This document shows, piece by piece, positions 1-64,000 of a stretch of 64,000 nt of DNA. The notes beneath the pieces were generated by a model, which saw only the letters and a program-made list of their open reading frames with translations, was not told the origin of the DNA and ran no database searches. A program made the translations under genes and the position numbers. Position 1 is the first letter of the stretch. Every line of letters begins with the position of its first letter. The stretch comes from Propionibacteriales bacterium (GTDB lineage: Bacteria > Actinomycetota > Actinomycetes > Propionibacteriales > Nocardioidaceae): NCBI GenBank assembly GCA_026392465.1, contig JAPLCA010000030.1:310001-374000 (forward strand). The letters run 5' to 3'.

Positions 1-191
1 CGACGCCGTTCCACTGCCCGTACTGCGCCGACGAGGACCTGCGTCCTCACGGGGAGACGCATGGCGAGTGGGAGTGTCGCGCCTGTCAGCGGGCCTTCCG
101 CCTCGGATTCATCGGGATCCTCTCCCCCACGACCACCACCCCCGGCACCACACCCAGCACCACCGACCCCTCTGGAAGGAGGACAGCATGA
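1..191 (+). CDS. Small zinc-ribbon protein, 3' part only
   Basis: The reading frame enters from outside the window, and only its last 62 codons (first full codon at 3) are visible. They contain two CxxC pairs, at visible residues 5/8 (C-P-Y-C) and 25/28 (C-R-A-C). This is a classic four-cysteine zinc ribbon, followed by a short hydrophobic stretch and a Thr/Pro-rich tail. The TGA stop overlaps the ATG of the chelatase gene (ATGA), so the two are translationally coupled. Small zinc-ribbon proteins of this sort sit in actinobacterial assimilatory sulfate/sulfite reduction operons beside sulfite reductase and cysH. That, with the downstream siroheme gene, suggests a role there. The function is inferred from context only, and the N-terminus is unseen. 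Confidence 0.75.
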   Translation, partial: TPFHCPYCADEDLRPHGETHGEWECRACQRAFRLGFIGILSPTTTTPGTTPSTTDPSGRRTA

Positions 192-946
192 CTGCACCAG
201 CGTTGATCGCCCTGGCGCACGGCAGCCGCGACCCGCGGTCCGCCGAGACCATCACTGCCCTGACGGAGCGCGTGGCGTGCATGCGTCCCGACCTCCGGGT
301 GGCCACCGCGTTCCTCGACCACTCCGAGCCCGACCTCGACGCCGTGGTCGACCGCCTGGTCGCCGAGGGGCACAGCGAGATCGTCCTCGTCCCCCTCCTG
401 CTCACCGAGGCGTACCACGCGAAGGTCGACGTGCCGGAGGCCGCGAAGGCGGCCCGCGCCCGGCACGAGGGCCTGCAGATCGAGGTGACCGACGTGCTCG
501 GCATCGAGAACGCGTTCTTCCACGTCCTCGACCGTCGACTGCGCGAGGTGCTGCGCGAGAAGCGGGTCCGCGAGCTCGACGCGCTGGTGCTCGCGGGTGC
601 CGGCTCGTCCGACGCGGTCGCGAACGCCACCATCGCCCGGGCCGCCCGGGCGTGGGGTGCGCACCACAAGCTGCCGACGATCGCGGCGTTCGCGTCGAGC
701 GCGCCGCCCGCCGCGGGCGAGGCCGTGCGGGCGCACCGCGCGGACGGACGTCGCAACATCGCGGTCGGTCAGCTCATGCTCGCGCCGGGCTTCCTGCCCG
801 ACCGGGTCAAGGAGCTGGCGTACGAGGCCGGAGCCGTCGCGGTCGCCGAGCCGCTGGGCGTGTCCGACGAGGTGGCCGAGGTCATCCTCGCCCGCTACGC
901 GGTCGGGGCCGTCGAGCTGGTCTCGCTCGACGCGCTCTTCGCCTGA
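188..946 (+). CDS. Sirohydrochlorin chelatase (CbiX/SirB family)
   Basis: A 252-residue protein with the CbiX-family N-terminal signature HGSRD at residues 11-15 and a second conserved His at 77 (in AYHAKVD). These are the two metal-handling histidines of type II chelatases. The length fits a two-domain CbiX-like enzyme. It inserts ferrous iron (siroheme) or cobalt into sirohydrochlorin in the cytoplasm. Placement behind a zinc-ribbon gene of the sulfite-reduction type favours siroheme supply for sulfite reductase. The ATG at 188 is chosen because a GGAAGGAGG ribosome-binding site lies just upstream (174-182) and the upstream stop overlaps it. An upstream in-frame extension exists but has no family similarity. 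Confidence 0.9.
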   Translation: MTAPALIALAHGSRDPRSAETITALTERVACMRPDLRVATAFLDHSEPDLDAVVDRLVAEGHSEIVLVPLLLTEAYHAKVDVPEAAKAARARHEGLQIEVTDVLGIENAFFHVLDRRLREVLREKRVRELDALVLAGAGSSDAVANATIARAARAWGAHHKLPTIAAFASSAPPAAGEAVRAHRADGRRNIAVGQLMLAPGFLPDRVKELAYEAGAVAVAEPLGVSDEVAEVILARYAVGAVELVSLDALFA

Positions 947-990
947 GCACGACCCCGCACGACCCGCGGCCGGACCATCCGCCGCACCTG

Positions 991-1028
991 GCCCGCACCC
1001 CGGGGACTAGCGTTCCCCGGGTGCGGGC
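991..1028 (+). promoter_or_regulatory. Hairpin with embedded -10 box at the AbrB-type gene start
   Basis: GCCCGCACCC at 991-1000 pairs with GGGTGCGGGC at 1019-1028. The stem is about 15 bp with one bulged C. The loop holds TAGCGT (1008-1013), placed exactly 7 nt before the GTG at 1021, the spacing of a leaderless actinobacterial -10 element. The hairpin could also terminate transcripts from the chelatase gene. Both readings are inference. Confidence 0.5.
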
Positions 1029-2058
1029 CTGGTCGCGTCTCGGGATCTTCGTCGTCGTCGCGTCGACGGCGCTGGTCCTCGCCCGGGTGCCGTCGGCTCT
1101 GCTCTTCGGCGGGCTGCTGGGTGCCCTGGCCTACGCGCTGCTCGCACCGGGGCGGCTCGCTCCCCGAGCCCTCGACGCGCCCCGCTGGGTGTCGCTCGCC
1201 GGGCAGGGCGTCGTGGGGACGATCGTCGGGGCGTCCGTCGACTGGGGGACGTTCACGTCGCTGGGCTGGTCGTGGCCCGTGGTGGTGGCGGTCTCGGCGT
1301 CGACGATCGTCGTGAGCGTCCTGGCCGGACAGCTGCTGCGCCTGCACCGGGACGTGACGCCGGTGACGGCGGCCTTCGCCTCGATCGCCGGCGGGGCGTC
1401 GGGCATGACGGCCCTCTCGCGTGACCTCGGCGCCGACGACCGGGTCGTGACGGTGCTGCAGTACCTGCGCGTGCTGGTGGTGCTGTTCAGCCTGCCGCTC
1501 GTGGTCGGCCTGGTCTTCCACGAGCGCGGTGGGGCAGCCTCCGGTGGGTTCGTCCTCGGCAGCGGACGCGACCTGCTGTACTGCGCCGTGGCGGTCGGGT
1601 CAGGACTGCTGCTGGGCCGCGTCGCGCACCTGCCGTCGCCGGCCATCCTCGGCCCGGTGGTCACCGCGGCGGCACTGCACGCCGTGCCGGGGTTCACCGA
1701 CGCCGTGGTGCCGACCTGGGTGGAGGGCCTCGGCTACCTGGCGATCGGTCTCCAGGTCGGGCTGCGGTTCACGCTCGACAGCCTGCGGTCGATCGCACGG
1801 ATGCTCCCGACCGCTGCCGTCTCCATCGCGCTCACCATGGTGACGTGCGCGGGGCTGGGCCTCGCCCTCGCCTCGGCGACCGGGACGAGCCGGCTCGACG
1901 CGTACCTGGCGACGACGCCCGGTGGTCTCTACGCCGTGCTCGCGACGTCGACCTCCACCGGCGGCAACGTCACCTTCGTGACGGCCGTGCAGCTGCTCCG
2001 GCTGCTGCTGGTGCTGCTGCTCGCGCCGGCCCTGGCCCGGCTGCTGCGCCGGGGCTGA
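1021..2058 (+). CDS. AbrB-family integral membrane protein
   Basis: A 345-residue, very hydrophobic protein with about ten predicted membrane spans arranged as an internal duplication, as in the membrane AbrB family (PF05145; not the DNA-binding AbrB). Gly-rich motifs of the family are visible in each half: SIAGGASGMTAL near residue 120 and TPGGLYAVLA near 300. Members are putative transporters, and some are linked to ammonia or amino-acid export, but the substrate is not established. The GTG at 1021 is chosen because the coding region upstream lacks any family signal and a leaderless -10 (TAGCGT) lies 7 nt before it. It is followed convergently by the PPK2 gene after 2 nt. Confidence 0.8.
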   Translation: MRAWSRLGIFVVVASTALVLARVPSALLFGGLLGALAYALLAPGRLAPRALDAPRWVSLAGQGVVGTIVGASVDWGTFTSLGWSWPVVVAVSASTIVVSVLAGQLLRLHRDVTPVTAAFASIAGGASGMTALSRDLGADDRVVTVLQYLRVLVVLFSLPLVVGLVFHERGGAASGGFVLGSGRDLLYCAVAVGSGLLLGRVAHLPSPAILGPVVTAAALHAVPGFTDAVVPTWVEGLGYLAIGLQVGLRFTLDSLRSIARMLPTAAVSIALTMVTCAGLGLALASATGTSRLDAYLATTPGGLYAVLATSTSTGGNVTFVTAVQLLRLLLVLLLAPALARLLRRG

Positions 2059-2060
2059 CG

Positions 2061-2894
2061 TCAGCGGGAGCCTGCGAGCCGGGCGCGCTGCTCGTCGACG
2101 TCGTAGTCGGCCTCGGGCCACGTCAGGTCCAGCGCGCGCAGGTGCTCCAGGAGCAGCCTGCCGACGGCCCAGTTGCGGTACCACTTGCGTCCGCTGGGCA
2201 CCACGTGCCACGGCGCGACGTCGGTCGAGGTGCGCTGGAGCACCAGGTCGTACGCCTGCTGGTAGTCGTCCCACAGCTCGCGCTCGTCGATGTCGCCCGG
2301 GTTGAACTTCCAGTGCTTCGTCGGGTCGTCGAGGCGGGCGAGGAGCCGGGCGGCCTGGTCGTCGGGGCTGATGTGCAGCAGGCACTTGAGGACCGTCCCG
2401 CCGGACTCCACGTAGCGCCGCTCGAAGGCGTTGATCGCGTCGTAGCGTCGCTCGATCTCCTCCGCGTCGGCCAGCCGGCGCACGCGCCCGATCAGCACGT
2501 CCTCGTAGTGGGAGCGGTCGAAGACGCCGAGCTCACCGGCGGAGGGCAGCTGCCGCTCGATGCGCCAGAGGAAGTCGTGGGCGAGCTCCTCGGGCGTCGG
2601 CTTCTTGAAGGAGGCGATGCGGACCCCGAGCGGGCTGACCAGGCCGACGACCTTCTCGATCGTGCCGCCCTTGCCGGAGGTGTCCATGCCCTGGAGCACG
2701 AGCAGCACGGAACGGGGGTCGCCCGTCGTGCCGTGGGCGTGCAGCCGCTCCTGCAGGTCGGCCAGCTCGGCCCCGAGCTCCGCGAGCGCGGCCTTGCCTG
2801 CCGCCTTGTCGCCGTCGAAGCCGGGGGTCGAGCGGGAGTCGACCTCGGCGAGGCTGGTCACGGTGGACAGCGTGCTGCTCAGGCTCTGCGACAT
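2061..2894 (-). CDS. ppk2: Polyphosphate kinase 2 family protein (PPK2)
   Basis: A 277-residue cytoplasmic P-loop kinase. The Walker A sequence GMDTSGKGG is at residues 69-77 and the lid/Walker B signature FDRSHYED at 125-132, both diagnostic of PPK2 (PF03976). It transfers phosphate between polyphosphate and nucleotides, usually making NTP or NDP from polyP. The single-domain length suggests a class I or III enzyme; substrate preference (NMP or NDP) cannot be read from this. The ATG at 2894 follows a reverse-strand TACGGT box (2901-2906) by 6 nt, so the mRNA is probably leaderless. It is divergent from the RibD-like gene, whose start lies only 27 bp away. Confidence 0.93.
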   Translation of the reverse strand: MSQSLSSTLSTVTSLAEVDSRSTPGFDGDKAAGKAALAELGAELADLQERLHAHGTTGDPRSVLLVLQGMDTSGKGGTIEKVVGLVSPLGVRIASFKKPTPEELAHDFLWRIERQLPSAGELGVFDRSHYEDVLIGRVRRLADAEEIERRYDAINAFERRYVESGGTVLKCLLHISPDDQAARLLARLDDPTKHWKFNPGDIDERELWDDYQQAYDLVLQRTSTDVAPWHVVPSGRKWYRNWAVGRLLLEHLRALDLTWPEADYDVDEQRARLAGSR

Positions 2895-2900
2895 GTCGCC

Positions 2901-2914
2901 ACCGTACCTAGGGT
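2901..2914. promoter_or_regulatory. Back-to-back leaderless promoters of ppk2 and the RibD-like gene
   Basis: The minus-strand -10 TACGGT occupies 2901-2906 (6 nt before the ppk2 ATG at 2894). The plus-strand -10 TAGGGT occupies 2909-2914 (7 nt before the ATG at 2922). The two boxes are 2 bp apart, so each promoter's -35 region lies inside the other gene's first codons. Simultaneous firing looks sterically unlikely. Confidence 0.65.
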
Positions 2915-2921
2915 GGGCGTC

Positions 2922-3581
2922 ATGGCCACGCCGACGATCGACCCTGCTCTCTACGCCTACCCCGACCTCGAGGAGGGCCGCGCCTGGGTGCGGGTCAACT
3001 TCGTCAGCAGCGTCGACGGCTCGGCCGAGGGGGCGGACGGCCGGTCGGGCTCGCTGGGCACCGACGCCGACCAGGCCGTGTTCGGGCTCCTGCGCGAGCT
3101 GTGCGACGTCGTGCTCGTGTCGGCCGGCACCGCCCGGTCGGAGGACTACGGACCGGTCGACGACGGCGTGCTCGCGCTCGTCAGCCGGAGCCTCGACGTG
3201 CCCGACCGGCTGCGGGTGCCGGGCGTGCTCGTGGTCGCCCCCGGCTCGGCCGACCAGGAGCAGGTGGTCGCGCTGGAGGGTGCGGGCGTGGAGGTGCTGC
3301 TCACGGGCGAGGAGGAGGTCGACTGGCCGGCGGCGCTCGCCGAGCTCGGCCGCCGCGGCCTGCAGCGCGTGCTGTGCGAGGGCGGCCCGTCGCTGCTCTC
3401 CGGGCTCACCGCGCTCGACCTGGTGGACGAGCTGTGCCTGACCGTCTCCCCCGTCCTCGTGGCGGGTGACGGTCAGCGCATCTCGACCGGCGGGGAGGCG
3501 GCGGAGGTGCCCCTGCGGCTGGCGCACGCCGTCGACGTCGACGGCACGCTGCTCACCCGGTGGGTGCGGCAGGGACGCTGA
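2922..3581 (+). CDS. Pyrimidine reductase family protein (RibD C-terminal-like)
   Basis: A 219-residue protein of the RibD_C/dihydrofolate-reductase-like fold (PF01872). It has NFVSSVDG at residues 26-33 (the substrate-side N-S-x-D-G motif) and the NADPH-binding CEGGPSLL motif at 152-159. Family members reduce the ribosyl group of riboflavin-pathway pyrimidines. Stand-alone copies outside rib operons are common in actinobacteria and their substrates are mostly unknown. No deaminase domain is attached. The start follows a TAGGGT -10 by 7 nt, so the mRNA is likely leaderless. The 3' end overlaps the convergent SGNH hydrolase gene by 29 bp. Confidence 0.82.
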   Translation: MATPTIDPALYAYPDLEEGRAWVRVNFVSSVDGSAEGADGRSGSLGTDADQAVFGLLRELCDVVLVSAGTARSEDYGPVDDGVLALVSRSLDVPDRLRVPGVLVVAPGSADQEQVVALEGAGVEVLLTGEEEVDWPAALAELGRRGLQRVLCEGGPSLLSGLTALDLVDELCLTVSPVLVAGDGQRISTGGEAAEVPLRLAHAVDVDGTLLTRWVRQGR

Positions 3582-4422
3582 CCCGGTCGTCCGGCACGAC
3601 CGCGAGGTCGGGGGCGAGGTGGCCGAACGGCACCTCGTCGTGCTCCCCCAGCGCGGCGAGCACCGACGGCAGCATGGCCTTCGCCGTCCGCTTGTAGCCG
3701 AGCGAGCTGGGGTGGAAGCGGTCGAGGCTGAACATCTCGTCAGGGTTCGTGATGAAGAACGGCCCCACGACGTCCGCGAGCGAGACGACGTACGCGCCGT
3801 GGCGCAGCGCCGCCTCCTGCTGCGCGGCGGCGAGCTGACGGGAGGCCCGCGACCCGAGCGCGCGCAGCGGCTGCGGCACGGGAGTGAGCGCGCCGAGGTC
3901 CGGGCAGGTGCCGACGACCACGGCGCTGCCCCGGGTCCGCAGTGCGGAGACGCAGGCCTCGAGGTGGCTCACCGACTCGACCACCGGCACCCGGTGCGTC
4001 ACGTCGTTGCCCCCCACGACGACGACCGCCACGTCGGGCGTGTAGTCGGCCGGCAGGGAGGCGAGCTGCTCGGCGAGCCGGCTGCTCTCGGACCCGACGA
4101 CGGCGGCGGTGCGCAGCCGCACGGCGCGCTCGGTGCGCTTGGACACCTGGCGGGCGAGCCGAGCACCGAGCGTCCCCCGCGGCCCGTCGGCCCCCAGTCC
4201 CGCGGCGATGGAGTCACCCAGCACCAGCAGGTCGATGGTGCCGCCGTGCCGCTTCTTGTACACGCGGTCGGCCCTGGGCGCGTCCTCGCCGAGCGGCTTG
4301 CCGATCGCCTCGCGCGCGAGCGCGGCCTGGTGCTGCAGGACGGCACGCGCACCCCACGCGGCGGCGACCCCCGCCGTCGCGGTCACCAGCAGGCCCGTCG
4401 CCACCGTCCTCGTCACTCCCAC
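3553..4422 (-). CDS. SGNH/GDSL-family hydrolase with N-terminal membrane anchor
   Basis: A 289-residue protein if started at the GTG at 4422, which has GGGAGG nine bases upstream. An in-frame ATG at 4488 would add 22 residues, but they look non-native. The first ~25 residues form a membrane anchor or signal. The esterase blocks follow in order: GDS at 69-71 (nucleophile Ser), GGND at 137-140, and DRFHPS with D234/H237. So the complete Ser-Asp-His catalytic set of SGNH hydrolases is present. The enzyme is probably an extracytoplasmic esterase or lipase; the substrate is unknown. It is divergent from msrB and convergent, with a 29-bp overlap, with the RibD-like gene. Confidence 0.85.
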   Translation of the reverse strand: MGVTRTVATGLLVTATAGVAAAWGARAVLQHQAALAREAIGKPLGEDAPRADRVYKKRHGGTIDLLVLGDSIAAGLGADGPRGTLGARLARQVSKRTERAVRLRTAAVVGSESSRLAEQLASLPADYTPDVAVVVVGGNDVTHRVPVVESVSHLEACVSALRTRGSAVVVGTCPDLGALTPVPQPLRALGSRASRQLAAAQQEAALRHGAYVVSLADVVGPFFITNPDEMFSLDRFHPSSLGYKRTAKAMLPSVLAALGEHDEVPFGHLAPDLAVVPDDRVSVPAAPTG

Positions 4423-4474
4423 GAGGACGTTCCTCCCACACCCGCGTGAACAGGTGGTCTCTTGCACCTGAACG

Positions 4475-4480
4475 TAGGCT
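4475..4480 (+). promoter_or_regulatory. Leaderless -10 box of msrB
   Basis: TAGGCT lies 6 nt before the msrB ATG at 4487. No ribosome-binding site can fit, so translation should start at the mRNA 5' end. Confidence 0.6.
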
Positions 4481-4486
4481 GGAGAC

Positions 4487-4909
4487 ATGAGCGACCAGGC
4501 GGGGAAGACCAGCTACGACGTCGAGAAGACCAACGAGGAGTGGCGCGCCGAGCTGAGCGCCGCCGAGTACCACGTGCTCCGCGAGGCCGGCACCGAGCGG
4601 CCGTTCAGCTCCCCGTTCGAGACGGACCCGACCGAGGCCGTCTACGCCTGCCGCGCCTGCGGCTCCGAGCTGTTCCGCAGCGACACCAAGTTCGACGCCC
4701 ACTGCGGCTGGCCGGCGTTCTACGCCCCGCTCGCGGAGGACCGCGTCGAGTACATCGAGGACCGCTCGATGGGCATGCGTCGCGTCGAGGTCCGCTGCGC
4801 CACCTGCGGCTCCCACCTGGGCCACGTCTTCGAGGGCGAGGGCTTCCCGACCCCCACCGACCAGCGGTTCTGCATCAACGGCATCAGCCTGACCCAGGTC
4901 CCCGTCTGA
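4487..4909 (+). CDS. msrB: Peptide-methionine (R)-S-oxide reductase
   Basis: A 140-residue cytoplasmic enzyme that reduces the R epimer of methionine sulfoxide in proteins. All family landmarks are present: zinc cysteines C55/C58 and C104/C107, the CGWPAF block with recycling Cys73, and the catalytic Cys129 in RFCINGISL. The length is normal for a single-domain MsrB. The gene stands alone behind a leaderless promoter. It is followed by a composite palindromic repeat that separates it from the convergent hemQ. Confidence 0.96.
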   Translation: MSDQAGKTSYDVEKTNEEWRAELSAAEYHVLREAGTERPFSSPFETDPTEAVYACRACGSELFRSDTKFDAHCGWPAFYAPLAEDRVEYIEDRSMGMRRVEVRCATCGSHLGHVFEGEGFPTPTDQRFCINGISLTQVPV

Positions 4910-4929
4910 CCCCTTCGCGGTCGACGGGA

Positions 4930-5033
4930 GATTCCCAGGTGGACCTGGGAATCGCAGCCACGCACGGCTTGCTTTCCGTGCGTGGCTGAGTTTTCCGTGC
5001 CCCGCTCAAGATTCCCAGGTCGACCTGGGAATC
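4930..5033. repeat. Composite palindrome repeat, copy 1 (palindrome-hairpin-palindrome)
   Basis: Two copies of a 24-bp palindrome, half-site GATTCCCAGGTC, lie at 4930-4953 (one mismatch at the dyad centre) and 5010-5033 (perfect). Between them is a hairpin with CAGCCACGCACGG (4955-4967) pairing perfectly with 4976-4988. The same three-part arrangement recurs at 57216-57423. Both are in gaps between convergent genes (here msrB and hemQ). They may serve as two-way terminators or as REP/BIME-type DNA repeats. Confidence 0.85.
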
Positions 5034-5038
5034 CCTGA

Positions 5039-5743
5039 TCAGGGCCAGACGGCGGTGAGGTCGCTCGGGTCGTGGCGGCGGCCGGTGTAGAAGGGGATCT
5101 CCTCGCGCACGTGGCGGCGGGCGGTGCTGGCGCGCAGGTCGCGCATGAGGTCGACGATGCGGTGCAGCTCGTCGGCCTCGAAGGCCAGGATCCACTCGTA
5201 GTCGCCGAGCGCGAACGACGCGACGGTGTTGGCGCGGACGTCCGGGTAGGGGCGGGCCTGCATGCCGTGCTCCTTGAGCATCGCGCGGCGCTCCTCGTCG
5301 GGCAGCAGGTACCACTCGTAGGAGCGGACGAAGGGGTACACGCAGACCCAGTCGCGCACGGTCTCGTCGGCCATGAACGCGGGCACGTGCGACTTGTTGA
5401 ACTCCGCGGGACGGTGCAGCGCGGTCTGCGACCACACCGGCGTCATCCGCGAGCCCAGCGCCGTCCGACGGAACGCGTTGTAGGCGGCCTGCAGAGCGTC
5501 GGCGGACGACGCGTGCCACCAGACCATGAGGTCCGCGTCGGCGCGCATGCCGCTGACGTCGTAGAGGCCCCGCACCACGACGTCGTCGTCGGCGAGGCGC
5601 TTCACCAGGTCGTCGACCTCGGCGGCCTCCGCGGCACGGTCGGCGTCACCGAGCACGCGCTCGAGCTTGAAGACCGACCACATCGTGTAGCGGATGGTCT
5701 CGTTGATCTCCTTGGCCAGCTTTCCCTGGTTCGGCACGCTCAT
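5039..5743 (-). CDS. hemQ: Coproheme decarboxylase (HemQ/ChdC)
   Basis: A 234-residue chlorite-dismutase-fold protein. It carries the HemQ block with a catalytic Tyr at 136 ([13 protein letters not shown]) and the proximal heme-ligand His at 159 (KEHG). It makes protoheme from coproheme by oxidative decarboxylation in the Gram-positive coproporphyrin-dependent pathway. It is last in the minus-strand hemE-cgoX-hemQ cluster, 23 nt after cgoX, which fits the pathway order. The start at 5743 is preceded by a GGGGGGAGA ribosome-binding region. Its stop codon lies just inside the composite palindrome region. Confidence 0.94.
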
Positions 5744-5766
5744 GCGCCCATTCTCCCCCCCGTGGC

Positions 5767-7089
5767 TCAGCGCGCGAGGAGGCGGGCGGCCGCCGCCCGC
5801 GCCGAGGCGACGACGGCCGGGATGCCGACACCCTGGTAGGCCGCACCGCACACCTCGAGGCCGTCCACGCGCGCCACCGCCGCCTCGACCGTCGCCACAC
5901 GATCCAGGTGGCCCACGTCGTACTGCGGCAGGCCACCCCCCCACCGCTGGACGTGCGTCGCCAGCACCGACGGCAGCGGCCCGTAGGCGGCCCTCAGGTC
6001 GGCGAGCGCCAGCGCGGCCACCTCGGCGTCGTCGCGGTGGAGCACGGCGGTGTCGCCGGCCCTGCCGATCGACGCGCGCACGACCGTGCGGTCGCCCGCG
6101 CGCTCCCCCAGCCAGGCCCACTTCTGCGACGAGATCGTCGACCCCTTCACGACCGTGCCGTCCACCGGTGGCACGAGGAATCCGGAGCCCTCCACCTCGA
6201 TGGCCCCGTCGAGCACGAACGTCACCAGCGCCATCGAGGCGTAGTCGACCGCGGCGAGCGCGAAGGCGGCCGGCGGAGCGACCTCGGCGAGCAGGCGTGC
6301 GGTGGCCGGAGCCGGCGTCGCGACGACGACGGCGTCGACCTCGAAGGTCTCGATCGCGGACACCGGTCCCGCCGAGACCGTCCAGACGCCGCCGTCGACC
6401 CGCACGGCCCGCACGGTCGACCGGAGCCGCACGTCGAGGTCGCCGTGCTCGACGACGCGCTGCGGGAGCGTGCCCACCCCGCCGACGACGCCCGCGAACA
6501 CGGGCGTGGCGAGGGTGCGCGTCGCGGCCCGGGTCGCAGCAGCCCCCGCGAGAGGATCGGCACCCAGCGCCAGCACCTGCGGCGCCGCGGCACGCAGGGA
6601 CAAGCGGTCCGCATGACCCGCGTAGACGCCACCGAGCAGCGGCTCGACGAGCCGGTCGACCACGTCGCGGCCGACCCGCGGCTTGAGGAAGGCGGCGACG
6701 GACACGTCACCCTCGGGCACGGGCTCGGCGTGTCCCGTCGGACGCTCCGCGAGGATCCCCGACGCGTCGAGCGCGTCCAGGTCGGCGGGCACGCCCATGA
6801 CGGTCGGCGGCAGCGGACGCAGCGCGCCCCGCGTCCAGATCGACGCCGACGTCGTCGCCGGGTGGGTCAGCGCGGCCCCGACCCGGGTGGCGAGGTCGAC
6901 GGCCTCGGGCCGTCGGGCCAGCATCGACTCCGCGCCGACGTCGACGCGCAGGTCGCCCACGTCGTCCACGCGCAGCTTGCCGCCCACCTGGTCCGCACCC
7001 TCGAGCACGACGACGTCGCACCCCGCCTCACGCAGGTCGAGGGCGGCGACCAGACCCGCGATGCCGGCCCCGACGACGGCGACGCGCAT
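5767..7089 (-). CDS. hemY: Coproporphyrinogen III oxidase, HemY/CgoX type
   Basis: A 440-residue FAD-dependent oxidase. The N-terminal dinucleotide-binding GAGIAGL sits at residues 7-13 with the following acidic strand end ([11 protein letters not shown]). The C-terminal FAD-closing segment [18 protein letters not shown] is typical of the HemY family. In actinobacteria this protein oxidises coproporphyrinogen III to coproporphyrin III ahead of ferrochelatase and HemQ. The ATG at 7089 shares one base with the hemE stop (TGATG), so translation is coupled. The frame stays open far upstream, but only the part from 7089 shows family features. Confidence 0.93.
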
Positions 7090-8138
7090 CAGACGCGCTC
7101 GTAGCCGTGCACGAAGTCGACGAGACCCTTCACCGCGTCGGGATCGGTCTGCGGCAGCACGCCGTGGCCCAGGTTGAACACGTGCCCCCGGGCGCCTCGG
7201 CCCCGCTCGATCGCGGCGGCCGCCTTCGTGTGCAGCACGTCCGCCGGGGCGAACAGCAGCGTCGGGTCGAGGTTGCCCTGCACGGAACGGTGCGGTCCGA
7301 CCTTCTCGATGGCGCGGTCCAGCGGCACGCGCCAGTCGACGCCGACCACGTCGGCGCCGACGTCGCCCATCTGGTCGAGCAGCTCGCCCGTGCCGACACC
7401 GAAGTGGATGCGCGGCACGCCGAGGTCGGCGACCGACTCGAGCGCGCGCCGCGAGTGGGGAGCCACGTAGGTCTCGTAGTCCGACGGCGACAGCGCACCG
7501 GCCCAGGAGTCGAACAGCTGCACCGCGGAGGCGCCGGCCTCGACCTGCACCCGCAGGAAGTCGGCCGCCAGGTGCGAGAGCCGCTCGAGCAGGTCGTTCC
7601 AGAGCCCGGTCTGCGAGTACATCAGCTGCTTGGTGACGCGGTGGTCGCGCGACGGTCCGCCCTCGACCAGGTACGACGCGAGCGTGAACGGGGCGCCGGC
7701 GAAGCCGATGAGCGGCGTGCCGCCCAGCTCGCCCACGAGCGCCCGGGCCGCCGCGGCGATGCTCTCGACGTCGTCGGGCTCGAGCCGGCGCAGCTGGTCG
7801 AGCTGTCCGCGTCGACGGATCGGGTCGGCGATCACCGGTCCCGTGCCGGGCACGATGTCGAGGTCCACCCCGATCGCCTTGAGCGGCACGACGATGTCGG
7901 AGAAGAAGATCGCCGCGTCGACGCCGTAGCGACGCACCGGCTGCATCGTGATCTCGACGACGAGGTCGGTCGTGAAGCACGAGTCGAGCATCGCGACGCC
8001 CTCGCGCACCTTCAGGTACTCCGGCAGGTGACGACCCGCCTGACGCATGAACCAGACGGGCGTGCGGCTCGTGGGCTCGCCACGGCACGCGCGCAGGAAG
8101 TCGCTGTCGACGAGAAGGGCGGAGGGGGAGGTGGTCAC
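7089..8138 (-). CDS. hemE: Uroporphyrinogen decarboxylase
   Basis: A 349-residue enzyme that decarboxylates uroporphyrinogen III to coproporphyrinogen III. The substrate-binding signature [13 protein letters not shown] lies at residues 29-41. [18 protein letters not shown] near residue 145 and the C-terminal FNLGHGVLP block are also conserved. It is first in the hemE-cgoX-hemQ run. The GTG at 8138 follows a GAGAAT box (reverse strand, 8145-8150) by 6 nt and has no Shine-Dalgarno, so the operon mRNA is probably leaderless. It is divergent from the DUF3000 gene. Confidence 0.95.
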
Positions 8139-8204
8139 CGAGGGATTCTCTCAGGGGTGGGATCACCGTCTGCGTGTCGGGACCCGGTCGGCGCCCGGAG
8201 TGCC

Positions 8205-8210
8205 TACCAT
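8205..8210 (+). promoter_or_regulatory. Leaderless -10 box of the DUF3000 gene
   Basis: TACCAT lies 6 nt before the GTG at 8217. Its position supports this GTG over more upstream in-frame starts. Confidence 0.55.
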
Positions 8211-8216
8211 CGGCCT

Positions 8217-8795
8217 GTGGGCGCCCGCAGCGAGTTCGATCACACCCCTCCGGCGTTCGCCGCTGCCCTGGAGCAGCTGATGGCCGCACCGGTGCGTCCC
8301 GAGGTGGTCGTCGACGAGATCCCCGCACCCCAGCGGATCGCGCCCTTCGCCCACGCCCTGAGCGGCGACCTGGAGGTCGGCGGCGACGACGTCGCCACCG
8401 GACGCTTCATCCTGCTGCACGACCCCGCCGGCAACGACGCGTGGGACGGCACGTTCCGCTGCGTCACGTTCGCGCGGGCCGAGGTCGAGCGCGAGATGGC
8501 CGAGGACCCCGCCCTGGCGACCGTCGGCTGGAGCTGGCTGGTCGACGCGCTCGAGACGCAGGGCGGCACGCACACCGCGGCCAGCGGCAGCGTCACGGTC
8601 GTGAGCACCGAGACCTTCGGCGAGATGGCCGGCGACACCGGCTCGGCCCAGGTCGAGATCCGCGCGTCCTGGACGCCCACCTCCGAGGCCGGTGCGCACG
8701 TCGCCGCGTGGACCGAGCTGCTCTGCACGCTGGCCGGCCTGCCTCCGCTCGCGCCGGGGGTCGTCCCGCTGCAGCGTCGCCGAGGTCGCCGTTGA
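8217..8795 (+). CDS. DUF3000 family protein
   Basis: A 192-residue soluble acidic protein recognised as the actinobacterial DUF3000 family by its core DPAGNDAWDGTFRCV and GWSWLVDALE segments and by its position between hemE and an RNase D gene, a common actinobacterial arrangement. Its biochemical function is not known. The start is set by the TACCAT box. Its TGA overlaps the TTG proposed as the RNase D start, suggesting one transcript. Confidence 0.78.
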   Translation: MGARSEFDHTPPAFAAALEQLMAAPVRPEVVVDEIPAPQRIAPFAHALSGDLEVGGDDVATGRFILLHDPAGNDAWDGTFRCVTFARAEVEREMAEDPALATVGWSWLVDALETQGGTHTAASGSVTVVSTETFGEMAGDTGSAQVEIRASWTPTSEAGAHVAAWTELLCTLAGLPPLAPGVVPLQRRRGRR

Positions 8796-10027
8796 CCTCC
8801 GTGCCCGAGGAGACGGGGAGCCCGGAGGAGCAGGCTCCTCCGCTTCCACGTCTGCAGCTACGTGACCCCCTGCCTCCCGTCATCGACACGGTCGACGACT
8901 ACGTGGCCTACTGCGCGCGCGTCGCGCTCGGCCACGGCCCGGTGGCCCTCGACGCCGAGCGGGCGTCGGGCTACCGCTACTCCCAGCGGGCCTACCTCGT
9001 GCAGGTGCGCCGCGACGGGAGCGGCACCGGCCTGGTCGACCCCATCGCCTTCGACGACCTCGTCGACCTCGACGAGGCGATCGGCGACGCGGAGTGGATC
9101 CTGCACGCCGCGACGCAGGACCTGCCGTGCCTCGCGGAGGTCGGGCTCCACCCCAGCGCGCTGTTCGACACCGAGCTCGCCGGCCGGCTGCTCAACCTGC
9201 CGCGCGTCGGGCTGGCCTCCCTCGTCGAGCACTACCTCGGACTGAGTCTGGCCAAGGAGCACTCCGCCGCCGACTGGTCCACGCGACCGCTGCCCGAGCC
9301 CTGGCTCGAGTACGCCGCCCTCGACGTCGAGGTGCTCATCGAGCTGCGCAACCTGATCGAGGCCGACCTCGAGCGCACCGGCAAGCGGGAGTGGGCCGCG
9401 CAGGACTTCGAGGCGCTGCTGTCCTTCACCGGCGCGCCGGCCAAGGAGGAGCGCTGGCGGCGTACGTCCGGCATCCACCGGGCCCGCGGCCGACGCACCC
9501 TCGCCCTGGTGCGCGCCCTCTGGGAGGCGCGCGACCGGATCGCCGAGCAGCGCGACACGACACCGGGGCGGATCCTGCCCGACGCCTCAATCCTCGAGAT
9601 CGCGCGGGAGGCGCCGCGCGACGCCTCGACGCTGCGCAACCTGCCGGTCATGCGCTCCCGGGGGCCGCGACGCTTCCTGCAGCAGTGGCTCGACGCCGTG
9701 GAGGAGGGCCTCGCACTCCCGGACGACGCCCTGCCGCTCTCCACGCAGCACCGCGAGGGTCCGCCCCCGCCGCGCGCGTGGGCCGACAAGCACCCCGAGG
9801 CCGCGGCCCGGCTGACGGCGGCCCGCGAGGCGGTCACCCGCATCGCCGAGCAGCACGACCTGCCGCCGGAGAACCTCATCTCCCCCGGCCTCGTCCGCGG
9901 TCTGGCCTGGGACCCGCCGACCGTCGTCGACGTCGTCCACGTCGGTGACGCGCTCGCCGAGGGTGGAGCCCGTCCGTGGCAGGTCGACCTCGTCGCCGCC
10001 GACCTCGTCGACGCCCTGACGCCCTGA
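8792..10027 (+). CDS. rnd: Ribonuclease D-like 3'-5' exonuclease with HRDC domain
   Basis: A 411-residue DEDD-y exonuclease. Acidic residues are in place: D54 and E56 (ALDAE), D110 (ATQDLPCL), and the Y174xxxD178 pair (YAALD). An HRDC nucleic-acid-binding domain follows at roughly 215-300. It trims 3' ends of structured RNAs such as tRNA precursors. The TTG at 8792 overlaps the DUF3000 stop (TTGA) and has GAGG six bases upstream. A GTG at 8801 is the alternative. The C-terminal ~100 residues match the actinobacterial long form. Confidence 0.9.
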   Translation: MTSVPEETGSPEEQAPPLPRLQLRDPLPPVIDTVDDYVAYCARVALGHGPVALDAERASGYRYSQRAYLVQVRRDGSGTGLVDPIAFDDLVDLDEAIGDAEWILHAATQDLPCLAEVGLHPSALFDTELAGRLLNLPRVGLASLVEHYLGLSLAKEHSAADWSTRPLPEPWLEYAALDVEVLIELRNLIEADLERTGKREWAAQDFEALLSFTGAPAKEERWRRTSGIHRARGRRTLALVRALWEARDRIAEQRDTTPGRILPDASILEIAREAPRDASTLRNLPVMRSRGPRRFLQQWLDAVEEGLALPDDALPLSTQHREGPPPPRAWADKHPEAAARLTAAREAVTRIAEQHDLPPENLISPGLVRGLAWDPPTVVDVVHVGDALAEGGARPWQVDLVAADLVDALTP

Positions 10028-10071
10028 CTCCCCGGACGCACCCGGCTCGGGTCCTGCGCGGGATCACCCAC

Positions 10072-10090
10072 TGAGGCAAGGCGAACCTGA
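10072..10090 (+). promoter_or_regulatory. Putative IdeR/DtxR iron box
   Basis: TGAGGCAAGGCGAACCTGA matches 14 of 19 positions of the DtxR/IdeR consensus TTAGGTTAGGCTAACCTAA, including the AGG and AACCT cores. It abuts the -10 of the FTR1 gene, so bound iron-loaded repressor would block RNA polymerase. Confidence 0.75.
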
Positions 10091-10091
10091 G

Positions 10092-10097
10092 TAGCAT
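10092..10097 (+). promoter_or_regulatory. Leaderless -10 box of the FTR1 gene
   Basis: TAGCAT lies 6 nt before the GTG at 10104 and 1 nt after the putative iron box. Confidence 0.6.
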
Positions 10098-10103
10098 GTC
10101 GGT

Positions 10104-10937
10104 GTGCTCGCCAACTTCCTGATCGGTCTGCGCGAGGGGCTGGAGGCCAGCCTCGTCGTCAGCATCCTGCTGGCCTACCTCGTGCGCACGGACCGCCGCC
10201 GCGACGTCCGCTACATCTGGATCGGCGTGGGCGCCGCCCTGGCGCTGGTCGTGCTGGTCTTCACGGCCGTGACCCTCGCCTTCGAACAGCTCCCGTTCGT
10301 CTGGCAGGAGGCGGTCGGCGGGACGCTCTCGATCCTCGCCGCCGGCCTGGTCACGTGGATGATCTTCTGGATGCGCCGCACCGCGCGCGGGCTGAAGCGC
10401 GAGCTGGAGGGCGAGCTGGCCACGGCCGTCGAGCTCGGACCCGTCGCCATCGCCACGGTGGCGTTCCTGACCGTCGGACGCGAGGGCCTGGAGACCGCGG
10501 CCATCATCTGGGCGACGATCTCGGGCAGCTACACCGCCTCGCCGTTCGTCGGCGCGACCACCGGCATCCTCGTCGCGGTGCTCCTGGGCTACCTCATCTA
10601 CCGCGGCGCCCTGCGCATCAACCTGTCCACGTTCTTCCAGGTCACGGGCGCCCTGCTCATCGTGGTCGCCGCGGGCGTGCTGGCCTACGGCGTGCACGAC
10701 CTGCAGGAGGCCGGCATCCTGCCGGGCCTCACGAACCTCGCGTTCGACGTCTCCGGCGCGGTCCCGCCTGACAGCTGGTACGGCACGCTCCTCAAGGGCA
10801 CGGTGAACTTCCAGCCCGACCCGACCTGGCTGCAGACGATCGCCTGGGTGGTCTACGTGGTGCCGGTGCTGTGGCTCTACCTGCGCCCGCAGGCGAGCGC
10901 GGCCCCCGCCGCGCCGCGACCCGACGCGCACGTCTGA
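10104..10937 (+). CDS. FTR1-family iron permease
   Basis: A 277-residue, seven-span membrane protein with both REGLE iron-binding motifs, at residues 10-14 (LREGLEASL) and 126-130 (GREGLETAA). This is diagnostic of the FTR1/EfeU high-affinity iron permease family. It moves oxidised iron across the cytoplasmic membrane, usually with a partner. No efeO or efeB homologue follows here, so partners would be encoded elsewhere. The iron-box-like operator over the promoter predicts repression in iron-replete cells. The GTG start is set by the -10 spacing. Confidence 0.92.
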   Translation: MLANFLIGLREGLEASLVVSILLAYLVRTDRRRDVRYIWIGVGAALALVVLVFTAVTLAFEQLPFVWQEAVGGTLSILAAGLVTWMIFWMRRTARGLKRELEGELATAVELGPVAIATVAFLTVGREGLETAAIIWATISGSYTASPFVGATTGILVAVLLGYLIYRGALRINLSTFFQVTGALLIVVAAGVLAYGVHDLQEAGILPGLTNLAFDVSGAVPPDSWYGTLLKGTVNFQPDPTWLQTIAWVVYVVPVLWLYLRPQASAAPAAPRPDAHV

Positions 10938-10974
10938 CGCTCTCGATCTGGGTGCCGGACGACCGGCCCCCGGA

Positions 10975-10980
10975 TACGGT
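10975..10980 (+). promoter_or_regulatory. -10 box ahead of a leaderless mini-ORF
   Basis: TACGGT lies 7 nt before the ATG at 10988, which opens a 7-codon ORF rather than the main gene. Confidence 0.5.
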
Positions 10981-10987
10981 GGGGCCC

Positions 10988-11011
10988 ATGCCCGGACGGT
11001 CCGCAGGATGA
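10988..11011 (+). other. Seven-codon leader ORF coupled to the next gene
   Basis: ATG at 10988 encodes M-P-G-R-S-A-G and then TGA. The stop overlaps the ATG of the following gene at 11008 (ATGA). The mini-ORF stands at leaderless spacing from TACGGT. The main gene has no usable ribosome-binding site, so ribosomes probably reach it by termination-reinitiation. Confidence 0.55.
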
Positions 11012-11598
11012 GCGACTTCCACCGCCCGTCCCTGCCCGGACAGGGACTCTTCGAGGCACTCGCGCACGACACCGACCCGGCCGAGGTCGCCGCCGCCGGG
11101 CACCGGATCGCCCACCTGCTGGTGCGGGGCCCGATCGACCGCGAGGACCGCGACCTCGTCGACCGGGTGCTGCACCTGTCCGACGTCGAGGGGCTCGGCG
11201 TCATCGCCGAGCTCTGGTCGCACGCCCCGCCGGACACGCTCTCGGGCGCCCTGTGGCGGCTCTACCTGCTGCGCGAGTGGGTCCACCGCCAGCCCCGTCA
11301 GGCCGCCGCCGAGTTCGCCGCCGGACGCGGCTTCGCTCCCGTGCACGAGGTGCTCGCCGGCGTCGTCGACCCTCCCGGCGCCGACGAGGTGGTCGACCTC
11401 GTCGACACCGTCGTGCGCGGCATCGTCGTCACCGACCTCGACGTCGTGCTCGACCGCGCCGCAGCGTTCGCGCACATCGTCGGCGTCGGCCGCGGGCAGC
11501 TCGACGACGTCGACGCGCACAGCGGCGCGCGCCTGCTCGACATGGCGCTGCACCTGCGTCGGTCCGCGGCGCTCGAGCGGTCCGGCTCGCTGCACTGA
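11008..11598 (+). CDS. Conserved actinobacterial protein of unknown function
   Basis: A 196-residue soluble acidic protein, largely helical by composition. The recognisable stretch ALWRLYLLREWVHRQP around residue 85 and a C-terminal AAAFAHIVGVGRGQ segment are conserved in actinobacterial proteins, some of which I recall being named, without good reason, RNA polymerase beta subunit. No catalytic motif is visible. The start at 11008 overlaps the stop of a 7-codon leader ORF. A candidate small RNA follows on the same strand. Confidence 0.7.
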   Translation: MSDFHRPSLPGQGLFEALAHDTDPAEVAAAGHRIAHLLVRGPIDREDRDLVDRVLHLSDVEGLGVIAELWSHAPPDTLSGALWRLYLLREWVHRQPRQAAAEFAAGRGFAPVHEVLAGVVDPPGADEVVDLVDTVVRGIVVTDLDVVLDRAAAFAHIVGVGRGQLDDVDAHSGARLLDMALHLRRSAALERSGSLH

Positions 11599-11674
11599 GC
11601 CGTCCGCGGGGCGTCGTGCGACGGTCGATCGCGGCCCGCTGAAGGCGGTATCGCAGGCCACGCGACCACAGCGC

Positions 11675-11702
11675 TTGTGTGCGCCCGGAGGCCGGTTAGG
11701 CT
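11675..11702 (+). promoter_or_regulatory. Two-box sigma-70-type promoter of a candidate small RNA
   Basis: The -35 TTGTGT (11675-11680) and -10 TAGGCT (11697-11702) are separated by 16 nt. This is one of few promoters here with a clear -35. The predicted start, near 11709, falls on the first base of a perfect 12-bp stem. Confidence 0.6.
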
Positions 11703-11708
11703 GGTCAT

Positions 11709-11793
11709 CGCGCCGGGCCGCGGTAAGCCCCGGGTCCCAAAAATAGCCGCTACGAGCGGCCACGCGCCGTGAGGCGCTTCCCGGCCCGGCGCG
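11709..11793 (+). ncRNA. Candidate structured small RNA (unidentified)
   Basis: The ends pair perfectly: CGCGCCGGGCCG at 11709-11720 with 11782-11793. Inside are two hairpins. One is GCCGC/GCGGC with loop TACGA (11746-11760). The other is GCGCC/GGCGC closed by a GTGA (GNRA) tetraloop (11764-11777). A single-stranded A-rich stretch, CCCAAAAATA (11736-11745), stands out in this GC-rich genome. No ORF covers it, and a full promoter ends at its 5' base. It lies between convergent genes. I could not match it to tmRNA, SRP RNA, RNase P RNA, 6C RNA or any riboswitch class I can recall. A terminator-only role is the main alternative. Confidence 0.5.
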
Positions 11794-11819
11794 TCACCCG
11801 TCCCCTGCCGTGCGCCGGC

Positions 11820-12797
11820 TCATGCCGGCGCGAAGGTCGTGTACGACTGCGCCGGCCGCCCGATCGACGCGAGCTCCGCGAGGTCCTCCTCGGTCGGCTG
11901 CCACGAGACGGCGTCGGCGTTCGCCGCGACCTGCTCCGGACGGGAGACGCCCGCGATGACGCTGCTGACCGCAGGCTGGGCCGCGAGCCCGCCCATCGCC
12001 AGCTCCAGGAGCGAGATGCCCCGCGCGTCGGCGAAGGTCTGGAGGGCGTCGATGCTCTCCCAGTCGGCCGTGGCGAGCCGCTCGGACTGCGTCGCGAGCC
12101 GGGTCCCCTCGGGAGCGTCCTCCCCGCGCCGGTACTTGCCGGTCAGCAACCCGTAGGCGAGCGGGAAGTACGGGAGGATCCCGACCTCGAGGTGCTCGCA
12201 GGCGGGCGCCAGCTCGACCTCGGCGGTGCGGTTGTACAGCGAGTACTCGTTCTGCGCCGTGGTGAACCGCGTGAGTCCGGCCGTCCGGGCGCGCCAGTCG
12301 GCGTCGACCAGCTGCCAGGACTGGAAGTTCGAGCAACCCACGGCCCGCACGGTGCCGGCCTGCACGAGGGCGTCGAGCGCCTCGAGCGTCTCGTCGAGCG
12401 GCGTGGCGGGGTCCGGCGTGTGCAGCTGGTAGAGGTCGACGTGGTCGGTGCCCAGGCGCCGCAGGCTCGCCTCGACGGCGGTGCGGACGTACGCGGCACT
12501 CCCCCGTCGGCCGCCGTCGTCGCCGTTGCGTCCCTGCATGTCCATGCCGAACTTCGTGGCGACGACCACCTCGTCACGACGCGACCCGAGCGCCGCTCCC
12601 AGCAGCTCCTCGCTCGCGCCGAAGCCGTAGACGTCGGCGGTGTCGAAGAAGGTGACACCGCGCTCCAGCGCGGCGTCGACGACGGCGCGCACCTGCGCAG
12701 CGTCGATGCGCGTTCCGAAAGCGTTGCAGCCGATGCCGACGACGGGCACCTGGATGCCGGAGTGGCCGAGGGGACGGTGCAGGAGGTCGTGGCTCAT
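11820..12797 (-). CDS. Aldo/keto reductase
   Basis: A 325-residue NADPH-dependent TIM-barrel oxidoreductase of the YhdN/tas type. The catalytic tetrad is complete: D52, Y57 (DTADVYG), K82 (VATKFG) and H126 (LYQLHTPDP). The C-terminal cofactor segment VSSVIAGVSRPEQVAANA is present. The substrate is unknown; such enzymes reduce small aldehydes and ketones. The ATG at 12797 is preceded by a reverse-strand TAGGCT box (12805-12810) with a 7-nt gap, so the mRNA is leaderless. It is divergent from the small His-rich protein gene. Confidence 0.9.
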   Translation of the reverse strand: MSHDLLHRPLGHSGIQVPVVGIGCNAFGTRIDAAQVRAVVDAALERGVTFFDTADVYGFGASEELLGAALGSRRDEVVVATKFGMDMQGRNGDDGGRRGSAAYVRTAVEASLRRLGTDHVDLYQLHTPDPATPLDETLEALDALVQAGTVRAVGCSNFQSWQLVDADWRARTAGLTRFTTAQNEYSLYNRTAEVELAPACEHLEVGILPYFPLAYGLLTGKYRRGEDAPEGTRLATQSERLATADWESIDALQTFADARGISLLELAMGGLAAQPAVSSVIAGVSRPEQVAANADAVSWQPTEEDLAELASIGRPAQSYTTFAPA

Positions 12798-12804
12798 GCC
12801 CCCG

Positions 12805-12844
12805 AGCCTAGGCCGACCGTCCCGCGGTGCACGTCACCTAGACT
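12805..12844. promoter_or_regulatory. Divergent leaderless promoters
   Basis: The minus-strand -10 TAGGCT (12805-12810) serves the aldo/keto reductase. The plus-strand -10 TAGACT (12839-12844) lies 7 nt before the ATG at 12852. Confidence 0.6.
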
Positions 12845-12851
12845 GCTTCCC

Positions 12852-13178
12852 ATGCCCGGACCCCGCCGCACGCTGGCCGCCGCCCTGAGCGCGGCCGTCG
12901 TCGGGCTCTTCCTCGTGGCCGGGATCGGCGTCACCCACGCGGGAGCGCACCAGCGGGCCACCACGACGCACACCTCCGCCGCGTCGAGCCACCAGTCGGC
13001 GCACGTGAAGGCATCGGGCCAGCACGTCGACCAGCACCACCTCGACCTCTGGGCGCTGCCGCCCGAGAGCACCCCGGCCGCCCCGACCTTCGAGGACGAC
13101 CTGGTCGTCGACGTGAGCGCCGCGGTCGTGGAGCCCGAGGCACCCCACGCCGCTGGACGTGGACCGCCGACGGCCTGA
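12852..13178 (+). CDS. Small His-rich exported or membrane-anchored protein
   Basis: A 108-residue protein I do not recognise. An Arg-containing N-terminus is followed by one hydrophobic segment (residues ~8-28), which reads as a signal anchor or signal peptide. After it come eight histidines between residues 29 and 63 (29, 33, 40, 47, 51, 58, 62, 63), then a Pro/Ala-rich acidic tail. The His pattern could bind metal; that is inference. The start follows TAGACT by 7 nt. secDF begins 44 nt downstream on the same strand, so the two may share a transcript. Confidence 0.6.
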   Translation: MPGPRRTLAAALSAAVVGLFLVAGIGVTHAGAHQRATTTHTSAASSHQSAHVKASGQHVDQHHLDLWALPPESTPAAPTFEDDLVVDVSAAVVEPEAPHAAGRGPPTA

Positions 13179-13222
13179 CGCACCCTCGTCAGCCGTCCCG
13201 TCGTCCATCCCGAAAGTCATCC

Positions 13223-15514
13223 ATGCACCAGCGCGCCCCTCTGTGGCGTGCGATCGCGGCGTTCGCCGTGCTCGCCGCCTCCCTCGCCTTCGCCTACTTC
13301 AAGCCCGCCAACCTCGGCCTCGACCTCGAGGGCGGCACGCAGATCGTCCTCGAGACCCAGGACACCGACCGCGTCAAGGCCGACGCCGAGTCGACGTCCC
13401 GGGCCCTGGAGGTCATCCGCGGCCGAGTCGACGCCCTCGGCGTCGCCGAGCCCACGCTCGCCCAGTCCGGCGACCGTCGCATCATCGTCGAGCTCCCGGG
13501 CGTCACCGACCCGCGCGAGGCCGCCGAGGTCATCGGCCAGACCGCCCAGCTCTCCTTCCACGAGGTCCTGCGCCCCGCACAGGAGGGCCAGGAGCCGGAG
13601 GAGGGCCAGGTCGTCGCGAACGACGAGCAGGGCCAGCCGCTGCTCCTCGGCCCCACGCTCGTCGACGGCGAGGGGGTCTCCGACGCGGAGGCCGCCACGC
13701 CCCAGCAGGGCGTGGGCCAGTGGGTGGTGAACGTCAACTTCGCCGGCGAGGGTCGCACCGGCTGGCGCGACCTCGTCGCTGCCGCCTGCGCCAACACCGA
13801 GGGCGGCAACCGCGTCGCCATCCTGCTCGACCAGGACATCATCTCCTCCCCGGCCGTCCAGCCCGACCTGTGCCGCTCCGGCGGTGGCAACAGCACGAGC
13901 ATCACCGGCACGTTCACGCAGACCCAGGCCAACGACCTCGCCGTCCTCATCAAGGGCGGCGCGCTCCCGGTGCCCGTCGAGTTCATCGAGCAGCGCACCG
14001 TCGGCGCCACGCTGGGCGACGCGGCGATCGACGCGTCCATCGAGGCCGGCATCATCGGCATCATCCTGACCGGCCTCTTCATCGTGCTCGTGTACCGCGT
14101 GGTCGGGCTCATGGCCACGTTCGCGCTGGCCACCTACGCCGCCATCTCCTACGGCCTGCTCGTCTGGCTCGGCGCGACCCTGACGCTGCCCGGCCTGGCG
14201 GGCTTCGTGCTCGCCATCGGCCTGGCCATCGACGCCAACGTGCTCGTGTTCGAACGAGCACGCGAGGAGTACGAGAAGAACGGCAACCTGCACACCTCGC
14301 TCACGACCGGCTTCAACAAGGCGTGGTCGGCCATCCTCGACTCCAACGTCACCACAGTGCTGGCCGCCGCGCTGCTGTTCTTCCTGGCGTCCGGCCCGGT
14401 CAAGGGCTTCGGCGTCACCCTCACCATCGGCACCATCGCGTCGATGTTCTCGGCGCTCGTGGTCGCACGCGTGCTCACCGAGTTCGCGGTGAAGCGGTCG
14501 TTCCTGAAGAAGCGGCCCGGTCTCACCGGTGTGGCCTCGACCGGCCCCGTCCGCAAGTGGCTGAACCAGCGTGGCCCGAACCTGATGCGGCGCAGCGGGC
14601 TCTGGATCGGTCTGACGCTCGTCGTCGCCGGCGTGTCCGTCAGCGGCATCCTGCTGCGCGGGCTGAACCTCGGCGTCGAGTTCACCGGCGGCCGCATCCT
14701 CGAGTTCTCCACCGCCCAGGCCGTCGACGTCCAGGACGTGCGCGAGGCGGTGTCCGACGCCGGCTTCCCGCGCGCGGTCGTGCAGGAGTCGTCCGGCGAC
14801 GGACAGAGCGAGAACGTCAGCGTCCGCCTCGACGACATCACCAACGACGAGGCAGTGGAGGTCGAGGAGGCCGTCGAGTCGGTGGCGGGTGAGGCCACCA
14901 AGGAGCGCGACGAGCTGATCGGTCCGAGCCTCGGCAAGGAGCTCCGGGACAAGGCGCTGATCGCCTTCGCGATCGCCATCGCGGCGCAGATGGCCTACCT
15001 CGCCTGGCGGTTCCGCTGGACGTTCGCCGTGTCGGCCCAGCTGTCCATGGCGTCGGTCGTGCTCACCGTGGTCGGCATCTTCGCCTGGTGGGGCAAGCCG
15101 ATCGACGGCGTGTTCCTGGCGGCGGTGCTGTCGATCATCGGCCTCGCGGTCAACGACACGATCGTCGTCTTCGACCGCATCCGCGAGCACACCGGCGAGA
15201 ACCGCGGCCGACGACTGCGGGACGTCGTGAACGAGGCGATCCTGCAGACGATCCCGCGTACGGTGAACACCGGCCTCGGCGCCATGTTCATCCTCGCGGC
15301 GCTCGCGTTCCTCGGCGGCGACTCGCTGACCGACTTCGCGATCGCCCTGCTGCTCGGGCTCTCGATCGGCATCCTGTCGACGATCTTCACGGCGTCCGCC
15401 CTCGCCGTGAAGCTCGAGGAGCGCTGGCCCCACGACCCGGACAAGAAGCCCAAGGTCGTCGACAAGTACGCCCAGATCGACGACGGACGCAGCACCGACG
15501 GCGCCGTCGTCTGA
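13223..15514 (+). CDS. secDF: SecDF: fused protein-export auxiliary membrane protein
   Basis: A 763-residue protein joining SecD and SecF in one chain. The SecD half has TM1, the periplasmic P1 region with DLEGGTQIVLE near residue 35, then the five-span block with GLAIDANVLVFERAREE. The SecF half begins with another TM and GVEFTGGRILEF near 490, and ends with a five-span block containing LAVNDTIVVFDRIREH. It uses the proton gradient to aid translocation by SecYEG. Most actinobacteria carry separate secD and secF beside yajC; a fused, stand-alone copy away from yajC is less usual and may be a paralogue. The ATG at 13223 has only a weak GAAAG upstream. Confidence 0.93.
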   Translation: MHQRAPLWRAIAAFAVLAASLAFAYFKPANLGLDLEGGTQIVLETQDTDRVKADAESTSRALEVIRGRVDALGVAEPTLAQSGDRRIIVELPGVTDPREAAEVIGQTAQLSFHEVLRPAQEGQEPEEGQVVANDEQGQPLLLGPTLVDGEGVSDAEAATPQQGVGQWVVNVNFAGEGRTGWRDLVAAACANTEGGNRVAILLDQDIISSPAVQPDLCRSGGGNSTSITGTFTQTQANDLAVLIKGGALPVPVEFIEQRTVGATLGDAAIDASIEAGIIGIILTGLFIVLVYRVVGLMATFALATYAAISYGLLVWLGATLTLPGLAGFVLAIGLAIDANVLVFERAREEYEKNGNLHTSLTTGFNKAWSAILDSNVTTVLAAALLFFLASGPVKGFGVTLTIGTIASMFSALVVARVLTEFAVKRSFLKKRPGLTGVASTGPVRKWLNQRGPNLMRRSGLWIGLTLVVAGVSVSGILLRGLNLGVEFTGGRILEFSTAQAVDVQDVREAVSDAGFPRAVVQESSGDGQSENVSVRLDDITNDEAVEVEEAVESVAGEATKERDELIGPSLGKELRDKALIAFAIAIAAQMAYLAWRFRWTFAVSAQLSMASVVLTVVGIFAWWGKPIDGVFLAAVLSIIGLAVNDTIVVFDRIREHTGENRGRRLRDVVNEAILQTIPRTVNTGLGAMFILAALAFLGGDSLTDFAIALLLGLSIGILSTIFTASALAVKLEERWPHDPDKKPKVVDKYAQIDDGRSTDGAVV

Positions 15515-15529
15515 CGGTCCGCACCCGAG

Positions 15530-15571
15530 GGCGTCGTCGACACTCCCCCGCGCGGGAGGGTCGGCGACGCC
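15530..15571 (+). terminator. Imperfect hairpin terminator after secDF
   Basis: The arm at 15530-15547 pairs with 15555-15571 (two mismatches) around a GC loop. There is no T-tract, as is usual for actinobacterial terminators. Confidence 0.45.
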
Positions 15572-15612
15572 TCGGCGGTTCCACGCTCGACACGGGTGGC
15601 AGGATGAACGTC

Positions 15613-16989
15613 ATGCGTATCGCGAACCACGTGGTCGACCTCGTGGGCGGCACCCCGCTCGTGAAGTTGTCCAGCGTCGTCCCGGCAGGATCTGCCCTGG
15701 TGGCGGCCAAGATCGAGTACCTCAACCCCGGCGGCAGCTCCAAGGACCGCATCGCCGTCAAGATGGTCGACGAGGCCGAGGCGTCCGGTGCGCTCAAGCC
15801 CGGCGGCGTCATCGTCGAGCCCACCTCCGGCAACACCGGGGTGGGGCTCGCGCTGGTGGCCCAGCAGCGCGGCTACTCGTGCATCTTCGTCTGCCCCGAC
15901 AAGGTCAGCGAGGACAAGCGCAACACCCTGCGTGCCTACGGCGCCGAGGTCGTGGTCTGCCCGACCGCCGTGCCGCCGGAGCACCCCGACAGCTACTACA
16001 ACGTCTCCGACCGGCTCGTCCGGGAGACCCCGAACGCCTGGAAGCCCGACCAGTACTCCAACCCCGCCGGACCCGCCTCGCACTACGAGACGACGGGACC
16101 GGAGATCTGGGCCGACACCGACGGCACGATCACGCACTTCGTGGCCGGCGTCGGCACGGGCGGCACCATCACCGGCACCGGTCGCTACCTCAAGGAGGTC
16201 TCCGGCGGCCGGGTCAAGATCATCGGCGCCGACCCCGAGGGCTCGGTGTACTCCGGCGGCACCGGCCGCCCGTACCTGGTGGAGGGGGTCGGCGAGGACT
16301 TCTGGCCGAGCGCCTACGACCCCGAGATCGCCGACGAGATCATCGCGGTCTCCGACGCCGACGCCTTCGAGATGACCCGCCGGCTCGCCCGCGAGGACGG
16401 CCTGCTCGTCGGCGGGTCCTGCGGCATGGCCGTCGTCGCGGCGCTCGAGGTGGCCGAGCGCGAGGGACCTGACGCCGTCGTCGTGGTCCTCCTGCCCGAC
16501 GGTGGGCGCGGCTATCTCTCCAAGATCTTCAACGACGACTGGATGTCCTCCTACGGCTTCCTGCGCGAGCCGCTGGACGGCCACACCGACCGGCCCAGCG
16601 TCGGCGCGGTGCTGCGCCGCAAGTCCGGCGACCTGCCCGCGCTCGTGCACACCCACCCGTCGGAGACGATCCGCGACGCCATCGAGATCCTGCGCGAGTA
16701 CAACGTCTCCCAGATGCCCGTCGTCGGGGCCGAGCCGCCCGTCGTCATCGGCGAGGTCGCCGGCAGCGTCAGCGAGCGCACCCTCATCAGCGCCGTCTTC
16801 GAGGGCCGGGCCTCCCTCACCGACCCGGTGTCCAAGCACATGGAGGCGCCGCTGCCCCTCATCGGCGCCCACGAGGACCTCGACGCCGCCCTCGACGCCC
16901 TCAGCGCCAGCGACGCGCTCATGGTGATCGAGGACGGCAAGCCGCTGGGCGTCCTGACCCGCCACGACCTCCTGGGGGTGCACGTATGA
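15613..16989 (+). CDS. cbs: Cystathionine beta-synthase
   Basis: A 458-residue PLP enzyme with two C-terminal CBS domains (about 340-458). The PLP lysine is K44 in GGSSKDR, the phosphate/substrate loop TSGNTG is at 71-76, and the PLP-binding GTGGTITG loop is near 180. It condenses homocysteine with serine (or acetylserine) to cystathionine. The ATG at 15613 (second of two) is preferred because CAGGAT lies 7 nt upstream, giving leaderless spacing. The first ATG at 15604 would add three residues. The stop overlaps the start of the cystathionine gamma-synthase gene (ATGA). Confidence 0.93.
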   Translation: MRIANHVVDLVGGTPLVKLSSVVPAGSALVAAKIEYLNPGGSSKDRIAVKMVDEAEASGALKPGGVIVEPTSGNTGVGLALVAQQRGYSCIFVCPDKVSEDKRNTLRAYGAEVVVCPTAVPPEHPDSYYNVSDRLVRETPNAWKPDQYSNPAGPASHYETTGPEIWADTDGTITHFVAGVGTGGTITGTGRYLKEVSGGRVKIIGADPEGSVYSGGTGRPYLVEGVGEDFWPSAYDPEIADEIIAVSDADAFEMTRRLAREDGLLVGGSCGMAVVAALEVAEREGPDAVVVVLLPDGGRGYLSKIFNDDWMSSYGFLREPLDGHTDRPSVGAVLRRKSGDLPALVHTHPSETIRDAIEILREYNVSQMPVVGAEPPVVIGEVAGSVSERTLISAVFEGRASLTDPVSKHMEAPLPLIGAHEDLDAALDALSASDALMVIEDGKPLGVLTRHDLLGVHV

Positions 16990-18155
16990 GCGACCAGAGC
17001 CACGAGCGTCGGGACGAGACGCTCGGCTTCGCGACCCGCGCGATCCACGCCGGCTTCGAGCCCGACCCGCAGACCGGGGCGGTCAACGTCCCGATCTACG
17101 CCTCCTCGACCTTCGCCCAGGACGGCGTGGGAGGGATGCGCGGGGGCTACGAGTACGCCCGCACCGGCAACCCGACCAGGGCCGCGCTCGAGGCGAACCT
17201 GGCGGCCCTCGAGAACGGCGCACACGGTCGGGCGTTCTCGTCGGGCATGGCGGCGACCGACGCCGCCCTCCGCACGCTCCTGAGGCCCGGCGACCACCTC
17301 GTGATCCCCGACGACGCCTACGGCGGCACCTTCCGCCTCATCGACAAGGTGTTCACCCACTGGGGCATCTCCTACACGCCCGTCGCCGTCAACGACGTCG
17401 ACGCCGTCCGCGCCGCGATCCGTCCCGAGACGAAGGTCGTGTGGGTCGAGACCCCGACCAACCCCCTCCTCAACGTCGCCGACGTCGAGCAGGTGGCCGA
17501 GGTCGCCCACGCGGCAGGAGCGCGGTTCGTCGTCGACAACACGTTCGCCTCGCCCTACCTGCAGCAGCCGCTCGCCCTGGGCGCCGACGTCGTGCTGCAC
17601 TCCACGACGAAGTACCTCGGCGGCCACTCCGACGTCGTGGGCGGTGCGCTCGTCACCGACGACGCCGAGCTCGACGCCGGGTTCGCGTTCCTGCAGAACG
17701 GCGCCGGTGGCGTGCCGGGACCGTTCGACGCCTACCTGACGTTCCGCGGCGCGAAGACGCTCGCGGTGCGGATGGAGCAGCACTGCACCAACGCGGAGGC
17801 GGTCGTCGACCTCCTCGTCGGCCACCCCGCCGTCTCCTCGGTGCTCTACCCCGGCCTGCCCGAGCACCCGGGGCACGCCGTCGCCGCCCGGCAGATGCGT
17901 CGCTTCGGCGGCATGGTCTCGCTGCGCCTGGCGGGAGGGCGTCAGGCCGCGCTCGACCTGTGCGCACGCACCCGCATCTTCACGCTCGCCGAGAGCCTCG
18001 GCGGCATCGAGTCGCTCATCGAGCACCCGGGCGCCATGACGCACGCGTCCACCGCCGGCTCGGTGCTGGAGGTGCCGGACGACCTCGTGCGGCTCAGCGT
18101 CGGCATCGAGGACACGGCCGACCTGCTGGCCGACCTCGAGCAGGCGCTCGGCTGA
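16986..18155 (+). CDS. metB: Cystathionine gamma-synthase/lyase family PLP enzyme
   Basis: A 389-residue Cys/Met-metabolism PLP enzyme (PF01053). The Schiff-base lysine is K209 in [15 protein letters not shown]. The family signature around [11 protein letters not shown] is near residue 55. It overlaps cbs by 4 nt, so both proteins are made from one message. Pairing with cbs suggests reverse transsulfuration from homocysteine to cysteine, where the enzyme would act as cystathionine gamma-lyase. Sequence alone does not separate lyase from synthase. Confidence 0.92.
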
Positions 18156-18171
18156 CGGACCCCGACACGGG

Positions 18172-18197
18172 GAGCGGGCGGGTCAGCCCGCCTGCTC
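18172..18197. terminator. Hairpin between convergent metB and rmuC
   Basis: GAGCGGGCGGG pairs with CCCGCCTGCTC across the rmuC stop codon (one mismatch). It is a possible shared terminator. Confidence 0.35.
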
Positions 18198-19631
18198 CTG
18201 CTCGTCGTCTACGGTCTCGCCCTCGACCAGCGTCGCGTCGATCTCCGGCCGCTCCAGGTCCTCGAACAACGCGAACTCCTGTGCCGCCGGCGCCTGCGTG
18301 AGCTCGCTCGCCGTGAGGCTGCGCGGGTCGACGTCGAGCTCCTGCACGTCGCCGAGCAGCGCCGTGTCGTCGACCCGGTCGAGCTTGCGCGCGGTGACGA
18401 GCACGCCGCGCTCCAGCGAGCCGACGAAGGTGTTGTAGTCCTTGACCGACCGCTCGAGCGAGCGACCGAGCTTGGACACGTGCGAGGACAGGGTGCCCAG
18501 CCGCTTGTAGAGCTCACGACCGAGGTCGACGAGCTCCTGCGCGTTCTCGGCGAGGTCCTCCTGGCGCCAGGTGAACGCCACGGTCTTGAGCACCGCCCAG
18601 AGGTTGACCGGCGTGGCCAGCACGATGCCCCGGGAGAACGCGTGCTCCATGAGCGACGGGTCGGCGTCGAGCGCCGCGTTGAGGATCGCGTCGTTCGGGA
18701 TGAACGCCACCGTGAACTCGGGGCTGGTCGGCAGGCCCGTCCAGTACTCCTTCTGGGCCAGGGCGTCGACGTGCGCCCGCACGGCCTTGGCGTGCTGGAC
18801 GAACATCCGCTTGCGCTCGGCGTCGTCGAGGTCGGGACGGTTCGCGTCGATGAAGACCGCGTAGGGCACCTTCGCGTCGACCGCCATCTGCTTGCGGCCC
18901 GGCAGCTTGATGACCATGTCGGGACGCCGGGCGCCGGAGTCGGCCGTGATGGACTCCTGGGTGGAGAAGTCGATGCGGTTGAGCAGGCCGGCCGACTCCA
19001 CGAGCGACGTCAGCTGCGTCTCCCCGTAGGCGCCGCGGACGGCGTTGTTGCGCAGGGCACCGGACAGCGTCTCCGCAGCCTGCTGGGAGCGCGCCGCCGA
19101 CTCCTGCGTGGCGCGGATCTGCTCGGCGAGGTGGCCGTGCTGACGGGCACGCTTCTCCTCGATCTCCTCGACCTTGCGCTGCATCTGCTGGAGCTGGGTG
19201 GCCACCGGGGCGAGCTTCTGCAGGACGCGGCTCTCGCTCTGCTCCTTCGCCTGGCGCTCCTTGGCCTCACGCTCGTGCCGCGCCACCAGCTCGCGGGTCT
19301 GGCGGTGGGCCGCCTCGACCTGCTCGCGCAGCGCGTCGGCGTCGGCCCGCGTGGCGGCCAGCCGCGCCTCGACCTCGGCCTTCGCGGCCGCGAGCTCGCG
19401 CTCGACCTGCACGCGCTGCGCCTCGGCCGCGCGCTCGACCTCGGACGCGCGGACCTGGCCCTCGTGGCGCAGCGCGGTCACCTCGGCGTCGTGCCGGGCC
19501 CGCACCACGGCAGGGTCCTCGTGCCCGCAGTCGGCCTCGACCTGGCGCGTCCGCGCGACCAGCACGCCGACCACCGCGCCGAGCGCGACACCGACGAGCA
19601 GAGCCAGGAGCAGAGCGATCGAGGAAGCCAT
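18183..19631 (-). CDS. rmuC: DNA recombination protein RmuC
   Basis: A 482-residue protein. One N-terminal membrane span (about 3-25) is followed by a long charged coiled coil rich in Ala/Glu/Arg (about 45-200). The RmuC domain (PF02646) follows, with NNAVRGAYGETQL, RPDMVIKLPGRKQMAVDAKVP and FIPNDAILNAAL. The domain has a nuclease-like fold, and loss of rmuC in E. coli alters inversion at short inverted repeats. The start at 19631 is 6 nt from a reverse-strand GAGACT (19638-19643), so the mRNA is probably leaderless. Upstream in-frame codons belong to the divergent gene region. Confidence 0.92.
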   Translation of the reverse strand: MASSIALLLALLVGVALGAVVGVLVARTRQVEADCGHEDPAVVRARHDAEVTALRHEGQVRASEVERAAEAQRVQVERELAAAKAEVEARLAATRADADALREQVEAAHRQTRELVARHEREAKERQAKEQSESRVLQKLAPVATQLQQMQRKVEEIEEKRARQHGHLAEQIRATQESAARSQQAAETLSGALRNNAVRGAYGETQLTSLVESAGLLNRIDFSTQESITADSGARRPDMVIKLPGRKQMAVDAKVPYAVFIDANRPDLDDAERKRMFVQHAKAVRAHVDALAQKEYWTGLPTSPEFTVAFIPNDAILNAALDADPSLMEHAFSRGIVLATPVNLWAVLKTVAFTWRQEDLAENAQELVDLGRELYKRLGTLSSHVSKLGRSLERSVKDYNTFVGSLERGVLVTARKLDRVDDTALLGDVQELDVDPRSLTASELTQAPAAQEFALFEDLERPEIDATLVEGETVDDEQEQAG

Positions 19632-19697
19632 GACCCGAGTCTCGCAAGAGTGACCGACAGAACCGTGCAGGCGTGCCGGGCCCCGTGCGGCGCGTGA

Positions 19698-19715
19698 CGT
19701 GGAACGCGTTCCACG
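19698..19715. promoter_or_regulatory. 18-bp perfect palindrome, LacI-operator-like
   Basis: CGTGGAACGCGTTCCACG is a perfect dyad. Its TGGAACG/CGTTCCA core resembles LacI/GalR-family operators. It sits between divergent rmuC and the gene at 19756, upstream of both -10 boxes. No LacI-family regulator is encoded in the window. Confidence 0.5.
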
Positions 19716-19742
19716 CGGCTCGAACGGCTGGCGTGACCCCCC

Positions 19743-19748
19743 TACGCT
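19743..19748 (+). promoter_or_regulatory. Leaderless -10 box
   Basis: TACGCT lies 7 nt before the ATG at 19756. Confidence 0.55.
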
Positions 19749-19755
19749 GGAATTC

Positions 19756-20454
19756 ATGCCTGACTCCCCCGACACCCGAGAACGTTCCTCGGTCCTGGGC
19801 GGCCTGTCGTGGTTCCAGGTGGTGGCCGGTGCTCTCGCCGCGATGACGTCGGCGTGGATCGCCTCCGCGCTCGGCGTGGCCGGCACCATCGTCGGGGCCG
19901 CGCTCGGCAGCCTCGTCGTCACCATCACGTCCTCGCTCTACGCCAGCACGCTCGACAAGGGCCGCACGCTCATCGTGCAGACCGACGGCGGCCAGGTCGT
20001 CGAGACCGAGGCCGAGCCCGGCCACACCGCCGAGGCCCTGGCCGCGGTCCGCCGCGCCACCCACCAGGAGGTGACCGGCGCCGAGGTCGTCGACGCGCCC
20101 CGCCGCACCATCCGGTGGAGGGCCGTGGCCGTGTCGACCGTGGTCGTCCTGCTCGTCGCGGGCGTGGCCATGGGCAGCTACGAGCTCGTCACCGGCAAGG
20201 CCTACGGCTCGAACCCCGACAACCCCCGCATCGGCCACTTCTCCGGCGGTGGCGGCGACTCGACGCCGCGCGACGAGCGACCGACCCCCACCGACACCGC
20301 CACCCCGGACCCGACGGCGTCGGCCACGCCCGACGAGGAGCCGACCCCCGACCCCACGCCCACCCCGACCCCGACACCGAGCGCCGACCCCGTCCCGACG
20401 CCCACCCCGAGCGCCACGCCCGGCGACCAGCAGGACCCCGCACCGGCCCCGTGA
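19756..20454 (+). CDS. Membrane protein with Pro/Thr-rich extracellular tail, unknown function
   Basis: A 232-residue protein I cannot assign. Two hydrophobic segments sit near residues 20-55, with a Gly/Ala-rich loop between them. A soluble stretch with DGGQVVETEAEPG follows, then another membrane span near 118-138. The last ~80 residues are low-complexity Thr/Pro/Asp with repeated TPTP and TATPDPTAS units, as in wall-spanning linkers. The start is set by TACGCT 7 nt upstream. It is divergent from rmuC across an 18-bp palindrome. Confidence 0.7.
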   Translation: MPDSPDTRERSSVLGGLSWFQVVAGALAAMTSAWIASALGVAGTIVGAALGSLVVTITSSLYASTLDKGRTLIVQTDGGQVVETEAEPGHTAEALAAVRRATHQEVTGAEVVDAPRRTIRWRAVAVSTVVVLLVAGVAMGSYELVTGKAYGSNPDNPRIGHFSGGGGDSTPRDERPTPTDTATPDPTASATPDEEPTPDPTPTPTPTPSADPVPTPTPSATPGDQQDPAPAP

Positions 20455-20523
20455 GCGCGGGAATGAACCGGACGACGCCGCCGTTGACGAGCCCGACCAG
20501 CACGCCCCGGGAGGAGGAGCCCC

Positions 20524-20928
20524 ATGACCATCTACCTGACCCCGAACATCTCCGACGACGAGATCGCGGCGATGGACGTCTTCGACGCCTTCCGCCTCGG
20601 CGAGGAGCTGCTGGAGTCGCGCTACCCCCGTGACGCCGCGCGCGTCCTGCGTCGGGTGGTCGAGGACTCCCCCGGCAACGCCTCGGCCTGGGAGCTGCTG
20701 GCCCGTGCGCACTTCGCCGCCGCCCAGCTGCGCCCCGCGGAGGAGGCGTTCCGCCGGCTCGTCGAGCTCGAGCCCACGAGCGGCTGGGCGCACACCGCGC
20801 TCGGTCTGACGCTCGACCGGCAGAGCCGGCACCGCGAGGGTGCGCTCATGCACCGCGTGGCGGCCGCGATGGGCGAGTCGGCCCGCGACGCCTCGCGCGT
20901 GCAGCTCGTCGACCGACCGGTCGTCTGA
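20524..20928 (+). CDS. TPR-repeat protein
   Basis: A 134-residue soluble helical protein with about two and a half tetratricopeptide repeats. Conserved TPR spacing is visible in AWELLARAHFAAAQLRPAEEAFRRLVELEPTSGWAHTALG-type stretches between residues 57 and 105. Such small TPR proteins bind partner proteins; the partner here is unknown. A strong GGGAGGAGGA ribosome-binding site precedes the ATG. It may share a transcript with the M50B-like gene 14 nt downstream. Confidence 0.82.
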   Translation: MTIYLTPNISDDEIAAMDVFDAFRLGEELLESRYPRDAARVLRRVVEDSPGNASAWELLARAHFAAAQLRPAEEAFRRLVELEPTSGWAHTALGLTLDRQSRHREGALMHRVAAAMGESARDASRVQLVDRPVV

Positions 20929-20942
20929 GACCGATCCGCACG

Positions 20943-21602
20943 ATGAGCCCCTACGTCCCCGCGGCAGTCGGCGCCGCCCTGGCGCTGCTGCCGTGGGGAT
21001 GGGGCGCCGGTCGGCACGTCGTCACCCTCGTGCACGAGGCGGGCCACGCCCTGGTCGCCGTGCTGACCGGCCGACGGCTGAACGGGGTGCGGCTGCACCG
21101 CGACACGTCCGGGCTGACCACCTCGGTCGGCCGGCCCACCGGCCCCGGCATGGTGGCCACGGCGGCCGCGGGCTACCTCGCACCGAGCGCCCTCGGCCTC
21201 GGACTGCTCGCCCTCGTGTCCCTCGACCGCACCGCCTGGGCGCTGTGGACGGCCCTCGCCGTCGTCGCGGGCATGCTCGTCCTCATCCGCAACGCGTTCG
21301 GCCTCGTCGTCGTGGGGCTCGCCGGAGCGGGCGTCGCGCTGCTCGTGTGGCGCACCGACCCGTCGGCGCAGGGGTTCGCGGCGGTCGCGCTCTCCGCGTT
21401 CCTGCTCGTCGGCGGACCGCGCACCACCGTCGAGCTGTGGTCGTCGCGGCGCACCTCCCGTTCGCGGACCAGCGACGCCGACGTGCTCGCCCGACTCACC
21501 CCCGTGCCCGCTGCCGTCTGGAACACGCTGTTCGTCGCCGTCACGGTGGGCGCCCTCGTCCCCGCCTGGACGCTCCTGCGCGACCTCGCCGTGCTGCGCT
21601 GA
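20943..21602 (+). CDS. M50B-like integral membrane protein
   Basis: A 219-residue multi-span membrane protein. The zinc-metalloprotease signature HEAGH lies at residues 31-35, inside the first hydrophobic segment. It fits the peptidase M50B-like family (PF13398), seen in actinobacteria and relatives of site-2 proteases. The second metal-ligand motif (NxxPxxxxDG in true S2P) is not evident, so activity is doubtful. It follows the TPR gene closely and precedes tgt. Confidence 0.8.
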   Translation: MSPYVPAAVGAALALLPWGWGAGRHVVTLVHEAGHALVAVLTGRRLNGVRLHRDTSGLTTSVGRPTGPGMVATAAAGYLAPSALGLGLLALVSLDRTAWALWTALAVVAGMLVLIRNAFGLVVVGLAGAGVALLVWRTDPSAQGFAAVALSAFLLVGGPRTTVELWSSRRTSRSRTSDADVLARLTPVPAAVWNTLFVAVTVGALVPAWTLLRDLAVLR

Positions 21603-21647
21603 ACGACCGGCGCCCCAGCCCCTCGCCGAGGATGGTTGGATGACGCC

Positions 21648-22925
21648 GTGACCGACGCGCCTGCTCCCCTGTTCGAGGTCGGGTCACGGCTCGAGGGGCG
21701 CGCCGGCCGTACCGGCACCCTCACCACGGCGCACGGCACGATCCGCACGCCCGCGTTCGTGCCCGTCGGCACCAAGGCGACCGTCAAGGCCGTGCTCCCC
21801 GAGGCCATGGCCGACCTCGGCGCCCAGGCGCTGCTCGCCAACGCCTACCACCTGTACCTCCAGCCCGGCGACGACGTCGTGGAGGAGGCCGGCGGTCTCG
21901 GCGCGTTCATGGGCTGGACCGGCCCGACCTTCACCGACTCCGGCGGCTTCCAGGTCATGAGCCTCGGCGCCGGGTTCCGCAAGACGCTGTCGATGGACTC
22001 CACCTCCGACGCCGCCGACGTCATCGCCACCGACAAGGAGCGCCTCGCGCACGTCGACGACGACGGCGTCACGTTCCGCAGCCACCTCGACGGGTCGACC
22101 CACCGGTTCACCCCCGAGGTGTCGATGGGCATCCAGCACCGTCTGGGCGCCGACGTCATCTTCGCGTTCGACGAGCTCACCACCCTCCTCGACAGCCGTG
22201 CCTACCAAGAGGAGTCGCTCGCCCGCACCGAGGCGTGGGCCGCCCGCTGCCTCGCCGAGCACCGCCGGCTCTGTCTTGTTCGCCGCCCGCAGCCCGGCAC
22301 CCCCGCCGGCGCCCTGCGCCGCCCGGAGCCCGGCACGCCCACGGGACCTGCCCTGTTCGGGGTGGTGCAGGGCGCGCAGCACGAGGACCTGCGTCGTCGC
22401 GCCGCCCGGCACCTGGCCGACCTCGAGGTCGACGGCACCCGGTTCGACGGGTTCGGCATCGGCGGGGCCATCGAGAAGGAGAACCTGTCGACGATCGTCG
22501 GCTGGGTCACCGACGAGCTCCCCGACGACAAGCCCCGGCACCTGCTCGGCATCGGCGAGCCCGACGACCTCTTCGCCGCGGTCGAGGCCGGCGCGGACAC
22601 CTTCGACTGCGTCGGCCCCTCGCGGGTGGCCCGCTCCTCGCGCGTGTACACCGCCGACGGACGCGAGAACCTCCTGGTCGCGAGGTCGCGTCGCCGCTTC
22701 GAGCCGATCGAGGACGACTGCGACTGCTACACCTGCGCGCACTACACCCGCGCCTACCTGCACCACCTGTTCAAGGCCAAGGAGTACCTGGCCGCGACCC
22801 TGACCACCATCCACAACGAGCGCTACGTGGTGCGTCTGGTCGACCGGATGCGGGCCGCGATCGAGGACGGCACGTTCGACGAGCTGCGCGCCGACACGAT
22901 GGGCCGGATCCGCGCCTCCCGCTGA
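21648..22925 (+). CDS. tgt: tRNA-guanine transglycosylase
   Basis: A 425-residue enzyme that exchanges guanine-34 for a queuosine precursor in GUN-anticodon tRNAs. TDSGGFQ (D97), the nucleophile region TFDCVGPSRVARS (D320) and the zinc site C358, C360, C363 and H389 are all present. Residues 212-236 form a Pro/Gly-rich insertion made of a tandem repeat, RRPQPGTPAGAL then RRPEPGTPTGPAL, just before FGVVQG. The GTG at 21648 is chosen over the in-frame TTG at 21636 because TTGGAT (21636-21641) sits at -10 spacing, 6 nt upstream. It is convergent with a precursor transporter gene. Confidence 0.95.
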   Translation: MTDAPAPLFEVGSRLEGRAGRTGTLTTAHGTIRTPAFVPVGTKATVKAVLPEAMADLGAQALLANAYHLYLQPGDDVVEEAGGLGAFMGWTGPTFTDSGGFQVMSLGAGFRKTLSMDSTSDAADVIATDKERLAHVDDDGVTFRSHLDGSTHRFTPEVSMGIQHRLGADVIFAFDELTTLLDSRAYQEESLARTEAWAARCLAEHRRLCLVRRPQPGTPAGALRRPEPGTPTGPALFGVVQGAQHEDLRRRAARHLADLEVDGTRFDGFGIGGAIEKENLSTIVGWVTDELPDDKPRHLLGIGEPDDLFAAVEAGADTFDCVGPSRVARSSRVYTADGRENLLVARSRRRFEPIEDDCDCYTCAHYTRAYLHHLFKAKEYLAATLTTIHNERYVVRLVDRMRAAIEDGTFDELRADTMGRIRASR

Positions 22926-22955
22926 CACCGACCCGCAGGTCAGGAGGTTCGCGGG

Positions 22956-23681
22956 TCAGTAGGTGGGCTCGGCGGCCTTCAGCCGGCCGATCACGAGCAC
23001 CGTCACCGGCATGACGAGCAGCTCGACCGCGATCTTGAACAGCACGCCGACCACGAAGTAGTTGAGGAACCCGCCCACGCCGGTGATGCCGATCGCGGTC
23101 GCCGCGATGGCGCAGAACAGGAAGGTGTCGACGAGCTCGCCGAGCCCGGTCGACGACGCGAGCCGGGCCACCAGTGCCCGCTCCGCCGTCCGCGCCTTCA
23201 TGCGGGTGAGCACCCACGCGTTGGTCAGCTGCCCGCACACGTAGCCGACGACGCTCGCCAGCACGATCTGCCCCACCGGCCCCAGCACCGTCGAGAACGC
23301 CTCGTCGTTGCCGTAGAACGAGGCACCAGGGATGCGGGCGACCACGGTGAACGTCAGCACGGCCAGCAGGGCGCACGCGAAGCCGGTGAGCACGGCCCGA
23401 CGTGCCGCGCGGAAGCCGTAGACCTCCGAGATCACGTCGCCGAGCACGTAGGCGAGGGGGAACAGCACCGCTCCCCCGTCGATGATGAGCGGCCACAGCT
23501 GCACGGGGCCGAGCGTCAGCGACCCGGAGCCGACCTCGATCGGCTTCGTGGCCACGACGTTCGAGACGACCACGATGGTGGCGAACAGCGCGAGCACGAC
23601 GGCGTAGGACGACGAGCCCGAGGACGCGAAACGGACCTCGCGGCCTGGTTCCTGCGAGCGCGTGGAGGACGACGAGGTCAT
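22956..23681 (-). CDS. yhhQ: Queuosine precursor transporter (YhhQ/VUT family)
   Basis: A 241-residue protein with about six membrane spans. Family features (PF02592) are present: NVVATKPIEV near residue 37, the charged in-membrane DVISEVYGFRAARRAV stretch near 80, and QLTNAWVLTRMK near 145. The family imports queuosine precursors (preQ0, preQ1 or queuine-type bases). Lying tail-to-tail with tgt, it points to precursor salvage. The second ATG (23681) is chosen because reverse-strand CAGGAT (23689-23694) lies 7 nt upstream; the first ATG at 23690 falls inside that box. Confidence 0.88.
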   Translation of the reverse strand: MTSSSSTRSQEPGREVRFASSGSSSYAVVLALFATIVVVSNVVATKPIEVGSGSLTLGPVQLWPLIIDGGAVLFPLAYVLGDVISEVYGFRAARRAVLTGFACALLAVLTFTVVARIPGASFYGNDEAFSTVLGPVGQIVLASVVGYVCGQLTNAWVLTRMKARTAERALVARLASSTGLGELVDTFLFCAIAATAIGITGVGGFLNYFVVGVLFKIAVELLVMPVTVLVIGRLKAAEPTY

Positions 23682-23705
23682 GAGCGTCATCCTGGCACGG
23701 GATGG

Positions 23706-23711
23706 GATGAT
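23706..23711 (+). promoter_or_regulatory. Possible leaderless -10 of the flavoprotein gene
   Basis: GATGAT lies 6 nt before the ATG at 23718. It is a weak match to TANNNT but in the recurrent position. Confidence 0.35.
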
Positions 23712-23717
23712 CGCCCC

Positions 23718-24977
23718 ATGAGCCTGCCCGACCGCACCGACGTCCTCGTGGTGGGCGCCGGTCCCGCCGGTGCTGCCGCAGCAGCCTGGTCGGCCCGGAC
23801 GGGCGCGGACGTCCTGCTCGCCGACGCAGCGGCGTTCCCTCGCGACAAGACGTGCGGCGACGGGCTGACCCCGCGGGCCGTGGCCGAGCTCGACCGGCTC
23901 GGCCTCGGCGACTGGACCCGCTCGTTCGGGACCAACCGCGGTCTGCGTGCCGCCGGGTTCGGCCAGGAGCTCCTGCTCCCCTGGCCGGGCGGCTCGCTGC
24001 CCGACCACGGCTCGGCGGTGCCCCGCACGCAGCTCGACGCGCGCATCCGCGACGTCGCGCTCGCCGACGGCGTCCAGCCGCTCGACCGCGCGCGGGCCGT
24101 CGACGTCGAGCGTGACGGCTCCGGCCGGGTCAGCGCCGTCGTGTTCGCCGTCGGACCCGAGAAGCAGCGACACGTCGTGCGCTGCGAGCGCCTGGTCGTC
24201 GCCGACGGCGTGCGGTCGCCGCTGGGCAAAGTGCTCGGGCGGGAGTGGCACCGCGACACCGCCTACGGGGTGGCCGGCCGCTCGTACGTGAAGTCGGGCC
24301 GCGCCGACGACCCCTGGATCTCCTCGCACCTGGAGCTGAGGGACGCGGACCACTCGCTGCTGCCCGGCTACGGCTGGATCTTTCCGCTGGGCTCGGCCGG
24401 GGAGGGCGACGAGGTCAACCTCGGGGTCGGCGCGCTGGCCACGGCCAAGCGGCCGGCGGCGCTGCAGATCCGTCCGCTGATGGAGTACTACGCCGAGCTG
24501 CGGCGCGAGGAGTGGGAGCTCGGGCCCGATCTGCGCCTGCCGACGTCGGCGCTGCTGCCGATGGGTGGCGCGGTGTCCGGGGTCGCGGGACCCAACTGGA
24601 TCCTCGTCGGGGACGCTGCGGGGTGCGTCAACCCGTTGAACGGCGAGGGCATCGACTACGGGCTGGAGACGGGCCGCGTCGGCGCGGAGCTCCTCGCCTC
24701 ACGCACGGACGTCGCGGAGGCGTGGCCCCAGCTGCTGACGGGCCACTACGGCGAGGCGTTCTCGATCGCGCGTCGCCTGGCCGGTCTGCTCACGGTCCCG
24801 CGGCTGCTGCCGACGTTCGGACCGCTGGGCATGCGCTCGCACACCCTCATGACGGTGGCGCTGCGGGTCATGGGCAACCTCGTCACCGACGAGGACCGCG
24901 ACATGACCGCGCGCCTGTGGAGGTGGGCGGGACGGCGGTCGGTCGCACTCGACGACCGACCGCCGTTCACCGCCTGA
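23718..24977 (+). CDS. Geranylgeranyl/menaquinone reductase-family flavoprotein
   Basis: A 419-residue FAD-dependent protein. Rossmann motif VGAGPAGAAAA begins at residue 11, the GGR-family CGDGLTPRAVAEL near 47 and the FAD-phosphate GD motif ILVGDAAGCVNPLNGEGI near 300. This is the layout of the geranylgeranyl reductase family. In actinobacteria the closest known role is MenJ-type saturation of one isoprene unit of menaquinone. Other isoprenoid substrates are possible. It starts divergently from yhhQ with a 36-bp gap. Confidence 0.85.
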   Translation: MSLPDRTDVLVVGAGPAGAAAAAWSARTGADVLLADAAAFPRDKTCGDGLTPRAVAELDRLGLGDWTRSFGTNRGLRAAGFGQELLLPWPGGSLPDHGSAVPRTQLDARIRDVALADGVQPLDRARAVDVERDGSGRVSAVVFAVGPEKQRHVVRCERLVVADGVRSPLGKVLGREWHRDTAYGVAGRSYVKSGRADDPWISSHLELRDADHSLLPGYGWIFPLGSAGEGDEVNLGVGALATAKRPAALQIRPLMEYYAELRREEWELGPDLRLPTSALLPMGGAVSGVAGPNWILVGDAAGCVNPLNGEGIDYGLETGRVGAELLASRTDVAEAWPQLLTGHYGEAFSIARRLAGLLTVPRLLPTFGPLGMRSHTLMTVALRVMGNLVTDEDRDMTARLWRWAGRRSVALDDRPPFTA

Positions 24978-24986
24978 CCGGTCCGC

Positions 24987-25493
24987 TCAGGAGGCGGCCG
25001 GCGGGTCGGACTTCTTGTTGACCTCGGGCAGCTTCTCGCCCGAGTCCTTGAACGCCAGCGCCGTGAAGACGGTCAGCGCGATCGCGGCGACCCAGACGAT
25101 GTAGCCGGACCAGCCCGGGCCGACGCTGACGCTGACGCTGCTGAGTCCGGACGGGACGTCGCCGCCCTCGGTGAGCGGACGCAGCACGAGCAGGATCGTG
25201 CCGAGCGCGGCCGTCGCGAGCGCCACCAGGCGCCACGGGACGCCGTCGGGCAGGTTCTGCGCGGCGAAGGCCTTCACCGCGACCACGGCGACCGCGACGA
25301 TGACGAGCAGGATGCCCACCGTCGCGAAGCTGTACCAGGCGTTGCGGCCGGCCGAGGAGTTGACGGCGAAGTCACCGCTGCTCTTGACCGAGGCGGTGAC
25401 GAAGGCGTCGAAGAACGAGAACACGATCGCGACAGCGCCCGCGACCAGGGCACCCTGGTCGAACTTGGAGAGCGCCTTGAAGTCGGCTGCCAT
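24987..25493 (-). CDS. Four-span membrane protein of unknown function
   Basis: A 168-residue protein with four hydrophobic segments (around 15-35, 52-73, 84-102 and 127-147). Both termini are polar, the C-terminus rich in Lys/Pro/Asp (DSGEKLPEVNKKSD). No known domain is recognised. The ATG at 25493 has GGAAGG seven bases upstream. A TAGGTT box on the reverse strand at 25537-25542 would give a ~35-nt leader. It is divergent from the sigma-factor gene. Confidence 0.72.
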   Translation of the reverse strand: MAADFKALSKFDQGALVAGAVAIVFSFFDAFVTASVKSSGDFAVNSSAGRNAWYSFATVGILLVIVAVAVVAVKAFAAQNLPDGVPWRLVALATAALGTILLVLRPLTEGGDVPSGLSSVSVSVGPGWSGYIVWVAAIALTVFTALAFKDSGEKLPEVNKKSDPPAAS

Positions 25494-25536
25494 GGAGGGA
25501 CCTTCCGTTGCTGAGAAGAGGATGAAGAACGGGAAC

Positions 25537-25542
25537 AACCTA
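25537..25542 (-). promoter_or_regulatory. -10 box for the four-span membrane protein
   Basis: On the minus strand it reads TAGGTT. It lies about 44 bp upstream of the ATG at 25493, and no good -35 is seen. Confidence 0.4.
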
Positions 25543-25730
25543 GTCCCTCGTCCCACTTGAGGGGAACAGGCTCGCGGTGTGAGACCGTGCGCACCCGCGC
25601 GGACGCGGTCCGGTCGCCGGGAGGATGCCCTGAGACCCCGGCGAACACCTGCCAAGAAGAGGCTGAGAGTGGAATCCCCCGTGTGTCCGGTGCGTTGCAC
25701 TGGTACAGACACGATGGGAGGCGTATTCAC

Positions 25731-26675
25731 ATGACGTCAACGAGGCACGAGAGCGCCGAGGGCAAGGACAGCGTCGGCATGTACCTGGCCGAGATCGCCC
25801 GGACGCCGCTGCTGGACGCCGCCCGCGAGGTCGAGCTCAGCCGCAGCATCGAGGCGGGCCTCTACGCCCAGCACCTGCTCGACGAGGGTCGCGTCGGCCG
25901 CGCGAAGGGCGGCGCCCCCAAGCGGGCCACCCGCGAGGAGCTCGAGTTCATCGCGGCGGAGGGCGAGCGTGCCCAGCAGGAGTTCATCAACGCCAACCTG
26001 CGTCTGGTCGTCTCGATCGCGCGCAAGTACGGACGCTCCGCGATGCCGATGCTCGACCTGGTGCAGGAGGGCAACACCGGCCTGATCCGCGCCGTCGAGA
26101 AGTTCGACTACGCGAAGGGCTTCAAGTTCTCCACCTACGCCACCTGGTGGGTGCGCCAGGCGATCACCCGCGGCATCGCGCAGCAGGCGCGGGTCGTGCG
26201 GCTGCCGGTGCACGTGGTGGAGGAGCTGAACCAGGTCACGGCGGCACGCCGGACGCTGGAGCGCACCCTCGGCTACGACCCCGAGCCGCAGGAGATCGCC
26301 GACGAGCTCGGCATGGACGTCGACCGCGTCATCGACCTGCTGTCCTGGGGCCGCGACCACGTCAGCCTGGACACCCCGGTCGACGAGGACGGCGACACGT
26401 CGCTCGGCGACCTCATCGCCCGCGAGACCCAGCCAGGCCCCGACCTGGCGGTCCTGGACGACGAGACCAAGCACCTGATCAGCTCGCTGATCGACCACCT
26501 CGGCGACCGCGAGGCCGACATCGTGCGAGCCCGCTACGGCCTGCTCGACGGACGTCAGCAGAAGCTCGCCGACATCGGCAAGCGCCACGGCATCTCCGCC
26601 GAGCGCGTGCGCCAGCTCGAGCGCCAGGCGCTCGTCACGCTGCGCAAGATCGCCGACCCCGACCTGGCGGCCTGA
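25731..26675 (+). CDS. RNA polymerase sigma factor, sigma-70 group 1/2
   Basis: A 314-residue sigma factor. Region 1.2 is [16 protein letters not shown] (residues 14-29). Region 2 contains [14 protein letters not shown] and the -10-recognition block [14 protein letters not shown]. Region 3 is [14 protein letters not shown]. Region 4 has the [26 protein letters not shown]. The region 2/4 match to primary sigma factors is strong, but the long acidic N-terminus of RpoD/HrdB is absent. So this is a group 2, SigB/HrdD-like, non-essential paralogue. The ATG has GGGAGG nine bases upstream. A strong hairpin terminator follows. Confidence 0.92.
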
Positions 26676-26697
26676 CACCCCCTCGGACCGCCAGCCC

Positions 26698-26731
26698 GAA
26701 GCCGCCCTGCCACCCCCGTCAGGGCGGCTTC
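26698..26731 (+). terminator. Terminator of the sigma-factor gene
   Basis: GAAGCCGCCCTG (26698-26709) pairs perfectly with 26720-26731 around a C-rich loop. The stop codon is 23 nt upstream. Confidence 0.8.
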
Positions 26732-26776
26732 GTCGTGCCTGAGCTTCGTCGTGCCCAGAGCTTCCTCGTGCCCAGA
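26727..26776. repeat. Three tandem 16-17 bp repeats
   Basis: Units GCTTCGTCGTGCC(T/C)(A)GA occur at 26727-26742, 26743-26759 and 26760-26776. The first begins in the right arm of the sigma-gene terminator. They lie between convergent genes. Confidence 0.7.
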
Positions 26777-26789
26777 GCCGGTGGGGCGC

Positions 26790-27386
26790 TCAGAGGACGG
26801 ACGTCAGGCGCGTCCAGAGCGCGTCGACCGCCGCGAGCAGCTCCTCGCGGCTGCCCCGGTTGTCGAGCACCTCGTCGGCCGCGGCGAGGCGCTGCTCGCG
26901 GCTCGTCTGGGCCGCCAGCCGGGCCCGGGCGTCGGTCTCGGTCATCCCACGCTGCTCGACGAGCCGCCGCACCTGCAGCTCGGGTGGCAGGTCGACGACC
27001 ACGACGACGTCGCAAGCCGCGGCCATGCCCATCTCCACGAGCAGCGGGTGGTCGTGGACGACGACGGCGTCGTCGGGCGCCGCCCCGATGCGGGCTGCAG
27101 CGAGGTCGCGGATCGCCGGGTGGGTGATGGCCTCGAGGTCGCGCCGCGCGGTCTCGTCGGCGAACACGACGGCACCGAGCGCCGGACGGTCGAGGGAGCC
27201 GTCCGCCGCGACCACGGCGTCGCCGAAGCGCTCCCGGATGGCCGCGAGGGCCGGCGTGCCCGGCTCGACCGCCTCGCGCGCGAGGAGGTCGTAGTCGACG
27301 ACGACGGCGCCGAGCTCGGCGAGCCGTGCGCTGACCGTGCTCTTGCCCGAGCCGATGCCCCCGGTGAGACCGACCTGCAGGGCCAT
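26790..27386 (-). CDS. coaE: Dephospho-CoA kinase
   Basis: A 198-residue cytoplasmic kinase for the last step of CoA synthesis (dephospho-CoA + ATP). The P-loop GGIGSGKST is at residues 9-17. The substrate-binding region follows with VVVDYDLLAREAVEPGTPAL and the family H-P motif in EAITHPAI. The length is normal; there is no C-terminal UPF0157 extension as in mycobacteria. The start lies 1 nt beyond the stop of the SH3/LAS-like gene, so the two are co-transcribed and probably coupled. Confidence 0.95.
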   Translation of the reverse strand: MALQVGLTGGIGSGKSTVSARLAELGAVVVDYDLLAREAVEPGTPALAAIRERFGDAVVAADGSLDRPALGAVVFADETARRDLEAITHPAIRDLAAARIGAAPDDAVVVHDHPLLVEMGMAAACDVVVVVDLPPELQVRRLVEQRGMTETDARARLAAQTSREQRLAAADEVLDNRGSREELLAAVDALWTRLTSVL

Positions 27387-27387
27387 C

Positions 27388-28296
27388 TCAGCCCGTCGCC
27401 GCGCTGCCGTAGGTGGTCACGTGGACGTGGTCGACGTGGTTGGCGGTGTCGCCGCCGCGGTTGCTCATGGGACGCCAGCTCGCGGAGGTCGCGGGTCGCC
27501 AGATCCGCTGCTCCCAGATCAGGTACTCGATGCCGAGCTCGCTGCGGTGCTGCTGCAGGAACGCGGCGATCTCGTCGCCGAGCGGGCCCCGCACCATGAT
27601 GTCGAGCGCCTGTCCGGTCGCGTGCTCGCCACGGCCTGCGATGCCGCCGTACTCGGAGACCTGGGGGAACCGCTCGCACACCGCGCGGAAGACCTTGACG
27701 GTGTCGGGCTGCAGACCGGCCTCGGACATCTTGGGGCACGGCTGCGTCCCGAGCGGGAGGTCGTCGGCGACCTGCCGCGACGGCACCCAGCGGGGCAGGT
27801 CGGCGAGGACCACCTCGGTCCAGCCGCCGCGGGTCCGGCCCGTGACGTCGATCTTCTGCCCCCGCTCGAGCCGCTTCAGGACCGGCGACGCAGGGTCGGC
27901 GTCGGCGTGCACGGCCACGCCGTCGGCCAGGGCGACCTGCTGGCCCTTGACGACGACCTGCACCGTGCCCTCGACCGGAAGCTCGGGGCGCTCGGCGCTG
28001 CGGTTGACCTCGGGCGCATCCTCGAACGCCTCGGCGATGACGTCGTCCTGCACGGGCGCGGCAGCGGCACGTGGCGCCGTCGTCGGCGCATCCGGACCCT
28101 GGGCCTGCACGACGGAGACGGCGGCACCGAGCACCGCCACGACACCGACGGCGGGCAGGGCGACCGTGACGGCACGACGCTGCCAGGACGTCGCGACGTG
28201 ACGGCTGCTGCGTCGGGCCCCGCCCTGCGTCCGGGGTCCGCTCGACCCGCGTCCGGCACGCCGCGGAACGGCGTGCTTGTGGCGCGAGGAAGCCAC
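27388..28296 (-). CDS. Membrane-anchored SH3-like protein with LAS-peptidase-like C-terminus
   Basis: A 302-residue protein. A basic cytoplasmic N-terminus precedes one membrane span (about 42-64), then a linker. An SH3-like wall-binding domain (around 110-175, with VHADADPASPVLKRLERGQKIDVTG) follows. The C-terminal ~110 residues have GEHATGQALDIMV and NHVDHVHV, the HxxxxxxD...HxH zinc-ligand pattern of LAS (VanY/M15-like) peptidases and of actinobacterial ARB-type C-terminal domains. It is likely an extracytoplasmic cell-wall protein; hydrolase activity is inferred from the ligands only. The GTG start has GAAGGTG seven bases upstream. Confidence 0.78.
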   Translation of the reverse strand: MASSRHKHAVPRRAGRGSSGPRTQGGARRSSRHVATSWQRRAVTVALPAVGVVAVLGAAVSVVQAQGPDAPTTAPRAAAAPVQDDVIAEAFEDAPEVNRSAERPELPVEGTVQVVVKGQQVALADGVAVHADADPASPVLKRLERGQKIDVTGRTRGGWTEVVLADLPRWVPSRQVADDLPLGTQPCPKMSEAGLQPDTVKVFRAVCERFPQVSEYGGIAGRGEHATGQALDIMVRGPLGDEIAAFLQQHRSELGIEYLIWEQRIWRPATSASWRPMSNRGGDTANHVDHVHVTTYGSAATG

Positions 28297-28357
28297 AGAC
28301 GATCACCTTCAGGTGGTGGGGAACAGGACCGACCAGCCCCTGCAGCATACTGGGGAG

Positions 28358-29698
28358 GTGGACGTGCGCGCAGGGGACGGCCCCCACGGCCTGGAGGTCC
28401 TGACGGCGGAGCGCTGCGAGCAGGACCAGCGTCGTGTGGCCGGCGCGCTGCGGGCGCGGGGCCTGGGCGCGGGAGACCGGCTCGTGCTGCTGTGCCCTGG
28501 CGAGCCGGCCTACGCGAGCGTCGTGCTCGGTGCGGCGCGGTCGGGGGTCGTGCCCGTGCCGCTGGACCCACGACTCACCGCGTGGGAGCGCGAGCGGGTC
28601 CTCGGGGACCTCGACGCCGCCCTCGTCGTGGACGACCCGGCCGCCCTGCGGGCGCTGCTGGACGGACCACCGGTCGACCTCGCGCCCCACCCGCTGTGCC
28701 GGCCGATGCACTTCACGTCCGGCACGACCGGTCGCCCCAAGGGCGTGTGGTCGGGCCTGCTCGAGCCCGACGACGCGCGCAGCCTCGTGGTCGAGGAGCG
28801 CGAGCTCTGGGGCTTCCGGGCTGACGACGTCGACCTCGTCGTCTCCCCGATCTACCACTCCGCTCCCTTGCGCTTCGCCACCGGGACGCTGCTGGCAGGC
28901 GGCAGCATCGCGGTGCTGCCGCACTTCGACGCGGCCGCGTTCGTCGACGCCGTCGCGCAGGTGCGCCCGACCACCATGTTCTGCGTGCCGGCGCACCTGC
29001 AGCGCCTGCAGCAGCACCTCGAGGAGATGGGCGAGGAGCCCGACCTGTCGTGCTTCCGGCTCGTGGCGCACGCCGGCGCGCCGTGCCCGGAGCCCGTCCG
29101 CCGCCGTGCGCACGCGCAGCTCGGCGAGCGGACCGTGTGGGAGTTCTACGGGTCGACGGAGGGCCAGTGGACGGCCTGCCGCGGTGACGCGTGGCACGAG
29201 CGTCCCGGCAGCGTGGGTCGGGCCAGGCCGGGCCGCGTGGTCACGGTGGACGACGAGGGACAGCTGTGGTGCGTCGTGCCGCGCTGGGGCCGCTTCACCT
29301 ACTGGCGCGACGAGGAGAAGACCGCCGAGGCGTGGCGCGACACCCCGGACGGCCCGGCGTTCACGGTCGGCGACCTCGGCCGGGTCGAGGACGGCTGGGT
29401 GTACCTCGACGCGCGGCGCAGCGACCTCGTCATCAGCGGTGGCGTCAACGTCTACCCCGCCGAGGTCGAGGCCGCCCTGGAGGACCTGCCGGGTGTGCTC
29501 GAGGTGGCCGTGTTCGGCCGGCCGGACGAGCGGTGGGGCCAGCGGGTCGTGGCGGCCTACGTCGGCGACGCGGACGAGGAGGCTCTGCGGGCGCGCGCCC
29601 TCGAACGCCTCGCGCCGCCGAAGCGCCCGAAGGAGTACCTGCGCCTCGACGCCCTCCCCCGCACCGCCACCGGCAAGGTGCGCCGGACCGAGCTCTGA
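28358..29698 (+). CDS. AMP-dependent acyl-CoA synthetase/ligase
   Basis: A 446-residue ANL-superfamily enzyme, shorter than typical acyl-CoA synthetases (about 500-550). The N-terminal subdomain is reduced. ATP-binding A3 motif FTSGTTGRPKG starts near residue 120, the A5 block YGSTEG is near 264, and the A7/A8 region (TVGDLGRVEDGWVYLDAR, RRSDLVISGGVNVYPAEVE) is intact. The terminal PRTATGK lysine is present. So it should adenylate a carboxylic acid and pass it to CoA; the substrate is unknown. The GTG at 28358 is preceded by CATACT at -10 spacing and by GGGGAG. It is divergent from the SH3/LAS gene. Confidence 0.87.
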   Translation: MDVRAGDGPHGLEVLTAERCEQDQRRVAGALRARGLGAGDRLVLLCPGEPAYASVVLGAARSGVVPVPLDPRLTAWERERVLGDLDAALVVDDPAALRALLDGPPVDLAPHPLCRPMHFTSGTTGRPKGVWSGLLEPDDARSLVVEERELWGFRADDVDLVVSPIYHSAPLRFATGTLLAGGSIAVLPHFDAAAFVDAVAQVRPTTMFCVPAHLQRLQQHLEEMGEEPDLSCFRLVAHAGAPCPEPVRRRAHAQLGERTVWEFYGSTEGQWTACRGDAWHERPGSVGRARPGRVVTVDDEGQLWCVVPRWGRFTYWRDEEKTAEAWRDTPDGPAFTVGDLGRVEDGWVYLDARRSDLVISGGVNVYPAEVEAALEDLPGVLEVAVFGRPDERWGQRVVAAYVGDADEEALRARALERLAPPKRPKEYLRLDALPRTATGKVRRTEL

Positions 29699-29721
29699 CC
29701 TCCCCGCCCTATCCGTCCCAC

Positions 29722-29745
29722 GATTCCCATCACGTGATGGGAATC
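29722..29745. repeat. 24-bp perfect palindrome (class 2)
   Basis: The half-site GATTCCCATCAC and its exact complement lie between the convergent AMP-ligase and GlxA-type genes. It shares GATTCCCA...TGGGAATC with the class 1 palindromes but has a different centre (CACGTG). Confidence 0.8.
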
Positions 29746-29765
29746 AGCAACAGGCGATGGTCCGG

Positions 29766-30719
29766 TCAGCCGGCGTCGGCGCAGGCGAAGGTGCGGCGGA
29801 ACTCCTGCGGTGTCGTGCCGAGCGCCTGGGTGAAGTGGTGGCGCAGCGTGGCGGCGTTGCCGAAGCCGACCCGGGACGCGATCTGCTCGACCGAGAGCGT
29901 GGACCCCTCGAGCAGCTGCTCGGCCAGCGCGATGCGCTGGCTGGTGAGCCACTGCAACGGGGTGGTGCCGGTCTCGTCGCGGAAGCGTCGGGCGAAGGTG
30001 CGCGGTGACATGTGCGCGACGGCGGCGAGCCGGTCGACGGGCAGCGGCTCGTCGACGTGCTCGAGCGCCCACTCGAGCACCGGCGACAACGTCTCCGCCT
30101 CGACCTGGCCGACGGGGGTGCGCACGAACTGCGCCTGCCCGCCGGTGCGGTGCGGCGGCATGACGATGCGTCGGGCCGTCGTCGCCGCCGTCCGCGCCCC
30201 GAACACCCGCCGCACGAGGTGCAGCGAGGCGTCGATGCCGGCCGCCGACCCCGCCCCGGTCAGCACGTTCCCATCGAGCACGTAGAGCACCTCCGGGCGG
30301 ACGACGGCCGCGGGGAACGCCTCCTGCAGCTCCGTGCCGTAGCGCCAGTGCGTCGTGCACTCGCGTCCGTCGAGCAGCCCCGCCTCGCCCAGCAGCCACG
30401 CGCCCGTGCAGTGCGCCGACACGTACGCTCCCCGCTCGCCCGCCGCGCGGACGGCCTCGACGGCGGCCGGGTGGTGGTGGCGGTAGCCGCGCTTCGGCGC
30501 GACGCACACGAGGTCGGCGTCGGCGGTGGCGTCGAGCGAGGCCTCCACGTGCAGGTCGACGCTGGAGCCACGGACCCGGCCCGGGTCGGGCGTGCAGATG
30601 GTGAAGTCGAAGACGGGGTTGTCGTCGTCGGGGTGGTAGGGCTCGTTCCAGACCTCGCAGATGGCTCCGAGGCCGAACGCCTCGACCCCGTCCTGCACGA
30701 CGACCGCGACCTTCTTCAT
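29766..30719 (-). CDS. GlxA-family transcriptional regulator (DJ-1/PfpI + AraC HTH)
   Basis: A 317-residue regulator. The N-terminal DJ-1/PfpI-like domain (1-165) carries the nucleophile-elbow cysteine in YVSAHCTGAWLLGEAGLL near residue 105. The C-terminal AraC/XylS double helix-turn-helix (about 215-310) has the family signature ASRVGFGNAATLRHHFTQALGTTPQEFRR. Such proteins sense small metabolites (choline, betaine and arginine derivatives are known cases) and usually activate nearby genes. Its start is 6 nt from a reverse-strand CAGGCT box that overlaps a dyad, suggesting autoregulation. Confidence 0.9.
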   Translation of the reverse strand: MKKVAVVVQDGVEAFGLGAICEVWNEPYHPDDDNPVFDFTICTPDPGRVRGSSVDLHVEASLDATADADLVCVAPKRGYRHHHPAAVEAVRAAGERGAYVSAHCTGAWLLGEAGLLDGRECTTHWRYGTELQEAFPAAVVRPEVLYVLDGNVLTGAGSAAGIDASLHLVRRVFGARTAATTARRIVMPPHRTGGQAQFVRTPVGQVEAETLSPVLEWALEHVDEPLPVDRLAAVAHMSPRTFARRFRDETGTTPLQWLTSQRIALAEQLLEGSTLSVEQIASRVGFGNAATLRHHFTQALGTTPQEFRRTFACADAG

Positions 30720-30729
30720 GCCCCTAGCC

Positions 30730-30784
30730 TGCCACAGATGTGGCGGTTTATCGACGATGACTGACATTTCTGCCACTGGTGGCA
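30730..30784. promoter_or_regulatory. Two TGCCAC..GTGGC dyads between GlxA-type gene and small membrane gene
   Basis: Dyad 1, TGCCAC-AGAT-GTGGCG, is at 30730-30745 and touches the -10 of the regulator gene (30726-30731). Dyad 2, TGCCAC-TG-GTGGCA, is at 30771-30784, upstream of the small membrane gene. They are candidate operators for the regulator. Confidence 0.45.
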
Positions 30785-30812
30785 GGATCAGGCGGAGACG
30801 AGACTTTCTGCC

Positions 30813-30974
30813 ATGTTCCTGTTGCTCATCCTCCTGGCCCTGTCCGCCCTCGTCATCGCCCTGGCGATCTGCGTGTCCCTCGACGGCTACGGCAGCCGTC
30901 CAGGGCCGCGCAGCCGTCCGCGCGACCTCTTCGAGCCCTCCCGACCCGGCGACCACGACCTGCCCGTCCGGTGA
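30813..30974 (+). CDS. Small single-span membrane protein (53 aa)
   Basis: ATG at 30813 opens a 53-codon ORF. Its first ~23 residues are almost entirely Leu/Ile/Ala/Val (one membrane span), and the rest is a basic, Pro/Arg-rich tail with Asp. GAGACT (30800-30805) lies 7 nt before the ATG, at leaderless spacing. A terminator follows 13 nt after the stop. So it has both promoter and terminator of its own. It is divergent from the GlxA-type regulator, which may control it. No homologue is recognised. Confidence 0.55.
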   Translation: MFLLLILLALSALVIALAICVSLDGYGSRPGPRSRPRDLFEPSRPGDHDLPVR

Positions 30975-30986
30975 CCCGGCGCCCGA

Positions 30987-31027
30987 CACGACGAGACCCC
31001 CGACCATCGGCCGGGGGTCTCGTCGTG
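30987..31027. terminator. Bidirectional terminator, small membrane gene / rpsA
   Basis: A perfect 16-bp stem (30987-31002 with 31012-31027) and a 9-nt loop. It lies between convergent genes. Confidence 0.85.
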
Positions 31028-31047
31028 CGTCGTTCAGCGGGTGAGGA

Positions 31048-32493
31048 TCACTCGCCGCCCGTCAGCTTCTCGCGCAGCGCCTGCAGGGCCTCGTCGGACG
31101 CGAGCGAACCCTCGCTCGTGTCGGCGTCGCCACCGGCGGAGTAGTTGCTGACCTCGCCGGCCTCGATGTTGGCCTTCTCGGCCTCCTCGATCTGCTTCTT
31201 GTGCGCCTCCCAGCGCTCGTGAGCCTCGGCGTACTGCTTCTCCCAGGCAGCGCGGGCCTCCTCGAAGCCCTCCTGCCACTCGCCGGTCTCCGGGTCGAAG
31301 CCGTCGGGGTAGATGTAGTTGCCCTGCTCGTCGTAGGAGGACGTCATGCCGTACAGCGTCGGGTCGAAGTCGTCGGCCGCGGCAGCCTGCGTCTCGTTGG
31401 CCTGCTTGAGCGACAGCGAGATGCGACGACGTTCGAGGTCGATGTCGATGATCTTGACCATGACCGAGTCGCCGATCTGGACGACCTGCTCGGGGATCTC
31501 GACGTGACGCTCGGCGAGCTCGGAGATGTGCACGAGGCCCTCGATGCCCTCCTCGACGCGCACGAACGCACCGAACGGGACGAGCTTGGTGGCCTTGCCG
31601 GGCACGATCTGGCCGATCTGGTGGGTCCGGGCGAAGTGCTGCCACGGATCCTCCTGCGTCGCCTTGAGCGACAGCGACACGCGCTCGCGCTCGAGGTCGA
31701 CGTCGAGCACCTCGACGGTGACCTCGTCGCCGACCTGGACGACCTCGTTCGGGTGGTCGATGTGCTTCCAGGAGAGCTCGGAGACGTGGACCAGACCGTC
31801 GACGCCGCCGAGGTCGACGAACGCACCGAAGTTGACGATCGAGGAGATGACGCCCTTGCGGACCTGCCCCTTCTTGAGCTCGTCGAGGAACTTCTGGCGC
31901 ACGGCCGACTGGGTCTGCTCGAGCCAGGCACGACGCGACAGGACCACGTTGTTGCGGTTCTTGTCGAGCTCGATGATCTTCGCCTCGAGCTTCTGGCCGA
32001 TGTACGGGTCGAGGTCGCGCACGCGGCGCATCTCGACCAGCGACGCGGGCAGGAAGCCACGGAGTCCGATGTCCATGATGAGGCCGCCCTTGACGACCTC
32101 GATGACGGTGCCCTCGACGACGCCGTCCTCGGCCTTGATCTTCTCGATGTCGCCCCAGGCGCGCTCGTACTGCGCGCGCTTCTTGGACAGGATCAGACGG
32201 CCTTCCTTGTCCTCCTTCTGGAGGACGAGGGCCTCGACGCTGTCGCCGACGGCGACGACCTCGTGCGGGTCGACGTCGTGCTTGATGCTCAGCTCGCGCG
32301 AGGGGATGACGCCCTCGGTCTTGTAGCCGATGTCGAGGAGGACCTCGTCACGGTCCACCTTGACGATGGTGCCGTCGACGATGTCGCCGTCGTTGAAGTA
32401 CTTGATGGTCGAGTCGATGGCCGCGAGGAAGTCTTCCTCGGTGCCGATGTCGTTGACCGCAACCTGCGGTGCCGCAGAGGGTGCGATGCTCAT
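31048..32493 (-). CDS. rpsA: 30S ribosomal protein S1
   Basis: A 481-residue protein with four S1/OB repeats (about 36-105, 122-188, 208-276 and 293-362), each with the G-x-V...F/V-D-L/I-G pattern. An acidic, low-complexity tail without RNA-binding features follows. Four repeats are the actinobacterial form (six in E. coli). It helps recruit structured mRNAs to the 30S subunit. In a genome with so many leaderless genes its client set is of interest. A reverse-strand TACCCT (32626-32631) suggests a ~125-nt leader. Confidence 0.95.
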   Translation of the reverse strand: MSIAPSAAPQVAVNDIGTEEDFLAAIDSTIKYFNDGDIVDGTIVKVDRDEVLLDIGYKTEGVIPSRELSIKHDVDPHEVVAVGDSVEALVLQKEDKEGRLILSKKRAQYERAWGDIEKIKAEDGVVEGTVIEVVKGGLIMDIGLRGFLPASLVEMRRVRDLDPYIGQKLEAKIIELDKNRNNVVLSRRAWLEQTQSAVRQKFLDELKKGQVRKGVISSIVNFGAFVDLGGVDGLVHVSELSWKHIDHPNEVVQVGDEVTVEVLDVDLERERVSLSLKATQEDPWQHFARTHQIGQIVPGKATKLVPFGAFVRVEEGIEGLVHISELAERHVEIPEQVVQIGDSVMVKIIDIDLERRRISLSLKQANETQAAAADDFDPTLYGMTSSYDEQGNYIYPDGFDPETGEWQEGFEEARAAWEKQYAEAHERWEAHKKQIEEAEKANIEAGEVSNYSAGGDADTSEGSLASDEALQALREKLTGGE

Positions 32494-32689
32494 AGGTAGA
32501 TGGACTCCGATGGATGGATGATGGAGGGATAGCGGCCGGCGGACGTGCCTCGACCGCCCCAGGAGGGCGCGCGAGGAGCGCTCCTGCTCGGTCCGAGGAA
32601 CGGACAGGTCACCAGCGCACCTCTCAGGGTACGCGATCCCCGTCGTTCCCGGACCACCGGGGGCGCAGGGTCGTACGGACGGACGGCGG
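32494..32689 (-). promoter_or_regulatory. rpsA promoter and long 5' leader
   Basis: The minus-strand -10 TACCCT is at 32626-32631. The leader contains a palindrome AGGAGCGCTCCT (32574-32585) and GGAG 11 nt before the ATG. A structured leader would allow autoregulation by S1; that is not shown by sequence. Confidence 0.4.
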
Positions 32690-33955
32690 TCAGGCGGGCA
32701 GGGCGAAGAACGCGGTCAGCGCCCTCACGTAGTGGTCGACGTCGGCGGCCGCCATCGTCTCGCGCGCGGAGTGCATGGCGAGCTGCGGGGCACCGAAGTC
32801 GACGGTCGTGATGCCGGTGCGGGCGGCGCTGATCGGCCCGATGGTCGAGCCGCACGGCAGGTCGGCCCGGTGCACGTAGCGCTGCAGCGGCACGCCGGTG
32901 TGCTCGCAGGCGCGCGCGAACACCGCCGCACCGACCGCGTCGGTGGCGTAGCGCAGGTTCTGGTTGACCTTCAGGACCGGTCCGCCGCCGAGCCGCACGT
33001 GGTGCAGCGGCTCGTGGCGCTCCGCGTGGTTGGGGTGCGTCGCGTGCGCCATGTCGCCGGACGCGCAGACCGAGCCCGCGACCACACGGTGCAGGTCGTC
33101 GCGGTCTCCGCCGGCGGCCAGGACGATGCGCTCGATGACCGTGAGCAGCAGGTCCGAGGCAGCGCCCCGCTCCGAGGAGCTGCCCACCTCCTCGTGGTCG
33201 AACAGCACGAGGACCGACCGCCGGCCGGGCACCGGCGCGCGTCCGTCGGCACCGGAGTCGAGCAGCGCCCGCAGTCCGGCGAAGCAGGTGGCCTGGTTGT
33301 CCAGACGGGGTGCCGCGACGAGCCAGCCGTCGGCGCCGACGCGCGCGCTGGGCACGACGTCGGTCGTCATCAGCTCGAAGCCGAGCACCTCGTCGGCCGC
33401 GAAGCCCTCCCGCTCCCCCAGCCAGGCGAGGAACGGGGTGCCGCGCTGCGCCCAGATCGCGTCGAGGTGACGCTGGCGGTCGGGCGCACCGGCCGCGTCG
33501 CGGTCGAGGTGGATCGCGAGGTTCGGCACCCGGAGCACCGGCTCGTCGACGTGGACGAGTCGCTCCTCGCCGTCGCGCAGCACCACGCGGCCGGCGACGC
33601 CGAGGTCGCGGTCGAGCCACGTCGTGAGCAGGGGTCCGCCGTAGGGCTCCAGGGCGAGCACGTCGGTGCCCTCGAAGCGCCGGTCGTGGTGCTGCTTCAG
33701 GCGCAGGGTGGGGCTGTCGGTGTGCGCGCCGACGATCCTGAAGGGGTCGGAGGGAGCGGACGACGCGGTGTCGTCCCAGGCCACGAGCGACCCGCCGCGC
33801 ACGACGTAGCCGCGACCGCCCGGCGCGGGCCAGGCGTCGCGCTCGTCGAACCGCGACCATCCCGCCGACTCCAGCGCGGCAGCCGCGGTCGCGACGGCGT
33901 GGAACGGGGACGGCGAGGCGTCCACGAAGCGGCAGAGGTCGTCGGCGGCACCCAT
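32690..33955 (-). CDS. M18-family aminopeptidase
   Basis: A 421-residue cytosolic metallopeptidase of the aspartyl-aminopeptidase family. The zinc ligands are visible in order: HTDSP (His 77) and the bridging Asp in RLDNQA; the catalytic FDHEEVGS Glu pair; then a Asp in CASGDMAHATHPN and the C-terminal His in QLAMHSARET. It removes N-terminal residues from peptides. The ATG follows reverse-strand TACGGT (33962-33967) by 6 nt, so the mRNA is leaderless. It ends 196 nt from rpsA, in the same orientation. Confidence 0.93.
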   Translation of the reverse strand: MGAADDLCRFVDASPSPFHAVATAAAALESAGWSRFDERDAWPAPGGRGYVVRGGSLVAWDDTASSAPSDPFRIVGAHTDSPTLRLKQHHDRRFEGTDVLALEPYGGPLLTTWLDRDLGVAGRVVLRDGEERLVHVDEPVLRVPNLAIHLDRDAAGAPDRQRHLDAIWAQRGTPFLAWLGEREGFAADEVLGFELMTTDVVPSARVGADGWLVAAPRLDNQATCFAGLRALLDSGADGRAPVPGRRSVLVLFDHEEVGSSSERGAASDLLLTVIERIVLAAGGDRDDLHRVVAGSVCASGDMAHATHPNHAERHEPLHHVRLGGGPVLKVNQNLRYATDAVGAAVFARACEHTGVPLQRYVHRADLPCGSTIGPISAARTGITTVDFGAPQLAMHSARETMAAADVDHYVRALTAFFALPA

Positions 33956-34031
33956 GGCCCCACCGTAGCGACCTGCGGACGCACGTCCGGCGCGCCACCC
34001 GGGGGTGACGCGCCGGACGGGTGCCTGTGGC

Positions 34032-35036
34032 TCAGGCGGTGTGCGTGCCGCCGTCCTGGCGACCCTCGGCCTTGCGACCGCGGGCCAGGCCCACCACGCC
34101 GAGCACCAGGAGCACGAGCCCGACGATGCCGCCGACGATCGGGAACGTGGTGTCCACGGCCTTCAGCAGCGTCGCCTTGCCCTTGTACTCGTCGACGGTG
34201 TCCTGGATGTACGCGTCGGTGTAGCCGAGCGTCGCCTTCGTCGTGGTGAGCTTGCGCTCTCCGTCGACCTCCAGGTAGGAGTCCTGCGCCTCCCCGCCCT
34301 TGATGATGACGCCGGTGACGGGCTCGACGAGGAACGTCCGCGTGTTCGCGTAGATCCGGTCGGCCGTGACCTGCGGGGCGTCCTCGCCGACGAGCGAGCC
34401 GGGCACGTCGATCGTGCCGGTCTTCGTCGGCTCGATGACCTGCTCGAACTCGTAGACGTCGAGACCCTTGATGGTGGTCTCGCCCTTGTAGACCGCCGGG
34501 GTGGCCTTCTTCAGGGTGCCGTCCCAGAACTCGTACGTCTTCTTCTCGGTCCCGAACGGGAACTTGAAATACAGGCCCTCGAAGGCGCCCTCGGACTCCT
34601 CGCCACCGGTCTCGGTGGTCGAGCCGCTCCACGAGACGGTCTCGCCGGTGTGGGCGTCGAACGCCACGCGGTCCTTCGTGCTGCTGAGCGGCGTCTGGCC
34701 GCTGGCGCAGTCGAAGTCGGGCGTGTCGGTGCACGTGTAGGTGTCCCACACGGCCACGTCGCGGCCGAGCTCGTCGGAGGCCTTCTCGCTCAGCTCGACG
34801 TCGCCCTGGACGATGCGCGTGGACTTCAGGGGTCCGGTCTCGACCGCGGGTCCGCCCTCGGCGCCGACGTTGAGGTACTCAGCGTCCTCTCCCGGCGCCG
34901 TCTGCGAGATGCTCGTGGTCTCGTTGTTGTCGGGCACCACGGCCAGACGGTCGTACATGTAGAACTTGCTCAGTCCTGCCAGAAGAACCAGGAAGGCGCC
35001 CAGCACGAGCGCCACCAGTCCCAGCTTCTTACCCAC
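34032..35036 (-). CDS. DUF3068 (PorA-family) membrane protein
   Basis: A 334-residue protein with a membrane span at each end (about 4-27 and 292-314) and a ~260-residue extracytoplasmic domain with many Thr/Ser/Asp. The layout and the stretches FPFGTEKKTYEFWDGT and TRTFLVEPVTGVIIKGGE match DUF3068 (PF11271). It is the counterpart of mycobacterial Rv0227c in a cell-envelope gene set; the molecular role is unknown. The GTG at 35036 has GGAGGGAG upstream. It is divergent from the GT-C-like gene. Confidence 0.85.
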   Translation of the reverse strand: MGKKLGLVALVLGAFLVLLAGLSKFYMYDRLAVVPDNNETTSISQTAPGEDAEYLNVGAEGGPAVETGPLKSTRIVQGDVELSEKASDELGRDVAVWDTYTCTDTPDFDCASGQTPLSSTKDRVAFDAHTGETVSWSGSTTETGGEESEGAFEGLYFKFPFGTEKKTYEFWDGTLKKATPAVYKGETTIKGLDVYEFEQVIEPTKTGTIDVPGSLVGEDAPQVTADRIYANTRTFLVEPVTGVIIKGGEAQDSYLEVDGERKLTTTKATLGYTDAYIQDTVDEYKGKATLLKAVDTTFPIVGGIVGLVLLVLGVVGLARGRKAEGRQDGGTHTA

Positions 35037-35125
35037 AGTCGGGCTCCCTCCGCTGTTGTGATCAGGCGCACGTTACCAGTCCGTAGGGTCATCGGAGCCG
35101 CACCCGGCGTGTGTGAGGATGAGCC

Positions 35126-36952
35126 GTGGTCGAACCCGTGACGCGCCGGCTGCTCGGCACCCTGCGCGACGAGGGCGTCGGCACCCGTGAGCTGGTCACC
35201 GGCGCCGCCCTCGTGCTCTTCCTCGCCCAGCTCGCGTGGCGTGCCTGGATCGTGGTCCCCGGCTGGTTCTACTCCGACGACCTGCTGCTGCTCGAGGACG
35301 CGGCCCGACCGCTCCACACGGTCCTGCTGGAGCCGAACGACAGCCAGCTGATGCCGCTCGGCCGCGTCGTGGCCGCTCTCGTCGCCGCAGCCGGTCCATA
35401 CGCCTGGTGGGCCGCCGCGACCTCGGTGCTCGTGCTGTCGGCCGCCGCGACGGCCGCCTGCTGGCTCATGCTGCGCACGGTCTTCGGTCCACGACCGTTC
35501 GTCCTGGTGCCCTTCGCGCTCTTCTGCTTCCTCCCGCTCGCGGCCGACGCGAGCTCCTGGTGGGCCGTGGCGCTCAACGCGCTCCCTGCCCAGGTGGCGT
35601 TCTTCCTGGTGGTCACGGGGTTCGTGCTCTGGAGCCGTGAACGGCGTCCGCGCTGGGCCGTGCTCGTCGTGCTGGCGTACCTGCTCGGCGCGGCGAGCGG
35701 GCCACGTGCGCTGCTGATGGCCCTCCCGGTCGGCGCGTTCGTGGTGCTGTTCTGCTCCGGGACGGGACGGGGCACGCTCGCCCGGGTCGTGCGCCGACAC
35801 GGACCCGTGGTCGCACCGCTGGCGGCGCTCGGCGTCGCCTACCTCGTGATCTACCGCGCCACCACGCCCGCGCCGGTGCAGGTCACCGGCGCCACGCCGT
35901 GGGTGGACGTCGCCGACCGGCTCCTCCTGTCCTCCGTGCTGCCCGGGCTGGTGGGCGGGCCCTGGCGCTGGGACGTCGCTGCGGACCCGCTCTCGGTGCC
36001 GGACCCCGCGCTCGCGGTGCGCGTGCTCGCCGCCCTCGCCGTCCTGGCGGTCGTCGCCGTCGCGTGGCGGCGGCGTCCGAGCACCACGTGGCGCGCCGTG
36101 GTCGTGGTGCTCGTGCAGGTGGCCGGCACCTACGTCGCGATCGCGCTCGGCCGTGGGCTCCAGGTCGGGGCCGTCGCCGGTCAGTTCACCCGCTACCTGC
36201 CCGACCTCGCCGCGGTCCTGCCCCTGGCGCTGGCCGCGGCCGTGCTGCCGGTGCGCGTGCCCGACGCACCGCCCGTGCGCGAGCGCCCGCTGCTCCCCCG
36301 TCTGCCCTCGGTGCCGCGCGCCGCGCTGGGAGCCGCGCTCGCCGCCGTGCTCGTCGCGTCGCTGGTGAACGCGGCCGCCTACGCACGCCCCTGGCACGAG
36401 GACTTCCCCGCGCGTCGCTACGTCGAGAACGCGCGCGCGTCGCTGCTCGCCGACCCGCGCCCGGTCGCCGACCTCGAGGTCCCGGAGCTGGTGCAGCTCG
36501 GCCTGCACTACCCGCGGAACCTGCCGTCGCACGTGCTCGCGCCGTACGGTGACCTCGTGGACGCACGCAGGCAGGGCAACGACCTCGCGGTGCTCGACAC
36601 CGACGGCACGGCCCACCAGCCGCTCGTACGCGGCGCCGAGAGCGCCCCCGGCCCCGTGGCCGGGTGCGGGACGAAGGTCGTGCCGGGCGAGCCGGGACGC
36701 ATCACGCTCGACCGCGCGGAGATGCCCGACTTCCCGTGGACCACGATCAACTACGCCGCGTCCGTCGACGGCGAGGCCGTCCTGCGCTTCGACGGCCGCG
36801 AGCCCGTGCGGATGCAGGTGCTCAGCGGACCGCACACCTACCTCGTCAACGGCGACGGCGCCTACACGACGCTCGAGGTCGACGTCACGACGCCGGGCCT
36901 GACGGTCTGCGTCGACCGCGTCGCGGCCGGCACGCTGGAGGCCCTGCGATGA
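35126..36952 (+). CDS. GT-C-like polytopic membrane protein
   Basis: A 608-residue membrane protein with about ten to eleven spans (from residue 22 to ~430) and a C-terminal extracytoplasmic domain of about 170 residues. An acidic FYSDDLLLLED motif follows the first span, in the place where GT-C glycosyltransferases keep catalytic Asp residues. So it may be a lipid-phosphosugar-dependent glycosyltransferase; I do not recognise a named family. It overlaps the acyltransferase gene by 4 nt (ATGA), so the two proteins are made together. Confidence 0.7.
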   Translation: MVEPVTRRLLGTLRDEGVGTRELVTGAALVLFLAQLAWRAWIVVPGWFYSDDLLLLEDAARPLHTVLLEPNDSQLMPLGRVVAALVAAAGPYAWWAAATSVLVLSAAATAACWLMLRTVFGPRPFVLVPFALFCFLPLAADASSWWAVALNALPAQVAFFLVVTGFVLWSRERRPRWAVLVVLAYLLGAASGPRALLMALPVGAFVVLFCSGTGRGTLARVVRRHGPVVAPLAALGVAYLVIYRATTPAPVQVTGATPWVDVADRLLLSSVLPGLVGGPWRWDVAADPLSVPDPALAVRVLAALAVLAVVAVAWRRRPSTTWRAVVVVLVQVAGTYVAIALGRGLQVGAVAGQFTRYLPDLAAVLPLALAAAVLPVRVPDAPPVRERPLLPRLPSVPRAALGAALAAVLVASLVNAAAYARPWHEDFPARRYVENARASLLADPRPVADLEVPELVQLGLHYPRNLPSHVLAPYGDLVDARRQGNDLAVLDTDGTAHQPLVRGAESAPGPVAGCGTKVVPGEPGRITLDRAEMPDFPWTTINYAASVDGEAVLRFDGREPVRMQVLSGPHTYLVNGDGAYTTLEVDVTTPGLTVCVDRVAAGTLEALR

Positions 36953-38193
36953 CGGCGACCGCTCCCCTCTCCCCCGTCGACCCGGGGTCCGCCCGACGCG
37001 CTGCCGCGCCGGTGTACCCGGGTCTGGACACGCTGCGCGCGGTCGCGTCGCTCGCGGTCGTGATCACCCACTGCGCCTTCTGGGCGGGGTTCTACGACGC
37101 GGGACTGCTCGGTGCCGCGACGCAGCGGCTCGAGGTCGGGGTCGCGGTCTTCTTCGTGCTCTCGGGCTTCCTCCTCGCGCACCCCTGGCTCACCGCCGCC
37201 CGGACCCGCCGGCGTCACGACTCCGTGCCGCGGTACGCCTGGAAGCGCGCGCTGCGCGTCCTGCCCGTCTACTGGGTCACCGTCGTGCTGGCGCTGCTGG
37301 TCGTGCGACAGAACCGCGAGTTGGGCCTGGACCGCTGGCTGCAGAACCTCGCGCTGGTCGACCTCTACCGGGAGCCTGCGCTCCCCGAGGGCCTCTCGCA
37401 GATGTGGAGCCTCGCGACGGAGGTCGCGTTCTACGCCACCCTGCCGCTGCTCCTCGTCCTGCTGCTCGGCCGACGCAGCCACGGGCTGCGCGTCGGGCGG
37501 GTGCTCACGCTGCTCGCCCTCGTCGCCGCCCTGTCGCTCGTCTGGACCTCCGCCGCCTCGGTCGGCGGTCCTCTCGTGCCGCTGGGCCCCTGGACCACGC
37601 AGGCCCTCCCGGCCTTCCTGGGCTGGTTCGCGGTCGGCATCGCGTTCGCCGTCGTCGACGTCGACCGGCGGCACCCGCTCGCCGGACGCCCGTCCCGCGC
37701 GGCCCGCCACCTGGAGTCCGTGGCGTCGGCACCGGGCGCCTGCTGGCTCCTGGCGGCGGCCGTGCTCGTCGTCGCCTCGACACCGCTCGGCGGAGCGGCC
37801 GGCCTGTTCGCCCGCACGTCGTCGGAGTCGCTGGTGCGCGCGGTGGCCTACGCCGTCGTCGCCGCGCTCGTGGTGCTCCCGAGCGTGTTCGGCGACCCCG
37901 ACACGCGCTACGCGCGCTGGATGGCTCACCCGTGGCTGCGTCACCTCGGCCACGTGTCCTACAGCCTCTTCTGCTGCCACGTGATCGTGCTGTGGGTGCT
38001 GTTCGACCGGCTCGACCTCACGCTCTTCGACGCGTCGTTCCCGCTCGTCGTGGTGCTCGTGCTCGCCGTGTCGCTGCCCGTCTCGGAGCTGCTCTACCGG
38101 CTGGTCGAGCGTCCGTTCCTGCGGCTCAAGAACGTCGGTCGACGCACGCCGGCTGCCACCACGACCGACACGGCGGCGAGCGCCGCGAGCTGA
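36949..38193 (+). CDS. Acyltransferase family 3 (membrane O-acyltransferase)
   Basis: A 414-residue protein with about ten spans and the acyltransferase-3 signature: LDTLRAVASLAVVITHCAF near residue 23, with the conserved R and H, then FFVLSGFLL, and SLATEVAFYATLPLL. It transfers acyl groups to glycans or lipids at the membrane. The mycobacterial counterpart in this locus type is Rv0228. The start overlaps the preceding stop (ATGA). The last 100 nt overlap the 3' end of the opposing aftD gene. Confidence 0.9.
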   Translation: MTATAPLSPVDPGSARRAAAPVYPGLDTLRAVASLAVVITHCAFWAGFYDAGLLGAATQRLEVGVAVFFVLSGFLLAHPWLTAARTRRRHDSVPRYAWKRALRVLPVYWVTVVLALLVVRQNRELGLDRWLQNLALVDLYREPALPEGLSQMWSLATEVAFYATLPLLLVLLLGRRSHGLRVGRVLTLLALVAALSLVWTSAASVGGPLVPLGPWTTQALPAFLGWFAVGIAFAVVDVDRRHPLAGRPSRAARHLESVASAPGACWLLAAAVLVVASTPLGGAAGLFARTSSESLVRAVAYAVVAALVVLPSVFGDPDTRYARWMAHPWLRHLGHVSYSLFCCHVIVLWVLFDRLDLTLFDASFPLVVVLVLAVSLPVSELLYRLVERPFLRLKNVGRRTPAATTTDTAASAAS

Positions 38194-41100
38194 GGCAGCA
38201 CGAGGTCGCCCGACCACGTGCTGAACTGGCCCCACGGCCGCAGGACCGCGATGCCGCCGGCCACCGCGGCGAGCAGGCCGACGAGGGCGGCGGGCGGGAC
38301 GCGCCGGCGGACCACCCACGTGGCCCCCACGGCCACGAGCGCGGTCAGCACGCCCACCCCGCCGGCCAGCCAGGCGGCGGCCAGCACCCAGCCGCCCAGG
38401 ACGACGAGCTCGCCGGAGGCTCCCTCGACGCGGCGTCGCGCCGGCGGGCCGGGGCGTGCGGGGAGGGCCGCGAGGAGCACGACGGCCAGGAACGCGAGGA
38501 CCCCGACCCCGAGACCGGTCGTGTAGAGCGACTGCGGCGCGAACCGGGTGCTGACCTCGGCCGCGGCACCCGCCGGCACGAACCAGGCCTGCCGCCAGCC
38601 GTCGACCACCGTGGGCCGCAGCGCCGTCCCGTCGGGACCGGTGGCCTCCCAGCCGGCGTTGGTGTTCGACCTCTCGGCGAGCACCACGGTGCGCGAGTCG
38701 GGGCTGGCGACCTGGCGCTGCAGCAGCAGGTCGGCCGGACGCAACGCCGTCGTGCCCGCGGCCACCACCCGGTGCTCGCCCGACGTCAGCACGACGTCGT
38801 CGTCGGAGCAGAGCTGCACCGGGACCGCCTGCCCCGACAGCAGCGTGCGGGCGTCGACGGCCAGACGGGTGCGGCGCACCGTGCCGTCGACGACGACGGT
38901 CGGACCGTCGGCGCAGCGCACCGTGACGTCGATCGTGTCGAGCCGCACCGGGAGCCCGGCGACGCCCGGCGTCGAGACCTCGCTGAGTCCCACCGGGAGC
39001 GCGCGCGCCGTGCCCGAGAAGTCGAGGTCGGTCCGGGGCGCCTGCGGCGACAGGTGCAGCTCGACCGACGTCGTGCGCACACGCGGCAGCCGCAGCACCC
39101 CGTCGCGCACCTGCACCGTGCGGGTGGTGCCGTCGGCGAGCACCGTCCGCACCGAGCGGACCGGCGTGGCTGCCAGGTCGGCGGAGGTCTGCAGCCGGAC
39201 CCGGTCCAGGCGGACCGGACGCGCCCAGCGCAGCGTCACGGTCGGGTCGGGGTCGTCGGCCGCGGCGACCCACCCGGTCGAGCGGTCGCCGTCGGCGAGC
39301 GCCAGCGCGCCGCCCCTCCCCGACGTGCCCTGCTGCGACGAGACCTCCACGGTGGCGAGCCGTCCGCGCTGGACGAGAGCGTCGAGAGCCTTCCCGCCGC
39401 GACCCGTCACCGTCATCGACGGCCGGTAGCGCGCCGCGGTGCGCATCGGGACGAGCCGGTCGAGCGCCCCGGCGTCCTCCACCTCGCGGACGTGACGGTC
39501 GGCGCAGTTCTGCACGCCCTCGACGACGGAGCAGCCGTCGGCCGCTCCGACGTCGGCCTGCAGCAGGATCGTGGCCGGTGCGGCCCACCCACGGGGCAGG
39601 AGCGGGAGACGCAGCGGTCGCGCGAGGCCCACCGCGTCGGAGATCCTGACGTCCTGCAGCGCGAGGGGACGTTCGGCGCTCGAGGCGCCGGAGATCCGCA
39701 GGTGCGAGACCCGGCCGACCTCGACGAGGACGGCCCGCCCGTCGCGCAGCACCACGTCACGTGGTCCGTCCTGCGTGGTGACCCGGACCCGGCGCTCCTC
39801 GCCGTCACGGCCGGCGGCGGTGATCGACACGATGCCGAGGTCGACCTCACGGCCGAGGTCGAGGTCGAGCCAGGCCTCCCGGTCGAACCGTCCGGGGTCG
39901 GCGCTCCACGCGGTCGTCGGGTCGCGGTCGAACGCGGCCCAGGGGCTCGCGGACGGATCGGTCCACGGTGCGGCGCCGGCGTCCGAGCGCGACGACGACG
40001 CCGTGAGCGCCTTGGCACCGCGCAGCACGGGCACCGTCGACCAGGGCTCGACGGCGTCCTGGGAGTAGCGGTGGACGGGCCGGTCGGCGCGCCACGGCTC
40101 CTGACGGGTCAGCGACGCCGAGCGGTTGTCGCGGACGGCCGCGAAGTCGGCCTCCCGGCGCCGGTTGCCGTCGGTGAGCACGACCGGGGCGTCGTCGAGC
40201 TCGTCGCCCGTCACGTCCTGCGCCATGACCGTCATCGGCGGCGCGGCCCCGCGCTGCTCCAGGCGCAGCAGCGACCGGGCGTCGCCGACCAGGACGCCGG
40301 TGCGCGACGTCGACGTCGCGGTGCGCGGGGGGTCGACGCCGTCGAGGACGAAGACCTCGACCGCCTGCCGCGGCGCCTGGAGGCCGGCGTCGACGAACGG
40401 TCCCGCCCCGCCGGCGGCGCCCTCCAGCCTCGGGCCGCCGCCGACGACCGGGCCGAAGCCGGCCGCGCGCCGCACGCCCGGCGTGCTGAGCAACGTCGAC
40501 CGCACGGTCTCGGGCGACAGCACGTCGCCGGAGCGGGAGACGTCGAAGCGGACCACGAACGTGCGCACGCCGGCGCGTCGCAGGGTCGCCGCGAGGCCGG
40601 CGTCGCCACGACCGGACTCGAGGGCGGCCGAGACCGCGTCCATCCACTCGATCGTGCCGCCCGGGGTGAGCGGGATGACGTTGCGGACCGCCCACGGCGA
40701 CCGGGCGAGCGGCTGCAGCGGCTCGTCGTTCGTGCGACCCCACGCGTACTCGCCGAACGTCGTCGCCGGCAGCAGCAGCGACCGACCCGGGGCGTGGTCG
40801 GCGAGCCAATCGGCCGTCTGCGTCCAGTACTGCGGCACGTCGACGTAGCTGCCCCGCGGCGCGACGTGACCCGTCCACGCCGGTGCCGTCGCACCCGCGA
40901 GGGCCGCGCAGGCCAGCACGGCCACGCCCACGGCGTTCGTCCGTCGCACGGCCCCCGACCCACGGGCCAGGAGCACCCCGAGCAGGTGCGCCAGCCCCAG
41001 CACGAGCGGGAGGCGCACGAGCACGTCGAACTTGTGCGTGTTGCGCACCGGCGACAGCACGCCGTCGAGCAGCGCCTGCACGTCGGTCGCGCCGACGCCC

Positions 41101-42128
41101 CGGGGGGCCCCGACGTGCCCGGCCGTGACCGCGACGAGGCCCAGCACCAGCCCGGTGACGAGGTAGCGGCGGTGCGGCAGGTCGCGGCGCACGAGCCCCA
41201 CGAGGCCCAGCGCCAGCACGAGCATGCCGTTGAGGATGAGCAACCGGTCGGTCACGAGGAGCCGGCCGGCGTCGGACCAGAGGTCGACGTAGGGCACCCA
41301 GTTGGTCGTGCCGCGCAGCGCGTCCAGCACCGTCGCCGCGAACGTCGTGGTCGGGGCGGACTCGATGTAGTCGAGGAAGGGCGGGCTGTAGCGGCCCAGC
41401 AGGAGGAGCGGCAGGATCCACCAGCAGGTGACGGCCAGCACGAGCGGCGGCCACCACAGCAGCATGGCGCGGCGGCGCGGGCCGCTCGCACCGACGAGCA
41501 GGTACCAGCCGGCGAGCGGCACGACCGCGAACGTGGCGACCGCGTTGACGCCGCCGACCGCTCCCACGGCGAGCGCGCTGAGCGCCGCGTACCGGCGAGG
41601 GTCACCGCGGCGCGCGCCGAGGACGAGCGGGAGGATCACCCACGGGGCCACGGCCGACGGCCACACCTCGATGGACGACGGCCCGAGCACCGACAGCATG
41701 CGCGGCGACAGGGCGAACGCGAGCGCCGCGACGATGCGCGAGGCGTCCGAGCCGATCCCGAGCGCCTCGGCCAGCTTCACGACCCCGGCGAACGCGACGA
41801 CCAGCACCACGGCCCACCAGGCGCGCTGCACGACCCACGGCGGCAGCTGCGCCAGGTCACCCAGGCCGAAGAACGGGCCCATCGGGAACAGGTACCCGTA
41901 GGCCTGGTTCTGCACCTGGCCGAACGCGCCCGACGGGTCCCAGAGCGTCAGGGCGCGGCCGAGGAAGCCCCACGGGTCGACCGTGAGGTCGAGCTTGGTG
42001 TCGGTGACGACCCGACCCGGTGCCTGCGCGAACGCGAGCGCCACGAGCACCGCGGACCACGCGACCAGGCGCGTGCGTCGGCGACCGTCCCCCCTCAGCG
42101 TCTGCGCAGCACGATCGCGAGGTTCCAC
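38094..42128 (-). CDS. aftD: AftD-like alpha-(1->3)-arabinofuranosyltransferase (DUF3367)
   Basis: A 1344-residue GT-C membrane glycosyltransferase, near the ~1400 of mycobacterial AftD. The first extracytoplasmic loop carries the acidic catalytic-type cluster TDTKLDLTVDP (D43, D47, D51). About ten spans reach residue ~430. A large extracytoplasmic region follows, with two discoidin/F5-8-type carbohydrate-binding-like blocks (around 790-860 and 1000-1070), and four more spans near the C-terminus. It should add arabinofuranose from decaprenyl-phosphoarabinose to envelope glycan. The GTG at 42128 has GAGGTGG upstream and overlaps the methyltransferase gene by 34 nt. Confidence 0.88.
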   Translation of the reverse strand: MEPRDRAAQTLRGDGRRRTRLVAWSAVLVALAFAQAPGRVVTDTKLDLTVDPWGFLGRALTLWDPSGAFGQVQNQAYGYLFPMGPFFGLGDLAQLPPWVVQRAWWAVVLVVAFAGVVKLAEALGIGSDASRIVAALAFALSPRMLSVLGPSSIEVWPSAVAPWVILPLVLGARRGDPRRYAALSALAVGAVGGVNAVATFAVVPLAGWYLLVGASGPRRRAMLLWWPPLVLAVTCWWILPLLLLGRYSPPFLDYIESAPTTTFAATVLDALRGTTNWVPYVDLWSDAGRLLVTDRLLILNGMLVLALGLVGLVRRDLPHRRYLVTGLVLGLVAVTAGHVGAPRGVGATDVQALLDGVLSPVRNTHKFDVLVRLPLVLGLAHLLGVLLARGSGAVRRTNAVGVAVLACAALAGATAPAWTGHVAPRGSYVDVPQYWTQTADWLADHAPGRSLLLPATTFGEYAWGRTNDEPLQPLARSPWAVRNVIPLTPGGTIEWMDAVSAALESGRGDAGLAATLRRAGVRTFVVRFDVSRSGDVLSPETVRSTLLSTPGVRRAAGFGPVVGGGPRLEGAAGGAGPFVDAGLQAPRQAVEVFVLDGVDPPRTATSTSRTGVLVGDARSLLRLEQRGAAPPMTVMAQDVTGDELDDAPVVLTDGNRRREADFAAVRDNRSASLTRQEPWRADRPVHRYSQDAVEPWSTVPVLRGAKALTASSSRSDAGAAPWTDPSASPWAAFDRDPTTAWSADPGRFDREAWLDLDLGREVDLGIVSITAAGRDGEERRVRVTTQDGPRDVVLRDGRAVLVEVGRVSHLRISGASSAERPLALQDVRISDAVGLARPLRLPLLPRGWAAPATILLQADVGAADGCSVVEGVQNCADRHVREVEDAGALDRLVPMRTAARYRPSMTVTGRGGKALDALVQRGRLATVEVSSQQGTSGRGGALALADGDRSTGWVAAADDPDPTVTLRWARPVRLDRVRLQTSADLAATPVRSVRTVLADGTTRTVQVRDGVLRLPRVRTTSVELHLSPQAPRTDLDFSGTARALPVGLSEVSTPGVAGLPVRLDTIDVTVRCADGPTVVVDGTVRRTRLAVDARTLLSGQAVPVQLCSDDDVVLTSGEHRVVAAGTTALRPADLLLQRQVASPDSRTVVLAERSNTNAGWEATGPDGTALRPTVVDGWRQAWFVPAGAAAEVSTRFAPQSLYTTGLGVGVLAFLAVVLLAALPARPGPPARRRVEGASGELVVLGGWVLAAAWLAGGVGVLTALVAVGATWVVRRRVPPAALVGLLAAVAGGIAVLRPWGQFSTWSGDLVLPQLAALAAVSVVVAAGVRRPTFLSRRNGRSTSR

Positions 42129-42826
42129 GTCACCACCTCACGCACGACGGGGACGCGCAGGACCCACCACGCCCAGCGCGGGAGGTAGCGCGGCACGAGC
42201 GCGAGCACCTCCACGTCGGGACGCGACCGCGCCCAGCGCAGACCGGCCGTCGCGGTCACCGCGAACAACGAGGTGCCGAACACGTTCTTCGGCGGGTGCC
42301 CCTCCCGCCGGGCGTAGCGCCGGGCGGCGCGGTGGCCGCCGAGGTAGTGCCAGGGCGCGGTCTCGTGCCCGCCCCACGGCCCCCACCACAGCGTGTAGGA
42401 GCAGAAGACCAGCCCGCCGGGACGGGTGACGCGGACCATCTCGTTGGCCATGAGCCACGGGTCGGGGACGTGCTCGAGGACGTTCGAGGAGTACGTGACG
42501 TCGAAGCTCCCGTCGGCGAACGGCAGCTGCATCCCGCTGCCGAGCACGGTGCCCGGCTCCGGCGAGCCGAGACCGGAGAGCTCGCCGAGGTCGGCGTCGA
42601 GCGGCGTGTACCGGGCGCCCGCCCCGCGGAAGGCACGGGCGAAGTAGCCCGGTCCGCCGCCCACGTCGAGCACCCAGGCGCCGTCGAGGTCGGCGAAGTG
42701 CTGCACGTGCGCGACCGAGTCGGCCGCCAGGGCACCGTAGAAGCGGTCCGGGTCGGTCTGCTCCACCTGGAACGCCCGGAAGAGCCGCCAGGAGCGGCGC
42801 AGCGTGGGACGGAACGGCGCAGGCAC
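42095..42826 (-). CDS. Class I SAM-dependent methyltransferase
   Basis: A 243-residue enzyme. The SAM-binding motif I is VLDVGGGPGYFARAF (residues 52-66), and the acidic D79 follows (TPLDADLGEL). FDVTYSSNVLEHVPDP is motif IV/post-IV of the Methyltransf_11 family. The C-terminus is hydrophobic and basic and may touch the membrane. It is the likely counterpart of Rv0224c. The GTG start is 6 nt from reverse-strand TATCGT (42833-42838), so the mRNA is leaderless. It is co-transcribed with aftD. Confidence 0.9.
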   Translation of the reverse strand: MPAPFRPTLRRSWRLFRAFQVEQTDPDRFYGALAADSVAHVQHFADLDGAWVLDVGGGPGYFARAFRGAGARYTPLDADLGELSGLGSPEPGTVLGSGMQLPFADGSFDVTYSSNVLEHVPDPWLMANEMVRVTRPGGLVFCSYTLWWGPWGGHETAPWHYLGGHRAARRYARREGHPPKNVFGTSLFAVTATAGLRWARSRPDVEVLALVPRYLPRWAWWVLRVPVVREVVTWNLAIVLRRR

Positions 42827-42832
42827 CAGCGC

Positions 42833-42870
42833 ACGATACCCCCCACGGAGGTCCAGTCCTGACGTAGACT
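42833..42870. promoter_or_regulatory. Divergent -10 boxes, methyltransferase / GT4
   Basis: The minus-strand TATCGT (42833-42838) serves the methyltransferase. The plus-strand TAGACT (42865-42870) starts a ~95-nt leader of the GT4 gene. Confidence 0.55.
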
Positions 42871-42879
42871 GCGATCACC

Positions 42880-42954
42880 GTGTTGAGGGACACGGCCGGC
42901 GCCCCGGCGTCGAGGGAGCGTCGGCCGCGGCCGGCACGAGGAGGGACCGGCTAA
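42880..42954 (+). other. 24-codon upstream ORF in the GT4 leader
   Basis: A GTG at 42880, 9 nt after TAGACT, opens an Arg/Gly-rich 24-codon frame ending TAA at 42954, 16 nt before the GT4 start. It may be only untranslated leader. The GT4 start itself lacks a good ribosome-binding site. Confidence 0.3.
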
Positions 42955-42970
42955 CCACGCCGGGGCACAC

Positions 42971-44056
42971 GTGCACATTCTTTTCTGCAACTGGCGCGAC
43001 ACGCGCAACCCCGAGGGCGGCGGCTCCGAGCACTACGTCGAGACGATGGCGCGCGGTCTCGTCGAGCGCGGCCACCAGGTCACGATCGCCTGCGCACGCC
43101 ACGACGGCGCCCCCGACGACGAGGTCGTCGACGGCGTCCGCTTCGTGCGGCGCGGCAGCAAGCTCGACATCTACGTCCTCACCTTCCTGCGGCTGCTGAC
43201 CCGCCGCTACGGTCGCGTCGACCTCGTCGTCGACGTGCAGAACGGGCTGCCGTTCTTCACCCGCTGGGCCACCCGTGCCCGTGTCGTCGTGCTGGTGCAC
43301 CACGTGCACCGCGAGCAGTGGCCCGTGGTCTACCCGGGCCTCGTCGGTCGCGTCGGCTGGTGGATCGAGAGCCGCCTCGCGCCGCGCCTGTACCGCCGCA
43401 GCCGGTACGTGACGGTCTCCGCCGCCAGCAAGGCCGAGCTGGTCGAGCTCGGCGTCGACCGCGACCGCATCCGCATCGTCCACAACGGCAACGACCCCGC
43501 GCCGCACGTCGACGTCGAGCGTTCCGACGTCCCGCGCCTCGTCGTCCTCGGCCGGCTGGTTCCGCACAAGCAGGTCGAGCACGCGATCGACGCCCTGGTG
43601 GCCGTGCGACGCACCCACCCGGGCGCCGTGCTCGACGTCGTCGGGTCCGGCTGGTGGGACGAGCAGCTGCACGCGTACGCCCACGAGGCCGGCGTCGCCG
43701 ACGCCGTGGTCTTCCACGGCCACGTCGACGACACCACCAAGCACACCCTGCTCGCGCAGGCCTGGGTCATGCTGCTGCCCTCCCTGAAGGAGGGCTGGGG
43801 CATCGTCGTCGGCGAGGCCGGCGCCCACGGCACGCCCACCGTCGCCTACGCCTCGGCCGGGGGCACCACCGAGTCCATCGACCACAAGGACTCCGGTCTG
43901 CTGGTCGAGGACCGCGACGAGCTCGTGCAGGTCACGTGCGACCTGGTCACCGACCACGAGTGGCGCACGTTCCTCGGCGAGGGCGCCCGCACGAAGGCGG
44001 CCACGTTCACGTGGGGGGCCTCGCAGGCGGCCTTCGCGGCGGCCCTGGACGACTGA
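42971..44056 (+). CDS. Glycosyltransferase family 4 (GT-B)
   Basis: A 361-residue GT-B enzyme. The N-terminal acceptor domain starts at MHILFCNWRDTRNPEGGGSEHYVE with the GGxxxH acceptor loop. The C-terminal donor domain has VVLGRLVPHKQVEHAIDAL and the nucleotide-sugar E-x7-E motif in LKEGWGIVVGEAGAHGTP. It acts at the cytoplasmic membrane face on sugar-nucleotide donors. The counterpart in mycobacteria is the Rv0225-type gene next to Rv0224c. A strong terminator follows. Confidence 0.9.
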   Translation: MHILFCNWRDTRNPEGGGSEHYVETMARGLVERGHQVTIACARHDGAPDDEVVDGVRFVRRGSKLDIYVLTFLRLLTRRYGRVDLVVDVQNGLPFFTRWATRARVVVLVHHVHREQWPVVYPGLVGRVGWWIESRLAPRLYRRSRYVTVSAASKAELVELGVDRDRIRIVHNGNDPAPHVDVERSDVPRLVVLGRLVPHKQVEHAIDALVAVRRTHPGAVLDVVGSGWWDEQLHAYAHEAGVADAVVFHGHVDDTTKHTLLAQAWVMLLPSLKEGWGIVVGEAGAHGTPTVAYASAGGTTESIDHKDSGLLVEDRDELVQVTCDLVTDHEWRTFLGEGARTKAATFTWGASQAAFAAALDD

Positions 44057-44084
44057 CCGTCGACTCCGCACCGACGCAGCACGC

Positions 44085-44124
44085 ACGACGAGGGGCCCGG
44101 TCCGAAGACCGGGCCCCTCGTCGT
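44085..44124. terminator. Bidirectional terminator, GT4 / DUF2613
   Basis: A perfect 18-bp stem (44085-44102 with 44107-44124) with the tetraloop CGAA. It is the strongest hairpin terminator in the window and lies between convergent genes. Confidence 0.88.
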
Positions 44125-44140
44125 TGCTGTGCTGGATGCG

Positions 44141-44284
44141 TCAGTTGCCGTAGCTGACCGTGCTGGTCTGCACGGGCTCGGTGCCCGCGCTCTCCTGCGA
44201 CTGCACGACACCGACGGCCGTGGCTGCGGCAAGTCCGCATCCGACGAAGAAGGCGACGACGCCGCCCACGATTGAAGTTCCCAC
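44141..44284 (-). CDS. DUF2613-type small membrane protein (47 aa)
   Basis: The GTG at 44284, with GGGAGG six bases upstream, opens a 47-codon ORF. It encodes one Gly/Ala/Val-rich membrane span (about 5-27) and a short extracytoplasmic Ser/Thr/Gln tail. Size, composition and position in an aftD-type cluster match DUF2613, the family of mycobacterial Rv0236A, which lies beside aftD. An in-frame ATG at 44353 exists but would swallow the ribosome-binding site. The function is unknown. Confidence 0.75.
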   Translation of the reverse strand: MGTSIVGGVVAFFVGCGLAAATAVGVVQSQESAGTEPVQTSTVSYGN

Positions 44285-44386
44285 GTTTGTCCTCCCTCGA
44301 GACCACGTCAGGATACCAGGCACCGGGACCACGCGGGGCCGGACACGTGGCACAGGTCTCGTCGCGTCGGCGTCGCGTGGGCATGC

Positions 44387-46096
44387 TCAGCCGCGCGGGC
44401 GGGTGCCGGGCCCACGAGTGCTGGGCCTACCAGTGTGGGACCTGCGCACCGCACCGGCAGCCGCGCCGACCGTGGCGGCGAGCGCCACGACGACGGCGGC
44501 GCCCCACACGACCCAGGCGGCCGTGGTCGCGATCCGGTCGGTGTCGTCGACCTGGCGCGCCCGCGCGTCCCGGACCGCCAGGACGCGCAGGTCGGTGCCG
44601 CCGACCCTCTGCAGGCCGCGGACCTGCCGAGCCGCGCGGTCCGCGTCGGGTGCGGTGGTGTCGAGCACCACGAGTCCGACGCCCAAGCGGGCGAGCGCAC
44701 GCGGCACGTCGCGCGAGCGCAGCGCGCGCCGGACCTCCGCGGCCTTCCGGTCCTCCCCCGCCACCGTGCGTCCGGCCACCACGAGCCGGTCGTCGGTGAG
44801 GGTCGTGCGGTCGAAGTAGCGGCCTGCGGGGTCGAGGACGGGGCGTCCGTCGTTCCATGCGGGCGCACGGTAGGCGGTGAACGGGAGGACGAGGACGTCG
44901 CCGCGCACCTGCGACCGGGCGACGAGCTCGCGCGCCGTCTCCCAGGACGCCGGGTAGCGGACCGGCTCCAGCCGACCGCCGAGGCCGTTCGCGAGGGCCG
45001 GGAGCAGCGCCAGCGGCAGCAGGACCCCCACGACGGCGGGCACCGCTGCCAAACGCCGTCGAGCGGCGACCCGGACGAGCGCGTCGACGCCGACCGCGAA
45101 GGCCGCCACGAGCAGCGGCGCGACGAGCGCGAGGTACCGCGAGCCGTCGCGGAGCAGGGCCACCGCGCCCGAGCGTCGCACCAGGTCCTCGAGGACGTCC
45201 TGCGCAGCCCAGCCGAGGAGGGCGACCACGAGACCGACGACCGCGACGGGCGCGAGCACGGCCAGCGTCGCGCGGTCGGTCCGGGCGAGGACGACCAGCC
45301 CCGCGAGGGCGACCGCCCAGAGCACGACGGTCAGCACGAGCGAGAGGCCCGTCCCGCGACCGTCGGGCACGACGTCACCGTTCCAGATGCCGCCGAGCGA
45401 CAGCGCCGTGCCCACGTGCCCGAGCGCACCCTCGGCCCGTAGCGCGAACGCCGTGACGCCGAGCGGGTCGGCGTCGACCGGACCGCGCAGCACCGACGTG
45501 ACCACCCACGGAGCGTTGAGGACCGCCGCCAGCACCACGACCCGCAGGTAGCCGAAGCGTCGTCCGGCGAGCAGACCCGCCACCAGACCCATCACTCCCC
45601 CGGCCGGCGTCAGGGCAGCACCGGCCAGCGCCAGCAGCACCACCCGCGGGCGGGGGTCGTCGCGTCGCAGCTCGCCGACGAGCCAGAGCAGGCCCGCGTA
45701 GCCGAGCAGCATCGGCCACTGCCCGATCGCGAGCCGCTCCAGCACGTACGGGTTCCAGACGGCCAGGGTCGCGGCGGCGAGCCGACCGGCCGTCCCGAGC
45801 GTCGGGACGAGTCGCGCACCGCCGACGCCGGCCAGCACGAGCGCGCCGAGCAGCACGAGCCGTTGGACCAGCTGGGGGTCGATCGCGGCACCCAGCAGCG
45901 CGGCCACGGCGTCGGACGGGACGGCGCGCGGCAGCGCACTGCCGAGACCCCACAGGTCGTCACGGTCGAGCGCGAGGTGCGGCACCCAGACCATGTCGTA
46001 GGAGAGGACGTAGCCGGGACGGAACCAGGGCAGGCCGACCAGCACCGCCAGCAGAGCGCTCCACTGCAGGACGATCGCGTCGCGCCACCGGCTCAT
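44387..46096 (-). CDS. Large polytopic membrane protein (Rv0226c-like)
   Basis: A 569-residue protein with about eleven to twelve spans and a C-terminal extracytoplasmic domain of some 150 residues before a last TM near 520. The motif SYDMVWVPHLALDRDDLWGLGSALPRAVPSDA after the first span is reminiscent of GT-C first loops with acidic residues. Size, topology and locus match mycobacterial Rv0226c; the function is not established. The ATG has GAGGAGGA before it, and a reverse-strand TAGGGT (46118-46123) supplies the promoter. It is divergent from the flippase gene. Confidence 0.78.
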   Translation of the reverse strand: MSRWRDAIVLQWSALLAVLVGLPWFRPGYVLSYDMVWVPHLALDRDDLWGLGSALPRAVPSDAVAALLGAAIDPQLVQRLVLLGALVLAGVGGARLVPTLGTAGRLAAATLAVWNPYVLERLAIGQWPMLLGYAGLLWLVGELRRDDPRPRVVLLALAGAALTPAGGVMGLVAGLLAGRRFGYLRVVVLAAVLNAPWVVTSVLRGPVDADPLGVTAFALRAEGALGHVGTALSLGGIWNGDVVPDGRGTGLSLVLTVVLWAVALAGLVVLARTDRATLAVLAPVAVVGLVVALLGWAAQDVLEDLVRRSGAVALLRDGSRYLALVAPLLVAAFAVGVDALVRVAARRRLAAVPAVVGVLLPLALLPALANGLGGRLEPVRYPASWETARELVARSQVRGDVLVLPFTAYRAPAWNDGRPVLDPAGRYFDRTTLTDDRLVVAGRTVAGEDRKAAEVRRALRSRDVPRALARLGVGLVVLDTTAPDADRAARQVRGLQRVGGTDLRVLAVRDARARQVDDTDRIATTAAWVVWGAAVVVALAATVGAAAGAVRRSHTGRPSTRGPGTRPRG

Positions 46097-46117
46097 GGTC
46101 CTCCTCGTTCGAGGCTC

Positions 46118-46186
46118 ACCCTAGAGGTCGGGGGTGCCCCTCGCCGATGCTTCCGTCGGGCGACGGGACCAGGGCCTGGCTAGGGT
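46118..46186. promoter_or_regulatory. Divergent promoters, membrane protein / flippase
   Basis: The minus-strand -10 TAGGGT is at 46118-46123, with a short leader and ribosome-binding site. The plus-strand -10 TAGGGT is at 46181-46186, 6 nt before the flippase GTG, hence leaderless. Confidence 0.65.
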
Positions 46187-46192
46187 GAGCCG

Positions 46193-47392
46193 GTGACGAG
46201 CACCAGCCACCGCCTCTCGAGCGGCTCGACGGTCGCGCTCGGCATGGTCGGCATGAACGTCGCCATCTACGGGTTCACCGTGGCGGCCGCACGGACCATG
46301 GTGCCGGCCGAGCTGGGTGCTCTCGTGGCCCTGCTCGGCGTCCTGCTCATGGGCAACGTCGTCTCGCTCGGCATCCAGGCCGTCACCGCGCGGCGGATCG
46401 CCGTCGCGCCGCAGGACAGTGCCGACGTGATCGGCGTGGTCCTGCGGGTGACGGCTGCCGCAGCACTCGCGGTGGGTGCCGTCGTGGCCCTCGCCTCGGT
46501 GGCGCTGGTGCCCCTGCTGCGGCTCGACTCGGCCTGGCCCGTCGTCCTCGCCGGTGCGACGTTGGTGCCCCTGACCGTCATGGGCGCCCAGGCGGGCATC
46601 GCGCAGGGGTCGGAACGCTGGCGCACCCTCACCGGCATCTACCTCGCCAACGGCTTCGGGCGGCTGCTGTGCGGCACGGTCGCGGTGCTCGTCGTCCCGT
46701 CGGCGACGTCGGCGATGGTCGGGATCGCCGTGGGCGCCTGGGCTCCCGTGCTGGTGGGCCTGCCGCTGCTGCGCGGGCACCTGCGTCGCGCGGAGGGGGT
46801 GAGCCGCAGGCCGCTGGTCCGGGAGACGGTCCTCGGCTCGCACGCCCTGCTCGCCTACTTCGTGCTGAGCAGCCTCGACGCGCTCGTGGCGCGCAACCGG
46901 TTCGAGGCGCACGAGGCGGGCCTGTACGCGGCCGGCCTCATCCTCTCGAAGGCCGCCCTGTTCGCACCCCAGTTCGTCAGCGTCGTGCTCTTCCCCGACC
47001 TCGCGCGCGACGAGACCCGCCGCGCGCGGGCGCAGGCCGTCCTCGCCGTCGCCGGCCTCGGGGCCGTCGCCGTCGCCGCCACGGCCCTGCTCCCCCGGCT
47101 CGCCCTCGTGCTCGTCGGAGGCGCGCAGTACGAGGAGATCGCCGGCCGCCTGTGGCTGTTCGCCCTGGCCGGGTCGTGTCTCGCCGTCGTCCACCTCCTC
47201 GTGTTCGACGCCCTCGCCCGCCACGCACACGGTGTCGTCGTCCTGGTGTGGATCGCCGCCGCCCTCGTCATCGCCATCGCCTACGGCTTCGACGTCCACC
47301 TCACCGGCCTCGTCACCACCGTCGCCACCGTCTCCGCCACCCTCGCCCTCGTGGTCTGGTTCGTCCCGGGCCGCACCACCACTCCTCGCTGA
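46193..47392 (+). CDS. MATE/MurJ-like polysaccharide flippase (MOP superfamily)
   Basis: A 399-residue membrane protein with about twelve spans and few charged residues. The pattern resembles the polysaccharide-biosynthesis/oligosaccharide flippase families (PF01943/PF13440): an N-terminal LGMVGMNVAIYGFTVAAARTM and a middle LARNRFEAHEAGLYAAGLILSKAALFAPQFVSVVLFP block. It probably moves lipid-linked glycans across the membrane for the adjacent envelope locus. The GTG start follows TAGGGT by 6 nt. It is convergent with polA across palindromic element A. Confidence 0.82.
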   Translation: MTSTSHRLSSGSTVALGMVGMNVAIYGFTVAAARTMVPAELGALVALLGVLLMGNVVSLGIQAVTARRIAVAPQDSADVIGVVLRVTAAAALAVGAVVALASVALVPLLRLDSAWPVVLAGATLVPLTVMGAQAGIAQGSERWRTLTGIYLANGFGRLLCGTVAVLVVPSATSAMVGIAVGAWAPVLVGLPLLRGHLRRAEGVSRRPLVRETVLGSHALLAYFVLSSLDALVARNRFEAHEAGLYAAGLILSKAALFAPQFVSVVLFPDLARDETRRARAQAVLAVAGLGAVAVAATALLPRLALVLVGGAQYEEIAGRLWLFALAGSCLAVVHLLVFDALARHAHGVVVLVWIAAALVIAIAYGFDVHLTGLVTTVATVSATLALVVWFVPGRTTTPR

Positions 47393-47421
47393 GACGACGG
47401 GTCCAAGTTCCCTGGGCCCTC

Positions 47422-48028
47422 GTGGGGCTGCGGCTGCGTCGGCGCGGCTCCACGTTCGGGTGGGGCTGCGTCGGCGTGGCTCCACGGTCGGGTGGGGGTG
47501 CGTCGGCGTGGCTTTGACTCGTCCTGCGCTCCGAAAGGGCCTCGACCGGGCGGCTGGGCGGGAGCCGGCTTCGGGTCTCGGGCCGTGGCCCGCGTGGTTG
47601 GACGCAAGAATCTGCGTTCGTGCGCTGGGACTCGAAGCATTCTGCGTTCGCTACGGGATCCCGTAGCAAACGCAGAAGCGTTCGGTCTCGTTCACGTGAA
47701 TGCAGAATCTTGGGTGCCGTTTGCGTTGGGGGGACGAAGGATTCTTCCTTCTCGTGGACCGTTCCACGAGAAGGAAGAATCCTTCACACCCCCAGCCCCC
47801 TCAGCGGTGGATCTGCCACCTGAACAGCGCCCATAAGGTGGCAGATCCGCCGCCGGACCGCGCAAACGCAGCATCTTGGGCCAGTCACGCACGAAGGAAG
47901 AATCTTGCGTCCCACAGCGGGACCCGCAGCCCGAGAACCCAGCCCAGCACCGTTGCCAGCCGCCCGGTCGAGGCCCTTTCGGAGCGCAGGACGAGTCGAA
48001 GCCGCAGCAGCGCAGCCCCACCCGAACG
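47422..48028. repeat. Palindromic repeat element, copy A
   Basis: A ~0.6-kb imperfect palindrome in the 701-bp gap before polA; no gene is seen. The core 47529-47984 opens with CTCCGAAAGGGCCTCGACC and closes with its complement (29-bp perfect terminal inverted repeats). Further paired blocks lie inward, plus three internal hairpins (47642-47675, 47736-47785, 47807-47851). The outer left arm has three tandem ~32-bp units (from 47422, 47460 and 47492); an inverted partial unit forms the right arm (47985-48028). Core copy B lies at 50947-51370 in the same orientation, on the other side of polA. Confidence 0.88.
47736..47785. repeat. Conserved 23-bp hairpin inside element A
   Basis: Arms 47736-47758 and 47763-47785 pair perfectly around CCGT. 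Copy B has the same stem, with a C-G pair (47748/47773) replaced by T-A (51165/51190), a compensatory change. Confidence 0.85.
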
Positions 48029-48093
48029 AGAAGCTGCGCCCTCGCGCGCCGCGCGACCGCCGAGCCAGCCGCCCGAGGACGGAGGCCGCTCGA

Positions 48094-50757
48094 TCAGTGG
48101 GCCGCCTCGTGCCACGTGCGGCCGGTGCCGACGGAGACGTCGAGAGGGACGGAGAGCTGCGCGGCGGAGGCCATCTGCTCGCGCACGAGCGACTCGAGGG
48201 TGGCGCGCTCGCCCTCGGCGACCTCCAGGACCAGCTCGTCGTGCACCTGCAGCAGCAGACGCGACTGCAGTCCCTGCTCGCGCAGCGCCGCGTCGACGCC
48301 CAGCATCGCCACCTTGATGATGTCGGCAGCGGACCCCTGGATGGGGGCGTTGAGCGCCATCCGCTCGGCCATCTCCCGCCGCTGGCGGTTGTCGCTCAGC
48401 AGGTCGGGCAGGTAGCGGCGGCGGCCCAGGATCGTGGCGGTGAACCCGGTCTGACGGGCCTCCTCGACCACGCCGTGCAGGTACGTGCGCACACCGCCGA
48501 ACGTCTCGAAGTAGTCGTCCATGAGGCCCTGCGCCTCACCCGTGGAGATCTGCAGCTGCTGGCTCAGCCCGTACGCCGACAGCCCGTACGCGAGTCCGTA
48601 GTTCATGGCCTTGATCCGGGCGCGCAGGCCACCGTCGATGTCGGTGGGCTCACGCTCGAACACCTTCGCGGCCATCACCGTGTGGAAGTCGTGGCCGGAG
48701 CGGAACGCCTCGATGAGGTCGGCGTCCTCGGACAGGTCGGCCATGATCCGCATCTCGATCTGGCTGTAGTCCGCGGTCAGCAGGGTCTCGTACCCCTCGC
48801 CGACGACGAACGCCTCACGGATCCGCCGGCCCGACTCGGTGCGGATGGGGATGTTCTGCAGGTTCGGGTCAGCCGAGCTGAGCCGTCCGGTCGCCGCGAT
48901 GGTCTGGTAGTAGGTCGTGTGGATCCGGCCGTCGGGCTGCACCGTCTTCTGCAGACCTTCCACCGTCTGCCGCAGGCGCGTCACGTCGCGGTGCGCGAGC
49001 AGGTGCTCCAGGAACGGGTGACCGGTCTTGACGAACAGCTGCTGCAGCGCCTCGGCGTCGGTCGTGTAGCCCGTCTTGGTCCGCTTGGTCTTCGGCATGT
49101 CGAGCTGGTCGAAGAGCACCTCCTGCAGCTGCTTGGGCGACCCGAGGTTCACCTCGCGGCCGATCGCCTCGTACGCCTCCTCCGCCGCAGCGGTCATGCG
49201 ACCGGTGAACTCCTCGTGCAGCGCGTCGAGGTGCTCGGAGTCGACGGCGATGCCGGCGGTCTCGGCGGCGGCGAGGACGTGCACGAGCGGCAGCTCGACG
49301 TCGCGCAGCAGCGTGATCGCCTCCTGCTGCTCCAGCTCCTCCGCGAGCACGCCCCAGAGGTCGAGCGCGGCGCGCGCACGCTGGGCGGCACCCTCGACGC
49401 CGGCGGTGTCGTCGTCGAAGGCGAGCTGACCGGAGTCGTCGGCGGGGCTGAGATCGCGCTTCAGGGCACGCAGGGCGAGGTCGGCGAGGTCGTAGGAGCG
49501 CTGGTCCGGACGCACCAGGTACGCGGCGAGCGCCGTGTCGGCCACCAGACCGCCCAGCGTCCAGCCCTGCGCCGCCAGCGCATGCTGCTGCCCCTTCGCG
49601 TCGTGCATGACCTTCGGCCGCTGGGCGTCGGCCAGCCACGAGGCGAGCACCGCCTCGTCGGCCGGGTCGAGCGACTCGGGTGCGAGACTCACGGCCCGAC
49701 CCGCTGCCGTGGCGACGGTCAGGGTGTCGACGCGCGCACCGACCGGACGCAGCACACCGGTCACCTCCACGCCCACCGGCTCGCGACCCGCGTGCTCGTC
49801 GAGCCACGCGGCCAACGACCCGGCAGCGGGACGGTCGACGACGACCTCGACCGACGCCTCGTCGCTGCTCGACTCGTCGCCGCCCCCCAGGTACTCGAAC
49901 AACCGGGTGCGCAGAGCGGCGAACTCCAGCGCGTCGAACACCTCGTGGATGGCGTCGCGGTTCCACTCGGTGCTGAACGCGAGGTCGGTGGGCTTGGCCG
50001 GGAGGTCGAGGTCGCGCACGAGCGCGTTGATGCGTCGGTTGCGCAGCACGTCGTCGAGGTGCGCGCGCAGCGACTCGCCGGCCTTGCCCTTGATGGCGTC
50101 GACGTCGGCGACGAGCGCCTCGAGCGACCCGTACTGGTTGATCCACTTGGCCGCCGTCTTCGGCCCGACCCCGGGCACGCCGGGAAGGTTGTCGCTCGTC
50201 TCGCCGACGAGTGCCGCGATCTCCGGGTAGTGCTCCGGCGTGACCCCGTACTTCTCCTCGACCGCGGCCGGCGTCATCCGCGCGAGGTCGGAGACCCCCT
50301 TGCGCGGGTAGAGCACGGTGGTGGTGTCGGTGACGAGCTGGAGCGCGTCGCGGTCGCCGGTGCAGATCAGCACCTCCATGCCGGCCGCCTGAGCCTGCGT
50401 GGTCAGCGTGCCGATCACGTCGTCGGCCTCGAAGCCGTCCTTCTCGAACGCGGTGATGCCGAGCGCCGCGACGACGTCCTTGATCAACCCGACCTGGCCC
50501 TTGAACTCGTCAGGGCTCTTGCTGCGGTTGCCCTTGTACTCCGCGTACTCCTGCGTGCGGAACGTCTGCCGGGACACGTCGAACGCCACGCCGACGTGCG
50601 TGGGCCGCTCGTCGCGCAGCACGTTGATGAGCATCGAGGTGAAGCCGAACACCGCGTTGGTGTGCTGCCCCGTGGTGGTGGAGAAGTTCTCCACGGGCAG
50701 GGCGAAGAAGGCACGGTAGGCGACGGAGTGACCGTCGATCAGCAGCAGTCGATCCAC
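48094..50757 (-). CDS. polA: DNA polymerase I
   Basis: An 887-residue enzyme for gap filling and primer removal. The N-terminal 5' nuclease domain (1-290) has LIDGHSVAYRAF and GDRDALQL. The middle 3'-5' exonuclease-like domain (about 320-490) lacks the D-x-E acidic pair: the equivalent strand reads PVGVEVTGV, so proofreading is probably lost, as in other actinobacterial PolA. The C-terminal polymerase domain has motif A LTADYSQIEMRIMA, motif B RIKAMNYGLAYGLSAYGL and motif C QVHDELVLE. The GTG at 50757 follows reverse-strand TAGAGT (50765-50770) by 7 nt, so the mRNA is leaderless. Confidence 0.96.
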   Translation of the reverse strand: MDRLLLIDGHSVAYRAFFALPVENFSTTTGQHTNAVFGFTSMLINVLRDERPTHVGVAFDVSRQTFRTQEYAEYKGNRSKSPDEFKGQVGLIKDVVAALGITAFEKDGFEADDVIGTLTTQAQAAGMEVLICTGDRDALQLVTDTTTVLYPRKGVSDLARMTPAAVEEKYGVTPEHYPEIAALVGETSDNLPGVPGVGPKTAAKWINQYGSLEALVADVDAIKGKAGESLRAHLDDVLRNRRINALVRDLDLPAKPTDLAFSTEWNRDAIHEVFDALEFAALRTRLFEYLGGGDESSSDEASVEVVVDRPAAGSLAAWLDEHAGREPVGVEVTGVLRPVGARVDTLTVATAAGRAVSLAPESLDPADEAVLASWLADAQRPKVMHDAKGQQHALAAQGWTLGGLVADTALAAYLVRPDQRSYDLADLALRALKRDLSPADDSGQLAFDDDTAGVEGAAQRARAALDLWGVLAEELEQQEAITLLRDVELPLVHVLAAAETAGIAVDSEHLDALHEEFTGRMTAAAEEAYEAIGREVNLGSPKQLQEVLFDQLDMPKTKRTKTGYTTDAEALQQLFVKTGHPFLEHLLAHRDVTRLRQTVEGLQKTVQPDGRIHTTYYQTIAATGRLSSADPNLQNIPIRTESGRRIREAFVVGEGYETLLTADYSQIEMRIMADLSEDADLIEAFRSGHDFHTVMAAKVFEREPTDIDGGLRARIKAMNYGLAYGLSAYGLSQQLQISTGEAQGLMDDYFETFGGVRTYLHGVVEEARQTGFTATILGRRRYLPDLLSDNRQRREMAERMALNAPIQGSAADIIKVAMLGVDAALREQGLQSRLLLQVHDELVLEVAEGERATLESLVREQMASAAQLSVPLDVSVGTGRTWHEAAH

Positions 50758-50764
50758 GTCGTCG

Positions 50765-50770
50765 ACTCTA
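50765..50770 (-). promoter_or_regulatory. Leaderless -10 box of polA
   Basis: On the minus strand it reads TAGAGT, 7 nt before the GTG at 50757. The promoter's upstream region runs into the outer arm of element B. Confidence 0.55.
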
Positions 50771-50810
50771 GACGCACCGGCTGACAGGGGCCTGGGGCGT
50801 GGGGGTATGG

Positions 50811-51480
50811 GCTGTGCTTGCTGGTGCGCTGCTTCCGGGGGCTTGTCGTGCTGGTGCGCTGCCGCAGGGGGTCTGGGGTTGCTGGTGCGCTGCCGTAGGG
50901 GGCCTGGGGTTGCTGGTGCGCTGCCTCGGCCTTCGCTGCGGGTGGTCTCCGAAAGGGCCTCGACCGGGCGGCTGGGCGGGAGCTGGTCTGGGGTCTCGGG
51001 CTGTGGCCCGCGCTGTGGGACGCAAGAATCTGCGTTCGTGCGCTGGGACTCGAAGGATGCTGCGTTTGCTACGGGATCCCGTGGTGAACGCAGAAGCGTT
51101 CGGTCTGGTTCGCGTGAATGCAGAATCTTGGGTGCCGTTTGCGTTGGGGGACGAAGGATTCTTCTTTCTCGTGGACCGTTCCACGAGAAAGAAGAATCCT
51201 TCACACCCCTCGCCCCCTGGGCGGTGGATGCGCCACCTGTAGAGCGCTCAGAAGGTTGCGGATCCACCGCTGGCACGCACGAACGCAGAATCTTGCGTCC
51301 ACAGCGCGGGCCACAGCCCGAGAACCCAAACCACCGGCCCGCCAGCCGCCCGGTCGAGGCCCTTTCGGAGACCACACCCAGCGAGGGCCGAAGCAGCGCA
51401 GCGGCAAGCACACGACCCCCGCAGGCAGCGCACCAGCAACCCCAGACCACCACAGCCAGCGCAGCGGCAAGCACACGACG
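50811..51480. repeat. Palindromic repeat element, copy B
   Basis: It fills the 749-bp gap between the polA start and the GNAT gene; no gene is seen. The core 50947-51370 is closely similar to the core of element A, with the same terminal inverted repeats and internal hairpins (main one 51153-51202). The outer left arm has four tandem ~31-bp units containing GCTGGTGCGCTGC (from 50820, 50850, 50881 and 50912). The right arm (51371-51480) carries inverted, partly decayed copies (e.g. 51425-51437). These arm units are unrelated to those of copy A. Confidence 0.88.
51153..51202. repeat. Conserved 23-bp hairpin inside element B
   Basis: Arms 51153-51175 and 51180-51202 pair perfectly around a four-base loop. 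It is the counterpart of 47736-47785, with one compensated base pair. Confidence 0.85.
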
Positions 51481-51506
51481 CGCCCGGCGACGAAGGAGCG
51501 CCGACC

Positions 51507-52118
51507 TCAGACCCGCCCGGAGCGGCGGTCGTCCTGACGACGACGCAGGGTGCGACGGACAGCGATGAGCTTGCCGGTGTCGCGCGAGTGGGTGGCCTTG
51601 GAGCTGAGCCGGGAGCGCAGGCGGCTGGCCTGGATCGCGCGGACGGCGGCGACCTGGGTGAAGCCGATCTTGGTCAGGTAGCGGTGCGGCTCGCGCGCCA
51701 TGAGCGGGATGGCGGCGACCACGATCTCGCAGGCGTTCTCCTCGCCGTACGTCGCGGCCGCCGACAGCAGCGTCGCGGCGACGTTGCGACGACGGTGGCG
51801 CGGGGACACCTGGATGTCGGTGACGATGAGGATGGGGGTGAGCGTGATCGGTGTGAGGGTGCTCAGGTCGCACACCGTCGCGCCGACGATCTCGCCCTCG
51901 ACGAGCGCGACGATGATGCGCTTGCCGGGCTTGGCGAGGGTCTGCTCGATCGCCGACGCCGCCTCCGTGGCGCTCGGCTCACGGAACAGCGACTGGTAGG
52001 AGAACGCCTCCGCGCCCTCCTCGTCGCTCACCGCGGCCGACTCCGCCCACAGGGCGACGAGCTCCGCCGCGTCCTCGGGCACCGCGTCGCGCATCACGAT
52101 CGGCGAGCGAGTGGCCAT
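51507..52118 (-). CDS. GNAT-family N-acetyltransferase
   Basis: A 203-residue protein with a GNAT fold (about 7-150). The acetyl-CoA-binding loop is VSPRHRRRNVAATLLSAA (Q/RxxGxG/A-type, here RRRNVA) near 105-120, preceded by the ILIVTDIQV strand. The last ~45 residues are very Arg/Ser-rich and run up to the edge of palindromic element B. The extension may be acquired read-through of the element flank. The substrate is unknown. The start ATG at 52118 is the only reasonable one. Confidence 0.82.
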   Translation of the reverse strand: MATRSPIVMRDAVPEDAAELVALWAESAAVSDEEGAEAFSYQSLFREPSATEAASAIEQTLAKPGKRIIVALVEGEIVGATVCDLSTLTPITLTPILIVTDIQVSPRHRRRNVAATLLSAAATYGEENACEIVVAAIPLMAREPHRYLTKIGFTQVAAVRAIQASRLRSRLSSKATHSRDTGKLIAVRRTLRRRQDDRRSGRV

Positions 52119-52213
52119 GACGTCCTCGGCGGGTGTCGGGCGCGACCCGGGTGGACGGCTGTCACCATGGCCCGGTCGGGTCGTGCGATGTTCAACGAGC
52201 GAGAGGAGCCTAC

Positions 52214-52957
52214 ATGTTCGTGGGTGGCGGCACGCTCACCAACGTGGCCACCGTGCTCGTCGGCTCCGGGTTGGGCCTGCTGGTCGGCCACCGCCTGCCC
52301 GAACGCGTCCGCACCACGGTCACCTCGGCCCTCGGTCTCGTCACCCTGCTCATCGCCGCCGACGCCGCCCTCGCGGTCCGCAGCGACGCCCTCGTCGACG
52401 CGACGCCACGAGGCGCACCGACGCTGATCGTCCTCGGCTCGCTGCTCGTCGGCGGGGTCGTCGGCTCCCTGCTGCGCCTGGAGGACCGGCTGGAGTCGTT
52501 CGGCGGAGTGCTCCAGCGCGCCCTGTCGCGGGGCGACGGCGGCGACCGCGACCGGTTCGTCCAGGGGTTCGTCGTCGCCTCGCTCGTGTTCTGCGTAGGG
52601 CCCCTCACGATCCTCGGATCGATCAACGAGGGGCTCGGCCGCGGAGCGGACCAGCTGCTCCTGAAGTCAGCCCTCGACGGCTTCGCGGCGCTCGCCTTCG
52701 CCGCCGCGCTGGGCGTCGGGGTGATGGCCTCCGCCCTCGCCGTGCTGGTCGTCCAGGGGTCGCTGACACTGGTCGGGCTGGCGCTCGGCGAGGCGCTGCC
52801 GGCCGCCCATCTCGACGCGCTGGGCGCCACCGGCGGGCTGGTCCTCGTGGGGGTCGCGCTGCGCCTGCTCGACCTCAAGGCCCTGCCCGTCGCCGACCTG
52901 CTGCCCGCCCTCCTCGTGGCGCCGCTGCTCACGCAGCTCGCTGTCTCGCTGGCCTGA
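52214..52957 (+). CDS. DUF554 family membrane protein
   Basis: A 247-residue hydrophobic protein with about seven spans. It shows the DUF554 (PF04474) pattern: the N-terminal GGGTLTNVATVLVGSGLGLLVG, the central FVQGFVVASLVFCVGPLTILGSINEGL and the KSALDGFAALAFAAALGVGV block. The function is unknown, probably transport. The ATG has GAGAGGAG five bases upstream. It stands between the divergent GNAT gene and the liv operon. Confidence 0.9.
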   Translation: MFVGGGTLTNVATVLVGSGLGLLVGHRLPERVRTTVTSALGLVTLLIAADAALAVRSDALVDATPRGAPTLIVLGSLLVGGVVGSLLRLEDRLESFGGVLQRALSRGDGGDRDRFVQGFVVASLVFCVGPLTILGSINEGLGRGADQLLLKSALDGFAALAFAAALGVGVMASALAVLVVQGSLTLVGLALGEALPAAHLDALGATGGLVLVGVALRLLDLKALPVADLLPALLVAPLLTQLAVSLA

Positions 52958-53022
52958 GCGGACTTCACAGAACTGTTACCTGTGGACTCTCACGAAGGGG
53001 CCACCTCGGACCCTGGCGGGGA

Positions 53023-53028
53023 TATAGT
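53023..53028 (+). promoter_or_regulatory. -10 box of the liv operon
   Basis: TATAGT lies in the centre of a GGGGA/TCCCC dyad, about 43 nt upstream of the livH start by predicted initiation. No convincing -35 is seen. Confidence 0.5.
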
Positions 53029-53077
53029 CCCCGGGACGACGGCGCCACAAGCGCTGCCCGAACTCCAGGAGTCCTGC

Positions 53078-54418
53078 GTGCGACTGACATCCAAGGTCCT
53101 CGTGTCGGCGTTCCTGGCGTGTCTGGTCGTCCTGGTGCCTCTCGGCGCCTCGGCCACCAGCACGCCCACGCCCAGCGCGAGCCCGACGGCGCCCACGGCG
53201 CCGGCCACCCCGCCGGACGGCGCCTACATCGGCGTCACGCTGCAGAACAGCGGTGACGACAAGGCCCCGATCCCCGGAGCGACGCTGAGCGTCGCGTCCG
53301 CCTCCGGCACCGAGGTCGGCGAGGCGGTGACCGACCCGAACGGACGCGCCTTCATCGCGATCCCGGAGCGCGGCAGCTACGTCGTCACCCTCGACACCGA
53401 CACGCTGCCGGCGGGGATCCAGTTCGGCGGCAGCAACAAGCGCACCGTCGACGCGCTCCTGGACGGCGGCAACTTCGCCCAGTTCCAGATCGGCGTCGTC
53501 GAGCAGGCGGGTCCGTCGCTCGGCGAGCGCTTCTCCGGCGCCATGGTCAACGGCGTCAAGTTCGGGCTGATCATCGCGCTCGCCGCGCTCGGCCTCTCGC
53601 TGATCTTCGGCACGACGAAGCTCACCAACTTCGCGCACGGCGAGATCATCACCTTCGGCGCGATCGCCACCTACGTCGCCAACCGCGCGTTCGGGCTGCC
53701 GGTCATCCTCGCCATCGTCGTGGCGGTGCTCGCCTCGGCCGCGTTCGGCTGGCTGCAGGACAAGTTCCTGTGGAAGCCGCTGCGCAGCAAGGGCATCGGC
53801 ATCATCGCGATGATGATCGTCTCGATCGGCTTCGGCCTGCTGCTGCGCAACCTGTTCCAGTACTTCTTCGGCGGCTCGCGCGAGTCGCTCTCGCAGTACG
53901 TCAACCAGACGCGCCAGTCCTACGGACCGTTCCAGCTGGCCGACAAGGAGATCGCGATCATGGCGGTCTCGATCGTCGTGCTCACCATCACCTGCGTCGT
54001 CCTCATGCGCACGCGGCTGGGCAAGTCGATGCGTGCGGTGGCCGACAACCCGGCGCTCTCGGCGTCCTCCGGCCTGCGGGTCGACGGCGTCGTCCGCTCC
54101 GTCTGGGTGCTCGGCTGCGCGCTCACCGGGCTCTCCGGCGGTCTGCTGGCCGTCAACAGCCAGGTCAACTTCCTCATGGGCTTCAAGCTGCTGCTGCTCG
54201 TGTTCGCCGCGGTGACCCTCGGCGGTCTCGGCACCATCTGGGGTGCGCTGATCGGGTCGATGATCATCGGCATCATGGTCGAGGTCGGCACCCTGCAGAT
54301 CGGCATCTGGCCCGGTGTCCCCTCGTCCATCAAGGAGGTCGGCGCCCTCGTGGTGCTCATCCTCATCCTGCTGATCAGGCCCCAGGGCATCCTGGGCCGC
54401 GCCGAGCGGATCGGCTGA
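53078..54418 (+). CDS. livH: Branched-chain amino acid ABC permease LivH with extra exported domain
   Basis: A 446-residue protein, ~150 longer than standard LivH. Residues 1-25 are a signal peptide (LVSAFLACLVVLVPLGASA). They are followed by a Thr/Pro/Ser/Ala linker, then an Ig-like or carboxypeptidase-regulatory-like beta domain (about 45-140, with PIPGATLSVASASGTEVGEAVTDPNGRAFIAIPERGSYVVTL). A normal LivH permease follows from ~155, with TKLTNFAHGEIITFGA. So a substrate-side domain is fused to the permease. The GTG at 53078 has AGGAG six bases upstream and begins a proper signal peptide; upstream in-frame codons are leader. Confidence 0.9.
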   Translation: MRLTSKVLVSAFLACLVVLVPLGASATSTPTPSASPTAPTAPATPPDGAYIGVTLQNSGDDKAPIPGATLSVASASGTEVGEAVTDPNGRAFIAIPERGSYVVTLDTDTLPAGIQFGGSNKRTVDALLDGGNFAQFQIGVVEQAGPSLGERFSGAMVNGVKFGLIIALAALGLSLIFGTTKLTNFAHGEIITFGAIATYVANRAFGLPVILAIVVAVLASAAFGWLQDKFLWKPLRSKGIGIIAMMIVSIGFGLLLRNLFQYFFGGSRESLSQYVNQTRQSYGPFQLADKEIAIMAVSIVVLTITCVVLMRTRLGKSMRAVADNPALSASSGLRVDGVVRSVWVLGCALTGLSGGLLAVNSQVNFLMGFKLLLLVFAAVTLGGLGTIWGALIGSMIIGIMVEVGTLQIGIWPGVPSSIKEVGALVVLILILLIRPQGILGRAERIG

Positions 54419-54429
54419 AAGGGACTCCC

Positions 54430-55425
54430 ATGGACTTCGGAAGCATCCTCAGCGCGGCACTCTCCTCGGCCCTCGGGCCGCAGGCGATCGTGTTCGCCCT
54501 GGCCGCCATCGGCCTCAACATCCACTTCGGCTACACCGGCCTGCTGAACTTCGGCCAGGCCGGGTTCATGGCGGTCGGTGCCTACGGCCTCGCCGTCACC
54601 GTCGTCACCTACGACCAGTCGTTCTGGCTCGGCGTGGTCGTCGCGCTCGTCGCACCGGTCGTCCTCGCGCTGGTGCTCGGCGTGCCGACCCTGCGCCTGC
54701 GCGCCGACTACCTGGCCATCGCGACGATCGCGACGGCCGAGATCCTGCGTCTCGTCTTCGGTGCCGTGGAGACCCGCGAGGTCTTCGGCGGATCCAACGG
54801 CCTCACCGGCTTCGCCAAGACGTTCCAGGACCTCAACCCCTACAGCGGCCCCCTGGACCTCGGCATCATCCGGTTCCGTCCCGACGACCTCTGGTCGCTC
54901 ACGGTCGGCTGGATCCTCGTCGCCCTCGGCTGCCTCTTCGTGTGGCTGCTCATGCGCAGCCCGTGGGGCCGCGTGCTGCGCTCCATCCGCGAGGACGAGG
55001 ACGCCGTGCGCTCGCTCGGCAAGAACGTGTTCGCCTACAAGATGCAGGCGCTGATCCTCGGTGGTGTCTTCGGTGGCCTCGCCGGTCTGTTCTTCGCCGT
55101 GAAGCAGGCCTCGGTGGTCCCGAGCGACTACTCCACCAACATCACGTTCTACGCGTACACCGCCCTGCTCATCGGCGGCGCGGCCCGCGTCCTGGGCCCG
55201 GTCGTCGGCGCGATGATCTTCTGGTTCCTCATGGCCGGCATCGGCGCGTTCTTCAGCCAGGCCACCGCCGGCAGCGACCCGCTCATCCCCACCTGGGCGA
55301 TGAGCGACATCCAGGCCAGCCTGGTCCGACTCATCCTCGTCGGCCTGGGCCTCATGCTCCTGATGATCTACCGACCGCAGGGGATCTTCGGCGACCGGAA
55401 GGAGCTGGCGATCGATGCCCGCTGA
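54430..55425 (+). CDS. livM: Branched-chain amino acid ABC permease LivM
   Basis: A 331-residue permease with eight to nine spans. The LivM signatures LNIHFGYTGLLNFGQAGFMAVGAYG and SPWGRVLRSIREDEDAVRSLGKNVF (the cytoplasmic coupling region) are present. It pairs with LivH to form the membrane channel of the importer. The start is 11 nt after livH, and it overlaps livG by 11 nt. This is a tight operon. Confidence 0.95.
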   Translation: MDFGSILSAALSSALGPQAIVFALAAIGLNIHFGYTGLLNFGQAGFMAVGAYGLAVTVVTYDQSFWLGVVVALVAPVVLALVLGVPTLRLRADYLAIATIATAEILRLVFGAVETREVFGGSNGLTGFAKTFQDLNPYSGPLDLGIIRFRPDDLWSLTVGWILVALGCLFVWLLMRSPWGRVLRSIREDEDAVRSLGKNVFAYKMQALILGGVFGGLAGLFFAVKQASVVPSDYSTNITFYAYTALLIGGAARVLGPVVGAMIFWFLMAGIGAFFSQATAGSDPLIPTWAMSDIQASLVRLILVGLGLMLLMIYRPQGIFGDRKELAIDAR

Positions 55426-56317
55426 CACCACCCCCACGACCGACCCGCTCGCAGGGGTCGCGAACACGCCCGGTGTGAAGAAGCCCGACGCGATCCTCGT
55501 CGGCTCCTCCATCACCCGGCAGTTCGGCGGCCTGAAGGCCGTCGACGTCGAGCACGTCGAGATCCAGCGGGGTGTCATCACCGCGCTGATCGGCCCGAAC
55601 GGCGCCGGCAAGACGACGCTGTTCAACCTGCTCACGGGCTTCGACGCCCCGGACACCGGCGAGTGGTCGTTCAACGGCCAGTCGCTGCAGAAGGTGCCGG
55701 CCTACAAGGTCGCCCGTCGCGGCATGGTGCGCACGTTCCAGCTGACGAAGGTGCTGTCGCGCCTCACCGTCATCGAGAACATGCGGCTCGGCGCGACGGG
55801 CCAGCGGGGCGAGCGCTTCTGGTCCGCCCCGTTCCGTGCGCTCTGGTCGGGCCAGGAGGACTCGATCACCGAGCGCGCCGACGAGCTGCTCGCGCGATTC
55901 AAGCTCGACGCCAAGCGCGAGGACTTCGCCGGCTCCCTCTCCGGCGGCCAGCGCAAGCTGCTCGAGATGGCCCGCTCGCTCATGGTCGACCCCGAGCTGA
56001 TCATGCTCGACGAGCCGATGGCCGGCGTGAACCCGGCCCTCAAGCAGTCGCTGCTCGGTCACGTGAAGTCGCTGCGCGACGAGGGCCGCACGGTCCTCTT
56101 CGTCGAGCACGACATGGACATGGTGCGCGACATCTCCGACTGGGTCATCGTCATGGCCCAGGGCAAGATCGTCGCGGAGGGCACCCCGGACCAGGTGATG
56201 TCCGACCAGGCCGTCATCGACGCCTACCTGGGCGCTCACCACGACACCGACATCACCGAGCTGGACGAGACCGAGCTCGAGCAGGCCACCGAGGCCGAGC
56301 TCGACCAGGAGGCCTGA
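55415..56317 (+). CDS. livG: Branched-chain amino acid ABC ATPase LivG
   Basis: A 300-residue ATPase. Walker A GPNGAGKTT is near residue 60, signature LSGGQRKLLEMARSL near 176 and Walker B LIMLDEP near 195, with the switch His in FVEHDMD. It is longer than E. coli LivG by an N-terminal Thr/Pro stretch and a C-terminal acidic tail. It overlaps livM by 11 nt and is 1 nt from livF. Confidence 0.95.
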   Translation: MPADTTPTTDPLAGVANTPGVKKPDAILVGSSITRQFGGLKAVDVEHVEIQRGVITALIGPNGAGKTTLFNLLTGFDAPDTGEWSFNGQSLQKVPAYKVARRGMVRTFQLTKVLSRLTVIENMRLGATGQRGERFWSAPFRALWSGQEDSITERADELLARFKLDAKREDFAGSLSGGQRKLLEMARSLMVDPELIMLDEPMAGVNPALKQSLLGHVKSLRDEGRTVLFVEHDMDMVRDISDWVIVMAQGKIVAEGTPDQVMSDQAVIDAYLGAHHDTDITELDETELEQATEAELDQEA

Positions 56318-56318
56318 C

Positions 56319-57143
56319 ATGTCAGAGATCCACGAGTCGGGCCAGGACGTCGGCCGCGAGGCGGCCCGCGACGCGAACTTCGCCGAGGAGCGCGCGAAGC
56401 ACGAGGAGGGCGCCGACGGTGCGATCCTGCGCGCCGACGGCCTCGTCGCCGGATACCTGCCGGGCGTCAACATCCTCAACAGCGCCGACCTGTACTGCCA
56501 GCCCGGCGAGCTCGTCGGCATCATCGGCCCGAACGGCGCCGGCAAGTCGACGTTGCTCAAGTCGCTGTTCGGCCTGGTGACGATCCACGAGGGCAGCGTG
56601 ACGCTGAAGGGTGAGAAGATCACCAACCAGCGCGCGGACCAGCTGGTCACGAAGGGCATCGGGTTCGTCCCGCAGACGAACAACGTGTTCCCGAGCCTGA
56701 CCATCGAGGAGAACCTCGAGATGGGCTGCTACCAGGCGCCGAAGACGTTCACGGAGCGGTTCGCGTTCGTGACCGACCTGTTCCCCCGCCTCGGCGAGCG
56801 TCGCAAGCAGCGCGCCGGGTCGCTGTCCGGTGGTGAGCGCCAGATGGTCGCCATGGGTCGCGCCCTGATGATGGACCCGCAGGTGCTGCTGCTCGACGAG
56901 CCGTCCGCCGGCCTCTCCCCCGTCCTCCAGGACGAGGTGTTCGTGCAGACGCGCAACATCAACAAGGCCGGCGTCTCGGTGATCATGGTCGAGCAGAACG
57001 CCAAGCGCTGCCTGCAGATCTGCGACCGCGGCTACGTGCTCGACCAGGGCCGCTCCGCCTACTCCGGCACCGGCCGCTCGCTCGGCAACGACCCGAAGGT
57101 CGTCGAGCTGTACCTCGGCACGCTGGGCAAGAAGGCGAGCTGA
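56319..57143 (+). CDS. livF: Branched-chain amino acid ABC ATPase LivF
   Basis: A 274-residue ATPase. Walker A GPNGAGKST is near residue 70, signature LSGGERQMVAMGRAL near 167 and Walker B LLLDEPSAGL near 187. An acidic ~35-residue N-terminal extension precedes the domain. It forms the heterodimeric motor with LivG. It ends the operon; a perfect hairpin terminator follows 22 nt after the stop. Confidence 0.95.
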   Translation: MSEIHESGQDVGREAARDANFAEERAKHEEGADGAILRADGLVAGYLPGVNILNSADLYCQPGELVGIIGPNGAGKSTLLKSLFGLVTIHEGSVTLKGEKITNQRADQLVTKGIGFVPQTNNVFPSLTIEENLEMGCYQAPKTFTERFAFVTDLFPRLGERRKQRAGSLSGGERQMVAMGRALMMDPQVLLLDEPSAGLSPVLQDEVFVQTRNINKAGVSVIMVEQNAKRCLQICDRGYVLDQGRSAYSGTGRSLGNDPKVVELYLGTLGKKAS

Positions 57144-57165
57144 CCGCTCCGCACCTGCTCGACCC

Positions 57166-57199
57166 CGAAGGCCCCCGACGTGAGCGTCGGGGGCCTTCG
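57166..57199 (+). terminator. Terminator of the livHMGF operon
   Basis: A perfect 15-bp stem (57166-57180 with 57185-57199) with loop TGAG. Confidence 0.85.
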
Positions 57200-57215
57200 C
57201 ACGTGTGCGAGGAGA

Positions 57216-57423
57216 GATTCCCAGGTCGACCTGGGAATCCCCCGCGAGACACGGTTCTCTCCCCGGCTGCCCGGTTTCCTCCCACGAGGCACGGTTCTCC
57301 CAGCCACGCACGGAGACCTTTCCGTGCCTGGCTGAGGAAACCGGGCCTGGCGACCGCGCCGCGCTGCCTACGAGGCGTCCGGCGGTCCTGCGGCGGTGAG
57401 ATTCCCAGGTCGACCTGGGAATC
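57216..57423. repeat. Composite palindrome repeat, copy 2
   Basis: Two perfect 24-bp palindromes (half-site GATTCCCAGGTC), at 57216-57239 and 57400-57423, flank a larger hairpin. GCCCGGTTTCCTC (57269-57281) pairs with 57334-57346. Nested inside is CAGCCACGCACGG (57301-57313), pairing with 57322-57334 (one mismatch). The palindrome-hairpin-palindrome order and the CAGCCACGCACGG arm match copy 1 at 4930-5033. It lies between convergent livF and livK. The rest of the 441-bp gap holds two terminators and a class 2 palindrome. Confidence 0.85.
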
Positions 57424-57478
57424 CCTGACTCACCCCAGGAGTCACCCGCAGGTGAGTGAGGGAGAACCAGGGTGGGCT

Positions 57479-57508
57479 GCTGGTTCCCATCAGCTCATGG
57501 GAACCAGC
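57479..57508. repeat. Class 2 palindrome near livK
   Basis: GCTGGTTCCCAT (57479-57490) pairs perfectly with 57497-57508 around CAGCTC. It shares the TTCCCAT...ATGGGAA core with the palindrome at 29722-29745. Confidence 0.75.
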
Positions 57509-57527
57509 GAGGTGGTGCCAGACATGA

Positions 57528-57558
57528 CGAGGCCCCCGGGTGGAACCCGGGGGCCTCG
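57528..57558 (-). terminator. Terminator of livK
   Basis: A 14-bp perfect stem (57528-57541 with 57545-57558) with a three-base loop, 26 nt beyond the livK stop. Confidence 0.85.
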
Positions 57559-57584
57559 TGCGGGACGTGCTCGACGTCAGTGGC

Positions 57585-58859
57585 TCAGATCGTGCCGCTG
57601 ATGTAGTCGACCGCCTTGTAGGTGTTGTCGGCGCCGTACTCGTAGATGCCGATGGAGGCGGCCGTCGGGCTGCCCGTTTCACCCAGCTCGATCGGACCGG
57701 AGACACCGTCGTAGTCGATGTCCTTGCCGTCCTTCAGGAGCGCGGCGCAGTCCTTGAACGTCGTGCACTTCTCGCCGCCCTCGGTGATGCCGGGGATCTC
57801 CTTGGCGATCTTGTCGCCCGCGTCGCTGTCGGCCTTGATGGCCGCGAGCGCCGACACGACGACCGCGTCGTAGGACTCGGCCGCGTAGGAGTAGTCCTTC
57901 AGCTTCGGGTCGACCTCGAGGAGGCGCTTCTTGAAGTCACCGGAGGTCTCGGCGCCGGGGATGGTGCCCTTGGTGCCCTTGAGCGTGCCCTCGGGCAGCT
58001 TGCCGCTGTAGTCGGCCGTGTTGCCGTCGACGAAGTAGGTCGGGACCTTCTGCGGGCCGACGTCGGCCTGCACCAGCTGCGGGATGATCGTCGTCGTCTC
58101 CTCGAAGGCGACCAGCACGATCGCGTCCGGCTTGCTGTCGGCGACCTCCTGGACCTGCGAGTCGTAGGACTGGGCGTTCTCGCCGTAGAAGACGGTCGCG
58201 GCGACCTTGGAGCCGGCGCTCTCGAGACCCTTCTTGATCTCCGCGGCGAGCGTCTGGCCGTAGGCGTCCTGGCGGGCCAGGATGGCGACGTTCTGACGAC
58301 CGTCCTGGACGAGCAGGTTCGCCATCACGGCACCCTGCAGGATGTCCGAGGGCGCGGTGCGGAAGTAGAGGTCGGGCTTCGCGTAGTCGCCCTTGTCGAA
58401 GTCGGTCGACGTGTTGGCGGGCGAGAACATGACCGTGCCCGCCGACATGATCTTGTCGATGACCGTCATGGAGACGCCCGAGGAGGCGGCGCCGACGATG
58501 ACGTCGGAACCGGCGTCGAGCAGCTTGTCGGTCTCGGCGGGTGCGATGCCCGAGTCGGTGTCGCCCGAGTCGCCCTTGACGCCCTTGACGGGCTTGCCCA
58601 GCACGCCGCCGTCGGCGTTGATGTCCTTGATCGCGAGGTCGACGCCCGCGAACTCCGGCGGGCCGAGGAACGCGAGGCTGCCGGTCTGCGGGAGCAGGGT
58701 ACCGATCGTCAGCGTGCCGTCGGCCTTGGAGGCCGAGGCCTTGTCGCCGCTGTCGCTGCTGTCGTCGTCGCTGCCGCTGCCTCCACCACAGGCGGCGAGC
58801 ACGAGCGCGCCGGCCGCGGCGACCGCGGCGAGCCGCATGGTCCTGGTACTGCGCTTCAT
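57585..58859 (-). CDS. livK: Branched-chain amino acid ABC substrate-binding lipoprotein
   Basis: A 424-residue periplasmic-binding-protein type I lipoprotein. The signal peptide ends in the lipobox LAAC with Cys24 for lipidation, followed by a Gly/Ser/Asp-rich linker. The ligand-binding fold (about 50-424) starts with LTIGTLLPQTGSLAFLGPPEFAGVDLAIKDINADGG. It should capture branched-chain or related amino acids for LivHMGF, encoded convergently next door. Having its own promoter and terminator allows a higher copy number than the permease. The ATG has GGAGGA three bases upstream. Confidence 0.93.
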   Translation of the reverse strand: MKRSTRTMRLAAVAAAGALVLAACGGGSGSDDDSSDSGDKASASKADGTLTIGTLLPQTGSLAFLGPPEFAGVDLAIKDINADGGVLGKPVKGVKGDSGDTDSGIAPAETDKLLDAGSDVIVGAASSGVSMTVIDKIMSAGTVMFSPANTSTDFDKGDYAKPDLYFRTAPSDILQGAVMANLLVQDGRQNVAILARQDAYGQTLAAEIKKGLESAGSKVAATVFYGENAQSYDSQVQEVADSKPDAIVLVAFEETTTIIPQLVQADVGPQKVPTYFVDGNTADYSGKLPEGTLKGTKGTIPGAETSGDFKKRLLEVDPKLKDYSYAAESYDAVVVSALAAIKADSDAGDKIAKEIPGITEGGEKCTTFKDCAALLKDGKDIDYDGVSGPIELGETGSPTAASIGIYEYGADNTYKAVDYISGTI

Positions 58860-58910
58860 TGATCCTCCGGGAACTCTGGTCCGACCCCCGACGGGTCGAG
58901 CCGTAGGACG

Positions 58911-58916
58911 AAACTA
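58911..58916 (-). promoter_or_regulatory. -10 box of livK
   Basis: On the minus strand it reads TAGTTT, giving a ~45-nt leader. No clear -35. Confidence 0.4.
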
Positions 58917-58989
58917 GTCGCCGCGGGGGTCGCGCAGGTCGGGCTCGTGTGAAAGTCCTGTTTCGTAGTCAACTTGTAATACGGATCGC

Positions 58990-59646
58990 TCACTCGGGTG
59001 AGGGATCGGTGCCCGGGACCCCGTGCTCCACGACCCGTTCGGCGACGGTGCGCATCGGCATCCGCAGGTCCATCGCGGTGCGCTGGATCCAGCCGAAGGC
59101 CTCCGGTTCGCTGAGCCCGAGGGCCGCCTGGAGCTGGGCCTTGGCGCGCTCGACGACCTTGCGGGTGGCGAGCTGGTCGGTGAGGTCCTCGACCTCGGCC
59201 TCTAGCGCCGCGAGCTCGGCGAAGCGGCTGCGGGCCATCTCGATCGCCGGGACGAGGTCGGAGGCCGTGAACGGCTTGACCAGGGAGGCCATCGCGCCGG
59301 ACTCCCGCGCCCGGTCGACGAGGTCGCGCTGGCTGAACGCGGTCAGCATCACGACGGGCGCGATCCGCTCCCCCGCGATGCGGCTCGCCGCGGCGATCCC
59401 GTCGAGCCGCGGCATCTTGACGTCCATGACGACCAGGTCGGGCCGCAGCGACGTGGCGAGCTCGACGGCCTCGACACCGTCGGCAGCCTGCCCGACGACG
59501 TCGTAGCCCTCCTCCGCGAGCATCTCGGCGAGGTCGAGGCGGATGAGCGCCTCGTCCTCGGCGATGACGACGCGAGGACGGTCGGCGGGCTCGCCCGTCG
59601 CAGGGGTCTCGTCGGTGCGGGGCGTCTCGGTCGGTCGGCTGGTCAC
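58990..59646 (-). CDS. pdtaR: ANTAR-domain response regulator (PdtaR-like)
   Basis: A 218-residue antiterminator. The receiver domain (about 25-145) has the acidic pair E30/D31, phosphoacceptor D75 (VVMDVKMP) and K123 (LVKPF). The ANTAR RNA-binding domain (about 155-212) shows VVERAKAQLQAALGLSEPEAFGWIQRTAMDLRMPMRTVAE. By homology to Rv1626 it is activated by a PdtaS histidine kinase, which is not in the window, and binds dual-hexaloop RNA hairpins. The GTG at 59646 follows reverse-strand TAACCT (59653-59658) by 6 nt, so the mRNA is leaderless. Confidence 0.94.
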   Translation of the reverse strand: MTSRPTETPRTDETPATGEPADRPRVVIAEDEALIRLDLAEMLAEEGYDVVGQAADGVEAVELATSLRPDLVVMDVKMPRLDGIAAASRIAGERIAPVVMLTAFSQRDLVDRARESGAMASLVKPFTASDLVPAIEMARSRFAELAALEAEVEDLTDQLATRKVVERAKAQLQAALGLSEPEAFGWIQRTAMDLRMPMRTVAERVVEHGVPGTDPSPE

Positions 59647-59675
59647 GTGAGAAGGTTAGCGGGCACGCGCGGCGC

Positions 59676-59761
59676 GCCGACTTGGCGGAATGGTAGACGC
59701 GACGGTCTCAAAAACCGTTGTCCGAGAGGGCGTGCGGGTTCGAGTCCCGCAGTCGGCACCA
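59676..59761 (+). tRNA. tRNA-Leu (CAA)
   Basis: The acceptor stem GCCGACT/AGTCGGC pairs fully. The anticodon stem ACGGT/ACCGT holds loop CTCAAAA, giving anticodon CAA (reads UUG). A long variable arm, TGTCCGAGAGGGCGT, marks a class II tRNA. The T-arm GCGGGTTCGAGTCCCGC is standard, and the CCA end is encoded (59759-59761). Confidence 0.97.
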
Positions 59762-59777
59762 GCGCGCCCACCGCCCG

Positions 59778-60077
59778 TCAGTCGGCCCCGCGGCCCGTCT
59801 GCTCCTGCAGCCGCTCGATGTGCTCGGAGGCCTCGGCCTTGGTGAGGTCCGCCGACAGCGTCTCGCCGGCGTCGCGGGCGAGCGTGTCGAGGTAGGAGCG
59901 CTGCGCACCGGTCATCGGCTCGTCTCCGGTGACCCAGTCCTGCGGGTCCTTCTCGGTGGTGCCACCGGCGTCCGCGCCGATGACGTCGGCGTCCTGCCCG
60001 GTGGCCTGCCCCGTCTCCCGCGCAGCGTTCTGCCCAGTCTCCGACGGGGCGTTCGACGACGTGTTCGATTCAGTCAT
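59778..60077 (-). CDS. DUF3072 family protein
   Basis: A 99-residue protein. The N-terminal ~45 residues are disordered (Thr/Ser/Gln/Gly). The C-terminal half carries the DUF3072 signature DWVTGDEPMTGAQRSYLDTLARDAGE, followed by a helix with TKAEASEHIERLQEQTG. It is a small cytoplasmic family of unknown function. The ATG follows reverse-strand TACGGT (60084-60089) by 6 nt, so the mRNA is leaderless. It is convergent with tRNA-Leu. Confidence 0.85.
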   Translation of the reverse strand: MTESNTSSNAPSETGQNAARETGQATGQDADVIGADAGGTTEKDPQDWVTGDEPMTGAQRSYLDTLARDAGETLSADLTKAEASEHIERLQEQTGRGAD

Positions 60078-60132
60078 GTCCCCACCGTACGTCCGGGCGC
60101 CGACACCCGCTCGTCGAGCGTCGGCGGGACGC

Positions 60133-61590
60133 TCAGCCCTCCTCGGCGGGGTGCTCGTACGCGGGCACCACGCGGTTGATGGCGTCGCCCATGCGGTGGA
60201 TCCGCAGCGCGTTCGTGGAGCCGGGGATGCCGGGCGGGGCGCCCGCGACGATGACGACCTCGTCGCCGTGGGAGCACCGCGCCACCTCGAGCAGACGCTT
60301 GTCGACCTGCAGGACCATCTCGTCGGTGTGCTTGACCTCGGGCACGAGGAACGTCTCGACGCCCCAGGTGAGCGCCAGCTGGTTGCGCGTCATCGGGTCG
60401 GGCGTGAACGCGATCACCGGGATGTGGGAGCGGTAGCGCGACATGCGGCGGGCGGACCCGCCGATGGTCGTGAACGCGACGACGTAGCGTGCGTCGATGG
60501 CCTCGGCGACCTGCGAGGCGCCGCGGCAGATGATGCCCGTGCGGGTCTTCGCCTGCCAGGTGTAGGCGGCCATGCGCGGCAGCCCGTGGTCCTCGGTGGA
60601 CTCGATGATGCGCGCCATGGTGCGCACCGTCTGGATCGGGTACTCCCCCACGCTGGTCTCGCCCGACAGCATCACCGCGTCGGCGCCGTCGAGCACCGCG
60701 TTGGCGACGTCCGACGCCTCCGCACGCGTGGGCCGCGGCGCGGAGATCATCGACTCCAGCATCTGGGTGGCGACGATGACCGGCTTGGCGTTGCGCCGGG
60801 CCTTCTCGACGATCAGCTTCTGCACGATCGGCACGTCCTCGAGCGGCAGCTCCACGCCGAGGTCGCCGCGCGCGACCATGAAGCCGTCGAAGGAGTCCAT
60901 GATCTCATCGAGGTTGTCGACGGCCTGCGGCTTCTCGATCTTGGCGATGACCGGACGGTGGATGTCGAGCTCGTGCATGACGCGGCGGACGTCGTCGGCG
61001 TCGCGGGCGTTGCGCACGAACGACAGGGCGACGAAGTCGACGCCCTGGCGCAGCGCGAACCGCAGGTCCTCGACGTCCTTCTCGCTCATGGCGGGCACGC
61101 TGACCGCCACGCCGGGCAGGTTGATGCCCTTGTTGTTGCTGAGCCGCCCCGCGGTCTCGCAGATGGTGACGACGTCGTGCCCGGTGACCTCGAGGGCACG
61201 CAGGCGCACGCGGCCGTCGTCGACGAGGATCTCGTCGCCGGGCGAGACGTCGCCAGGCAGGCCGGAGTAGGTGGTGGAGGCACGCTCGGCGTCGCCGGGG
61301 ACGTCGTCGGTGGTGATGGTGAAGCGGTCGCCGACGGCGAGGTCGACGGGACCGTCGGCGAAGCGGCCGAGCCGGATCTTCGGACCCTGCAGGTCGGCGA
61401 GCACGGCGATCGCCTTGCCGGTGCGCTCCGCGGCAGCCCGCACGTACCCGAGGTTCGCCTCGTGGTCGGCATGGTCGCCGTGGCTCATGTTGAGCCGGGC
61501 GACGTCCATGCCCGCCTCGGCCAGCTGGAGGATACGCTCGGCGGTCGCGACGGCCGGTCCGAGCGTGCAGACGATCTTGGCTCTACGCAC
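60133..61590 (-). CDS. pyk: Pyruvate kinase
   Basis: A 485-residue glycolytic enzyme (PEP + ADP to pyruvate + ATP). It starts with the strand AKIVCTLGPAVAT and has NMSHGDH, the active-site lysine in PVIAKIEKPQAVDN, the metal-binding MVARGDLGVELP, and VATQMLESM. The C-terminal allosteric domain is complete. The GTG at 61590 follows reverse-strand TAGGGT (61597-61602) by 6 nt, so the mRNA is leaderless. An AT-rich dyad TTTGT..ACAAA (61631-61652) sits upstream of the promoter and could be an operator. Confidence 0.96.
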   Translation of the reverse strand: MRRAKIVCTLGPAVATAERILQLAEAGMDVARLNMSHGDHADHEANLGYVRAAAERTGKAIAVLADLQGPKIRLGRFADGPVDLAVGDRFTITTDDVPGDAERASTTYSGLPGDVSPGDEILVDDGRVRLRALEVTGHDVVTICETAGRLSNNKGINLPGVAVSVPAMSEKDVEDLRFALRQGVDFVALSFVRNARDADDVRRVMHELDIHRPVIAKIEKPQAVDNLDEIMDSFDGFMVARGDLGVELPLEDVPIVQKLIVEKARRNAKPVIVATQMLESMISAPRPTRAEASDVANAVLDGADAVMLSGETSVGEYPIQTVRTMARIIESTEDHGLPRMAAYTWQAKTRTGIICRGASQVAEAIDARYVVAFTTIGGSARRMSRYRSHIPVIAFTPDPMTRNQLALTWGVETFLVPEVKHTDEMVLQVDKRLLEVARCSHGDEVVIVAGAPPGIPGSTNALRIHRMGDAINRVVPAYEHPAEEG

Positions 61591-61596
61591 CCCCCG

Positions 61597-61602
61597 ACCC
61601 TA
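61597..61602 (-). promoter_or_regulatory. Leaderless -10 box of pyk
   Basis: On the minus strand it reads TAGGGT, 6 nt before the GTG at 61590. Confidence 0.6.
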
Positions 61603-61716
61603 TCGACCGCGGGGTGTACCGGCGAGTCACTTTGTCGTTCCGCGCAACAAAAGACGCTGAGAGTTCACCCGACCCCGGAGGCCCCGCACGCGGGCCCTCC
61701 AGGGCCGGAACGACGG

Positions 61717-61746
61717 AGGGGCCGGGAGCACCCGCTCCCGGCCCCT
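61717..61746 (-). terminator. Terminator of the gltBD operon
   Basis: A perfect 13-bp stem (61717-61729 with 61734-61746), loop ACCC, 38 nt beyond the gltD stop. Confidence 0.82.
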
Positions 61747-61783
61747 GCGTGCGACGACCTGGGTCGCCGGCACCACGCGTCGC

Positions 61784-63245
61784 TCAGACCATCAGCGGAC
61801 GGTCGTTCGGCTTGATCGGCCGCGGCAGCGGGCTGCGCCCACCCGTCAGGTAGGCGTCGACCCCGGCAGCGGCGGAACGCCCCTCGGCGATGGCCCAGAC
61901 GATGAGCGACTGGCCACGACCGGCGTCGCCGGCCACGAACACGCCCGGCACGGACGACATGAAGTCGCGGTCGCGCACGATGTTGCCGCGCTCGTCGAGG
62001 TCGACGCCGAGCTGCTCGACGAGGCCCTCGCGCTGGGGGCCGGTGAAGCCCATCGCGAACAGGACGAGCTGCGCGGGGATGACCTGCTCGGAGCCGGGCA
62101 CCTCCTCGAAGCGACCGTCCTTCATCTCCACCTCGACGATCCGCAGACCGGCGACGTGGCCGTCGTCGTCGCCCACGAACTCCTTGGTCGAGACGGCGTA
62201 CTTGCGGTCGCCGCCCTCCTCGTGCGCCGACGCGACGCGGTAGACCATCGGGTACGTCGGCCACGGCTGCGTCTCGGGCCGGTCCTCGCCGGGCTGCGGC
62301 ATGATCTCCAGGCTGGTGACCGAGCGTGCGCCCTGGCGGATCGAGGTGCCGAGGCAGTCCGCGCCGGTGTCGCCGCCACCGATGATGACGACGTCCTTGT
62401 CGGTGGCGAGGATCTGTCCCTCCACCTCCTCGCCGACCGCGACGCGGTTGGCCTGGGGCAGGAACTCCATGGCCTGGTGGATGCCGGCGAGCTCACGTCC
62501 CGGGGCGGGGAGGTCGCGGCGCACGGTCGAGCCGATGGCGAGCACGACGGCGTCGTAGCGGTCGCGCAGCTGGCTGCCGGTGAGCGTGTCGCCCACCTGC
62601 ACTCCGGTGCGGAACACGGTGCCCTCGCGCTGCATCTGCTCGATGCGGCGGTCGACGTGCACCTTCTCCATCTTGAACTCCGGGATGCCGTACCGGAGCA
62701 GGCCGCCCGCCTTGTCGTCGCGCTCGTACACCGCGACCGTGTGACCGGCGCGGGTCAGCTGCTGCGCGACGGCGAGACCTGCGGGCCCGGAGCCGACGAC
62801 CGCGACCGTCTTGCCGGTCAGGTACTCCGGCGGCTCGGGGCGCACGTTCCGCCACTCCCACGCGCGGTCGATGATCGAGACCTCGACGTTCTTGATCGTG
62901 ACCGGCTCCCGGTTGATCCCGACGACGCAGGCCGTCTCGCACGGTGCCGGGCAGAGCCGGCCCGTGAACTCCGGGAAGTTGTTGGTCGCGTGCAGCCGGT
63001 CGATCGCCTCGATCCAGTCGTCGCGCCAGACCAGGTCGTTCCACTCCGGGATCAGGTTGCCGAGCGGGCAGCCCTGGTGGCAGAACGGGATGCCGCAGTC
63101 CATGCAGCGTCCGGCCTGCTCCGTGATGATCGGGAGCAGCGCCTTGCCGGGCCCACCGGGGTAGACCTCGTTCCAGTCGTTCACCCGCTCCTCGACGGGG
63201 CGGCGCGGGGCCACCTGGCGGGGGGTCGTGATGAAACCTCGGGGA

Positions 63246-63253
<8 letters not shown>
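61784..63253 (-). CDS. gltD: Glutamate synthase small subunit
   Basis: A 489-residue FAD/NADPH and iron-sulfur subunit. The N-terminal Fe-S domain has C50, C53, C58 and C62 ([13 protein letters not shown]) and a second set in [11 protein letters not shown]. Rossmann motifs follow: [15 protein letters not shown] (FAD, near 150) and [14 protein letters not shown] (NADPH, near 290). The C-terminal [24 protein letters not shown] closes the FAD site. It feeds electrons to GltB to make glutamate from glutamine and 2-oxoglutarate. The GTG start overlaps the gltB stop by 8 nt, so expression is coupled. Confidence 0.95.

Positions 63254-64000
<747 letters not shown>

Follow-up and report, generated by a model that had tools for sequence, protein, structure and literature searches.

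The window, as we call the whole 64,000-nucleotide stretch of DNA that was analysed, comes from a genome whose genus is Aeromicrobium: a 97%-identical locus (G029) is a sequence of Aeromicrobium sp. CnD17-E, and the name Aeromicrobium is carried by 14 of the 16 loci among the named-collection matches listed. The region of interest lies on the plus strand, between the gene encoding the iron permease EfeU/FTR1 (efeU, 10104-10937; NF041756 EfeU with 349.9 bits, PF03239) and a gene encoding a protein of 196 aa (11008-11598, ATG at 11008-11010), hereafter called the main gene. The end of efeU is located 37 nt before a putative -10 box of the TANNNT type (TACGGT, 10975-10980, plus strand) and 70 nt before the main start, and the downstream neighbour of the main gene, on the opposite strand, encodes an aldo/keto reductase.

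On the same plus strand, a spacer of 7 nt (10981-10987) separates the -10 box from the ATG of a mini-ORF of 7 codons (10988-11011), which reads ATG CCC GGA CGG TCC GCA GGA TGA and encodes MPGRSAG. Its stop codon (11009-11011) overlaps the ATG of the main gene in an ATGA (11008-11011, plus strand). Transcription would start at the A of the mini-ORF ATG (10988, plus strand), as predicted from the 7-nt spacing and from the peak at 6-7 nt found in the genome sample described below, and the mini-ORF would then be leaderless. Direct reading of the sequence agrees on all these points with the original prediction, which had placed TACGGT 7 nt ahead of ATG 10988, and MPGRSAG with its ATGA onto 11008. 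The ATG at 11008 is the earliest ATG, GTG or TTG of the main frame after a stop, so that the ATG at 10988 does not belong to the main gene as an alternative start in its frame.

The main protein has no Pfam or NCBIfam family at an E value of 0.001, the best sub-threshold Pfam match (E 0.0056) being below the cut-off of the family concerned. No solved structural relative was found (best E 0.18). Its AlphaFold2 model is all-helical, with a low to moderate confidence (mean pLDDT of 65.6), and gives no fold match at an E value of 0.001. Many residues are near-invariant in the family of the main protein.

Leaderless-type starts and coupling in the genome sample

The spacing of TANNNT elements was analysed in a genome sample composed of the window and another 378,819 bases from its contig (442,819 bases in all), with 345 crude codon-usage gene calls. 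TANNNT precedes an in-frame RTG with a gap of 6 nt in 67 genes and of 7 nt in 21 genes (88 different genes out of the 345 calls), as against 0 to 6 genes for each of the other 29 gaps within 0 to 30. Judged by this spacing, leaderless-type starts are common in this genome and a gap of 7 is typical. The gap between TANNNT and the RTG of the mini-ORF, 7 nt, is the usual one of leaderless genes in the sample, and the statement that TACGGT is correctly spaced for a leaderless mRNA is in agreement with the peak at gaps 6 and 7. No two-hexamer, sigma-70-type promoter and no -35-type hexamer was found at 10800-11900; the promoter call is thus based on the -10 box only.

The sample is similar in kind to what has been published. 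According to Zheng et al. (2011; PMC3160421), about 19% of genes on average are leaderless in Actinobacteria, and TANNNT precedes their start by about 12 bp. In M. tuberculosis, Cortes et al. (2013; PMC3898074) count 22-26% of the genes as leaderless and find TANNNT 7-12 bp from the mapped starts, no conserved -35 and C as the commonest base at -1. A C also precedes ATG 10988, as in 12 of the 13 mini-ORF loci compared, T being found in L007.

Coupling of a leaderless mini-ORF to the next gene is rare in the sample. Among 90 noncoding sites near genes where TANNNT is followed by RTG at a gap of 6 or 7, 85 are in the frame of the gene and five are out of frame, two of which end in RTGA: the window locus and L115. 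The latter was rejected as a coupled mini-ORF, being probably, as judged from its sequence, the tail of an upstream gene. RTGA coupling is found 1, 1, 0, 1, 1 and 2 times at six control gap pairs and twice at gaps 6-7, and the 443-kb sample by itself shows no enrichment of such coupling at these leaderless gaps. An alternative count gives three cases at gap 7, one of which was rejected, vs 0-2 at other gaps. The credible coupled leaderless mini-ORFs amount to two in 345 gene calls. The second one, encoding MSRSSA, lies ahead of a 178-codon gene (L111/L129; contig C22:20532-21065, minus strand), and its coupling is kept in all three holders of this gene among the 49 genomes (its own genome, L130 and L131). 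Its -10 box, TAGGAT, partly coincides with the stop codon of the gene called before it, and we explain its absence from the count of noncoding sites by this overlapped stop, the box having been masked as coding. Elsewhere in the sample, a leaderless-type ORF of 7 codons (VSYYQRE; L117, minus strand, around 15246 of the reversed stretch) is uncoupled and ends about 56 nt before the start of a called gene.

When sequences are shuffled with the frame left free and a leaderless ATG fixed at its place, a fraction of 0.31 end in the overlap. The overlap of this one locus, taken alone, is within chance. It is only by the comparison of relatives that it goes beyond chance, RTGA being present in 14 of the 15 mini-ORF loci. 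If each length arrangement has a chance of about 0.28 to end in the overlap, six of seven or five of six arrangements doing so gives 0.003 or 0.008. The number of independent arrangements (six or seven) is our judgement from the tree; the loci are related.

Starts of the main gene among relatives

The main gene is present in 49/49 Aeromicrobium, 137/149 family and 37/118 class genomes sampled. The 5' ends of 93 orthologues were compared, i.e., 109 loci minus 16 that are each 5'-identical to one of the 93; this set takes in only part of the 137 family genomes with the gene. The genus set contains 50 rows, the 49 Aeromicrobium and L069, which belongs to another genus and is nested among them in the tree. 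The 49 Aeromicrobium genomes comprise 15 with a leaderless mini-ORF, 19 with a direct leaderless main start and 15 with another arrangement (an apparent Shine-Dalgarno leader or an upstream gene), the corresponding numbers for the 50 rows being 15, 19 and 16. Outside the genus set, 22 of 43 rows have a direct leaderless start, 21 have neither form and none has the mini-ORF. As the leaderless codon is exactly at the aligned position in 19 of 49 relatives, the position of the main start is fixed.

We split the 16 genus rows with neither form according to our reading of duplex energies and sequences. In nine of them, a Shine-Dalgarno-like element reaches -6.9 to -14.3 kcal/mol (L005, L012, L020, L025, L027, L036, L037, L064, L074), and in seven the main start is close behind the end of an upstream ORF (L024, L026, L028, L030, L069, L070, L072), L024 combining such an end with a strong Shine-Dalgarno element. 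A short ORF, of 6 codons in L024 and of 5 codons in L030, is located 17 nt (L024) or 14 nt (L030) ahead of the main start and apparently links a long upstream ORF to the main gene, through a stop/start overlap with each of them.

The mini-ORF loci form two groups in the tree, one made of L001-L004 and the other of 11 rows within a clade of 25. The mini-ORF label requires eight changes on the tree, six of which are forced by well-supported branches; the count of 15 rows is inflated by the relatedness of the loci. The mini-ORF is not lost in close relatives, since the window and its three nearest relatives all retain it.

In all 15 mini-ORF loci, TANNNT is found at a gap of 6 or 7 before the leaderless codon. 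The mini-ORFs have 7 to 12 codons and end in ATGA or GTGA at the main start in 14 loci, L021 having an overlap of 8 nt (ATGACTGA). The distance from the mini-ORF ATG to the main start is 20, 26, 29, 32 or 35 nt, all equal to 2 modulo 3, and 19 nt in L021. The 93 loci were also scanned for TANNNT with a gap of 4-9 in the 90 nt upstream of the main start: no ATG or GTG is both out of the main frame and without its end at the main start, and a single TTG candidate (L025) is neither in frame nor ending there. The block GGATACGGTGG.GCCCATG, which runs from the promoter to the ATG, has one difference in the more distant L004, amid diverged flanks. Between L001 and L004, 8 of the 17 inner bases of the mini-ORF differ, with length and overlap kept. 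The peptides are MPGRSAG and MPARCPR in two orthologues that are 94% identical in their main protein, and MTSSPRSAA, MTAALGHRARG and MIVTPRTRR are found in other loci. As read from the aligned relatives, the overlap is conserved while length and peptide change. Of the two features that the original prediction proposed to compare among related genomes, length and overlap, the second is what the relatives have kept. In one clade, some peptides (MTSAPRAAR and similar ones) faintly resemble the N-termini of distant relatives (MSETPRHHRP in L092), a likeness considered in view of a possible origin of the mini-ORF as a former N-terminus lost by a frameshift.

Closely related loci differ in the way the main start is approached. 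L007, with a mini-ORF, and L006/L062, with a direct start, are sisters in the tree; the -10 box follows the efeU stop by 15 nt in the former and 13 nt in the latter, and the main start follows the -10 box by 33 nt and 6 nt, respectively. In L009 and L013, the main gene overlaps the end of efeU in a GTGA, and the 3' end of efeU contains a -10 box (TACCGT) placed 6 nt upstream of this GTG, so that two inputs to one start codon are possible. In other loci (e.g., L017, L019, L023), RNase D instead of efeU is next upstream and the leaderless spacing persists. An origin of the mini-ORF as a decayed efeU tail was considered and rejected as a general explanation: among the 14 of 15 mini-ORF loci that could be analysed (L014 has no efeU match), the efeU frame is that of the mini-ORF in one (L011). 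Taken together, the routes to the main gene seem to include a direct leaderless start, a leaderless mini-ORF, an upstream gene and a Shine-Dalgarno leader, depending on the orthologue. Such interchangeable modes of entry at one gene fit a device that delivers ribosomes and do not favour a sensor.

How ribosomes may reach the main start

We consider it likely that a TANNNT promoter following efeU, the leaderless mini-ORF and reinitiation act together to load ribosomes on the main gene. The promoter, 37 nt downstream of efeU, would give an mRNA whose first base is the A of ATG 10988. A ribosome would begin on the 5'-terminal AUG, read the seven codons and terminate on the UGA within AUGA. On the model of termination-reinitiation systems, it would then step back by one base and reinitiate on AUG 11008, from which the main protein would be made. 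The peptide would have no role, and the mini-ORF would be a frame adaptor through which an out-of-frame leaderless start leads to main-gene expression. A dependence of the main gene on translation of the mini-ORF is plausible. Counter-evidence comes from the 34 of 49 Aeromicrobium genomes without the mini-ORF, which indicate that the main gene can do without it.

One alternative is that the mRNA starts around 10988 with a short leader, ribosomes binding a weak element ahead of 11008 and the mini-ORF being incidental. According to the original prediction, the main gene has no ribosome-binding site. This has to be qualified: the best anti-Shine-Dalgarno duplex before 11008 is weak, involving GGACGGU six nt ahead of the start, but a complementarity of -6.9 kcal/mol (CGGACGGUC) does exist. 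Values of -6 kcal/mol or better are found in 9 of 15 mini-ORF loci, the proportions being about 21% for random places and 4/41 for direct loci, and four loci without a mini-ORF at leaderless spacing (L005, L012, L020, L064) reach -6.9 to -14.3 kcal/mol. The main start may thus recruit ribosomes partly by itself, and weak elements may aid or even replace reinitiation. As a full account of the locus, the short leader is nevertheless rather unlikely, since the overlap is still kept in L008, L011, L018 and L022, where the duplex is of only -1.7 to -3.2 kcal/mol, and since it predicts neither distances that stay at 2 modulo 3 through changes of length nor an ATG 6-7 nt from the -10 box in 15/15 loci. 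It is more doubtful still that the main gene is expressed mainly from the efeU transcript, the -10 box and the mini-ORF being minor or chance features. The efeU end 70 nt upstream on the same strand, the GTGA by which efeU itself ends on the main start in L009 and L013 and the failure to find a two-hexamer promoter would all be in line with such a transcript. It is opposed by the -10 box that L009 and L013 also have 6 nt before the main GTG, by the leaderless spacing that persists behind RNase D and by the conservation of the block from the -10 box to the ATG amid diverged flanks.

The architecture would also permit regulation of the main gene by slow or stalled reading of the mini-ORF, which would then be an attenuator or a nascent-peptide sensor. 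Polycysteine attenuators of mycobacteria, on which Canestrari and colleagues worked in 2020, reportedly have a leaderless short ORF at the operon 5' end; they are said to carry cysteine runs, and the Aeromicrobium mini-ORFs have none. Cysteine-rich leaderless uORFs have also been proposed as sensors in mycobacteria, which provides a precedent (Shell et al., 2015; PMC4633059). At the present locus, this role, which the original prediction had put forward as an attenuator-like sensor, finds little to sustain it and seems very improbable. The mini-ORFs share no conserved regulatory codon run, as would be expected of an attenuator, and their peptides differ even between orthologues with 94% identity; no terminator-like site was found at 10800-11900, in a search that Rho-dependent attenuation would escape, and no Rfam family at 10000-12000; the fold of the first 100 nt is not unusual (z -0.68); and the main gene has no assigned function, hence no amino-acid pathway to match. 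Compared with an attenuator, ribosome loading by termination-reinitiation is the best reading of the locus. The other role envisaged by the original prediction, a loading device, is the one that the relatives bear out, as the overlap is retained through changes of length and peptide, and a direct start or the end of an upstream gene is swapped in.

A broader view, which we put forward tentatively and would not yet give even chances, is that the promoter is held after efeU while modes of entry are interchangeable, the mini-ORF being a selected, peptide-independent frame adaptor: each time a change of length moves the 5' ATG out of frame, RTGA-ending lengths would be the ones kept. If this were true, coupled mini-ORFs would let bacteria tolerate the drift of promoters and start codons in leaderless genes, and this tolerance could be measured in the natural experiment that the Aeromicrobium series provides. 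Within one genus and 49 genomes, the locus suggests that the conserved trait of a leaderless mini-ORF can be its stop/start linkage and not its peptide. A leaderless mini-ORF also appears exchangeable for a direct leaderless start at one gene, which bears on the evolution of leaderless genes, and the sister loci are material for testing the efficiency of reinitiation after a leaderless mini-ORF. Finally, caution is called for, as leaderless short ORFs need not all be regulatory sensors.

Comparison with known systems

The closest known relatives of this arrangement are the "coupled" leaderless small ORFs of mycobacteria, which are defined by RTGA linkage and over-represented there, with an example whose linkage, but not peptide, is conserved between species and for which a raised ribosome supply has been suggested (Shell et al., 2015; PMC4633059). 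With its 7 codons and its ATGA at 11008-11011, the mini-ORF has the 5-50 codons and the RTGA overlap of this class, and the conservation of the coupled architecture between species is found as RTGA in 14 of 15 loci from two separate groups of the tree. The likeness concerns a small ORF, here predicted to be leaderless from its spacing, a TGA overlapping the next RTG and a conservation of linkage but not of peptide. The present case differs in that it belongs to Aeromicrobium, with another family and another gene, and is a prediction from sequence; furthermore, one gene is seen here in direct leaderless, mini-ORF, upstream-gene and Shine-Dalgarno forms.

An out-of-frame upstream ORF with an AUGA overlap is also found at ppe2 of M. 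tuberculosis. This gene has no Shine-Dalgarno motif and was shown with reporters to need the overlapping uPPE2, mainly through termination-reinitiation (Kipkorir et al., 2024; PMC11260477). In that system, uPPE2 possesses a Shine-Dalgarno motif of its own, downstream of a B12 riboswitch, whereas the spacing points here to a leaderless mini-ORF, and the Rfam search of 10000-12000 gave no family. Termination-reinitiation also operates at overlapping gene pairs, with the ATGA overlap as a coupling device (Huber et al., 2019; PMC6728339). While that survey deals with gene pairs, the same ATGA device is associated here with leaderless ORFs of 7-12 codons.

The leaderless genes described by Zheng et al. 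(2011) and Cortes et al. (2013) are direct ones, a form taken by 41 of the 93 orthologues, as opposed to the mini-ORF of the window locus. Initiation signals are known to switch between orthologues in Actinobacteria (Zheng et al., 2011; PMC3160421). A literature search on leaderless genes in Aeromicrobium turned up nothing beyond a review on tacrolimus in Streptomyces, and a narrow one that included translational coupling in actinobacteria gave no match. The predicted arrangement is of a type already known from mycobacteria; what is new here is its apparent occurrence in another family, together with an evolutionary series of its forms.
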